Of a stretch of 40,722 bases of DNA, positions 1 through 40,722 are shown in pieces. The notes beneath the pieces were generated by a model. The model ran no database searches. It had not been told where the DNA came from and worked only from the letters and a program-made list of their open reading frames with translations. A program made the position numbers and the translations under genes. How positions within the stretch are numbered: the stretch's first letter is position 1; the number at the start of each line of letters is the position of its first letter. The stretch spans positions 1 through 40,722 of the forward strand of contig JANQKT010000068.1 in assembly GCA_028280965.1 (NCBI GenBank). The letters are read 5' to 3'. The stretch is from Phycisphaeraceae bacterium. Lineage in GTDB: Bacteria; Planctomycetota; Phycisphaerae; Phycisphaerales; Phycisphaeraceae.

Positions 1-1
1 C

Positions 2-1468
2 GATGGATTCACCGCCGATATCGCCGCCGAGGTAAACCTTTCAGGTGGGAGCATCCGTGACAACTTCCAGGCGCTGGCGGTCAGCGCGGTGAACATCAGC
101 GGCGGGAGCGTCCGGTTCGACTTCACCGCCTCGGGCGCTTCCGAGGTGACCGTCACCGGCGGGAGCATCGGCGAGCGTTTCACCGCCACGGGCGGAGTGA
201 TGCTCGACATCACCGGCGGCATGGTGGGCAGCAACCTCGTGGTTCAGAACAATTCGACCGTCAACATCTCCGGCACGGCCGACGTGTCGAACAACCTTGA
301 TGTTGGCGCGGGCAGCGTGGCGCATATCTCCGGCGGGACGATTGGGCCCGGCGCGGAAGCGCTGGCCGGCGGTGTGGTGAACATCAGCGGCACGGCTGAC
401 GTTTCCCGGATCGACGCGGAGAATGGCGGCATCGTGAACATCTCGGGCGGCCAGGTCGGCGTCGGGGTCCGCGTCGAGACAGGCGGCGAGATGAATATCT
501 CCGGCGGGACGATCGGCAACGGCATGCTGGCCTTCGCCGGCAGCCAAACGCACATCTCCGGCGGCTCGGTCCTCGACCTCTTCCAGGTCTTCCTCGACGC
601 CGAGGTAGAGATCTCCGGCGGCACGGTGGGTCGGTTCATGGACATCGAAGGCGGGACCGTGAACGTGACCGGCGGGGCCCTGGACTCGAGCGTCACCATC
701 GATACGGGCGGCGTGCTGAACCTCTCCGCCGGGTCGGTGGGCAACGGGATCGAAGCACTGACCAGTTCTTCGGTGAATGTCTCCGGCGGGAGCCTGGGGT
801 TCGGGACGATGGCCCGCGCCTTCAGCTTGTTCAACATCAGCGGCGGGACCGTCGGCCACAACTTCACCGCAGACTTCGGCAGCGTGGTCAACATCTCCGG
901 CGGCAACATCGGCGACAACTTCGAGACCGACGGTGTCGTCAATCTGACCGGCGGCGAGTTCGACGGCAGCTTTGTAGCAACAGCCAACGCGCAAGTGAAT
1001 GTGCATGGGCGAGACTTCGAAGTAAACGGCGTGCCCGTCACCGGCCTCGTGCCCGGCATGCCAACGACCATCTTCGCCCGCGGCGGCGTGCCATTCACTG
1101 CAACGCTAGCCGACGGCACGCCGTTCGAAATCGATCTAAACACGCTCGTAAACCCCGGCGACGACTTCGTCGATTTTGGGGCGACACTCTCGGTGACGCT
1201 CTTGCTGCCCGCCGACCTCGACCTGGACGGCGATGTGGACGATGCGGACTTCGCATTGTTCTTCGCCGCGTTCTCCGGCCCCAGCGTGCCCAGCGGCAGC
1301 CCCGCGGCGGACCTGGACGGCGACGGCGATGTGGACGACGCGGACTTCGGCCTGGCCTTCGCCGCGTTCACCGGCCCCGGCGGTGGCGCTACGAAAGTAC
1401 CCGAGCCGCAGAGTCTTGTGCTGCTAGGCTTAGGGTTGCTACTGCTTGGCAGGCGTGTGCAAGCGTGA
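2..1468 (+). CDS. Beta-helix repeat exoprotein with EF-hand pair and PEP-CTERM tail (5' end outside window)
   Basis: The frame is open from the first bases of the window, so the true start lies upstream; the internal GTG at 89 is not a convincing start. About 17 imperfect repeats of roughly 20 residues, each built around NISGG or a variant (VTVTGG, LDITGG, VNLTGG), fill the first 950 bases. Such short Gly/Asn/Ser repeats are typical of right-handed parallel beta-helix surface proteins. Then come two aspartate-rich loops (DLDLDGDVDDADF and DLDGDGDVDDADF, about 1210-1380) resembling dockerin or EF-hand calcium sites. The C-terminus has VPEPQS, a hydrophobic stretch and an Arg-containing end, which is a PEP-CTERM signal processed by an exosortase. 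The protein is inferred to be exported and surface-anchored. Its ligand and role are not visible. Confidence 0.85.
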   Translation, partial: DGFTADIAAEVNLSGGSIRDNFQALAVSAVNISGGSVRFDFTASGASEVTVTGGSIGERFTATGGVMLDITGGMVGSNLVVQNNSTVNISGTADVSNNLDVGAGSVAHISGGTIGPGAEALAGGVVNISGTADVSRIDAENGGIVNISGGQVGVGVRVETGGEMNISGGTIGNGMLAFAGSQTHISGGSVLDLFQVFLDAEVEISGGTVGRFMDIEGGTVNVTGGALDSSVTIDTGGVLNLSAGSVGNGIEALTSSSVNVSGGSLGFGTMARAFSLFNISGGTVGHNFTADFGSVVNISGGNIGDNFETDGVVNLTGGEFDGSFVATANAQVNVHGRDFEVNGVPVTGLVPGMPTTIFARGGVPFTATLADGTPFEIDLNTLVNPGDDFVDFGATLSVTLLLPADLDLDGDVDDADFALFFAAFSGPSVPSGSPAADLDGDGDVDDADFGLAFAAFTGPGGGATKVPEPQSLVLLGLGLLLLGRRVQA

Positions 1469-1588
1469 TAAGTTTAGAAGGTCTTTCTCAGCGCGTCGCG
1501 GCTTCGATACGCGGCACGGTATGGAAACCTCGCACGAGGCAGCCGCCGCTTAATATGTGGCACTGACGTGTTTGACACGTAATGAATC

Positions 1589-1889
1589 GTGAAGGTTGCC
1601 GCGGAAGCGTTCCACCGCGGGGCAGCAGACTATATCAACAAAACTGATCTGATCGCGCACCCGGACTGCGCCTGGAACATGATGAATGAATCGGCCCGTC
1701 GGTATCGGCTGGAGCAAATCAACAGAGACCGGTCGCGCACACTCAAGATCAACAATCGCGAGCTAGAGGACCGGAACAAACTGCTGAATGAGATGACCGA
1801 GACGGCGCACCAGTTTGTCGATAACGTCGCGCACGAGTTCCGGACGCCGACACGGCGTGAGCAAACAGTTCATGTGAAAGGAAGAGAAG
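1589..1889 (+). pseudogene. Remnant of a REC-histidine kinase gene
   Basis: The translation begins with the end of a receiver domain (AFHRGAADYINKTDL), continues through a coiled linker (NRELEDRNKLLNEMTETAHQF) and reaches a histidine kinase H-box (DNVAHEFRTP) at about 1826-1850. There the homology stops abruptly: the dimerisation helix 2 and the whole ATPase domain are missing. The frame then runs through nonsense into the next gene up to 1996. In another frame a short tail ending in TGA at 1876-1878 lies just before the next ATG and may be the original C-terminus, so an internal deletion seems likely. The N-terminal part of the receiver domain is also absent, and a stop lies at 1583-1585. 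I regard it as non-functional. Neighbouring response-regulator remnant: 1890-2036. Confidence 0.7.
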
Positions 1890-2036
1890 ATGTCCCGACA
1901 AACAAGAGTCCTGGTCGCAGACGACAACACCGCACTGCTGCAAGCGCTGAAACTCCGTGTGCAGGGTATCAACGCCACGATACCTATGCCACATGATTTC
2001 AAACTGCTACGAGAACAACTGATTAGGGCCGCTTAA
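1890..2036 (+). pseudogene. Remnant of a response-regulator receiver protein
   Basis: A 48-codon open frame starts with ATG at 1890 behind a good ribosome binding site (AAGGAAG). Its first 24 residues (RVLVADDNTALLQALKLRV) are the beta1/alpha1 start of a CheY-like receiver domain, including the acidic pair. The following residues do not continue the fold, and the phospho-acceptor Asp and the conserved Lys are missing. The last residues (FKLLREQLIRAA) could be the end of a receiver alpha5. An internal deletion of about 70 codons would explain this. It forms a decayed two-component pair with the kinase remnant just upstream. A tiny translated peptide cannot be excluded because start and RBS are intact. 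Confidence 0.55.
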
Positions 2037-2255
2037 CTTCTCAAGACCTCTCTTAATTCGCGGGTTCGCGAAACGATGCCACAACGACTCACCGAGCGGC
2101 GGGGCATGACAATAATGACTCTGGTCGTGGGTGCTTTGAGTCGAATGCGCCCACAAAAGTCACCCCGCCCCACCACATAATGTCTATGCCGCATCGGCCT
2201 AAGCGACTACAATCAAGACTGCCCACACCCCCCTGTCACTGACCGTGAGGAGCTC

Positions 2256-3851
2256 ATGTCTTCTATAGATCGCCCCAGCCGATGCATTGGCTTGCTGTTG
2301 GCCGCCGCGCCGCTTGTCCCTGGCCTCGCCTGGGCCCAGCCGTTCGATGTGGCGGCGCCCGGCCTCGACCCCGCCGACCTGCGCGTCACCACCTTCGCCA
2401 CCGGGCTGAACTACCCCGTCGGCATGGCCGAGCTCGACGACGGATCGATCCTCGTCGCGACCTCCAACGGCACGCTCTTCGGCAGCGGCACCGGCTCGCT
2501 GATCCGCCTGGCCGATACCGACAACGACGGCGTTGCGGACGTCCAGCAGACCCTGGTCAGCAACGTGCCCGGCGGCGGGCTCACATCACTTCGCCGCCAG
2601 GGCGAGTTCTTCTTCACCACCGGCCAGGGTAGCGGACGGCCCATCTCCATCTACCGCGCCGGCGCCACACCCGCCGACCCGCTTTCGCTCGTCGGCTCGG
2701 TCCAACTCAATTACCCCAGCGGCGGCTGGCTGCACCCCCACTCGGCCCTGGCCACTCGGCCGACGCCAGGCACGCCCGGCGGCGTCGATTTGTTCTTCCA
2801 ACTCGGATCGGACTCGAACTTCGCCACCACCACGCGCACCGTCTCACTGACCACCACCGGCCTGAACGCAACACTCGCCGGCGACGCCATCCACGTGCTC
2901 CGGTTCACCCCCGACGGGTCGGGCGGGCTCGACGTGCAAAGCGTCACGCAGGTCGCCACCGGCGTGCGCAACGCTGCGGGCATCGCTTTCCACCCCGTCA
3001 CGGGCGACCTGTACTTCGAGGACAACGGCATCGACGGCTTAGTCAGCCCCATCGAGCCCGAAAGCGCCGACGAACTGAACCGCATCGCCGCGACAGACAT
3101 CGGCGGTGCCATCGAGGACTTCGGCTTCCCGCAGAACTACACCCAATACCGCACCGGAACGATCATCGGGGGCGCCGGTATCCAGCCCCTGGTCGCGTTC
3201 CAGCCGCTGGGCGACCCGAACACCGGCGCCGAGGCCGAGGGGCCCAATGACATCGCCTTCGCGCCGGAGCTGTTCCCCGAGGCGCTGCGCGGCGGCGTCT
3301 TTGTCGGGATGCACGGCCAGTTCAGCCTCGGCGGGCTCAGCAACGAAGAGAACCCGCTGGTCTTCGTCGACCTTGACGACTTTAGCTACACCCATTTCGT
3401 CGGCAACGACGAGCCAGGCATCGGCCACCTCGACGGGCTGCTGGCCACCCGCGACGCGCTATTCGCCGCCGACATCTCTAGCCAGGGCGGCTTCGGCGGG
3501 GCCAGCCTCGGCTCGGGCGTGATCTACCAGATCAAGTCCCTGGTCAGCCCGCTGCCCGCGGACCTGGACCTGGACGGCGACGTCGATGACGCAGACTTCG
3601 CCCTGTTCTTCGCCGCCTTCTCCGGACCCGGCGTGCCCACCGGCAACGCCGCCGCCGACTTGGACGGCGATGGTGATGTCGACGACGCCGATTACGCCCT
3701 GGCATTCGCCGCCTTCACCGGCCCCACAGCAGCCGCCAACTTGCCCGAGCCCCACAGCCTTGCTCTGCTGGCCCTCGGGCTTTCGTTTATTGCTTGCCGG
3801 TGCCGGCCCAATCCCGCACCACGCGCCAGCAGGCGCTGCGGACCGCGTTGA
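2256..3851 (+). CDS. Secreted glucose/sorbosone dehydrogenase-like propeller with EF-hand pair and PEP-CTERM tail
   Basis: The ATG at 2256 follows a GAGGAG ribosome binding site. Residues 1-28 form a signal peptide ending in AWA. The body (about residues 38-430) resembles the six-bladed PQQ-dependent sugar dehydrogenase fold: FATGLNYPVGMAELDDGSILVATSNG, LADTDNDGVAD, GVRNAAGIAFHPVTGDLYFEDNG and GPNDIAFAPELFP are the usual blade signatures. Two Asp-rich calcium-type loops follow, almost identical to those of the exoprotein at 2-1468. The C-terminus is LPEPHS, a hydrophobic segment and a long Arg/Pro-rich tail. The tail is longer than usual and overlaps the convergent gene at 3787-5067 by 65 bases. 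Likely a periplasmic or cell-surface protein; the substrate is unknown. A possible -10 (TACAAT) lies at 2209-2214. Confidence 0.85.
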   Translation: MSSIDRPSRCIGLLLAAAPLVPGLAWAQPFDVAAPGLDPADLRVTTFATGLNYPVGMAELDDGSILVATSNGTLFGSGTGSLIRLADTDNDGVADVQQTLVSNVPGGGLTSLRRQGEFFFTTGQGSGRPISIYRAGATPADPLSLVGSVQLNYPSGGWLHPHSALATRPTPGTPGGVDLFFQLGSDSNFATTTRTVSLTTTGLNATLAGDAIHVLRFTPDGSGGLDVQSVTQVATGVRNAAGIAFHPVTGDLYFEDNGIDGLVSPIEPESADELNRIAATDIGGAIEDFGFPQNYTQYRTGTIIGGAGIQPLVAFQPLGDPNTGAEAEGPNDIAFAPELFPEALRGGVFVGMHGQFSLGGLSNEENPLVFVDLDDFSYTHFVGNDEPGIGHLDGLLATRDALFAADISSQGGFGGASLGSGVIYQIKSLVSPLPADLDLDGDVDDADFALFFAAFSGPGVPTGNAAADLDGDGDVDDADYALAFAAFTGPTAAANLPEPHSLALLALGLSFIACRCRPNPAPRASRRCGPR

Positions 3852-5067
3852 TACTGGGGGACTGGTCGGTTGCGGTCACGTTGGGTGGGAACGTGCGGTT
3901 GGTGAGCAGGACCATGTACACGCCGGTGTGCTGATCGATCAAGACCAGCGTGCCGGTGTAGCCTGAGTGGCCCACAAGGTGGTGGCCTGGCTTGGCGTTG
4001 TGCACGCTCACATAGCGCGTGGACTCATAGACATCGAAGCCCAGCCCACGCGCTTCGCCGACGACAGCGGGGTCGGTCTGGGTGGAGGTGGCCTCGGCAA
4101 GAAGGCCAGCATCCAGGAGTTGCCGGCTGCCCCATCGGCCGTGCTGAAGGATCAGCTGACACCAGCGTGCAAGGTCGGGCGCGGTGCTGTAGAGCCCGGC
4201 GTTGCCGGGGCAGTGTTGGGCGTTTTGGTGATAGCGCGCGAGCGGGTCGTGAACGGTGCCGGAGACGGGTAAGCCCGCAGCATCGCGGTGGGTCGGGCCG
4301 ATTCCAGAGGCCCGGCCGGGAACCGGTCGCCATGTCGTGCTTTGCATACCAAGCGGGCCGAACAATCGTTCTTGCAGCAGGTCTTCGAGCGATCGGTTGC
4401 TGGCGTTCTCGACGGCGCGGGCGAGGCTCTGGAAGTTAAGGCAGGAGTAGGTGCAGCGCTTTCCTGGTGGCGCAAGCGGGCGAATCTTGGCATAGTGCGC
4501 GATAAGTGCGTCGCTGGGGTGATGATCGGGGTCGCGGTTGAGTTCAACCTTTTGTGGGTTCTCGTAGGCGGGCAGCCCCGAGGTGTGGGTCATGAGTTGG
4601 CGGATAGTGATGGCGTCTTCGCCCTGCTGCGCAAAGCCGGGGAGGTAGGTCGCAGCGGGTGCGTCGAGCACGAGCTGGCCGTCGGCGGTTGCGATCAGCG
4701 CGGCCGAGGTCGTGCCGACAAGTTTGGTGACGGACGCGAGATCGTACTGCGTGTTGAGCGAGACTGGCTGATAGGCGTCATCGGCTGGCCCGGTCGGCTC
4801 GTAGGTGGTAAAGCCAAAAGCTTGTGCGTACACGACGTCGTGCCGGTCCGTGCCTGGGTCGATACGGCCGACAACACAGACCGCGCCGGGGTAGAGCCGG
4901 TTGGCGATACCTCGGCGGATGATGGCGTCGAGCGGTTCTAGCGCGGGGGATGTGACGGGTGCGAGACGTGGGGCGGGAGCGGGGGCGATCACAGCCTCAC
5001 GCGGCGCTTGGATGCAGGCGCAGAGCATGGTGAGCGTGGTGAACAAGGCGATGCATTTGGCATGCAT
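3787..5067 (-). CDS. Serine hydrolase, class C beta-lactamase / esterase fold, probable lipoprotein
   Basis: The fold is that of AmpC/EstB-type serine hydrolases. Residue numbers here count from the longer frame (start 5124). The nucleophile motif is S-V-T-K at 131-134, followed by LMTHTSGLPAY. The second motif reads Y-S-C (226-228) where the family usually has Y-x-N. The third is H-S-G at 386-388 within HLVGHSGYTGT. I chose the ATG at 5067 because the protein then begins with a short signal and a lipobox-like LCAC. A -10-like TATAAC at 5133-5128 would also place the transcript start near 5121, downstream of the ATG at 5124. A shadow of the 2256 gene overlaps its 3' end. It could be a peptidase, esterase or beta-lactamase; the sequence does not decide, and resistance should not be assumed. 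Confidence 0.85.
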   Translation of the reverse strand: MHAKCIALFTTLTMLCACIQAPREAVIAPAPAPRLAPVTSPALEPLDAIIRRGIANRLYPGAVCVVGRIDPGTDRHDVVYAQAFGFTTYEPTGPADDAYQPVSLNTQYDLASVTKLVGTTSAALIATADGQLVLDAPAATYLPGFAQQGEDAITIRQLMTHTSGLPAYENPQKVELNRDPDHHPSDALIAHYAKIRPLAPPGKRCTYSCLNFQSLARAVENASNRSLEDLLQERLFGPLGMQSTTWRPVPGRASGIGPTHRDAAGLPVSGTVHDPLARYHQNAQHCPGNAGLYSTAPDLARWCQLILQHGRWGSRQLLDAGLLAEATSTQTDPAVVGEARGLGFDVYESTRYVSVHNAKPGHHLVGHSGYTGTLVLIDQHTGVYMVLLTNRTFPPNVTATDQSPSINAVRSACWRVVRDWAGTGKQ

Positions 5068-5145
5068 TGGGCGACAAACGCATCGGTGGTCCGGCGGGTT
5101 GTGGCTTGCTCGTCCAGGCATCATGCTGTTATACCAGACGCTTCG

Positions 5146-5855
5146 CTAATCGCAGTCATCCAGGCTGGCTCGGCATGTCTTCGGCCAGGTTGGGGGTTCC
5201 TCATTGCTCAATTCAGTTGCCGAATCGCCGGCGCCGGTCTGACGCGCGGGCCGTCCGGCGCCGTGTTCGTGACGACCTGCTGAACATTCCGCTTGATGCC
5301 CTCGATTGCTCCCAGCAACTGCCTTTCGCCCTGTATCCGGCTGCGTTCTGCCTGAGCACGGCCCGACAGAAGCAGCCCCTGCGTCACGCCCGCGGTGGCG
5401 GTTCTTGTGCTCGGGCGGGCGGTGCAGCCAGACCTTGCCGGACACGTTCAGGTCCTTCGGCGGCATGACGACGACCTCGCTAGCGCGGGCGGCGCTGTAG
5501 CGCTGGACGGTGACCATGGCCCACACGACGGGCGAGACATACTCACGGATCGTATCGACGTGGGCCTCGGGGGCGGGCTTGACGATCCTGCCCTCGGGGA
5601 CGCCGAACTCGCTGATGCGCAGCGGCTCGACGCAGGGCAGGCCCTCGGAGATGTCGCGGGGCGCCCGCTCGTTGGCCACGGCCCAGCGAAAAGCGCGGAC
5701 GATGATCCGCACGTAGCGGTTCACGGCCGAGCGGGCCATAGGTGCCGCAGTATCGATCGACGCGCCGGCCCGGTCCGCGCATCGGTCAACGTCACAACAG
5801 CCTGGCCGGTGGCCTTGTGGTGACGCATCTTGGGGACTGAATTTTGTGGTGCCAT
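5146..5855 (-). pseudogene. Decayed tyrosine recombinase (phage-type integrase)
   Basis: Starting at an ATG at 5855, the minus strand encodes the planctomycete integrase N-terminus (VPKMRHHKATGQAVVTL), then loses frame. From 5739 a second frame carries the SAM-like core-binding domain (AVNRYVRIIVRAFRWAVANE) and the first catalytic-domain motifs (EAHVDTIREYVSPVVWAMVTVQRYSAARASEVV, which should hold the first catalytic Arg but reads ARASE; then VWLHRPPEHKNRHRG). After this the frame shifts again and the HxxR and Tyr motifs are not found. At least two frameshifts and loss of the catalytic C-terminus make it inactive. It ends 125 bases from the 3' end of tRNA-Ala, the classic target of such enzymes, so it probably marks an old integrated element. 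Confidence 0.75.
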
Positions 5856-5979
5856 CCGGGGGCGCTCCCGTGCCAAGTGATGCGCGGTAGTACTGCCGCA
5901 GCTCTTCCTGGTTTTGGGTCAGCGCCGACCGGGTGGCCGGGTTACCGTAACTTACGGCTCTGACTTTGTTTGCTTTGAA

Positions 5980-6052
5980 TGGAGCGTATCGGGCTCGAAC
6001 CGATGACCTGCTGCTTGCAAAGCAGCCGCTCTCCCAACTGAGCTAACGCCCC
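5980..6052 (-). tRNA. tRNA-Ala(UGC)
   Basis: The minus strand folds as a standard 73-nt cloverleaf. The acceptor stem GGGGCGT pairs with ACGCTCC, with one G-U pair. The D-arm is GCTCAGTTGGGAGAGC. The anticodon stem-loop is GCTGC-TTTGCAA-GCAGC with anticodon TGC, and the T-loop is TTCGAGC. The discriminator is A, and the alanine identity pair G3-U70 is present. The 3' CCA is not encoded, so it must be added after transcription. The decayed integrase lies on its 3' side. Confidence 0.97.
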
Positions 6053-6153
6053 AACGGGGTGCGGGATTGTATCGGCAAATCGCCGCGGCCGCCACCTGAA
6101 ATGATTGTTACCAGACGCCTTGCAGGCGCTGCGAGTCGGCGTGCTATAGATTC

Positions 6154-9100
6154 TTACGTATTGAAATACTTCGCCTGCGGGTGGTGACAGATGATGGCGC
6201 TGGTGGACTGCTCGGGGTCGATCTGCCAGTTCTCGGTCAGGACGCAGCCGATGCGGGTCGGGTCGATCAGCCGCCAGAGCTTGTCCTGGTCCGACATGTC
6301 CGGGCAGGCTGGGTAGCCGAAGCTGTACCGGCTGCCGCGGTACTTCTGGGTGAACAGCTGCGTGACCTTGCTCGCGTCGTCGGTCGCGATACCCAGCTCC
6401 TGGCGGATGCGCTTGTGCCACATCTCCGCAAGCGCCTCGGCGCACTCGACGCCCATGCCGTGGATGTAGAGGTACTCGCGGTAGTTGTTGGCCTTGAACA
6501 GCTCCGCCGCAACCTCGCTGACCTTCCCGCCCATCGTGACGCACTGCACGGGCAGCACGTCCTTCCGCCCACGGTCGGCGGGCAGGAAGAAGTCGCTGAT
6601 GCAGAGCTGCTTCTGGCGTGACTGCCTTGGGAACGTAAAACGCTCGATCTCACGGTCATGATCTTCAGGGTCGTAGACGATCAGGTCGCTGGGGTTGTCG
6701 GGGTCGCTGTTGGCGGGGAAGTAGCCGTAGGTGACCTTCGCATGCAGGGTGTCCTCTTCGATCATCTGCTGCTTGTACCGCTCGAAGATCGGCCTGACCT
6801 CGTGTTCGAGCTGGTCGTTGTAGGTCTTCGAGTCCATGTCGCCGCGGACGTACTGCCATTGAGTCTTGAACAGCGCACTGGTGTTGATGAAGGGGTAGAC
6901 CTGCTTGAGGTCGATATCTTCGACCACGCGGTCGCCCCAGAATGGTGGGGAGGGGATTTCGGCATCTTCGCGGACCGAAGCAGAGCGCCCGCCCACTGAA
7001 GCGGGCTCCGCCAGCGCGACCGCGCTGCCGTCAGGTCCGGCCGGGCCTTGGGGGGTGTCCGAGACGGAGCCGGCCTGGGCCTTTGCCTTCAACGCTTCGA
7101 TCTTCTTCTCTTTTTCAACCCGGCCCTCGGCCCGAGCGTCGATCTCCGCGTTCAGTTCGCCCTGCTGGTCACCGGCGATCATGTCCATGATCCGCAGGCC
7201 CTCGAACGCGTCCTTGCCGTGGTAGACGCTGCCGTTGTAGATCCCGCGGAGGTGGCCTTCACAGTAGGGCTTGCTGAGCGCCGCCCCGCCTAGCAGGACG
7301 GGGACACCGACGCCCTGCGCGTTGAGCTCGTGCAGGTTCTCTTCCATGACGTTGACCGACTTGACCAGCAGGCCGGACATGCCGATCGCGTCGGCGTTCG
7401 TCTCGCGCAGCGATTCGAGGATCGCGCTCACCGGCTGCTTGATCCCGATGTTATGCACGGTGTAGCCGTTGTTGGTCAGGATGATGTCCACCAGGTTCTT
7501 ACCGATGTCGTGCACATCGCCACGCACGGTCGCGAGCACGATCGAGCCCTTCGTCTGGCCTTCGACCTTCTCCATGTGCGGCTCGAGGTGCGCGACGGCC
7601 ATCTTCATGACCTCCGCTGATTGGAGCACGAACGGCAACTGCATCTGGCCGGAGCCGAACAGCTCGCCGACGACCTTCATGCCTTCGAGCAGGTGGTCGT
7701 TGATGATTTCCAGCGGCGGGTAGGTGGCCATCGCCTGGTCGAGCGTCTCGGCGAGGTTCTTCTTCTCGCCGTCGATGATGTGCTTCTGTAGGCGTTCTTC
7801 GAGCGGCAGGTCCGCCAACTCGACTCTGGTCGATTGCACCTCCGCGTCGTCGGCGAACAGGCTGACGAAGATCTGCAAGGGGTCGCGTGTTTCCGTCCCA
7901 TCGGGCAGCGTATACGCAGCACCCTCCTTCCGGGGGCGGTCGTACACCAGGTCCAGCGCCGCGGCCCACTGTTCGTCGGGGATGCGCGACCTGGGCAGGA
8001 TCTTGCTGACGTGGACGATCGCGCTGGTCAGGCCGGCAGCGGTAAGTTCGTGCAGGAAGACGGAGTTGAGCACCTGCCGGGCCGCGGGCTTGAGACCGAA
8101 GCTGATGTTCGACAGGCCCACGGTCGTCTGGCAGTTGGGGAACCGCGCCGCAATCTTTCTGACGCCCTCGATCGTCTCCAGGCCCGACCGGCGGTCCTTG
8201 TCCATGCCCGTCGAGATCGGCAGCACCAGTGGGTCGAACATCAGGTCGCCTTCGCAAAGGCCGTATGTGTTGACCGCAAGGTCGTGCATGCGCTCGGCGA
8301 TCGACAGCTTGCGGTCGGCGGTGCGCGCCATCGCTTCTTCCGGGTCCTCATCGATCGTCCCCAGCACCAGGCCCGCGCCGTAGCGCTTCGCCAAGCCGCA
8401 CATGACGGCGAACTTCTCTTCGCCGTCCTCGAGGTTGCCCGAGTTGATCAGGCACTTGCCGCCGGCGGCACGCAGGCCCGCCTCGATCGTCGCCGGCTGG
8501 GTGGAGTCAAGCATCAGCGGCGCATCGACCTGCCGGACCAGGCGGGTGACGACCTCGTGCATGTCGCGCGCATTGTCACGCCCGGCGTAGTCCACGTTGA
8601 CATCGAGCACGTGCGAGCCCTCGCGCATCTGCTCGCGGCCGAGCGAGATGATCTCGTCCCAGTCTTCGGCTTCGAGCAAGCGCTTAAACTTGCGCGAGCC
8701 GGATGCGTTGCACCGCTCGCCGACGTTCAGCAGTGAGTTGTCCTGGCGGTACTCGGTCGGCGCGTAGAGCGAGGTGACCGAGGGCGGCAAGGGTTTTTTG
8801 CCTTGTTTTTCAGCCAATCGACCGCCAACACGCTCGCGCGTTCGGCGGATGTGATCGGGCGTCGTGCCGCAGCACCCACCGACGATCGACAGGCCGAAGC
8901 GGTCGACAAACTTGGTCATCGTCTCGCTGAACGGATCGGGCTGCAGCGGGTAGACCGTCTCACCTGCGACGAGCGTGGGTAAGCCCGCGTTAGGCAGCAC
9001 CGAGATGTGCCGCGGCCAATGCTGGGCGAGGAACTTGATGTGGTCGGCCATGTCCTCCGGGCCGGTCGCGCAATTCATGCCCAGCGACACAACCGGAAAA

Positions 9101-9765
9101 TCCTTGAGTGCGTGTGCCGCAGCGGCGATCTCCGTGCCCGTCAGCATCGTGCCGGTGTTCTCGATCGTGACCTGTACCATGATCGGCAGGCCGTCATCTT
9201 CTGCGCTCAGCGCGGGCTTCACACCCATCTCGTCCATCGCCTCGACGATCGCGCTCACCGCGCACTTGATCTGCAGGATGTCCTGGCAGGTCTCGAGCAG
9301 GATCAGGTCCGCACCGCCTTCGATCAGGCCCTTGGCCTGCTCCTTGTACGACGCAAACATCGTGTCCCAGTCGATCTGACTGAGCGTGATCAGCTTCGTG
9401 CCCGGGCCCATCGAGCCGATCACAAAACGTGGGTTCTCGGGCGTCGCGTACTTGTCGCAGGCCTCGCGCGCAAGCTGGCAGGCCTTGATATTGATTTCCC
9501 GGCAGCGGTCCTGCAGGTCGAACTCGCAGAGGACGTGCGGCATCCCGCCGAAGGTGTCGGTTTCGACCGCATCCGCCCCGGCCTCAAGATAGGTCTCGTG
9601 GATCGAGCGGATCGCGTCCGGCCGAGTCAGCACCAGGACCTCGGTGCAGTTCTCCAGGCCCAGATAATCCTTCTCCAGGTCTAGATCGAGTTGGTGGATC
9701 GAGGTGCCCATCGCACCGTCGAAGTAGACCACACGCTGGTTGAGGAGTTCTAGGAAACGGTTCAT
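6154..9765 (-). CDS. metH: Cobalamin-dependent methionine synthase
   Basis: All four MetH modules are present in order over 1203 residues. The homocysteine/zinc domain (1-320) has zinc cysteines C232 in GMNCATGPED and C298/C299 in GGCCGTTPDH. The methyltetrahydrofolate (pterin) domain is about 345-610. The cap and B12 domain (about 645-880) has GDVHDIGKN with cobalt-ligand H752. The AdoMet reactivation domain (about 945-1203) has RGSRYSFGYPACPD. The enzyme transfers a methyl group from methyl-THF to homocysteine in the cytosol. Residues 896-945, between the B12 and reactivation domains, form an unusual low-complexity Ala/Pro/Gly/Ser linker. The gene is monocistronic and divergent from uppP. 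No riboswitch fits, because the predicted leader is only about 35 bases; a palindromic operator sits on the promoter instead. Confidence 0.97.
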   Translation of the reverse strand: MNRFLELLNQRVVYFDGAMGTSIHQLDLDLEKDYLGLENCTEVLVLTRPDAIRSIHETYLEAGADAVETDTFGGMPHVLCEFDLQDRCREINIKACQLAREACDKYATPENPRFVIGSMGPGTKLITLSQIDWDTMFASYKEQAKGLIEGGADLILLETCQDILQIKCAVSAIVEAMDEMGVKPALSAEDDGLPIMVQVTIENTGTMLTGTEIAAAAHALKDFPVVSLGMNCATGPEDMADHIKFLAQHWPRHISVLPNAGLPTLVAGETVYPLQPDPFSETMTKFVDRFGLSIVGGCCGTTPDHIRRTRERVGGRLAEKQGKKPLPPSVTSLYAPTEYRQDNSLLNVGERCNASGSRKFKRLLEAEDWDEIISLGREQMREGSHVLDVNVDYAGRDNARDMHEVVTRLVRQVDAPLMLDSTQPATIEAGLRAAGGKCLINSGNLEDGEEKFAVMCGLAKRYGAGLVLGTIDEDPEEAMARTADRKLSIAERMHDLAVNTYGLCEGDLMFDPLVLPISTGMDKDRRSGLETIEGVRKIAARFPNCQTTVGLSNISFGLKPAARQVLNSVFLHELTAAGLTSAIVHVSKILPRSRIPDEQWAAALDLVYDRPRKEGAAYTLPDGTETRDPLQIFVSLFADDAEVQSTRVELADLPLEERLQKHIIDGEKKNLAETLDQAMATYPPLEIINDHLLEGMKVVGELFGSGQMQLPFVLQSAEVMKMAVAHLEPHMEKVEGQTKGSIVLATVRGDVHDIGKNLVDIILTNNGYTVHNIGIKQPVSAILESLRETNADAIGMSGLLVKSVNVMEENLHELNAQGVGVPVLLGGAALSKPYCEGHLRGIYNGSVYHGKDAFEGLRIMDMIAGDQQGELNAEIDARAEGRVEKEKKIEALKAKAQAGSVSDTPQGPAGPDGSAVALAEPASVGGRSASVREDAEIPSPPFWGDRVVEDIDLKQVYPFINTSALFKTQWQYVRGDMDSKTYNDQLEHEVRPIFERYKQQMIEEDTLHAKVTYGYFPANSDPDNPSDLIVYDPEDHDREIERFTFPRQSRQKQLCISDFFLPADRGRKDVLPVQCVTMGGKVSEVAAELFKANNYREYLYIHGMGVECAEALAEMWHKRIRQELGIATDDASKVTQLFTQKYRGSRYSFGYPACPDMSDQDKLWRLIDPTRIGCVLTENWQIDPEQSTSAIICHHPQAKYFNT

Positions 9766-9783
9766 AGGGTCGTGTCCTACTAA

Positions 9784-9807
9784 ATCCGATTATCCGGATT
9801 AACGGAT
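9784..9807. promoter_or_regulatory. Palindromic operator candidate upstream of metH
   Basis: The sequence is ATCCG-N3-ATCCGGAT-N3-CGGAT: a perfect 8-bp central palindrome flanked symmetrically by perfect 5-bp half-sites, giving 18 symmetric positions over 24 bp. It overlaps the last two bases of the predicted metH -10 and covers the predicted transcription start, 19-42 bases before the metH ATG. That is where a repressor would block transcription. Four ATCCG half-sites at regular spacing suggest a tetramer or two cooperating dimers. The regulator is not identified. Confidence 0.6.
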
Positions 9808-9834
9808 GATATAGCCTGGCTCTGTGAAAAGCAA
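9806..9834 (-). promoter_or_regulatory. Predicted metH promoter
   Basis: On the minus strand TTGCTT (-35, 9834-9829) is separated by 17 bases from TATCAT (-10, 9811-9806). Transcription would start near 9799, giving a leader of about 35 bases. Confidence 0.5.
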
Positions 9835-9939
9835 GTTCAGGCCGCTTGATGGGCGATTCAGCGGCCGATCGCCGATAGCATCTGCACCGCCTGACAACCC
9901 GTTAGGCGGCTTCGACTCAACACACAAGGGCATTGTTGC

Positions 9940-10827
9940 ATGGAATGGTGGGAGGCGGTGATCCTGGGCGTTATCGAGGGGCTGACCGAGTACCTGCCGG
10001 TCAGTTCCACCGGGCACCTGCTGGTCGCACAAGACCTCCTGGGTATCGGCACGGAGGACGGCGATGCCTGGCAGGCGGCGAACGCGTTCGCGATCTGTAT
10101 CCAGGCCGGGGCGATCGTGGCGGTGCTCGGGCTGTACTGGCAGCGGGTCAAGCAAGGCGTGCGCGGTATGCTCGGGCCACTCGGCATCGGCCCGGGTGAC
10201 GAGGCGGGCCTGCGGCTTTCCATCAACCTCGTCGTCGCGTTCATGCCCGCGGCCATTGTCGGCTTGGCACAGGACAAGGTGTTCGATGGCTGGATCGAAC
10301 GCAACCTGTTCAACGCCTGGACGATCGTCGCCGCGTGGCTTGTCGGTGGCGTCGCCATCCTCGCGGTCGCTTACTGGAAGCGTGGTAAGTCCGGCGACGA
10401 ACACAAGGGCAGTGACCTGGACGCGCTGACCTTGCGGATGGCACTGACCATCGGCTTTATCCAGTGCCTGTCGATGATGCCCGGCACGTCGCGCTCGCTG
10501 GTCACCATCGTTGGTGGGGTCCTCGTCGGTTTGCATATCGCCGCGGCGGTCGAGTTTTCGTTTCTGTTGGGCGTGATCACGCTATTGGCCGCGACCGTCT
10601 ACAAGGCGCGCGAGGCCGGCCCGCTGATGATCAACGAGTACGGCTGGCCGCCGATGATCATCGGGTCGATCGCCGCCTGGCTCTCAGCGGTTATCGCGAT
10701 CAAGTGGATGGTCAGCTACCTGAAGAAGCACGGCATGTCGATCTTCGGGTACTACCGCATCGCGATCGCGTTCGTGGTTGGAGCGCTGCTGCTGGCTGGG
10801 GTGATTGATGCGCGGACGCCGGAGTAA
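9940..10827 (+). CDS. uppP: Undecaprenyl-diphosphatase
   Basis: A polytopic membrane protein of 295 residues, the usual UppP/BacA length. The N-terminal active-site motif EGLTEYLPVSSTGHL (residues 13-27) carries the catalytic glutamates and His26. The second motif PGTSRS is at 181-186. It removes a phosphate from undecaprenyl diphosphate at the membrane to recycle the lipid carrier for cell-wall and polysaccharide synthesis; overexpression gives bacitracin resistance in known cases. An AAGGG ribosome binding site precedes the ATG. It is divergent from metH and convergent with the dehydrogenase gene, so probably transcribed alone. Confidence 0.96.
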   Translation: MEWWEAVILGVIEGLTEYLPVSSTGHLLVAQDLLGIGTEDGDAWQAANAFAICIQAGAIVAVLGLYWQRVKQGVRGMLGPLGIGPGDEAGLRLSINLVVAFMPAAIVGLAQDKVFDGWIERNLFNAWTIVAAWLVGGVAILAVAYWKRGKSGDEHKGSDLDALTLRMALTIGFIQCLSMMPGTSRSLVTIVGGVLVGLHIAAAVEFSFLLGVITLLAATVYKAREAGPLMINEYGWPPMIIGSIAAWLSAVIAIKWMVSYLKKHGMSIFGYYRIAIAFVVGALLLAGVIDARTPE

Positions 10828-10872
10828 TCAATCCGAGGGACGATTCGCGTCACCCGCCAAATAGAGTTGTTT

Positions 10873-11871
10873 TTAAGGCTCGAACAGCACCTTGAGCACG
10901 CCCGGCTTGCCCGCCTGCTCCAGAACGGCCGGCCCGTCACTCAGTTTCATCCGCCGGCTGATCAGGCTCACGACATCGACCTCTTCACGCGAGAGCACAT
11001 CGATCGCCTCGGCGAACGGGCCGCAGCGGCTACCGATCACGTTGATCTCGTTGATGACAATCGGAGATAGATCCAGCCCTGTTGATGAACGGCCCTGGGC
11101 CGATTGTGCTTCTGGTGGCGCGATTGTGGTCTTCAGGACGAGCGTCCCGCGCGGGCGGAGCATCTGGAGCGCGACCGACAGGCCGCCCGCCGAGCCCGTG
11201 CAGTCGACGACGATGTCCTGGTCCTGCCGCAGCCCGACATCGCCGAGCAGGCGGTGCTTGATCCCCCACTTCTCGCAGAGCGCGAGCTTGGTTTCGTGCT
11301 TGCCGACGCAACGGACCGTCGCATTTAGGCGCGCGAGCACCTGCGCACACAGCAGGCCCAACCGGCCGTCGCCGAGCACGGTGATGTACGGGCGGTTCTC
11401 GATCGTGAGCTGGCGCACGACCTGGAGCGCCGCCGCAAGGGGCTCGACGAATACCGCGCGGTCGTCGTCCACGTTGTCCGGCACGGCATGCAGGTTCGCC
11501 GCGGGCAGCACGAACCGCTCAGCGAAACAGCCGTCCCGCCCGGCAATCCCCAGGACGGTGCGGTCCCGGCAGTGCTCTTTGAGCCCCGCCTTGCACATGT
11601 CGCAGTCGCCGCAGACGCAGTTGATCTCGCCTGCCACACGTTTGCCGAGCCAGGCCTTGTCCACGCCCTTGCCGTACTCCTCGACGACGCCGACAAACTC
11701 GTGCCCGAGTACGCCGGCGAAGCCCATGTAGCCCTTGCACAGCTCCAGGTCCGTCGAACAGACGCCCATCCGCGTCGGCCGGATCAGCACCTCGCCGGCG
11801 TGCGGGACCGGGTCGGCGTGGTGCGCGTCCACCCGCGGCTTGCCATCGCTGTCTAAAACCAATGCCTGCAT
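10873..11871 (-). CDS. Zinc-dependent medium-chain alcohol/polyol dehydrogenase
   Basis: With the ATG at 11871 the protein has 332 residues and begins MQALVLDSDGKP, the normal start for the family, behind AAAGGGTGG. A longer frame to 11937 adds 22 unrelated residues. The catalytic zinc site has C38, H57 and E58 (GVCSTDLELC, GHEFVGVV). The structural zinc lobe has C87, C90, C93 and C101 with canonical spacing. The Rossmann fingerprint GDGRLG is at 167-172. It should oxidise an alcohol or sugar alcohol with NAD(P); the substrate is not evident (threonine or sorbitol dehydrogenase-like relatives are possible). It is divergent from the PQQ-propeller gene. Confidence 0.9.
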   Translation of the reverse strand: MQALVLDSDGKPRVDAHHADPVPHAGEVLIRPTRMGVCSTDLELCKGYMGFAGVLGHEFVGVVEEYGKGVDKAWLGKRVAGEINCVCGDCDMCKAGLKEHCRDRTVLGIAGRDGCFAERFVLPAANLHAVPDNVDDDRAVFVEPLAAALQVVRQLTIENRPYITVLGDGRLGLLCAQVLARLNATVRCVGKHETKLALCEKWGIKHRLLGDVGLRQDQDIVVDCTGSAGGLSVALQMLRPRGTLVLKTTIAPPEAQSAQGRSSTGLDLSPIVINEINVIGSRCGPFAEAIDVLSREEVDVVSLISRRMKLSDGPAVLEQAGKPGVLKVLFEP

Positions 11872-11952
11872 CGGCCACCCTTTCAATGAATGCACACTGT
11901 AATCGACTTCTGCTTCTGGGCCCTGCAGCCGGCTCATTCATGCACTGTTTTC

Positions 11953-11977
11953 AGGCCGGGGTGTTATACTCCGGCCT
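11953..11977 (+). promoter_or_regulatory. Predicted promoter with inverted repeat across the -10, upstream of the 12034 gene
   Basis: A -10-like TATACT (11965-11970) is bracketed by a perfect 7-bp inverted repeat, AGGCCGG at 11953-11959 and CCGGCCT at 11971-11977. No good -35 is visible at the expected distance. The repeat could be an operator or, as RNA or DNA, a hairpin. Confidence 0.35.
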
Positions 11978-12033
11978 CAGTTTCGTCTGTGTCTGCACGG
12001 GATCGTCTGCTCGCATTTACCAAGGGTTCTGTC

Positions 12034-13299
12034 ATGAAAACCACTGCTGTCTGGACATGCCTGCTCGCCGCCCTGCTCGCCGCCCCGGCCGCTGCCGACA
12101 ATTGGCCGAACTGGCGCGGCCCGGACCAGAACCAAACCGCGCCCGGCGGGGACTACCCGATCCTGCTGGACCCGGCCAAGAACGCGGCCTGGCAGATCGC
12201 CCTGCCGGGCAAGGGCAGCTCGACGCCCTGCGTCTGGGGAGACCATATCTTTGTCACCTGCGACATCGATGGTAAGGACGGCCTGCTGTGCTACGACCTG
12301 AAGGGCAATGAGAAGTGGCGCAAGACCTTCGGCGAGCAGCGCCCGGGCAAGCACCGCAACGCCAGCGGGTCCAACCCCACACCCGTCACCGACGGCGAGC
12401 GTGTGTTCGTTTACTACAAGTCCGGCACGATCGCGGCGCTTGACTTCAAGGGCAATGTGCTTTGGAAAGACAACCTGCAGGAGCGTTACGGCAAGGACAC
12501 CCTGTGGTGGGACCTGGGCACCTCGCCGGTGCTGGCGGGCGAGAACGTCGTCATCGCGGTCATGCACGAGGGCGAGTCATACCTCGTTGCGTTCAAGCAG
12601 GCCGACGGTGAAGTCGCCTGGCGCACGCTGCGCAACTACAACAACGCTCGCGAGTCCGATCAGGCCTATACCACGCCGATCGTCACCGAGATCGACGGCG
12701 CGAAGCAGATCGTCACCTGGGGGGCCGACCACCTGACCGGCCACTCCCTCGACGGCGAACTGGTCTGGACCTGCGGCGGCTTCAACCCGGACAACGCGCC
12801 GATGTGGCGCGTCATCGCGTCGCACGGCGTCTCCGACGGGCACGCGGTCGTGCCCTACGGCCGGGGCGACTTCGTCGCCTTCGTCAAGCTCGGCGGCAAA
12901 GGCGACATCACGAAGCAGGCCCATATCGCCTTGGTCGAGGGCCGGGGCGATGGGTCGGATGTGCCTTCACCGATCGCGGTGGGCGACCGGGCCTACCTGC
13001 TAACCGACAAGGGCAAGTTCACCTGCTACGACATCAAGACCGGCAAACCACTTTGGGATAAGCCGTTCGAGCTGCCGCGTGCCGCACAGAAGTACTACAG
13101 CTCCCCGGTCAAGGTCGGCGACACCTTCTACTTCGCCCGCGAAGACGGTTTCATCTTTATTGCCCGCGAGCTGAAGGACGGCAGCGGCTTGGAGTTGATC
13201 GCGACCAACGAGATGCCCGAGAGGCAGATCGCGACGATTGTCCCGGTCAACGATCACATCCTGCTCCGCGGGGAGAAAACACTGTATTACTTCAAGTAG
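12034..13299 (+). CDS. Exported PQQ-like beta-propeller (BamB-type repeat) protein
   Basis: The start at 12034 gives a clean signal peptide (MKTTAVWTCLLAALLAAPAAAD) directly followed by NWPNWRGPDQNQ, the common opening of planctomycete outer-membrane WD40/PQQ-like proteins. The frame upstream to 11890 has no supporting features. Repeated blades contain DLKGNEKW, DFKGNVLWK, LDGELVWTCGG and DIKTGKPLWDK, the tryptophan-docking PQQ-repeat pattern, over about residues 30-420. The family acts in the periplasm either as a scaffold or as a quinoprotein; no catalytic acidic residue can be assigned with confidence, so enzymatic activity is uncertain. The next gene starts 65 bases downstream on the same strand and may be co-transcribed. 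Confidence 0.9.
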   Translation: MKTTAVWTCLLAALLAAPAAADNWPNWRGPDQNQTAPGGDYPILLDPAKNAAWQIALPGKGSSTPCVWGDHIFVTCDIDGKDGLLCYDLKGNEKWRKTFGEQRPGKHRNASGSNPTPVTDGERVFVYYKSGTIAALDFKGNVLWKDNLQERYGKDTLWWDLGTSPVLAGENVVIAVMHEGESYLVAFKQADGEVAWRTLRNYNNARESDQAYTTPIVTEIDGAKQIVTWGADHLTGHSLDGELVWTCGGFNPDNAPMWRVIASHGVSDGHAVVPYGRGDFVAFVKLGGKGDITKQAHIALVEGRGDGSDVPSPIAVGDRAYLLTDKGKFTCYDIKTGKPLWDKPFELPRAAQKYYSSPVKVGDTFYFAREDGFIFIARELKDGSGLELIATNEMPERQIATIVPVNDHILLRGEKTLYYFK

Positions 13300-13364
13300 C
13301 ACGATTGACCCGTCAGTCGCAGCGTCTGATCTGCACGACAAACCTAGTGATTCGGGGAAAGCTG

Positions 13365-14501
13365 ATGATGCGCCCAACGCCTTGCGTTCTGCTGCTCACC
13401 GCCCTGCTGCTTGGTTACGCCTATCCTTCGTGGGCATGGCTCAGGCCGCGTTATGAAGACATCACAGTCGTCGAGCGATCGGAGCTGATCGTTGTCGCCC
13501 GCCTGAAGCCCGGCTCGGTCGAGCGTGTCGAGCACCCCAGAGAGCCCGGCGACGGCAGGAGCTGGGAGTTTCACGCCACGCTCGTCATAAGCGAAGTGAT
13601 CAAGGGCGAAAGCTCCGACAAAGAGGTCCCGGTCATCCTGCACTACGGGCTCACGCCGCGTGAGATACAGGCGGCGGAGAACAACGCGCAAGCGAAGCAG
13701 CCCACGATCGGGATCTATGACACGGGCAGCAGCGCCATGAGCTTCACACCGCTGATCACCGATGCCAGCGCCGCCAACGTCTGGTTCTTGCGCAAACGGT
13801 CCGGCCGTTTCGGGCGTGAGCCCGGGGACGGGGACTTCGGCGTCGTCGACCCCGAAGACATCCAGCCCTTAGGGTGGAAAGACTACTTCCGCTGCTACCT
13901 CGAAGACGACCCCGAAGCGGCCGTCAGGGAGTGGACCAAAACCAACCCAGACCGCGCGGAGCGGGCCAAGCCGTACCTGGACCACCTCGCCGTCGCGCAG
14001 TTATTGGAGATCGACGACCCCGCTAAGCGCTGCAAGCAGTTATTGCCGTACTACCTCGCAGGCATAGTGTGGCAGGGCAAGTTCGAGGCCCGGGCCGGCA
14101 TCATCGCGTGCGGCAAGCCGGCCACACGGCAACTCCGCGAAGTCTTTCATGCCCCGGACCACGCCGCGTTCCGCAGTGACATCATCTCGGTGTGGCGAAG
14201 CATCGGCGACGCGGCGGTCGCGCCCGACCTGATCGCGCTGCTTGAAACGCATGACCGGTTCTGGGCGGAGCAGGAACTGGAAGCGGGCTGGTGGAACCAG
14301 GACGTCGGATCAGAGACAACGCGACGCCGACGAGCGGTGTACGGCGAGGTTTACCAATCCGTGCTTGCACTCAAAACACTCGGCGGGCCCGAGGCGCTCC
14401 CCGTGCTGCGCGCAACGCGGGACCGGTGGCAAGCGATCAACTTCAGTAACCCACAGATCGTTGAAGCGTGCAATGCGGTGATCGCAGCGCTGGAAGAGTG
14501 A
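13365..14501 (+). CDS. Exported protein of unknown function with C-terminal HEAT-like helices
   Basis: The start at 13365, behind GGGGAAAG, gives a signal peptide ending AYPSWAW. The next 150 residues (ITVVERSELIVVARLK... ATLVISEVIKGESSDKEVPVIL) resemble the beta-rich domain often found in planctomycete proteins that assess surface exposure or cost; no enzyme motif is visible. From about residue 190 the protein is helical and contains HEAT-like units (AAVAPDLIALLETHD, GGPEALPVLRATRDRW). It carries at least three TTA leucine codons (for example two in CAG-TTA-TTG contexts near 14000 and 14039), more than its neighbours. It probably belongs with the propeller gene upstream. Function unknown. 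Confidence 0.75.
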   Translation: MMRPTPCVLLLTALLLGYAYPSWAWLRPRYEDITVVERSELIVVARLKPGSVERVEHPREPGDGRSWEFHATLVISEVIKGESSDKEVPVILHYGLTPREIQAAENNAQAKQPTIGIYDTGSSAMSFTPLITDASAANVWFLRKRSGRFGREPGDGDFGVVDPEDIQPLGWKDYFRCYLEDDPEAAVREWTKTNPDRAERAKPYLDHLAVAQLLEIDDPAKRCKQLLPYYLAGIVWQGKFEARAGIIACGKPATRQLREVFHAPDHAAFRSDIISVWRSIGDAAVAPDLIALLETHDRFWAEQELEAGWWNQDVGSETTRRRRAVYGEVYQSVLALKTLGGPEALPVLRATRDRWQAINFSNPQIVEACNAVIAALEE

Positions 14502-14534
14502 AGTGGTTTAGCACCGGTTGGCTGACTATTCAAA

Positions 14535-17500
14535 TCAAACGCACCTCCGCCGGCGCGCCCCACCTGCCCTCAATCTGCCCGAAGCGCCCATCGCCAGCAG
14601 CGTTAGTAGCCCCAACGATGATGGCTCGGGAATATTGACCGGGGCGACCGGGCCGGTGAAGCCGGCAAACGCCAGGGCGAAGTCCGCGTCGTCCACGTCG
14701 CCGTCGCCGTCAAGGTCGGCGGTAGGGTTACTCGATGGGCCGGCGCTCGGCCCGGTGAACGCGGCAAAGACTAGGCCGTAGTCCGCGTCGTCCACATCGC
14801 CGTCCGCGTCCATGTCGCCAACCGCCGTGGGCACGTAGACGACCAGGTCGTTGCCGTCCCCGCCGAAGTAGCTGAGGAAGAGCCACTGGCCGTTGAACAC
14901 GCCGACCGGGATGTCCGACGCGTCGTAGCGCGGCGTCGGCGCGGGTGGTGTGCCGTCCGGCAGGTTCCGCGCGATCGAATCGAACGTGCCGGTTGAGGCC
15001 TCGGCCTCGACCAGCAGCCACTCGTAGCCGGCGGGCGCGTAGAAGTTGCTCTGGAAATCAAGCGTCAGTTGGCCGTCGAACGTCGCCGTGCCGTCCACGA
15101 AGACCTGGTCATACGACTCCCCGGCGATCGTGCCGTCCAGCTCCAGCAGCACGGACGACGAATCGGACAGCGTCAGGTCCTGATAGATCTCAAACCGCCC
15201 CGCCGAGTTGCCCGGGGAGAAGCCGCCTTCCACCGCGAGCGTCCCGCTGAACCGGCCGCTGCCGTTGAGCGTCGTGCCCGGCCGGACATCGATCAGGTCC
15301 GCCTCGATCACGCCGTCCAGCGTCAGCACCGCGCCGTTGTCGTTGGTAAACGTCGTCGCCTTGAGGTAGCTGTCGCCGTCCACCGTCAGGTCGCCGTCGT
15401 TGCGGAACGTGCCGTCCATGATGAACTGCGCGGCCTGCAGGAGCATCGTCGCGCCCGGCGCGTTGCGGAAATCGTTGGCGGGGTTGGTCTGCTGCCAGAC
15501 GTGGCCGTTTCGGATCTCCAGCGTCCCATGGTTGTACCGCAGGTGTTTGGCGAGGTCGAAGACCGCGTCCGCGCCGTCCATGACGATCGTGCCGTTGATC
15601 CGCGCGATCCCGCCGAAGCCCGGACTGTCCACGGCGTTCAAGACGCCCGGCGTCGTGACCGGGTCGGCGTCCTCCTCCGCGAACGCCGTGTCCTCGCGGA
15701 CGATGATCGTTAGACCCGAGTTCAGCAGGTAGCCGTCGCCCTGGATGCGCTGGGTCAAGTGGCCCTCGTTGAGCATCGCCTGCACGTCGGTGTTGACCGT
15801 GCCGCCGATGATCTCGAGGGTGTTGAAGTCAAGCAGCGCGTTGGACGCGATCTGGACATGATTGACGTTGACCACCCCGCCGAGCCCGACGGTGAGCTTG
15901 CCCTGCACATCCAGGCGGGCGTTGGAGTCGATATTGATCGTGCCGGTATTGAGAAGGTCGCCTTGCGTGATGAAGTTCTGGCGGTTGGCGAGGTTGATCG
16001 TGCCGCGGTTCTCTTCGACCGTGTTGAAATACGGGAACAGCGCCTTGCCCGACAGCGTCACGGTCGTGGCGTTGATCGCCAGATCAGTATCGAAGGTCGT
16101 GATGTCGAAGCCGTCATCGTCGTTATTGACCACGCCGTCGCCATTGGTGTCGCCGAACTCGGTGAGCGAGAGGATGTTCTCGAAGTTGGAGACGGCGACG
16201 ACACTGATGTCCAGCACAGCCCGGCCGTCGAGCGCATCGAAACGCGGGTCGAACGATTGTGTGTTACTGAAAAGTGACGACGGCACTTCGCCTTCCAGCG
16301 TCCACTGCCCGTCGGCGAGCGTCGCGCCGCCCTCGGAGTAGTCCGCGATCTCGACCTCGAAGCCGAAGACCGCGTCGTCCTGGATGATGATCTCGCCCTG
16401 GTTATCGAGGTTCAGCGCCGCGACGACCGGCCGGGGCGGGCTCGGCGGGACGCCCGGCGCCTGCGCGTCATCGGGGTCGAACTGCAAGTAGTTCCGGCCG
16501 TTCTCGAGGATGATGGTCCCGTGGTTCACGACGTCGATGAAGCTGGAGAACTGCGTCGGCTCCGGGTCGGACGGCCCGCCCGAATCGGGGAAGCGGATGC
16601 CGTTGAGCCGCAGCGTCCCGCCCTCGGCGATGTGGAATTCGGTCAGCTCCTCGCCCGAGCCCGACGCCTGCCGCCACTCGCCTTCGAAGTCGATCTCCGA
16701 GCCGCTGCCGACCTCAAAGCGGAAGCGGGACGCGTCGGCGGCGATAAAGTTGCCCAGGTCGCCCAGCTCGATGTTGCCCCTGAACCGGATCAGCGAGCCG
16801 TTGTCCGCGCGGAACACGCCGGTGCCGCCGGGCGCGGTGATCGTGTCGGTGCCGCCCTGGTTGAAGATGATCGTCGAGCCGGTGTCCGCGAGGATGAGCC
16901 CTGCATTGACCATCGTACCGTTGAAGAACTCGACGAACGATCCATCCGTCGCGTGGATCACGCCGGTCTCGGTGTTGGTCAGGCTGACACTGGAGTTTTC
17001 TTCCGACGCGAGGTAGTGCAGTGTGCCGGCGTTGACGAAGTTAGACAAAAAATGCAGCGGGCCGGAGTCAAAGTTGACGTTCTCTTGGTGGTGCTCGAAG
17101 CGGATCGTGTGGCCCGGGCCTTGAAGGACGGTGTTGGACTGGAAGGACATCTCGCCGAAGGTCGAGACGATCGTGCCGTCGCCGACGATCTGGAGCACGC
17201 CGCTGCTGCCGTCACCGAACTGCGTATAGGCGGTGGTGGATTCGATCGTGCCGTCATTAGCGATGCGGGCGATGTCCCAGATGCGCTCGCCGCCGAACTG
17301 GCGGAGGGTCGAGTGGTTGGGCAGCTGCAGCGCCGCGGCGGTGATGGTCGCGGTGCCGCCGGAGATCGATCCGCCGGCGTCGAGCAGGGTCATCGCGTCG
17401 GTGTCGGACGTCGCCATGATCGACTGGGCCATGTTGTCGAAGCCGACGAAGATCGTCGTCCCCGCGAGCGTGGTCGGGACGGTGCCGTCCGCCAGACGCC

Positions 17501-19190
17501 GCCAGGAGCCGGGCAGGGACGAGAGGATCCCGCCGTCGCCGTTGGCGGAGTAGACGAGCACGGTCGGCGCCGCGTTAAGCGTGAACTCCGCCCCGCCCGC
17601 CAGCTGCGGCGAGACCGCGAACGGTGTGATCTCCTCGGTCAGGTTCGTCACCTCGAGCTCGAACTCGCCGAGCAGCGCCCCGAGCAGGCTCGTCCGCCCC
17701 TGATACACCGGCGGCAGCGACAGGTCCACCAGGTCCAGGATGTTCAGGCTCTCCAGCTCCAGCAGCGTCAACTGCAGGTAATCCGTCAGGTAGAACACGC
17801 CGCGTTTGGTCTGCTCGCCGGTGACCTCGATGAAATCGATCTCGACATCGACGTCCTCCGTGCCGAGGATCGCGATCTCCGGCAGCTCGGACCACTTGCC
17901 TGTCCAGGTGTCGCCGATGGTGAGCGAGCCGTTGTCATCGAGCGCGACCGAGGTGTTGCCGCCGTTGGTGTCTTTGAAGGTCAGCGTGACGTTGAAGTCG
18001 GTCTTGACATCGACGGTCTCGCGGTAGCCGATCTCCGGGCCGTACTTGATGTCGATGAAGTCGCCGACGATCTCGGCGAAGGGCTCGGACGGGTCGAACG
18101 GGTTGACACCGATCTCTTCCTCCAGCCGCGTAAACGACTCGCCCGTCGCGAGGAACGCCGCGATACCATCCAGGTCCAGCCCGAGCCGGAGCACGGCCGA
18201 CTCGGCGGAGTAGGAGATCGTGTCGTCACTGAGCGATGTGTTGATCTTCAGGTTGCGTTCGTTGGTGTTGCCGATGAACCCGCCCTGGTCGGTGCCGAAG
18301 GGGTTGACGACCTGCACCTCGCCGATGTCCAGGCGTTTGTCCAGGCCGGTCGTCTTGTCCTTGATCTCGACGCTGATCTGCTTGTCCAGCACGTACCCGC
18401 CGTTGTCCAGGAGGCCGGCCTGCGTCTCGAAGAGCGTGTCCTCGAACATCGTAAAGGTCGGGGGGATCCCGCCCTCCTCGTTCGGGTTGCTGTCCGGGTC
18501 CAGGTCGAACTCGAACTTGAGCAGGCTCTGGTTGACGTTGATCGGGTCCGGGTTCCAGTTGGTCGTCTTGTACGGCGCGAACGGGAACAGGCCCGCCTCG
18601 ATCTTGGTTTGCAGGTCGAGGTTAAAATAGAAGTCCATGCCCGCCTCGAACGAAGGCAGGTCCACGAGTTCTTCGGTGAAGCTGCCGTCATCGACCAGGC
18701 CGAGGTTGGTCGATAGCGGCGTGAACTCGCCGACGTGGACCTGGTCGGGCACGGTGACCTGCGGGGCGTAGTTGAACGCCGAGCCGGCCTCGACGCCCGA
18801 CGCGTCGTAGTCGGCGTAGAAGATCAGGCCGGTGCTGCCGTTGATGTTGCCGGTGAACCGCGCGCCGCTGCGCGTGTCGGCGGTGACCTTGGGGACAATG
18901 ACTTTGCCGAAGACCTTGACCTCGGGGATCACCGTCGCGTTCTTCTTGCCGACGATCGTGCCCAGGCGAAAGTCCTCATCCCAATCAAAGCCCAGATCAA
19001 ACTCCCATCGGTCCGGGTCGCCGACAGGGCCCAGGCCCGAGCCGACATCGAGCGGGTTGTCGAAGGCGAAGGTCTGGGTCGTCTCCTGCCCGTAAGCAGG
19101 GGCCGACGCAAAACTCACCGCGAGCAGGCCGGCGGTCGTCAACCGCATGCCGCACCGCCCGCCGCTCAGGCCCCGTTGCCGCTTTGCCAT
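14535..19190 (-). CDS. Giant repeat exoprotein with EF-hand pair and PEP-CTERM tail
   Basis: The ATG at 19190 follows GGAGGTCGG and starts a 1551-residue protein with a Tat-free signal peptide (GMRLTTAGLLAVSFASAPAYGQ). About 530 residues of beta-rich sequence without recognised motifs follow. Then comes a long autotransporter-like beta-helix region with short repeats such as GTINLANRQNFITQGDLLNTGTI, GTLRLNG and GRFSGTLAVEGGFSPGNS, the last being the common passenger-domain terminus. Two Asp-rich loops (DMDADGDVDDADY, DLDGDGDVDDADF) and IPEPSSL with a hydrophobic segment and RRRR end it, matching the cassettes of the proteins at 2-1468 and 2256-3851. Probably a large surface structure or adhesin. 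A long antisense open frame (16521-18716) is a codon-bias shadow. Confidence 0.88.
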   Translation of the reverse strand: MAKRQRGLSGGRCGMRLTTAGLLAVSFASAPAYGQETTQTFAFDNPLDVGSGLGPVGDPDRWEFDLGFDWDEDFRLGTIVGKKNATVIPEVKVFGKVIVPKVTADTRSGARFTGNINGSTGLIFYADYDASGVEAGSAFNYAPQVTVPDQVHVGEFTPLSTNLGLVDDGSFTEELVDLPSFEAGMDFYFNLDLQTKIEAGLFPFAPYKTTNWNPDPINVNQSLLKFEFDLDPDSNPNEEGGIPPTFTMFEDTLFETQAGLLDNGGYVLDKQISVEIKDKTTGLDKRLDIGEVQVVNPFGTDQGGFIGNTNERNLKINTSLSDDTISYSAESAVLRLGLDLDGIAAFLATGESFTRLEEEIGVNPFDPSEPFAEIVGDFIDIKYGPEIGYRETVDVKTDFNVTLTFKDTNGGNTSVALDDNGSLTIGDTWTGKWSELPEIAILGTEDVDVEIDFIEVTGEQTKRGVFYLTDYLQLTLLELESLNILDLVDLSLPPVYQGRTSLLGALLGEFELEVTNLTEEITPFAVSPQLAGGAEFTLNAAPTVLVYSANGDGGILSSLPGSWRRLADGTVPTTLAGTTIFVGFDNMAQSIMATSDTDAMTLLDAGGSISGGTATITAAALQLPNHSTLRQFGGERIWDIARIANDGTIESTTAYTQFGDGSSGVLQIVGDGTIVSTFGEMSFQSNTVLQGPGHTIRFEHHQENVNFDSGPLHFLSNFVNAGTLHYLASEENSSVSLTNTETGVIHATDGSFVEFFNGTMVNAGLILADTGSTIIFNQGGTDTITAPGGTGVFRADNGSLIRFRGNIELGDLGNFIAADASRFRFEVGSGSEIDFEGEWRQASGSGEELTEFHIAEGGTLRLNGIRFPDSGGPSDPEPTQFSSFIDVVNHGTIILENGRNYLQFDPDDAQAPGVPPSPPRPVVAALNLDNQGEIIIQDDAVFGFEVEIADYSEGGATLADGQWTLEGEVPSSLFSNTQSFDPRFDALDGRAVLDISVVAVSNFENILSLTEFGDTNGDGVVNNDDDGFDITTFDTDLAINATTVTLSGKALFPYFNTVEENRGTINLANRQNFITQGDLLNTGTINIDSNARLDVQGKLTVGLGGVVNVNHVQIASNALLDFNTLEIIGGTVNTDVQAMLNEGHLTQRIQGDGYLLNSGLTIIVREDTAFAEEDADPVTTPGVLNAVDSPGFGGIARINGTIVMDGADAVFDLAKHLRYNHGTLEIRNGHVWQQTNPANDFRNAPGATMLLQAAQFIMDGTFRNDGDLTVDGDSYLKATTFTNDNGAVLTLDGVIEADLIDVRPGTTLNGSGRFSGTLAVEGGFSPGNSAGRFEIYQDLTLSDSSSVLLELDGTIAGESYDQVFVDGTATFDGQLTLDFQSNFYAPAGYEWLLVEAEASTGTFDSIARNLPDGTPPAPTPRYDASDIPVGVFNGQWLFLSYFGGDGNDLVVYVPTAVGDMDADGDVDDADYGLVFAAFTGPSAGPSSNPTADLDGDGDVDDADFALAFAGFTGPVAPVNIPEPSSLGLLTLLAMGASGRLRAGGARRRRCV

Positions 19191-19282
19191 GACCGACCTC
19201 CGCTGGTGCCGGCATGATCGCCGGCCGAGATGTACGCCCGCGTCTTGCGCAGACAAAGAACCGCCCCACTTTCCGGGACACC

Positions 19283-19301
19283 AGTATACGTGCCCGGCAC
19301 G
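19283..19301 (-). promoter_or_regulatory. Predicted promoter element of the giant exoprotein gene, with inverted repeat
   Basis: On the minus strand a -10-like TATACT lies at 19288-19283, preceded immediately by the perfect inverted repeat CGTGCC-C-GGCACG (19289-19301), in the spacer where a regulator would bind. The predicted start near 19276 leaves a leader of about 85 bases. No clear -35 is seen. Confidence 0.35.
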
Positions 19302-19370
19302 GCAGATCGAGGCCCAGGCCCGTGGAATCCAAGACTTTCTGACGGCTCACACAAACCTGTTTCGCAATAC

Positions 19371-20900
19371 TCAAACCCCGTACAGCGGCCGGAGCTTGCC
19401 CTCGAGGTGACGCATCAGCGGATCAGCGCTCAGCGGCTTGCCTGTGACGTGCTGCATCAGGTCGGCCGAGCGGTAGCGCTTGCCGTGGGCGTGGATGTTC
19501 TCATTCAGCCAATGGCGTAGCGGCGTGAAATCACCTTGTGCGAACATCGTGTCCAGATCGCCGAGTTGAGCCGCGGCCTGCTCGAAGAACTGCGCGGCGT
19601 AGAGGTTGCCCATCGTGTAGGTCGGGAAGTAGCCGATCGCGCCCATCGACCAGTGGATGTCCTGCATGCAGCCGCGGGTGTCGTTAGGCACATCCACCTT
19701 CAGGTACTCGGCGTACTTCGCGTTCCAGGCCCCCGGCAGATCATCAACACCAAGCTCGCCGTTCATCAGCAGGCGTTCGATCTCGAATCGGATCATGATG
19801 TGCAGGTTATAGGTCGCTTCGTCCGCCTCGACGCGGATCAGGCCGGGGCTGACGATGTTGGCTCCGCCATAGATGTCGTCCTTGCTAAGCATCGCAACGG
19901 CGTCGCCGAAGAATTGCGCGAGCTTGGGGCAGCACCATTCCCAGAACGCCTTGCTGCGCCCGACCTGGTTCTCCCACATCCGGCTCTGGCTCTCGTGGAT
20001 CGACAGGCCGACACTCTGGCCCATCGGCGTGCCGATGTGCGCTTCGGGCAGGCCCTGCTCGTAGATCCCGTGGCCGGACTCGTGCATCGTCGAGCCGAGC
20101 GCATCGTTGACGTTGTCTTCGTGGAAGCGTGTCGTCATGCGGATATCGTTGCAGTGCGTGCCCGAGCAGAACGGGTGGGTCGATTCATCCAGCCGTCCGC
20201 GGGCGTAGTCGAAGCCGATCGCCTCGCTGACGTCTTTGACGAACGCCTTCTGCTGATCGATCGGCAGCTTGAGCTCGTTGAACGCGTTGCTCGGGCCGGT
20301 CTTGCTGCCGAGGATGTCGTCCAGGAGCGGAACGAGCCGCTCGCGCAGCGGCGTGAAGACCTCGGCGACTGAAGCCGCGGTCATGCCCGCCTCGAAGTTG
20401 TCCGCCAGCGCATCCCAAGACTCGCCCGTGTCCCGATCCCAGCCGAAGCACTCGGCCTTCTGCTGGTTGAGTTCGACCACCTTCTCTAGCCAGGGCTTGA
20501 ACCGCGCGTAGTCATTCGCCTTGCGTGCCTCGGCCCACTCGTGCTTGGCCTGGCTGGTTATCTCGGCCAGCTCGACGACGAGCGATTCGGGCAGTTTCGT
20601 CGCCTTGTCGAAGTCCCGCCGCAGCTCCCGGAGGTTGACTGCGGATTCGCTCAGCGGCTCGCTCGTTAGCGTCGAATCGGCCTCGCATTCGCCCAGCCAC
20701 TCGCCAACCCGGGGATCGGTCTTCATCTGGTGGGTCAGCTTCGCGAGCTGGGCGAGCTGCCGGGTGCGGTGTGCAAGCCCCCTAGCGGGCATCAACGTCT
20801 CCTGGTCCCAGCCCAGCAGTGAGGCCGTCGAGCCAAGCAGGCTGACCTGCTTGACGTGGTCGATGAGTTGGTCGTAGGCGGTCGTCGTCGCGGTGATCAT
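19371..20900 (-). CDS. Carboxypeptidase, M32 (Taq) family
   Basis: The protein matches thermostable carboxypeptidase 1 throughout its normal length of about 500 residues. Numbering from the alternative TTG at 20912, the zinc motif HESGH is at 277-281 (STMHESGHGIYEQGLP). The third ligand lies in the following SIHESQSRMWEN segment. Other family blocks include LLGWDQETLMPARG near the start and IRVEADEATYNLHIMIRFEIE. It removes C-terminal residues from peptides in the cytosol using a metal ion. The start is uncertain: ATG at 20900 is preferred over TTG at 20912, and neither has a strong ribosome binding site. The gene is divergent from the ECF sigma gene. Confidence 0.94.
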   Translation of the reverse strand: MITATTTAYDQLIDHVKQVSLLGSTASLLGWDQETLMPARGLAHRTRQLAQLAKLTHQMKTDPRVGEWLGECEADSTLTSEPLSESAVNLRELRRDFDKATKLPESLVVELAEITSQAKHEWAEARKANDYARFKPWLEKVVELNQQKAECFGWDRDTGESWDALADNFEAGMTAASVAEVFTPLRERLVPLLDDILGSKTGPSNAFNELKLPIDQQKAFVKDVSEAIGFDYARGRLDESTHPFCSGTHCNDIRMTTRFHEDNVNDALGSTMHESGHGIYEQGLPEAHIGTPMGQSVGLSIHESQSRMWENQVGRSKAFWEWCCPKLAQFFGDAVAMLSKDDIYGGANIVSPGLIRVEADEATYNLHIMIRFEIERLLMNGELGVDDLPGAWNAKYAEYLKVDVPNDTRGCMQDIHWSMGAIGYFPTYTMGNLYAAQFFEQAAAQLGDLDTMFAQGDFTPLRHWLNENIHAHGKRYRSADLMQHVTGKPLSADPLMRHLEGKLRPLYGV

Positions 20901-20989
20901 GGTCGTGCTCAAAAAAACGGGAATCAGATAAACCCGGCCCGGCCGGATAGCACATACTAAACGACGGGACGCTTCAACGAGCCCAAACC

Positions 20990-21610
20990 ATGCAACTCAA
21001 TGCCGCAACATCCGACTGGCAGTGCCTGATGGCCGTGATGGCCGACACCGCGGCACCCGCAGAGCCCCGCCCCGTGGCGAACGCCGAGCACCCGCAGCTC
21101 GCCCGGGCGATCAGCGGATGCAACCACGCACGTGCTGAACTGCTACGCGAGTTTGAAGACGGCTGGTACCGCTTCTGCCTTTCGCTGCTGGGCTGCCCGG
21201 ACGCGGCGCGGGACGCGACGCAGGAGACGGCGACGCGCGTACTCCGCCAGCTGGCAACTTTCCGCGGCGCATCCCGATTGAAGACATGGACCTACTCGAT
21301 CGCGCTGAACGTCTGCCGTGAGCACCGCCGCCGCAGACGGTGGCTGGCCCTGCCCGCGGGCTGGGTGGGGCTGGACCGCACAGCCGGGCCCGCGCGACAG
21401 GCCGAGGCAAGCGAAGAGCGATCCCGCCTGCACACCCTGCTCGCGCAGCTGCCCCGACGGCAACGCGAGGCGGTGACGCTGCGTTACCTGCACCAGCTCA
21501 GCACCGCCGAGACCGCCGAGGCGATGCGTTGCGCCGAGGGCACGGTGAAGGCGACGCTCGCCAAAGCGCTGACCAGCCTCCGCGCTCAATGGGAGGGTGC
21601 CGATGCGTGA
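20990..21610 (+). CDS. ECF-type RNA polymerase sigma factor
   Basis: A 206-residue two-domain sigma-70 family protein. Region 2 covers about residues 45-115 (LLREFEDGWYRFCLSLLG, DATQETATRVLRQLATF, KTWTYSIALNVCREHRRRRR). Region 4 covers about 140-200 (LLAQLPRRQREAVTLRYLHQLSTAETAEAM, EGTVKATLAKALTSLRAQ) with its helix-turn-helix. The first 40 residues are an unrelated extension. It overlaps the next gene by 8 bases, which points to translational coupling. In known systems a membrane anti-sigma factor encoded just downstream controls such proteins; the neighbour at 21603 fits that position. A possible -10, TACTAA, lies at 20955-20960; an autoregulated ECF promoter motif was not recognised. Confidence 0.92.
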   Translation: MQLNAATSDWQCLMAVMADTAAPAEPRPVANAEHPQLARAISGCNHARAELLREFEDGWYRFCLSLLGCPDAARDATQETATRVLRQLATFRGASRLKTWTYSIALNVCREHRRRRRWLALPAGWVGLDRTAGPARQAEASEERSRLHTLLAQLPRRQREAVTLRYLHQLSTAETAEAMRCAEGTVKATLAKALTSLRAQWEGADA

Positions 21611-22208
21611 TCGTCAGACACCCAGCCTGCAGGATGCCCTGCGCGACGAACGCCGGCGCCTCGTCGGCCGGTCCTACCCCGGCGACCTCGCGGCCGACGT
21701 GCTTGAAAGCGGCACCGGCCGGGGCTGGTGCCGCCCAGCCGCCTGGGCCGCCTTTGCCTTGATCGCGTTTGGCAGCGTCGTGACGATCGGGTTGACCATC
21801 AACCGACCCAATGATGCGAACACCCTCGCCGACCACGAAGCGGGCACAAGCGAGCCCCAACCCGCTCCTGCGCCGGCTCCCGAAACAGATCAGACCCCGG
21901 ACCCCGCCCCGCCGCCGACGCAGTTCGCTGAACAAGCCGACCCAACGCCCCCAAGCCCCGGCCCAGGTGCGTATGCCCAACAAACCGCCAGTGCACCGGC
22001 GACGATCGATGCGTCGCTGGTCCCGTTTTACCGCGTGAACGGGCAGGTCCGGCTGAGCCGCCCGGGCACGCCCCAACTGCCTATCGCCATCGCGAACCGG
22101 CGCGGACACTTGTCGTTCACGGCCCCGAGCCGGGGCTCGATCGACAGGCTGATGCGGCGCACGCTCCAGCTTTCTCCCACCCCCACCCCTGAAAGGACAA
22201 CATCATGA
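21603..22208 (+). CDS. Single-pass membrane protein, probable partner or anti-sigma of the ECF factor
   Basis: The ATG at 21603 lies behind GGAGGG inside the end of the sigma gene. About 40 N-terminal residues (cytoplasmic, charged) are followed by one membrane segment (AAWAAFALIAFGSVVTIGLTI, about residues 46-66). A Pro/Ala/Glu/Thr-rich spacer of about 60 residues and a short C-terminal basic domain follow. The topology is that of a membrane anti-sigma factor, but the N-terminus lacks the zinc-binding HxxxCxxC motif of the ZAS family, so this role is inferred from position only. Its stop overlaps the next start (ATGA), making a coupled three-gene unit. Confidence 0.75.
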   Translation: MRDRQTPSLQDALRDERRRLVGRSYPGDLAADVLESGTGRGWCRPAAWAAFALIAFGSVVTIGLTINRPNDANTLADHEAGTSEPQPAPAPAPETDQTPDPAPPPTQFAEQADPTPPSPGPGAYAQQTASAPATIDASLVPFYRVNGQVRLSRPGTPQLPIAIANRRGHLSFTAPSRGSIDRLMRRTLQLSPTPTPERTTS

Positions 22209-22696
22209 CCGACTGGAAGACCCGCCTGATCCCCCTGTTCCTGGTTCTGGCATGCTGCGGCATCGTCGGGATGACCTACACCAACGTGTTCGCCGACGGC
22301 CACCGCGACGACGATGAACACGAGCACGAAGAGGACGAGCACTGGGAAGATGATGAGGAATGGGAAGAAGAATGGCACATGGAAGAGGCCATGTTCGAGA
22401 TCGAGATGATGCGCATGCACTTCGAGCTCTTCGCCGGCCTGTTCGATATGGTCCGTGATACGCATGAAGTGACCTCCGACGCGGAGCTCACAGCGATCAT
22501 GGCGGTCACCGGCGTCGAAGACCTCATCCACGAACCGGAGGACCGGGCCGAGTTCCTGGAAGGCGAGCTCGAGCACGTCGAGAACGCCGCCGTCCGCCGA
22601 ACCATCCGCGGGATGCTCGCCGAGACCTACGCGGAGCTGGAAGACACCGAGTCTGCGACCAAGCACCTGAGCGTGCTGATCCGCGGGGGGAACTAA
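22205..22696 (+). CDS. Small, very acidic His/Glu-rich exported protein
   Basis: The ATG at 22205 overlaps the preceding stop codon (ATGA). The first 30 residues are a signal peptide or anchor (LIPLFLVLACCGIVGMTYTNVFAD). Residues about 31-75 are extremely rich in Asp, Glu, His and Trp (GHRDDDEHEHEEDEHWEDDE), then methionine and histidine (EIEMMRMHFELF). The C-terminal 80 residues are helical and end in a tetratricopeptide-like segment (AETYAELEDTESATKHLSVLI). The acidic/His segment could bind divalent metal ions or act as an extracytoplasmic sensor for the ECF module; this is inference. I recognise no family. It is followed by a hairpin and then by the plus-strand terminator. Confidence 0.8.
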   Translation: MTDWKTRLIPLFLVLACCGIVGMTYTNVFADGHRDDDEHEHEEDEHWEDDEEWEEEWHMEEAMFEIEMMRMHFELFAGLFDMVRDTHEVTSDAELTAIMAVTGVEDLIHEPEDRAEFLEGELEHVENAAVRRTIRGMLAETYAELEDTESATKHLSVLIRGGN

Positions 22697-22703
22697 GGCA
22701 ATG

Positions 22704-22730
22704 AAAAAGCCCCGCATCTGAATGCGGGGC
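22704..22730 (-). terminator. Rho-independent terminator for the fba transcript
   Basis: Read on the minus strand this is a 9-bp stem (GCCCCGCAT with ATGCGGGGC) and 4-nt loop, followed by TTTTT (22708-22704). It lies about 60 bases past the fba stop codon. Confidence 0.85.
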
Positions 22731-22754
22731 CAATGGTTGTTCATCATCTTCCGA

Positions 22755-22779
22755 CCCCGCATTCACGTGCGGGGCTTTT
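22755..22779 (+). terminator. Rho-independent terminator for the ECF module
   Basis: The stem CCCCGCA/TGCGGGG (22755-22761 with 22768-22774) is followed by CTTTT. It ends the sigma-membrane protein-acidic protein operon. Its stem sequence is nearly identical to that of the opposing fba terminator. Confidence 0.8.
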
Positions 22780-22788
22780 CACTAGAAA

Positions 22789-23832
22789 TCACACCGCCGC
22801 GCCGGCGCCCAGCGTCTTGCCGACTGCGCGGAGGTCTTCGCAGGCCTCCTTGACGCGCTCGGCCATCGCCTCCTCGGCCTTCTTGAGGTACGCCCGCGGG
22901 TCGTACTGCTTCTTGACGCCAACCTCACCATCGACCTTCAGGACGCCGGCGTAGTTCTCGAACATGTGCGCCGCAACCGGGCGGGTGAAGGCGTACTGGC
23001 AGTCGGTATCAACGTTCATCTTGATCACGCCGTAGTCCAGCGTCTCATGGATCTCGGACTTCTCCGAGCCCGAGCCGCCGTGGAAGACGAGGTAGAACTT
23101 GGCGTCTCCGCCGAACCTGGCCTTGATGGCGTCTTGGCCTTCTTTGAGCAGCTTGGGCCGGAGCTTGACGGCGCCGGGCTTGTAGCTGCCGTGCACGTTG
23201 CCGAATGTCGCGGCAAACATGTAGGTGCCGTCGACTTTGCTCATCGCCTCGTAGACGCGGACCATGTCCTCGGGCGTCGTGTACAGGTGCTCTTCGGGCG
23301 TGTCCTCGGAGCCGGCGGCGCCGTCTTCCTCGCCGCCGACAACGCCGGCCTCGATCTCGATGACCTGGCCGATCTTGGCCATGCGCTCAAAGATGGGCAC
23401 GGACAGCGCCAGGTTCTCTTCCAGCGGCAGGCCCGAAGCATCAAGCATGTGGCTGTTGTACAGCGGCAGCTTGCCCTCGGCGACGCGGCGCTCGCTCTCC
23501 TCGATCAGCGGGACCATGAACGTGTCCACCGCGTCCGGCGGGCAGTGGTCGGTGTGCAGCACGATATTGACATCCAGGTTCGCCGCAGCGCGGTGGATGT
23601 GCTCGGCCAGGGAGATCGCGCCCATGACCATGTCGCCGTTGACAAGGCCCGAGGCGAACTTGCCCCCGCCGGTTGAGACCTGGATCATGCCATCCGACTT
23701 GAGTTCGGCGAAGGCCTTGAGGGCCGCGTTGGCGGTGACCATCGAGCTGACGTTGATCGCGGGGTAGGCGAACTTCTGCTCATAGGCGTTCTCGAGCATA
23801 CGGACGTAGGTTGAGTAGTCGGCGACGGGCAT
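22789..23832 (-). CDS. fba: Fructose-bisphosphate aldolase, class II
   Basis: With the ATG at 23832 behind AGGAG the protein has 347 residues, the size of the zinc-dependent class II enzyme; a longer frame to 23967 runs into argJ's promoter and is not used. Family blocks are YPAINVSSMVTANAAL, the metal-site NIVLHTDHCPPD (His96), EIEAGVVGGEEDG, FAATFGNVHGSYKPG and YLVFHGGSGSE. It interconverts fructose 1,6-bisphosphate with dihydroxyacetone phosphate and glyceraldehyde 3-phosphate in glycolysis and gluconeogenesis. The gene is divergent from argJ, and its transcript ends at the strong hairpin at 22704-22730. Confidence 0.96.
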   Translation of the reverse strand: MPVADYSTYVRMLENAYEQKFAYPAINVSSMVTANAALKAFAELKSDGMIQVSTGGGKFASGLVNGDMVMGAISLAEHIHRAAANLDVNIVLHTDHCPPDAVDTFMVPLIEESERRVAEGKLPLYNSHMLDASGLPLEENLALSVPIFERMAKIGQVIEIEAGVVGGEEDGAAGSEDTPEEHLYTTPEDMVRVYEAMSKVDGTYMFAATFGNVHGSYKPGAVKLRPKLLKEGQDAIKARFGGDAKFYLVFHGGSGSEKSEIHETLDYGVIKMNVDTDCQYAFTRPVAAHMFENYAGVLKVDGEVGVKKQYDPRAYLKKAEEAMAERVKEACEDLRAVGKTLGAGAAV

Positions 23833-23907
23833 CGCGGGCTCCTGGTGTGGGTGTTGGGTTGTAGTTTTTTGGGTGTTGGCGCCGCAGGCGGCGGCCAAGC
23901 CCGGCAT

Positions 23908-23913
23908 TATACT
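23908..23913 (+). promoter_or_regulatory. Predicted -10 of argJ
   Basis: TATACT ends 8 bases before the argJ ATG at 23922, so transcription would begin about two bases before the start codon. No -35 is obvious. No Shine-Dalgarno sequence precedes the ATG, in keeping with a leaderless message. Confidence 0.4.
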
Positions 23914-23921
23914 CTTTCGCC

Positions 23922-25166
23922 ATGCCCCCTTCACGCCCATCGTCGCTGGCCAGTGTGACCGTCCCACAAGGCTTTTTCGCAGCGGGCGGGACCTGCGGGA
24001 TCAAGGAATCGGGCAAGCCGGACCTGGCCTTGATCGCGGCGGATCGGCCGTGCTCGGCGGCGGCGTTGTTTACGACCAACCAGTTCAAGGGCGCGCCGGT
24101 GCTGGTCGGCATGCGGCACCTGGACAACCAAGGCTACGGCAGCGCGCAGGCCATCGTCTGCAACTCCGGCAACGCCAACGTCGCGACGCTGGCCAAGGGC
24201 GGCGAGCAGCACGCGGTCGATATGTGCAAAGCCGCCGCCGAGTTGGTTGGCTGCGATCCGCACGAGGTGCTGCCGGCCTCGACCGGCGTCATCGGTCGGC
24301 CGCTGCCGATCGAAGGTGTGCTCGACGGCATCCGCGGCCTCAAGCCCGCGCTGGGGCGTGGCGAAAAGCACGACACCGCCGCAGCCCAGGGCATCATGAC
24401 CACCGACCTGGTCGAGAAGTGCACGCTGCAATCGTTCGAGATCGACGGCAAGCCGTGCCACCTCGGCGGGGTCGGCAAGGGCTCGGGCATGATCGCGCCT
24501 TCGATGGCGACGATGCTGATCTTCTTCACAACCGATGTCGCGATCGAACCATCCGTGCTCCACGAAGCGCTCCGGCGCGCCAATGCCGAATCGTTCAACC
24601 GCATCTCGGTGGACAGCGATACCAGCACGAGCGATACGGTCTACCTCCTGGCCAATGGCGCAGCCGGCAACGCGCGGATTGAACAGCCCGATGGGCCCGC
24701 ATTCGACCGGTTTGTTGACGCGCTGACCGCGGCCTGCCGGGACCTTGCCGGGCAGGTCGTTGTAGATGGCGAGGGCGCGACGCGCATATTCGAAGTGCAT
24801 GTAAAGGGCTTGCCAAGCATTGAAGAAGCGGACCGGATCGGCCGGGCCGTGACCAACAGCCCGCTGGTCAAGACCGCGATCCACGGCTGCGATCCGAATT
24901 GGGGCCGGCTGGTCATGGCGGCGGGCAAAGCGGGCGTCGAACTGGACCCATCCAACTTCATGGTGTCGATCCAGGGCGTGACCGTCTTCGCTAACGGCAG
25001 CCCGACGGTGACCGAGCCCCGGCCGCTCGCAGGCTTAGCAAAAAAAATGCGGACCGACCGCGTGCGGATCACGCTAGACGCCCACCACGGGCCCGCCGAG
25101 GCGGTCTGGCTCGGCTGCGACCTGAGTCGTCAGTACATCGCGATCAACGCCGATTACACGACCTAG
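23922..25166 (+). CDS. argJ: Bifunctional glutamate N-acetyltransferase / ornithine acetyltransferase
   Basis: The 414-residue protein has the full ArgJ pattern: GFFAAGGTCGIKESGKPDLALI, NSGNANV (81-87), LPASTGVIG, and the self-cleavage site KGSGMIAPSMATML. Its Thr197 becomes the nucleophile of the beta chain. Downstream blocks are RISVDSDTSTSDT and AIHGCDPNWGRLVMAAGKAG. It recycles the acetyl group between acetylornithine and glutamate in arginine synthesis. Whether it is bi- or monofunctional cannot be settled from sequence alone. Divergent from fba; no arginine operator was recognised. One TTA codon is present near the 3' end. Confidence 0.96.
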   Translation: MPPSRPSSLASVTVPQGFFAAGGTCGIKESGKPDLALIAADRPCSAAALFTTNQFKGAPVLVGMRHLDNQGYGSAQAIVCNSGNANVATLAKGGEQHAVDMCKAAAELVGCDPHEVLPASTGVIGRPLPIEGVLDGIRGLKPALGRGEKHDTAAAQGIMTTDLVEKCTLQSFEIDGKPCHLGGVGKGSGMIAPSMATMLIFFTTDVAIEPSVLHEALRRANAESFNRISVDSDTSTSDTVYLLANGAAGNARIEQPDGPAFDRFVDALTAACRDLAGQVVVDGEGATRIFEVHVKGLPSIEEADRIGRAVTNSPLVKTAIHGCDPNWGRLVMAAGKAGVELDPSNFMVSIQGVTVFANGSPTVTEPRPLAGLAKKMRTDRVRITLDAHHGPAEAVWLGCDLSRQYIAINADYTT

Positions 25167-25353
25167 ACGACCGGTGATGGCTCGCCATCCTTGCCACATT
25201 TTGAGAAAAAACACGGGGAATCAGGGTGACACCCCAACGCCTGTGGGTTATCCTGTAGGTGATTCACGGAGAAAGAAGAGGCGTCTTACGGGAGCAAGGA
25301 ACGGAATCCGGTACATCTTCCGCGAGGTCGCCGCCTGGAAAGGGGCGTGACCG
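25167..25353 (+). other. Intergenic region between argJ and the pseudopilin gene
   Basis: A short hairpin GATGG-CTCG-CCATC (25176-25189) follows argJ without a proper T-run. The rest is a G-rich leader with a plausible AAAGGGG ribosome binding site before the GTG at 25354. I could not match it to a known riboswitch. Confidence 0.3.
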
Positions 25354-26100
25354 GTGTCTGCATGTCGGCGGGGCCTGAGTCTTATCGAAATCCTGATCGT
25401 GATGGCGTTGATCGCGGTGCTGATGGCGCTGTCCCTGCCGATGCTCAGCCACGCGAACGCCGAGGCCCGCTCGGTCGTCTGCCGGCAAAACCTCTCCGAG
25501 ATCGGTGGCGCAGTGACCGGCTACATCCGTGATTATGGGCGTCTGCCTGCGTTGGCCGAGCTGCCGCCACACGAGCCGGGCATGTCGCTGCCCGAATTGA
25601 TCCAGCCCCGGCTGCAAACGCCCAACGTCCTTTTCTGCCCCAGCGACGAGACCGAGCGCAGCCAGCTGCTGGGCACCAGCTACCACTGGGCAACGGCGTA
25701 CAACGGCTTCGAGGTCAGCGCGCTGGAGCGTGCGGTCAACCAGCCGATCGTGACCGACCGAGAGTCGTTCCACCAAGGCACCGAGCTCGCAATGAACGAG
25801 CTGGTCCTGCTACAGGACAACGGCAAATACCGCTTTGCCGTCACCAACGGCGATGAGGCACCCCCCGCCGATCCGAAGACGCAGCCGCCCCTGCCGTCCA
25901 TGCCAAGCAGTGATCCGGGCGAGGAGCCCCCAGGCGACGCGGGTGGGTCTGATCCCGATGAAATGAGCAACGATCGGGACCAATCGCACAACGACCGACG
26001 CGACCACGGCGAAAGCGGCAACAGGAACCGCTCGAACCACGGCGTACGCGATCACGCGCGTGGCGAAGGCCGGCACCGCGGTGGCGACGACGATTATTAA
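25354..26100 (+). CDS. Type II secretion/type IV pilin-like prepilin protein
   Basis: The GTG start at 25354 follows AAAGGGG. Residues 7-30 are a class III signal: after G7 the sequence LSLIEILIVMALIAVLMALSLP has the conserved Glu at +5 and the N-methylated hydrophobic helix. A prepilin peptidase should process it. The globular part (about 35-170) includes RDYGRLPALAELPPHEPG and FCPSDETERSQLLGTSYHWATAYNG, similar to planctomycete pseudopilins. The last 80 residues are unusual: Pro/Asp/Glu-rich, then RDQSHNDRRDHGESGNRNRS, dense in Arg, His, Asp and Asn and probably disordered. No other secretion genes lie nearby, so its machinery is encoded elsewhere. Confidence 0.88.
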   Translation: MSACRRGLSLIEILIVMALIAVLMALSLPMLSHANAEARSVVCRQNLSEIGGAVTGYIRDYGRLPALAELPPHEPGMSLPELIQPRLQTPNVLFCPSDETERSQLLGTSYHWATAYNGFEVSALERAVNQPIVTDRESFHQGTELAMNELVLLQDNGKYRFAVTNGDEAPPADPKTQPPLPSMPSSDPGEEPPGDAGGSDPDEMSNDRDQSHNDRRDHGESGNRNRSNHGVRDHARGEGRHRGGDDDY

Positions 26101-26119
26101 ACAGCTCTATTCAATAACA

Positions 26120-27088
26120 TCATCGGCCGCTTATTGCGGGTTCAATCAGACGCACACCATACTGCGCGGCCAACGCCGCACGTTGAGCCTCGGGCGTCAC
26201 GCAGAGCGCCGTCGCCCAGGCATCGGCCACAACGGCCCGGTCTGCCACCACCGTCACCGCTAAACCCCCATCGGTAATCGGCCGGCCCGTCCGCGGGTCG
26301 ATCAGGTGCGTGACCATCGTGCCGTCGGCCAGTGATCGTCGCTGCTCGCCCCCGCCGGATGTCGCGGTGGCCTGGTCCCGCAGGGTGATTGATTGGTTTG
26401 CCGGGGCAGGGTCTGCCGTCTTGTCGGCAGAGCTGTTCTGCTCGATCCGGACCACCCAGCCGTCGCCGCCGGGGCCATTCCCCCGGGCGCGCACCTCCCC
26501 GCCGAACGCGATCAGGTAGTCCGCCACCCCGCGACGATCGAGCAGCTGGGCAACCTGATCGACCGCGTATCCCTTGGCCAGCGCAGACAGGTCGATCGTC
26601 AGTTTCGGTGTGAGCTTCGCCACCGTACGCGAGTCGTGATCGAGCACCAGCTTGTCGCCGCCGGAATTGCTCATCGCTACGGCGATCTCCATCTCGCTCG
26701 GAGCATGCGATCGCGGCTTCGCACCGAAGCCCCAGAGCTCGACCAGCGGCCCGGCGGTGATGTCCAGCGCGCCCCCGCTCTGCGCGTAGATCCGCTCGGC
26801 CTCGACAAGCATCGCCCACACATGCCCAGGAGCCGGAGTCTGCTGAGTAGTCGAGCGGTCCCCATTAAAACGTGATACCCAGCTCTCGCTGCGCCACTGC
26901 GAGGCCTGCGCCTCGATCGCTTCCATCAGCTCCTCGACGTCCGCCTCGATCCCCTGCGCATCACCGCCGCCAACGAGCGTGATGTGGTATCGGCTTCCCA
27001 TCGCCTCGCCACTTACAACCGTCTGCGGCGGTTCACTGCAGGCGGCAAGAAGCATCGCCATTACGAAGACCAGTAGCAGCCGCATCAC
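26120..27088 (-). CDS. apbE: FAD:protein FMN transferase, ApbE family lipoprotein
   Basis: The 322-residue protein begins with a lipoprotein signal (LLLVFVMAMLLAAC; Cys17). Family blocks are GSRYHITLVGG, VSRFNGDRSTTQQ, GALDITAGPLVELWGFG, TIDLSALAKGYAVDQVAQLL, GGEVRARGNGPGGDGW and THLIDPRTGRPI. ApbE attaches FMN covalently to a threonine of extracytoplasmic electron-transfer proteins. The ATG overlaps the stop of the upstream gene (27085-28098) by 4 bases, so the two are coupled; that neighbour is the likely substrate. Confidence 0.95.
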   Translation of the reverse strand: MMRLLLVFVMAMLLAACSEPPQTVVSGEAMGSRYHITLVGGGDAQGIEADVEELMEAIEAQASQWRSESWVSRFNGDRSTTQQTPAPGHVWAMLVEAERIYAQSGGALDITAGPLVELWGFGAKPRSHAPSEMEIAVAMSNSGGDKLVLDHDSRTVAKLTPKLTIDLSALAKGYAVDQVAQLLDRRGVADYLIAFGGEVRARGNGPGGDGWVVRIEQNSSADKTADPAPANQSITLRDQATATSGGGEQRRSLADGTMVTHLIDPRTGRPITDGGLAVTVVADRAVVADAWATALCVTPEAQRAALAAQYGVRLIEPAISGR

Positions 27089-28098
27089 TCGCGCCCCGGG
27101 CGTTTGACCTGGACGAGTACTTTCTCGATCAGGTCTTTGGATGTAGTCAAACCGTCGAAGTTGTAACGCGGGTCGCCGTCCAGTTCAGCGCCGCCGCCAT
27201 GCGCGGTGCGCACCATCAGGTAGTAGCCCTGGTCTTCCTCGAGGTCGATCAGGGCGGTGTAGAGGACCGACGGCTGGCCGAGGTGCTTATCCGGGTAGGC
27301 GTCGTTCGCGTCCCCGTGCGCGTTGATCTCGAGGCAGATCACGATCTTTCCTTCGGCGCCCGCCAGGGATTGCTCGACCGAGAAGCTGTGCTTGGGCGTG
27401 GCGGAGGTGACCGCGTGGGTATCACCGGTCGGGTCAACGCCGTTGATGTCTGTGTAGGTGTGCCGCCAGATCGGGAGGATGTGGTGGCGTGGCGTCGGCC
27501 TGCCGTGCCACTTGGGCGTGTCCGAGTAGGCGATCTTTTCGTCAACAAACAGCGTCTGGATCATGTGGGCCCGCGTCGTCTGCGCCCAGATCGCGGCGGC
27601 GGGCTGGCGTGTGACCGGCTCGCGGTACTCGACCTCGACAGCGATCACCAGCCCGCCCGACTCGGCCGAGACCGACGCGACGCGGTTGGTTGGGCCAACC
27701 TGTTCATAGACAGTCTGCGGGTCGGCGCGGAAGATCGCGACCTTGTACTGCGCCTCGTACCCCACGCCGATCAGGCTCGAGGCCGGCGGCATCCCGGCCA
27801 GCGAGGCATAAAGCAGCCCCGCCCAGACGATGGCGATCATCGCCACCAGCCACCGCGGCACCTGCGGCTTCTTCCTGGCACGGAAGGTCACTGACTGCTT
27901 TGCGATGCGCGTGAAGTAGTTCAGCCGCGTCGCCAGGTGCAGGCCGACCAGCAGCACCGTCGCCGCACCGAAGACGATGTGCACGCGCGTGGTTGTGATG
28001 GAAAACGGCAGCACAAAAGACATCACGCCCGTCACCGCCAGCGTCGTGAACGCCAGCAGCAGCCCGAGGTTCGCGATGTGTCGGGTCAATTGGGTCAT
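27085..28098 (-). CDS. Membrane protein with DUF4405-like heme-binding helices and DUF2271-like exterior domain
   Basis: Three hydrophobic helices (about residues 10-30, 37-58, 82-102) are present; the second contains H40 and H54, spaced as heme-b ligands in DUF4405-like membrane proteins. From about 140 the exterior part (GGLVIAVEVEYREP, AAAIWAQTTRAHMIQTLFV, VICLEINAHGDANDAYPD, GQPSVLYTALIDL) resembles DUF2271. Residues 228-235 (HAVTSATP) look like the D-x-x-S/T-G-A-T FMN-attachment motif, with His in the Asp position and Thr234 as possible acceptor. Its gene overlaps apbE by 4 bases and follows the FAD oxidoreductase gene by 26 bases. Inferred role: trans-membrane electron transfer to an extracytoplasmic flavin. 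Confidence 0.75.
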   Translation of the reverse strand: MTQLTRHIANLGLLLAFTTLAVTGVMSFVLPFSITTTRVHIVFGAATVLLVGLHLATRLNYFTRIAKQSVTFRARKKPQVPRWLVAMIAIVWAGLLYASLAGMPPASSLIGVGYEAQYKVAIFRADPQTVYEQVGPTNRVASVSAESGGLVIAVEVEYREPVTRQPAAAIWAQTTRAHMIQTLFVDEKIAYSDTPKWHGRPTPRHHILPIWRHTYTDINGVDPTGDTHAVTSATPKHSFSVEQSLAGAEGKIVICLEINAHGDANDAYPDKHLGQPSVLYTALIDLEEDQGYYLMVRTAHGGGAELDGDPRYNFDGLTTSKDLIEKVLVQVKRPGRE

Positions 28099-28124
28099 CG
28101 ATCAGGCCACCCATGAGCGGGGGC

Positions 28125-29936
28125 TCAAGCGTACCCGATCAGCTCCTGCAGTTCCTTGATGTGGTTGGCACCGACCCCGCGCGGGTCGGCCCCGTGCTTC
28201 TTGCACAGCGCCGCGGCGTAGCCGACCGCCACACCCATCTGGGCGCAGGTGTTCATCACCCGCGGGCCGCCCAGGCCGATGTGCGTGCAGCTGAAGCAGC
28301 GGCCCGCCATCATCAGGTTCGGGATGTTCCGCGAGTAGAAGCACCTGAACGGCAGGTAGTACCGCGGCGTGTGCATGAACATCGCCTTGGACAGGAAGTC
28401 GACCGGCGCACCGTCGTACTTCCGCTGGTAGTGCCCGTCGAGTTCGCGCGTCTCTTCGACGACCGTGTCGGGGAAGTAGGTGCCCTTCGTCGCGTCTTCC
28501 TGCTTAAAGATGTAGTCGCCCATCAGCCGCCAGGACTCGCGCTTGCCGCCGACGTAGGCGACCCACTTGAGCCTGACCGTCGCGTGCTTGGGGTCCTCCT
28601 TCGCGTTGGCGAAGCTCCCGTAGATCGCCCGGAGCATGTGGTCGCGGACCTGCTCGGCGTCTTCGACCTGGCTCAGCTTGTTGTCCGAGTACTCCCAGTA
28701 CCACTCGCCGTTGATCGCCTTGTGCTTCTTCGCGACCGGCATCGCCCAGGGGACCTCGGGGAATGGCTGTGCCTTGTCCGTCTTCTCGCTGTTCCACAGC
28801 ACGCTCGTGCCCATCACGCGGTTGTCCGGCGTCTCAGGCGACCAGCGCTCGCCGTACTTGTCCCAGCCTTCATTAAACTCGCGCTTCGACTCCCGGCCGT
28901 AACGCTTGTCCGCGCCTGACCACTGCCCGAGCCAGGCGTCGCCGGTGCAGTCGATGAAAACCGGCGCCTTGAACCGGGTGATCTTGCCGTTGCCGGTCTC
29001 GCGTGCGTCAACGCTGGCGATCCGCCCGCCGTCCATCTCCAGGCCGACCGCGCGGTGGTCGGTGTAGACCCGCACACTGGATTTAGCCATCTCGCGGTCG
29101 CGCTTGGCTTGGTCCTTGTGGGCGTCGGCGTCGCCGTTGGGGTAGTGCTTGGTGTCGATGCGTTTGATGATGTCGGCGCTCTTACCGTGGATGCCGAGGG
29201 TATGGACACGGACCTCCGCCGACGCATTGCCGCCCAGCATCGGGCGGTCCTGCACCAGCGCAACTTTAAGCCCCTGCGCGTCGGCCGCCAGCGCCGCCCC
29301 GCAGCCGGTCATCCCCCCGCCGACGATCACGACATCAAACTCGTGCTCGGCCGAGGGCGCAACGCCCCGCCCCGCCATCGCGTCCTTCCACTTCAACAGC
29401 TCTCGCGTCTCATTCGGCGGGCGATCACCCGCGTCCATCGTGAAGTAGATCGCGTCGCAACGGCCGTCGAACCCGGTCAGGTCTTCCAGTTCGATCGCGG
29501 CGTTGCCGGCCTTCAGCTCGACCGTCCCGCCGTCCTCCCAGCCCCAGCCCTTACCGCTCTCGCCGAACGTCTTGGCCAGCGGTTTGCCGTTGACATGCAG
29601 CCTGAACCGCCCGGGTGACTCCCAACCTCCCGGGCACCAGTCCTTTGCCCGCACCCAGACACGGTAGCTGCCCGGCTCGCGGAACCGGGCCCTGGTCTTC
29701 GCGTTCGCGACCGGGACGCCGTACCCATGCGCAAGCAGATAGACCCCGCCCATCTGCTGGACAAACTGCGTGTCGCGTTTCCACCCGCCGGGGTCGTCGA
29801 ACGATTCACATTCGATCAGCACACCGGATGATGAGGTCTGAGCAGACAACGCACGCTCAAGCTCGGGGAAGGTCGCAAAGGCGAACGTCGTGCCGCCGAG
29901 TACACGGATGAATCGACGTCGGGAAAGATCGGGCAT
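28125..29936 (-). CDS. Tat-exported FAD-dependent oxidoreductase with N-terminal beta-sandwich
   Basis: The start MPDLSRRRFIRVLGG is a twin-arginine signal, so the folded flavoprotein is probably exported; AAGGACC precedes the ATG at 29936. Residues about 38-165 form a carbohydrate-binding-like beta domain (IECESFDDPGGW, GSYRVWVRAKDW, GRFRLHVNGKPL). An FAD_oxidored-type domain follows, with VVIVGGGMTGCGAALAADAQGLKVALVQ and MLGGNASAEVRVHTLG, and the C-terminal IPNLMMAGRCFSCTHIGLGG block of FAD binding. The substrate is unknown; relatives in planctomycetes are linked to carbohydrate breakdown. It is first in the unit with the membrane protein and apbE, so electrons may pass to that carrier. Confidence 0.88.
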   Translation of the reverse strand: MPDLSRRRFIRVLGGTTFAFATFPELERALSAQTSSSGVLIECESFDDPGGWKRDTQFVQQMGGVYLLAHGYGVPVANAKTRARFREPGSYRVWVRAKDWCPGGWESPGRFRLHVNGKPLAKTFGESGKGWGWEDGGTVELKAGNAAIELEDLTGFDGRCDAIYFTMDAGDRPPNETRELLKWKDAMAGRGVAPSAEHEFDVVIVGGGMTGCGAALAADAQGLKVALVQDRPMLGGNASAEVRVHTLGIHGKSADIIKRIDTKHYPNGDADAHKDQAKRDREMAKSSVRVYTDHRAVGLEMDGGRIASVDARETGNGKITRFKAPVFIDCTGDAWLGQWSGADKRYGRESKREFNEGWDKYGERWSPETPDNRVMGTSVLWNSEKTDKAQPFPEVPWAMPVAKKHKAINGEWYWEYSDNKLSQVEDAEQVRDHMLRAIYGSFANAKEDPKHATVRLKWVAYVGGKRESWRLMGDYIFKQEDATKGTYFPDTVVEETRELDGHYQRKYDGAPVDFLSKAMFMHTPRYYLPFRCFYSRNIPNLMMAGRCFSCTHIGLGGPRVMNTCAQMGVAVGYAAALCKKHGADPRGVGANHIKELQELIGYA

Positions 29937-30086
29937 GTCGCGGGGTCCTTTGTGGCAGAAGTAATGTACGTGACAACTATAATTACCCGTTCGTTACGGA
30001 TTCTTGACACGCGATAGCGATAATTAATTCTCCGATCACGACACGCTGTTCAGAACGGTCTGTGCGCCATGCCGGATGCAAAACAA

Positions 30087-30160
30087 TGACCCGGGCGGGA
30101 CTCGAACCCGCACTGGGAGGATTTTAAATCCTCTGCCTCTGCCGATTGGGCTACCGGGTC
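30087..30160 (-). tRNA. tRNA with leucine UAA anticodon and short (class I) variable loop
   Basis: A perfect cloverleaf of 74 nt on the minus strand. The acceptor GACCCGG pairs with CCGGGTC and the D-arm is GCC...GGC with a GG pair. The anticodon arm is GAGGA-TTTAAAA-TCCTC (anticodon TAA, reading UUA), and the T-arm is GCGGG-TTCGAGT-CCCGC. The discriminator is A, as LeuRS requires. The variable region is only CCAGT (5 nt), whereas bacterial tRNA-Leu has a long variable arm. CCA is not encoded. Whether it is charged with leucine cannot be told from sequence. Confidence 0.88.
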
Positions 30161-30198
30161 GGGAGGTGTGTGCCGCGGGCGTGAAGAATGCGATTGAC

Positions 30199-30528
30199 TC
30201 AGCCGCGGGGGCCGCCCTGGTAACGGCTGCGGCGCTCGATCTTCCCGGCCAGTTGCTCGCGGGCCGCTTCCAGGAGCGCCAACAGGCGGTCGCGGTGGCC
30301 ATTGAGCTGCTCGATCTTCTTCTCGTCAGGCGGGGTCATGCTGGAGAGGTTGCGGATCTTGGTCTCCAGCCGTTCGGACTCGGTCTGCATCGTCTGGATA
30401 TGGACGGTGAGCTTCTCGGTGTTCATCCGCGCGATCTTGGTCAGCGCGGGCGATGGCTCGCCCATGAGCACGGGGTCGGCGGGCTTGCGGCGGCGCTGGG
30501 GGCGGGAGGATCGGTAGGGTCGGGGCAT
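30199..30528 (-). CDS. Small coiled-coil protein of unknown function
   Basis: The ATG at 30528 gives 109 residues: a basic, Arg/Pro-rich N-terminus (MPRPYRSSRPQRRRKP) and then a long helix with heptad spacing (IARMNTEKLTVHIQTMQTESERLETKIRNL, EKKIEQLNGHRDRLLALLEAAREQL) and a basic end (ERRSRYQGG). A longer frame to 30672 has no support. No enzyme or DNA-binding motif is seen; the basic ends and coiled coil could suit nucleic-acid or protein binding. It lies 38 bases from the tRNA gene on the same strand and might be co-transcribed with it. Confidence 0.65.
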   Translation of the reverse strand: MPRPYRSSRPQRRRKPADPVLMGEPSPALTKIARMNTEKLTVHIQTMQTESERLETKIRNLSSMTPPDEKKIEQLNGHRDRLLALLEAAREQLAGKIERRSRYQGGPRG

Positions 30529-30670
30529 GGGTCGCACTTCCAGAAAACGGTTTTGGATTACAACAGCGTACCACGCCCCGGCCGGTCGGCAAACAGGCGG
30601 CGATCCAGACCAGGGGATTCGTCCTGCAGGCAACTTTAACGTGTAATAGAGCGAGAACACCGAAGTCCTC

Positions 30671-30680
30671 AAGACGTCTT
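30671..30680. promoter_or_regulatory. Perfect palindrome upstream of the ThuA/dehydrogenase operon
   Basis: AAGACGTCTT is a perfect 10-bp palindrome, 38 bases before the ATG at 30719, in the only sizeable gap in front of the four-gene plus-strand unit. An AT-rich TAAACT follows directly and could be a -10. It is an operator candidate only by position and symmetry. Confidence 0.3.
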
Positions 30681-30718
30681 AAACTAGCACATAAGCATGA
30701 CCTATGGAGCATGACACG

Positions 30719-31777
30719 ATGTACCAAAACACGTTCCGACTGCTCTTGCCGTTGATCGCTGCCGCCCTGATCACCCCGATGCCCACCTTGGCCGATGGCC
30801 ACGGCAAGCAATGGGTCACCTACCCCGGCAGCGAAGGCCCGGGCAAGGGCAAGCACATCGTCCTTATCGCCGGAGACGAAGAATACCGCTCCGAAGAGTC
30901 GATGCCCCAACTCGGCAAGATGTTCTCAAAAAACTACGGCTTCAAGTGCACGGTCGTCTTCGCGCAGAACCCTGAAACCGGCGAGATCGACCCGGACAAC
31001 CACAGCAACATCCCCGGGCTCGAAGCGCTCAAGACCGCGGACCTGATGTTTATCGTCACCCGCTTTCGAAACCTCCCCGATGATCAGATGACGCATATCG
31101 ACGCGTACCTGAAGACCGGCAAGCCCGTGGTCGGGATGCGTCCCGCCACGCACGCATTCAGGATTCCCAAGGACAGAAAATTCCATAAGTATGACTTCCG
31201 CAGCCAAGTTGAAGGCTGGGAAGGCGGCTTTGGCCGACAGATCTTCGGCGAGACTTGGGTGGGGCACCACGTCGGCAATAAAAGGGGCTACATCCGTGGC
31301 ATCATTGCCGATGACGCGAAGGATCACCCAATCGTACGTGGCATCAAGCCCGGCGACATCGGCGGCAAAACCGGCGTCTACAATGTCACCATGCCGATGA
31401 AGCCCGAGGCGACACCGATCGTTCTAGGCGGAGCGCTGGAGGGCTTGTCGTTCGATCGGCCCTTGCTGGAAGGCGAAAAGAACAACCCGATGATGCCCGT
31501 TGCCTGGACGCACACCTATGAAGCCGTGCCTGGCAAGAAAGGCCGGGCATTTGTTACGACGATGGGGACGTCGACAGACCTTCTCGTTGAGGGGACCCGC
31601 CGGATGATCATCCAAGGCTCGTTCTGGGCCATGGGGATGGAAGACAAGATCCCGGCCGAGGGCCTGAAGGTCGATCTCGTCGGCGACTACCAGCCCAACG
31701 ACTTCGGGTTTAGCCGTGGCGACAACAAGGCCTACAAAGCCGGGCTCAAACCCAGCGACCACGAGATGAAGCCGTAA
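30719..31777 (+). CDS. Exported ThuA-like domain protein (copy 1)
   Basis: The ATG at 30719 follows GGAG with 9 bases between; the upstream in-frame ATG at 30704 would add five residues and has no ribosome binding site. The signal peptide is cleaved near LADGHGKQ. The mature protein resembles the ThuA-like, class I amidotransferase-like fold: GKHIVLIAGDEEYRSEES, GFKCTVVFAQN, LKTADLMFIVTRFRNLPDDQM, KPVVGMRPATHAF and GETWVGHHVGN. ThuA-like proteins act on oxidised sugars in known cases, but here the reaction is not known. A paralogue follows 50 bases downstream, sharing roughly half of its residues by eye. Confidence 0.88.
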   Translation: MYQNTFRLLLPLIAAALITPMPTLADGHGKQWVTYPGSEGPGKGKHIVLIAGDEEYRSEESMPQLGKMFSKNYGFKCTVVFAQNPETGEIDPDNHSNIPGLEALKTADLMFIVTRFRNLPDDQMTHIDAYLKTGKPVVGMRPATHAFRIPKDRKFHKYDFRSQVEGWEGGFGRQIFGETWVGHHVGNKRGYIRGIIADDAKDHPIVRGIKPGDIGGKTGVYNVTMPMKPEATPIVLGGALEGLSFDRPLLEGEKNNPMMPVAWTHTYEAVPGKKGRAFVTTMGTSTDLLVEGTRRMIIQGSFWAMGMEDKIPAEGLKVDLVGDYQPNDFGFSRGDNKAYKAGLKPSDHEMKP

Positions 31778-31827
31778 CGATTCATTTTGTTACCCTATGG
31801 CCTTCGCACACCCGCCTACAGAGACAC

Positions 31828-32865
31828 ATGAAAACACAAACACGACTGACCGTCCTCGCTCTGCTGCTCTTGTTCTACGCCCCGGCCGGCTTGGCCGACG
31901 GCCATGCCAAGCAGTGGGTGACATACCCCGGCGGCGATGGCCCGGGGAAGGGCAAGCACATCGTCCTGATCTCGGGTGACGACGAGTACCGCTCGGAAGA
32001 GGCCCTGCCCATGCTGGGCAAGATCCTTTCGGTGCACCACGGCTTCAAGTGCACGGTGCTCTTTGCAATCAACGACAAGGGCGATATCCAGCCGAACTTC
32101 CAGACCAACATCCCCGGCCTGGAGGTGCTCAAGGACGCGGACCTGGTCATCATGGGCCTGCGTTTCCGCAACCTGCCCGATGAGCAGATGGACCACATCG
32201 ACGCGTATTTGAACACGGACAAACCGATCATCGGGCTGCGTACATCGACCCACGCGTTTGCCACGAAATCCGAGAAGTACAAGAAGTACCACTGGCAGAG
32301 CAAAGAAAAGGGCTGGGAACAAGGCTTCGGCAAACAAGTGTTTGGCGAGACCTGGGTCGCTCACCATGGAGCTCACGGCCGTGAGGCCACACGTGGCGTG
32401 ATCACGGAGGCTGCGGCAGCCGCGAACCACCCGGTCGTCCGCGGGATCACGCCCGGCTCGATCTGGGGGGACAGCGATGTCTATACCATCAACCTGCCGC
32501 TGCCCGGCGACAGCGAGCCGATCGTGCTGGGCGCCGTGCTCACCGGCATGGGTGTCAACGACCCCCCGGTCGCCAACCAGAAGAACAAGCCGATGATGCC
32601 CGTCACCTGGACAAAGACCTACAAAGCTGAGAGCGGCGAGGTCAGCCAGATTCTGACAACCACGATGGGCGCGGCGACGGATCTGGCCCACGAAGGCACA
32701 CGACGCATGGTCGTTAACGGTGTGTACTGGATCCTCGGCATGGGCGATCAGGTTCCCGCCGAGGGCACCAATGTTGAATTCGTCGGCGAGTTCAAGCCGA
32801 CCCCGTTCGGCTTCGGCAACTTCAAGAAGGGCACCAAGCCCGGCGACTACGAGCTCAATCACTAG
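31828..32865 (+). CDS. Exported ThuA-like domain protein (copy 2)
   Basis: A tandem paralogue of the upstream gene. The signal peptide (MKTQTRLTVLALLLLFYAPAGLADG) is followed by the same blocks: KQWVTYPGGDGPGKGKHIVL, GDDEYRSEEALP, HHGFKCTVLFAIN, LRFRNLPDEQMDHIDAYL, GETWVAHHGAHG and TTMGAATDLAHEGTRRM. Both copies keep the same length and motifs, so both are likely active. The next gene on the strand, 71 bases on, is the SGNH/dehydrogenase. The group resembles planctomycete sugar- or glycoside-oxidation clusters. Confidence 0.88.
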   Translation: MKTQTRLTVLALLLLFYAPAGLADGHAKQWVTYPGGDGPGKGKHIVLISGDDEYRSEEALPMLGKILSVHHGFKCTVLFAINDKGDIQPNFQTNIPGLEVLKDADLVIMGLRFRNLPDEQMDHIDAYLNTDKPIIGLRTSTHAFATKSEKYKKYHWQSKEKGWEQGFGKQVFGETWVAHHGAHGREATRGVITEAAAAANHPVVRGITPGSIWGDSDVYTINLPLPGDSEPIVLGAVLTGMGVNDPPVANQKNKPMMPVTWTKTYKAESGEVSQILTTTMGAATDLAHEGTRRMVVNGVYWILGMGDQVPAEGTNVEFVGEFKPTPFGFGNFKKGTKPGDYELNH

Positions 32866-32936
32866 GCTCTGCCAGAAGGCGGTGAATAACAAGCAAAGCC
32901 TATTTAATCGACCAACAACACCCCGATCACAACTCT

Positions 32937-35717
32937 ATGAAACAACCCCATACGCTTATTGCATTTGCCTTGCTGCTGCTCAGCGGGCTGCCCGCTCGTG
33001 CTGCGCTTGAACTGAAGCAGGACGATTGCATCGTCGTCGTCGGCAACACCTTCGCCGAGCGTCTCGCGCTCAGCGGGTACCTCGACGCGATGATCCAGGC
33101 CGCGAACCCGGGCAAGAACATCGTCGTCCGCAGCGTGCCCAACTCGGCGGACGAGGTCGATGACCGCCCGCGGGAAACCAACGTCCCACGCATGGACTTC
33201 TACCTCAATCGCCACGGCGCGGACGTCGTCATCATGTGCTACGGCATGAGCGAGTCCTTCGACGGGCCTGGCGCGGTGGGTAAGTTCGAGAAGGACCTCG
33301 CGGCCCGCGTCGATCACCACCTCAAACAGAAGTACAACGGCGAATCAGCGCCGAAGATCGTGCTCATCTCGCCGATCGCGCATGAAGACCTTGGCGCCCC
33401 GCTGCCGACGGGTCCGGCGGTCAAGCAGCGCAACAACACCCTGCGCACGTACACCAACGCGATGCGGCGGGTGGCGCAGGAGAAGAAGGCGGTCTTCGTC
33501 AACCTCCACTCGCCCGCGTTTGTGCACCGCGACGAGGACGACAAACGCCCGCTGACCAACAACGGCATCGCCCCGACCGAGTACGGCTGCTTCCTCTACG
33601 CCGGCGAGATCGCCCGGGAGCTGGGCTGGTGGGACGGGCTGCTGGCGGTGGGTGGCGAGCGTGAGGCGGCCGAGCTGCGCCAGGTCGCCTACGACAAGCA
33701 CTACCACTTCCGCCACCGCTACCGCGCGACCAACACGGAGTACGTCTGGGGCCGCCGGCACAAGCCTTTCGGCAACGTCAACTTCCCGCCCGAGCTCGAC
33801 CAGCTCGACAAGATGGTCGCGGCCCGCGAGGCGGCGCTCTGGGCGATGAGCAAGCCCACGCTCGGCCAGCTCTTCGCCAAGGCCCCCGGCGAACGGGCGA
33901 TCTGGGAAACCACCCCAACGACCTACGACTACCCCGAAGACAAGTGGGATGGCGTCGACATCCCCGCGCAGGACACCAAGCGCGCGGTCGGCGACGCCAG
34001 CGGGATCAAGGCCCCCGAGGAATACCTCAAGACCTTCAAGGTCGCCGAGGGCTACCAGGTCAATCTGTATGCCTCCGAGCGCGAGTTCCCCGAGCTCCAG
34101 AACCCCTTGGCGATGACGTTTGACGCCAAAGGCCGGCTCTGGGTGCTGTGCTCGCCCACCTACCCGCACCCCTACCCCGGCGAGGTCACTGACTGCAAGC
34201 TGATCATCCTCGACGACACCGATGGCGACGGCAAGGCGGACAAGTCCACGATCTTCGCCCAACACATGAACATCCCCACCGGTTTCGTCGTGGACGGCAA
34301 CGGCGTCGCCTACATCGGCCAGGCGCCCGACCTCTGGAAGATGACCGACACCGACGGCGACGACGTCGCCGACAAGAAGGAGATGGTCTATTCCGGCTTC
34401 GGGATGCCGGATTCGCACCACACGATCAGCGCGTTCGCCTGGGACCCCAACGGCGGGATCCTGATGCTCGAGGGCGTGTTCACCCGGACCAACGTTGAGA
34501 CGCCCCACGGCACGCAGCGCACGCGCGACGCGGCGGTCTGGCGCTACGACCCGCGCACCCACAAGCTCATCGCGATCTCCCACACCGGCCACCCCAACCC
34601 CTGGGGCCAGACGTTCGACCCCTACGGCCAGTCGATCCTGATGGACACCTCCGGCGCAAACCAGTTCAACTTCTCATCGCTGATCGCGCCTTACATCTTC
34701 CCCGAGAAACCGCCCAAGGGCCCCGCGGTGGTCAGCCGCGGCCGGCCGACCGCGGGCAGCGACATCATCTACTCCGCGCACTGGCCTGAAGACATGCAGG
34801 GCGTGTATGTGCACAGCCAGTGCATCGGGTTCCTTGGCACGCACATGGACCGCTTGAAGGCCGACGGCGCGAACAACTCGGGCTACTTCTCCGAGCCGCT
34901 GCCGCCGATCCTCTCCAGCCCCGAGGGCAACTACCGCCCGGTATGCTCGGAGCTGGGCGCGGACGGCGCGTTGTACATCGCCGACTGGGTCAACCCGCTG
35001 ATCGGGCACATGCAGTTCAACCTGCGCGACCCGCGTCGCGACCACACGCACGGGCGGATCTACCGCGTGACGCACAAGGAGCGCCCGCTTGCTGAGCGGA
35101 TCGATCTGACCGAACTCGACCTCGCAGGCCTGCTGGAGGTGATCAAGACAACGACCGAGCAGAACACGCGCGACCGGGCCCGCCGGCTCTTGCAGAACAT
35201 GGACAAGGACAAGGTCGTCGCGGCGACGAACAAGTGGGTCTTCGAAGACCTGGACCCCCGTGCGCGGGAGTACGACTACGAACTACTCACGCTCGAGGCG
35301 CTCTGGGCCCAGCAGGCCCACGGCGTATACGACGTCAAGCTGCTGGACGAGGTCACGCGCGCCCGTGAGCCGCTGGTGATCGCCGGGGCGATCCGCGCGA
35401 TCCGCTACGGCCTGCAGTTCGGCGACATGGAGCCGAAGGACGCCCAGTCGTTCATCCAGCAAGCCATCATTAACCGCGATATGCGTGTCCGGCTCGAGGC
35501 CGTCATGGCCTGCGCGTACCTTGATTCACTCGATGCTGTGAAGATCGCGGACCAAGTCACCAACCAGAAGATGGATGACGTGATCCGCAACGCGCACAAG
35601 CAGACGATCAAGGTACTCAAAGCCAAGGGCTACGAGAGTATCTCGGGCATCCAGAAGTATTACAACGAGGACGAAACCTCTTCTGAAGCGCTGCTGGCGC
35701 TGCAAAAAAAAAAGTGA
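32937..35717 (+). CDS. SGNH-hydrolase-like plus PQQ-type membrane-bound dehydrogenase protein, ends at A10 run
   Basis: A signal peptide (residues 1-23) is followed by an SGNH-like domain (VVVGNTFAERLALSGYLD, MCYGMSESFDG, APKIVLISPIAHEDL, about 30-245) with a degenerate first motif. A propeller of the planctomycete putative membrane-bound dehydrogenase type follows (GYQVNLYASEREFPELQNPLAMTFDAKGRLWV, DDTDGDGKADKSTIFA, LGADGALYIADWVNPLIGH, about 365-715). HEAT-like helices run to residue 926. The zero-frame stop TGA comes directly after a run of ten A residues (35704-35713). In planctomycete relatives the same polypeptide normally continues into more HEAT repeats and a cytochrome c domain, which is exactly what the next open frame encodes. 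Confidence 0.9.
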   Translation: MKQPHTLIAFALLLLSGLPARAALELKQDDCIVVVGNTFAERLALSGYLDAMIQAANPGKNIVVRSVPNSADEVDDRPRETNVPRMDFYLNRHGADVVIMCYGMSESFDGPGAVGKFEKDLAARVDHHLKQKYNGESAPKIVLISPIAHEDLGAPLPTGPAVKQRNNTLRTYTNAMRRVAQEKKAVFVNLHSPAFVHRDEDDKRPLTNNGIAPTEYGCFLYAGEIARELGWWDGLLAVGGEREAAELRQVAYDKHYHFRHRYRATNTEYVWGRRHKPFGNVNFPPELDQLDKMVAAREAALWAMSKPTLGQLFAKAPGERAIWETTPTTYDYPEDKWDGVDIPAQDTKRAVGDASGIKAPEEYLKTFKVAEGYQVNLYASEREFPELQNPLAMTFDAKGRLWVLCSPTYPHPYPGEVTDCKLIILDDTDGDGKADKSTIFAQHMNIPTGFVVDGNGVAYIGQAPDLWKMTDTDGDDVADKKEMVYSGFGMPDSHHTISAFAWDPNGGILMLEGVFTRTNVETPHGTQRTRDAAVWRYDPRTHKLIAISHTGHPNPWGQTFDPYGQSILMDTSGANQFNFSSLIAPYIFPEKPPKGPAVVSRGRPTAGSDIIYSAHWPEDMQGVYVHSQCIGFLGTHMDRLKADGANNSGYFSEPLPPILSSPEGNYRPVCSELGADGALYIADWVNPLIGHMQFNLRDPRRDHTHGRIYRVTHKERPLAERIDLTELDLAGLLEVIKTTTEQNTRDRARRLLQNMDKDKVVAATNKWVFEDLDPRAREYDYELLTLEALWAQQAHGVYDVKLLDEVTRAREPLVIAGAIRAIRYGLQFGDMEPKDAQSFIQQAIINRDMRVRLEAVMACAYLDSLDAVKIADQVTNQKMDDVIRNAHKQTIKVLKAKGYESISGIQKYYNEDETSSEALLALQKKK

Positions 35718-35763
35718 CTGATCCCGATGGCCGGCTGATTTCCCTGGCGACGATCGCCCGGCC
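35704..35763 (+). promoter_or_regulatory. Candidate -1 slippery site (A10 run, A AAA AAG) with downstream hairpin
   Basis: In the zero frame of the 32937 gene the bases 35708-35714 read A-AAA-AAG, the same heptamer used in E. coli dnaX, inside a run of ten A residues. A TGA stop follows at once. A -1 slip enters the frame of the next gene directly. A 6-bp stem GGCCGG/CCGGCC (35729-35734 with 35758-35763) starts 14 bases after the heptamer. No clear upstream Shine-Dalgarno stimulator is visible. Confidence 0.5.
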
Positions 35764-36982
35764 GGACATGCCCGAAGAGGTCCGGCAGGCGGCGCTGGAA
35801 GCGCTTGCCGAAACGCCCGAGCAGCGCGGCCGGGTGCTGATGCAGGTTGTGGGTATCAACACGTTCTTCCCCGCCAAAACCGCCCGGGCGATCACCCCGC
35901 TGCTGCTGGGCCTGCCCAACGAAGCGCTCTTAGCGATTTCGGACGACCTCGACGCCTTGCTGGACAACCCCGAACCGGCCTTGCGCAGCGCCGCGGTGAT
36001 GCTCAATGTCCGCTCGGGTGCCCCGCTGCCCGGCCTGGCCAAGCGCGACCCGGCGGCGCTGATGCGGGCCGTCGCAGGCCTGCCCGCCGACCAGGCCCCG
36101 GACAACCTCTCCGAGCAGCTGATTGAGTTGGTAGACAACAAGCAGCTCGCGCCGGCCACCGCGCTGCGGCAAGCGGTCCTGAAGAGCCGGGACCTCGATA
36201 CACATTTCGATCGACTCGCCAGCTACATCGACGCGGTGAAGGAGCTGGGCTACGACAAGTGGAGCGACAAGCACGTGCTCGGCATGGCGGCGCTCAGCGC
36301 GATGCATGCGGTGCCTGACAGCGCCTGGCCCGCGGGCTATGACGATTACCGCATCGAACGCGGTGTGGACATCATCCTGGGCAAGGACGACGAAGACGAG
36401 CCCCTGACGGTGATGGACATCGGCCACGAGATCTACCACGAGGCGGAGAAGGGCTGCGTCAAGTGCCACGGCAAACAAGGCGAGGGCGAAGAGGGCTTCC
36501 CCCCGCTCGCCGGCTCGCCGACGCTGCTGGGCAACCCCGAGCGGGCCGCGACGATCGTCAAACACGGGCTGGTGGGCGAGCTCACGCACACGCTCAATCC
36601 GGCCGACGGCAAGCCGTATAGCGCGCAGATGGAGAACCTCAGCTACATGACACCGGCGCAGATGGCCGCGGTGCTGACCTATGCCCGCCAGAGCTGGGGC
36701 AACTATGCCACTCCGATCAGCGCCGATACCGTCACGGCCGCGCCCGCCCCGCCTGATGAGGCCGACACGTGGCAAGCCGATGTCTTGCTCAAGCGGTTCC
36801 CGTTCAAACGCGACCGGCTTCTGGGCTCGCTGCCGGCGCCGCAATGGCATATCACGAAATGGCCGCCGCCTAAGAGCGGGCTGGTCCTGATGCTGCTGGC
36901 GGTCGGGGTGGCGATGGCCGCGATCGGGCTGCCGACCTACTTCATGGCCAGGCTGCCGGTTCCGAACGTGCATGAAGCTTAA
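35714..36982 (+). CDS. HEAT-repeat and cytochrome c domain, likely the C-terminal part of the upstream gene
   Basis: The frame could start at the GTG at 35714, which overlaps the preceding TGA, but no ribosome binding site exists: only the A-run precedes it. The residues after the junction (LISLATIARPDMPEEVRQAALEALAETP) continue a HEAT-like helical array without a domain start. A cytochrome c motif CVKCH lies at 248-252, with GFPPLAGSP and a probable axial Met in MENLSYMTPAQM. A membrane helix (about 390-412, LVLMLLAVGVAMAAIGLPTYFMA) anchors the C-terminus. Read through, the two frames make about 1347 residues. Electrons from the propeller dehydrogenase could pass to this heme. Alternatives are a real mutation, a missed base in the homopolymer, or coupled reinitiation. 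Confidence 0.85.
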   Translation: MTDPDGRLISLATIARPDMPEEVRQAALEALAETPEQRGRVLMQVVGINTFFPAKTARAITPLLLGLPNEALLAISDDLDALLDNPEPALRSAAVMLNVRSGAPLPGLAKRDPAALMRAVAGLPADQAPDNLSEQLIELVDNKQLAPATALRQAVLKSRDLDTHFDRLASYIDAVKELGYDKWSDKHVLGMAALSAMHAVPDSAWPAGYDDYRIERGVDIILGKDDEDEPLTVMDIGHEIYHEAEKGCVKCHGKQGEGEEGFPPLAGSPTLLGNPERAATIVKHGLVGELTHTLNPADGKPYSAQMENLSYMTPAQMAAVLTYARQSWGNYATPISADTVTAAPAPPDEADTWQADVLLKRFPFKRDRLLGSLPAPQWHITKWPPPKSGLVLMLLAVGVAMAAIGLPTYFMARLPVPNVHEA

Positions 36983-37177
36983 GCATTGCGTGTAGCACCG
37001 GGCAGACCTGCGAGCTTGCGCCAGAGTTCTGCGGAAGTGCGATGTCCAGTGTTTCCCCGGTGGCGTCGGCTCTCAGATGGTGTAGACGCGCTGGCGTGCA
37101 CGCAGGATTCCGTTGAAGAGTCGCTCGCGCAACAAGGTGTCCATACCTCCTAAGCCGTGTTGGCGCTTTAGGCTCCA

Positions 37178-38935
37178 TCATTGATTCTCGGCCAATGTGA
37201 TTGCCCCTACGCGGGACGAGGCTCGGGGCGCCTTGTCCGTCTTACCGATGCCGGGGTTGAACGTGTTGGTCGGGTCCAGCTGCTCATAAAACCGCCGCAG
37301 CGTATCGTCGGCCTCGTACAGGTGCCCGACGTTGTGCTCGGCTGGGTACTTCGCGTTGGCCGCATCCAACTGATCCAGCAGCAGCCGCTTCATCCGGCCC
37401 AGGTCCGTTCCCTTGCGGAAGATGTAGATCTCGTGAAAGACGTAGCAGAAGAAGTGCCCGTACCGCAGCAGGCGATCTAGGCGCTCCGCAACCTCGGGCG
37501 GGGGTGGCCGGGTCCAGGTGTCGTCGTGGCTCAGCCGCGCGACGTCCAGGGCCAGTTCGTCTTCTGTGGTCGCGCTGTGCATCGTTTGGTAGCGGAGCCC
37601 GGCCCCCGCCGCGGCGAAGCGGTGCCGCAACCCTGCCGCCTGCTCTTCCGCGTCGCACTCAAAGTAATCGCGCCCGGAAGTGGCCTTGCCATCACCCGGC
37701 CCCGCCCCCGGAACGGCCCAGCGCTCGGCCAGGTACGCCCGCGCCTCTTCGATGGCGTCGTCGGTGGTGTCCAGCAGCAGCAGGTGCTCGAACCGGTCAC
37801 GGAACGCCCGCAGCCGTTTCGGCAGGTGTTGAGGGAACAGCCGGCTCGCGTAGTTGAGCACCCGGTCGGGCAGGTACTTTGGCAGCAGCGGCACGCGATG
37901 AAGTACATGTTCGGCGTACGCCTTCATCTTGTACGCCTTCGGCAGGCGCGGGGTGCCCAGGTACTTGATCGTCAGAAACACGTCCTTCCCGTACCGCTCG
38001 GCCGTGTCAAAGGTCTCGCGGTTCATGTACTCGCCCATCTCCGGCAGCGCCTTGAACTCGCTCAGCACGTCGTGCCGCAGCCGCATGAAATCGGCCGGGT
38101 CGTTTGTGCCGAGGTAGAACACCGCTCTTCGCTCCGGGGCCGCGAAAGTGTCTACCCGGACCGCGAAGGCCGCCACCTTCCCCGCGCTGCCGCTGACCTC
38201 GAAGAGCCGCCGCGGGTCGGTGTTGTAACGGTTGGGCACGTCGGCGTGGAGGTCGCGGATCCGTTCCGCGTAGGCTTGGTCGGACGCCGGCACGTCCCAT
38301 GCCTTCACATCCCCCGCCTCAATTCCACCCTCCTCCAACCGCCGCAAGATCGCTTCCGGGTCGTCGCCCAGCCCCTCGACCCCAAGATGGTTCACCAGTT
38401 CAAGCCTGCCCTGTTCGTTCACACGCGCGTACATCGCCAACTGCGTGTACGACGAGCCCCGCTTGCACAGGGCGCCTCCCGCGTTGTTCGCGATACCGCC
38501 CACCACTGTCGCCCCGATTGACGTCGACCCAATCACCGAGTGCGGCACCCGGCCGAGCGGCTTGAGCATCTCCGTCAGTTCGTGAAGCGTCGACCCGGGA
38601 AACGCGATCGCCTGTTTGCCACCGTCCAGCAGGATGATCCGCTTAATGCGTGTCACATTCACCACCACCACAGGCCGGCCGTAGTCGTTCCCGCTCGGAC
38701 ACGAACCCTCCGTCAGGCCGGTCTTGGCCGCCTGCATCACGATCGCCGCACCGTGCTCAACGCATACTTTCAACACACGCCACTGCTCGAGCAGTGACCC
38801 CGGGAACACCACCGCCAACGCCTCCCCCATGCCCGACCGGAAACCTGTGCAGTAGTAGGCCTTTCGGCCCGCTTCGGTCAAGACGTGACGCCGGCCTACT
38901 ACCGCAACCAATGCTGTCTGAAATAACTTATTCAT
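37178..38935 (-). CDS. dld: Quinone-dependent D-lactate dehydrogenase
   Basis: With the ATG at 38935 the protein has 585 residues, as in the membrane-associated FAD enzyme Dld of proteobacteria. The FAD-binding PCMH blocks are FRSGMGEALAVVFPGSLLEQWRVLKV, AAKTGLTEGSCPSGNDY, AFPGSTLHELTEML, and HSVIGSTSIGATVVGGIANNAGGALCKRG. The membrane-binding part (about 330-470) follows, and the C-terminus has FHEIYIFRKGTDLGRMK and DPTNTFNPGIGKT. It oxidises D-lactate and feeds electrons to quinone. The longer frame to 39115 lacks a family match. No ribosome binding site precedes the ATG, and the promoter lies very close, so the message may be leaderless. No lactate permease is adjacent. Confidence 0.93.
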   Translation of the reverse strand: MNKLFQTALVAVVGRRHVLTEAGRKAYYCTGFRSGMGEALAVVFPGSLLEQWRVLKVCVEHGAAIVMQAAKTGLTEGSCPSGNDYGRPVVVVNVTRIKRIILLDGGKQAIAFPGSTLHELTEMLKPLGRVPHSVIGSTSIGATVVGGIANNAGGALCKRGSSYTQLAMYARVNEQGRLELVNHLGVEGLGDDPEAILRRLEEGGIEAGDVKAWDVPASDQAYAERIRDLHADVPNRYNTDPRRLFEVSGSAGKVAAFAVRVDTFAAPERRAVFYLGTNDPADFMRLRHDVLSEFKALPEMGEYMNRETFDTAERYGKDVFLTIKYLGTPRLPKAYKMKAYAEHVLHRVPLLPKYLPDRVLNYASRLFPQHLPKRLRAFRDRFEHLLLLDTTDDAIEEARAYLAERWAVPGAGPGDGKATSGRDYFECDAEEQAAGLRHRFAAAGAGLRYQTMHSATTEDELALDVARLSHDDTWTRPPPPEVAERLDRLLRYGHFFCYVFHEIYIFRKGTDLGRMKRLLLDQLDAANAKYPAEHNVGHLYEADDTLRRFYEQLDPTNTFNPGIGKTDKAPRASSRVGAITLAENQ

Positions 38936-38943
38936 ATATTTAG

Positions 38944-38973
38944 ATAGTACGTTGTAACCGTTTACGCCAGCAA
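38944..38973 (-). promoter_or_regulatory. Predicted promoter of the D-lactate dehydrogenase gene
   Basis: On the minus strand TTGCTG (38973-38968) is followed after 18 bases by TACTAT (38949-38944), then 8 bases to the ATG. Transcription would start within a base or two of the start codon. Confidence 0.45.
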
Positions 38974-39230
38974 CGCGGGTGATTCCCACCCGCTGTGGTG
39001 AGCTTCGAGAGCCTGCACCTGTTGACGGTCTTCCTCCTCGTGCAGATCGAGCATCAGCTTGGGTTGCTGGACGCCGACCGAGGCGTGGTATCGAATTCGG
39101 CAATGCTGCCATCACTAAGCAAAGCGCAGGGCCGGCAAGCGATTAATCGTCATACAGAATACGCCCAAGCTTATGCCGCCGGAGCAGTTGATCACGGTCC
39201 TGAGACAAGGCGACAAGATACCGCGAAACA
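38974..39230 (-). other. Intergenic region without a supported gene
   Basis: About 257 bases. One minus-strand frame is open for about 44 codons (LMLDLHEEEDRQQVQALEAHH and flanks) but has no start codon or binding site, and the frame extending the D-lactate dehydrogenase is not supported. It may hold the decayed remains of a gene; nothing recognisable was found. Confidence 0.3.
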
Positions 39231-39827
39231 CTAGCTCGCCGCACGCCTTGGCCAGAGCCCCAGCAGCAGCATCAGCGCGCCGAACCCCGCGACCCACGGC
39301 CGGTGCTCACCGGTCGCCGCGAGGATCAAGCGGGTCTCGCGTGGGCGTTCGAAATGGACGTCGATCACCGCCCGCTGCTTGAGGTCCGGGCGGCTCAGTT
39401 CGTTCTCGATCGACCGCATCAGCGGCCGGTCGGCCAGGGCGCGGTCGATGGCGTCCGGGCTCGGCTCGCTGACGAGCGCGACGGGGTCGAACGCGGCCCG
39501 CTGGGCCAGGCCGGTGCCCGCGGGCTTGAGCCGCAGTTCGCTCATCGCTAGGCGTTCGATTAGGACAGGGTCGTCCTCGGCCAGGGCCTGGTGGAAATCG
39601 ACGTAGCGCTGGCGTTCCTCGGCGAGCATGTCGGCCTTGGCGGCCTCGATCGCGCGGGCCTCCTGGACGTTGAGCGTGTCGTAGTAGGCGGGGATCAGCG
39701 CCGCCGCCGCCAGCGCTAACGAGCCGACGGCGATGAACAGCCAGCCGAGGAAGCCGCCGATGACGGTGTCGGCGGGTGTGGGCGCGTGCGGGTTGTGTGG
39801 ATCTGAATCCATCCGTGCTGTGAACAT
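39231..39827 (-). CDS. Two-pass membrane protein of unknown function
   Basis: 198 residues from the ATG at 39827; an ATG at 39812 (MDSDPHN) is equally possible, and neither has a clear ribosome binding site. A first membrane helix (about 23-46, TVIGGFLGWLFIAVGSLALAAAALIP) is followed by a helical, charged loop of about 110 residues (EARAIEAAKADMLAEERQRYVDFHQAL), then a beta-like segment (RAVIDVHFERPRETRLIL) and a second helix near the C-terminus (WVAGFGALMLLLGLW). No family was recognised. Divergent from the metallophosphoesterase gene. Confidence 0.7.
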   Translation of the reverse strand: MFTARMDSDPHNPHAPTPADTVIGGFLGWLFIAVGSLALAAAALIPAYYDTLNVQEARAIEAAKADMLAEERQRYVDFHQALAEDDPVLIERLAMSELRLKPAGTGLAQRAAFDPVALVSEPSPDAIDRALADRPLMRSIENELSRPDLKQRAVIDVHFERPRETRLILAATGEHRPWVAGFGALMLLLGLWPRRAAS

Positions 39828-39979
39828 CGACCATAGGCTGGGCGGGGCTGCAAACTTGTATGATGTCGATCACGATTCGGTACCCACGGCGTGCCACCGA
39901 GCCGGCATGCTGTGAGCTGGGTGCGAATCGATTCATAGCACTGGTTGCTCAATCACACTTCCCAACCGATCATGCCCGC

Positions 39980-40722
39980 ATGCCGCTTGCCTACGGCCTA
40001 ACCGAGCCGGTTGACCTCGCGATCGCGCACCTGCCCCACGCGCTGGACCGTATGCGCCTGGCCCACCTCTCGGACCTGCACCTCACCGGGCGGACCAAGC
40101 GGCTGGACCGGCTGATCTACCAACTCGCCAAGATGCGGCTGGACCTGGGCCTGCTCACCGGAGACTACGTCGTCCGCAACTGGCCGATTGAACACACTCT
40201 GCCATACCTCGACGAGCTGACCCGCACGGTCAAGCCGGCGCTGGGCTGGTACGGCGTGTTTGGCAACCACGACACGCCCGAGCTGATCGAACAACTCCAG
40301 GCCCTGCCGGTTACCTGGCTGAGTGATGAAGCGGTCGCGCTCAGCGACAAGCCGGTCGAGATCGTCGGCCTTCGCTGCACGCGTCAGCGGCGCGAGCCGG
40401 ACCCGGTCGCCGCGGCGTTGTCGGTCGCCGAGCTGCCCACGACGCACGCGGATCGTGACGAGCGTCTGCGACTGGTGCTGTCGCATCGGCCAGACTTCAT
40501 CCCGCTTGCCGTCGATCTGGGTGCGGACCTCATCCTCTCGGGCCACACGCACGGCGGGCAGATGCGGCTGCCGTTCAACCTTCCGCTGTTCAACTCCTCG
40601 GACCTGCCGCTGCACCTGACATCCGGCCTACTGCGGCATCGCGACGCGCTGGCGGTCGTCTGCCGGGGTCTGGGCAACACCGACCTGCTCGGCCTGCCGC
40701 TGCGGGCGCGCCTGTTCTGCCC
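39980..40722 (+). CDS. Calcineurin-like metallophosphoesterase, YkuE-like (3' end outside window)
   Basis: The ATG at 39980 opens a frame that continues past the window end (247 complete codons seen). All metal-binding blocks are present: HLSDLHLTG (D-x-H), LLTGDYVV (GD), VFGNHD (GNHD), LSHRPD (H) and LSGHTHGGQ (GHxH). This order and the short spacing match YkuE/LpxH-like membrane-associated phosphoesterases. It hydrolyses a phosphoester or pyrophosphate with two metal ions; the substrate is unknown. The end FNLPLFNSS followed by a GNTDLLGLPLRARLF region is the usual C-terminus of YkuE-like proteins, so little should be missing. Confidence 0.93.
   Translation, partial: MPLAYGLTEPVDLAIAHLPHALDRMRLAHLSDLHLTGRTKRLDRLIYQLAKMRLDLGLLTGDYVVRNWPIEHTLPYLDELTRTVKPALGWYGVFGNHDTPELIEQLQALPVTWLSDEAVALSDKPVEIVGLRCTRQRREPDPVAAALSVAELPTTHADRDERLRLVLSHRPDFIPLAVDLGADLILSGHTHGGQMRLPFNLPLFNSSDLPLHLTSGLLRHRDALAVVCRGLGNTDLLGLPLRARLFC

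Follow-up and report, generated by a model that had tools for sequence, protein, structure and literature searches.

A gene for a heme-binding CxxCH protein, split at a slippery site in a genus of Phycisphaeraceae, is probably expressed through programmed -1 recoding

The split gene and its junction

The window, a 40,722-nucleotide stretch of DNA from a Phycisphaeraceae bacterium, is contig 31 of a draft genome (G000; 263 contigs, 4.16 Mb). Within it lie two overlapping open reading frames, designated ORF1 and ORF2, whose coordinates and those of neighboring features are collected in Table 1. ORF1 begins with a signal-peptide-like N-terminal segment and continues through an SGNH/GDSL-like region and a dehydrogenase-like DUF7133 / TIGR02604 region into HEAT-like repeats. 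The GDSL and HEAT matches are weak; TIGR02604, which models the N-terminal domain of PVC-type heme-binding CxxCH proteins, scores 190 bits against a cut-off of 122. ORF2 supplies the remaining helical repeat, a cytochrome c domain (PF00034, above cut-off) and a C-terminal transmembrane helix. With TIGR02604 above its cut-off in the first frame and the CxxCH motif of a cytochrome c in the second, the two frames together represent a PVC-type heme-binding CxxCH protein. As is established for the maturation of c-type cytochromes, a cytochrome c needs export, and no signal peptide was found in ORF2's own sequence. Since ORF2 has the heme c domain and the anchor but no signal peptide, joining to ORF1 would be needed for its export and heme loading. 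The upstream ThuA-domain gene likely shares an operon with the split gene. The second ThuA-like gene has no Pfam match at E 0.001.

The original prediction held that the two frames meet at a run of ten A residues, with a -1 shift leading into the cytochrome c frame, and that the junction contains the heptamer of Escherichia coli dnaX. Both points are borne out by inspection of the frames and an exact count of the run. In the window sequence the run is exactly ten A long, flanked by CTGC and GTGACTGA, and ORF1 ends in CAA AAA AAA AAG TGA, so that its stop codon comes directly after A10 and a G. The cytochrome c frame is -1 relative to ORF1, and the two frames overlap by 31 nt. Two heptamers are in phase with ORF1, namely A AAA AAG at 35708-35714 and A AAA AAA at 35705-35711. 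The fused -1 product is predicted to be 1348 amino acids long.

Table 1. Features at and around the junction, in window coordinates.
Feature	Position	Strand	Remarks
ThuA-domain gene (PF06283)	30704..31777	+	upstream
Second ThuA-like gene	31828..32865	+	resembles the first ThuA gene by eye
ORF1	32937..35717	+	zero frame; 926 aa; ends ...LQKKK, then stop
ORF2	35687..36982	+	-1 frame, open throughout; 422 aa counted from GTG at 35714
A10 run	35704..35713	+	holds A AAA AAA and A AAA AAG; one of three A10 runs in the genome
GTGA	35714..35717	+	ORF1 stop TGA overlapped by -1-frame GTG; possible coupled start
Possible stem-loop	35727..35769	+	ATGGCCGG...CCGGACAT; separated from the heptamer by 12 nt
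CxxCH heme c motif (CVKCH)	36455..36469	+	
C-terminal hydrophobic helix	36869..36949	+	predicted membrane anchor; hydropathy

The split within the genus and beyond it

The genus comprises five genomes, that of the window (G000) and G001 to G004; G001, G002 and G003 come from different projects and are publicly available as metagenome-assembled genomes. A scan of the genome contigs for the locus found four loci only. The junction can be read in four of the five genomes, the G001 contig stopping a few codons short of it, and all four, in separate assemblies, keep the -1 split. G002, the nearest readable relative of G000 and 80% identical to it in ORF1 and 53% in ORF2, reads ACG AAA AAA AAA ATG at the junction, again with ten A and with the cytochrome c frame at -1. 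The codon phase of this run (L022, around 2674-2683) differs from that in G000, and the -1 relation is nonetheless kept, so the edges of the run must have been shifted by compensating changes. G003 and G004 (52-56% identical) have no A run at the junction. Their frames meet at GCC CCT TTT CCC and GTC CCT TTT CCT, respectively, that is at C CCU UUU, with the second half again at -1. The four junctions thus carry the in-phase, frameshift-prone heptamers A AAA AAG, A AAA AAA, C CCU UUU and C CCU UUU. The slip site in G003 and G004 lies 14-20 residues further on than the A10 (14 in the coordinates of the unsplit protein); a structural model of the unsplit protein, of moderate confidence, places both positions in loops that connect helices of the repeat (233-236 and 247-250 of the segment). 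Because the four species form two pairs, they amount to about two independent lineages. G004 has in addition a second -1-type frame break (L024:5340-5370), between the cytochrome c domain and the C-terminal transmembrane helix, which has no obvious slippery heptamer and is absent in G003.

Seven orthologues from outside the genus, 44-51% identical, each consist of one open reading frame of at least 1317 amino acids with a CxxCH motif, and the C-terminal helix, judged by hydropathy, is found in them as well. The conceptual -1 products of the split genes align to all seven through the junction without a break. Since the orthologues in other genera are unsplit, the split must be viewed as a derived, genus-level feature, and since those genera do without it, two products are not generally required. 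Conservation of the run and of the split in relatives had been put forward as a check on the original prediction. The prediction passes this check, as the split, with a slippery site, is kept in every readable member of the genus; the A run itself is confined to G000 and G002 and the split does not extend to the orthologues of other genera.

Several apparent parallels were rejected during this search. Paralogues in G032 with frames of 918-952 amino acids have no cytochrome c frame behind them, an ORF2-like frame of 310 amino acids in G592 ends at a contig edge and is not informative, and apparent in-frame TGA codons in three other cytochrome matches are ordinary terminal stops.

Rarity of the sites, constraint on ORF2 and candidate stimulatory signals

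Long A runs are scarce in these genomes. Besides the junction, the window has A8 at one other place only. By pattern search of the whole 4.16 Mb genome, A10 occurs three times in G000 (in this gene, in dnaX and at one intergenic site); the same search of the whole G002 genome finds it twice, in this gene and in dnaX, which are the only genes with an A10 in either genome. A 13-A run in G004 is intergenic. Given such rarity, an A10 would fall by chance in a given 60-nt stretch with a probability of about 2 in 100,000, in G000 as in G002. The pattern known from Thermus dnaX, a run of at least nine A or T at the junction that is rare elsewhere, is therefore present in G000 and G002, and it is absent from the G003 and G004 junctions. 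In a simulation with these coding sequences and a list of 21 frameshift-prone heptamers, 1.2% of random -1 junctions contained such a heptamer, or 0.36% at overlaps of 40 nt or less. Each of the two lineages, roughly independent of one another, has such a heptamer.

The dnaX run itself (GAA AAA AAA AAG CTA; G000:C216:24750-24759) is strictly conserved in five of five genus members (L086-L090), and in each of them the two alternative frames reach a stop codon immediately or a few codons later. The conserved A10 with nearby stops in both other frames suggests that members of the genus probably make tau and gamma from dnaX by slippage. A different homopolymer, a C6 run, breaks the tRNA nucleotidyltransferase-like gene cca in G000 (L054; G000:C7:7749-7758), a gene that is intact in G003 and G004; this break is probably an assembly error or a recent mutation.

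For ORF2, a simple counting method gives dN 0.45 and dS 1.25 between G000 and G002, and dN 0.43 and dS 0.94 between G003 and G004, values that are near saturation and indicative only. From the first half of the protein to the second, identity falls from 0.79 to 0.53 and from 0.53 to 0.39 in the split pairs, and from 0.65 to 0.43 and from 0.53 to 0.31 in pairs of unsplit orthologues. The fall is alike in the two sets, and ORF2 is therefore not decaying; judged from these comparisons, it is under purifying selection.

In E. coli, stimulatory structures lie 5-8 nt downstream of the slip site and Shine-Dalgarno (SD)-like sequences 6-17 nt upstream, and the heptamers of all four junctions are listed as shifting there without stimulators and as under-represented in genes (PMC4066793). 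The GC-rich hairpin that had been predicted behind the run of the window is present, but its stability is ordinary for the gene (the 60-nt segment behind the heptamer is equalled or surpassed in stability by 29% of gene windows) and its 12-nt spacer exceeds the usual 5-8 nt; as a stimulator it is a weak candidate, its folding not being exceptional within the gene. The region downstream of the junction in G002 ranks in the top 3-6% for stability, a moderate signal. No SD-like sequence was found upstream of the A10 sites in G000 and G002. The 40-nt stretch that follows CCCTTTT in G003 and G004 ranks within the top 0.2-0.4% of the gene's windows for stability. The hairpin there begins 5 nt past the heptamer, G004 retains 10 of the 12 pairs that it has in G003, and the 7-bp lower stem includes one compensatory change of G-C to A-U. 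Both genomes also have GGAG 11 nt upstream of the heptamer. The spacer, hairpin, GGAG and C_CC.U_UU.U of these two species match the E. coli rules (PMC4066793).

Runs of nine or more A are known sites of RNA polymerase slippage (PMC1088944), and ten consecutive A may make a stimulator unnecessary. Both tRNA-Lys species (UUU and CUU) are encoded in the genome. The presence of both could lower slippage on AAG and may put A AAA AAG at a disadvantage against polymerase slippage or the A AAA AAA register.

Expression of the split gene and comparison with known systems

We consider it probable, at about 0.84, that the gene relies on programmed -1 recoding and thereby yields both a short secreted form and a full-length form with heme and anchor. 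Functional slippage joining the two frames, the central proposal of the original prediction, is supported by the split and slippery site in all readable genus members and by the shared A10 of dnaX. From these sequences we infer the slippage and its rate, the locations of the products and selection for both forms. Most ribosomes would end at the TGA behind A10 to yield a 926-residue secreted protein without heme or anchor, while a fraction would enter the -1 frame and make the 1348-residue protein, with its heme c domain and C-terminal membrane anchor. In G000 and G002 the shift would occur at A10, either as tandem Lys-tRNAs slip by -1 on A AAA AAG or A AAA AAA, or through RNA polymerase slippage to A11 or A8 transcripts, or by both polymerase and ribosome. 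In G003 and G004 it would occur at C CCU UUU with the close hairpin and upstream GGAG, a combination for which only a ribosomal slip makes sense. Polymerase slippage possibly acts in the dnaX of the same organisms as well. We suggest, tentatively and with less than even confidence, that the genus has kept one protein-splitting output as its slip site shifted by 14-20 residues and switched, in either direction, between a ribosomal cassette (C CCU UUU, GGAG and hairpin) and an A10 with RNA polymerase slippage.

The broken frame might instead be artifactual, through a homopolymer error in sequencing or assembly, or belong to a recent pseudogene. Homopolymers are prone to error, and this very assembly has at least one lone frame break, that of cca in its C6 run, unlike G003 and G004. 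However, the same -1 relation recurs in the assemblies of three other species, of which two lack an A run there altogether, and ORF2 is intact and constrained. A sequencing error or a fresh mutation, named beside the original prediction as its competitors, is effectively excluded by the genus-wide -1 split with its slippery sites. Two separate, coupled genes, with termination at TGA and restart at an overlapping GTG, would fit the GTGA overlap seen in G000 and G002. This arrangement is very unlikely, because in G003 and G004 none of ATG, GTG and TTG occurs close to the stop, the first downstream candidates being 53-56 nt away, and because ORF2 alone would yield a cytochrome c domain without an export signal; moreover, the unsplit orthologues align unbroken across the junction.

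The shift could also be real and yet be the tolerated rescue of a frame break that was fixed in the ancestor of the genus, the short product being waste. In other organisms, slippage is known to rescue indels (PMC5009743). Orthologues from other genera show the full-length architecture only, and the truncated product stops inside the helical repeat rather than at a domain end. We nevertheless regard such a history as unlikely. Reversion by a single indel should be easy, yet four of four readable species stay split across about 50% protein divergence, the site varies by subclade but remains -1 and slippery, and G003 and G004 carry what appears to be a built stimulator. Persistence of the split in all readable species, at sites built differently by subclade, favors selective maintenance of the short form.

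Recoding, if true, would set whether a secreted enzyme is anchored in the membrane and equipped with a heme that accepts electrons. Unsplit orthologues outside the genus and two kinds of slippery site inside it provide a natural comparison, so that the origin and movement of recoding sites become directly testable; the conserved A10 of dnaX serves as an internal reference in the same cells. Outside mobile elements, to our knowledge, only a few ordinary bacterial genes have a well-supported programmed -1 frameshift. The open-licence papers searched contained no account of recoding for this gene or for Phycisphaerae, and a large survey of frame transitions in prokaryotes is silent in its text on genes of this type. 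As a probable case of recoding, the gene extends a known mechanism to a new cellular gene.

Among known systems, dnaX, with ribosomal -1 frameshifting in E. coli and transcriptional slippage in Thermus thermophilus, resembles the present gene in its A AAA AAG heptamer or A run and in giving, as predicted here, two co-N-terminal proteins. The shift shortens the dnaX product, however, whereas here it would extend the product, adding the heme c domain and the anchor, and stimulators of the dnaX type are not evident in the window species. The X XXZ ZZN cassettes of IS elements and phages share with G003 and G004 the heptamer, the 5-nt spacer, a strong hairpin and GGAG, and there, as predicted here, the shift gives the longer product, but the gene described here is a cellular one for a secreted redox-type protein and not part of a mobile element. 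In domain content and order, finally, the predicted full-length product is like the PVC-type heme-binding CxxCH proteins, in which TIGR02604 / DUF7133 is combined with a C-terminal cytochrome c; it differs from the orthologues found outside the genus in that each of those is encoded by one continuous reading frame.
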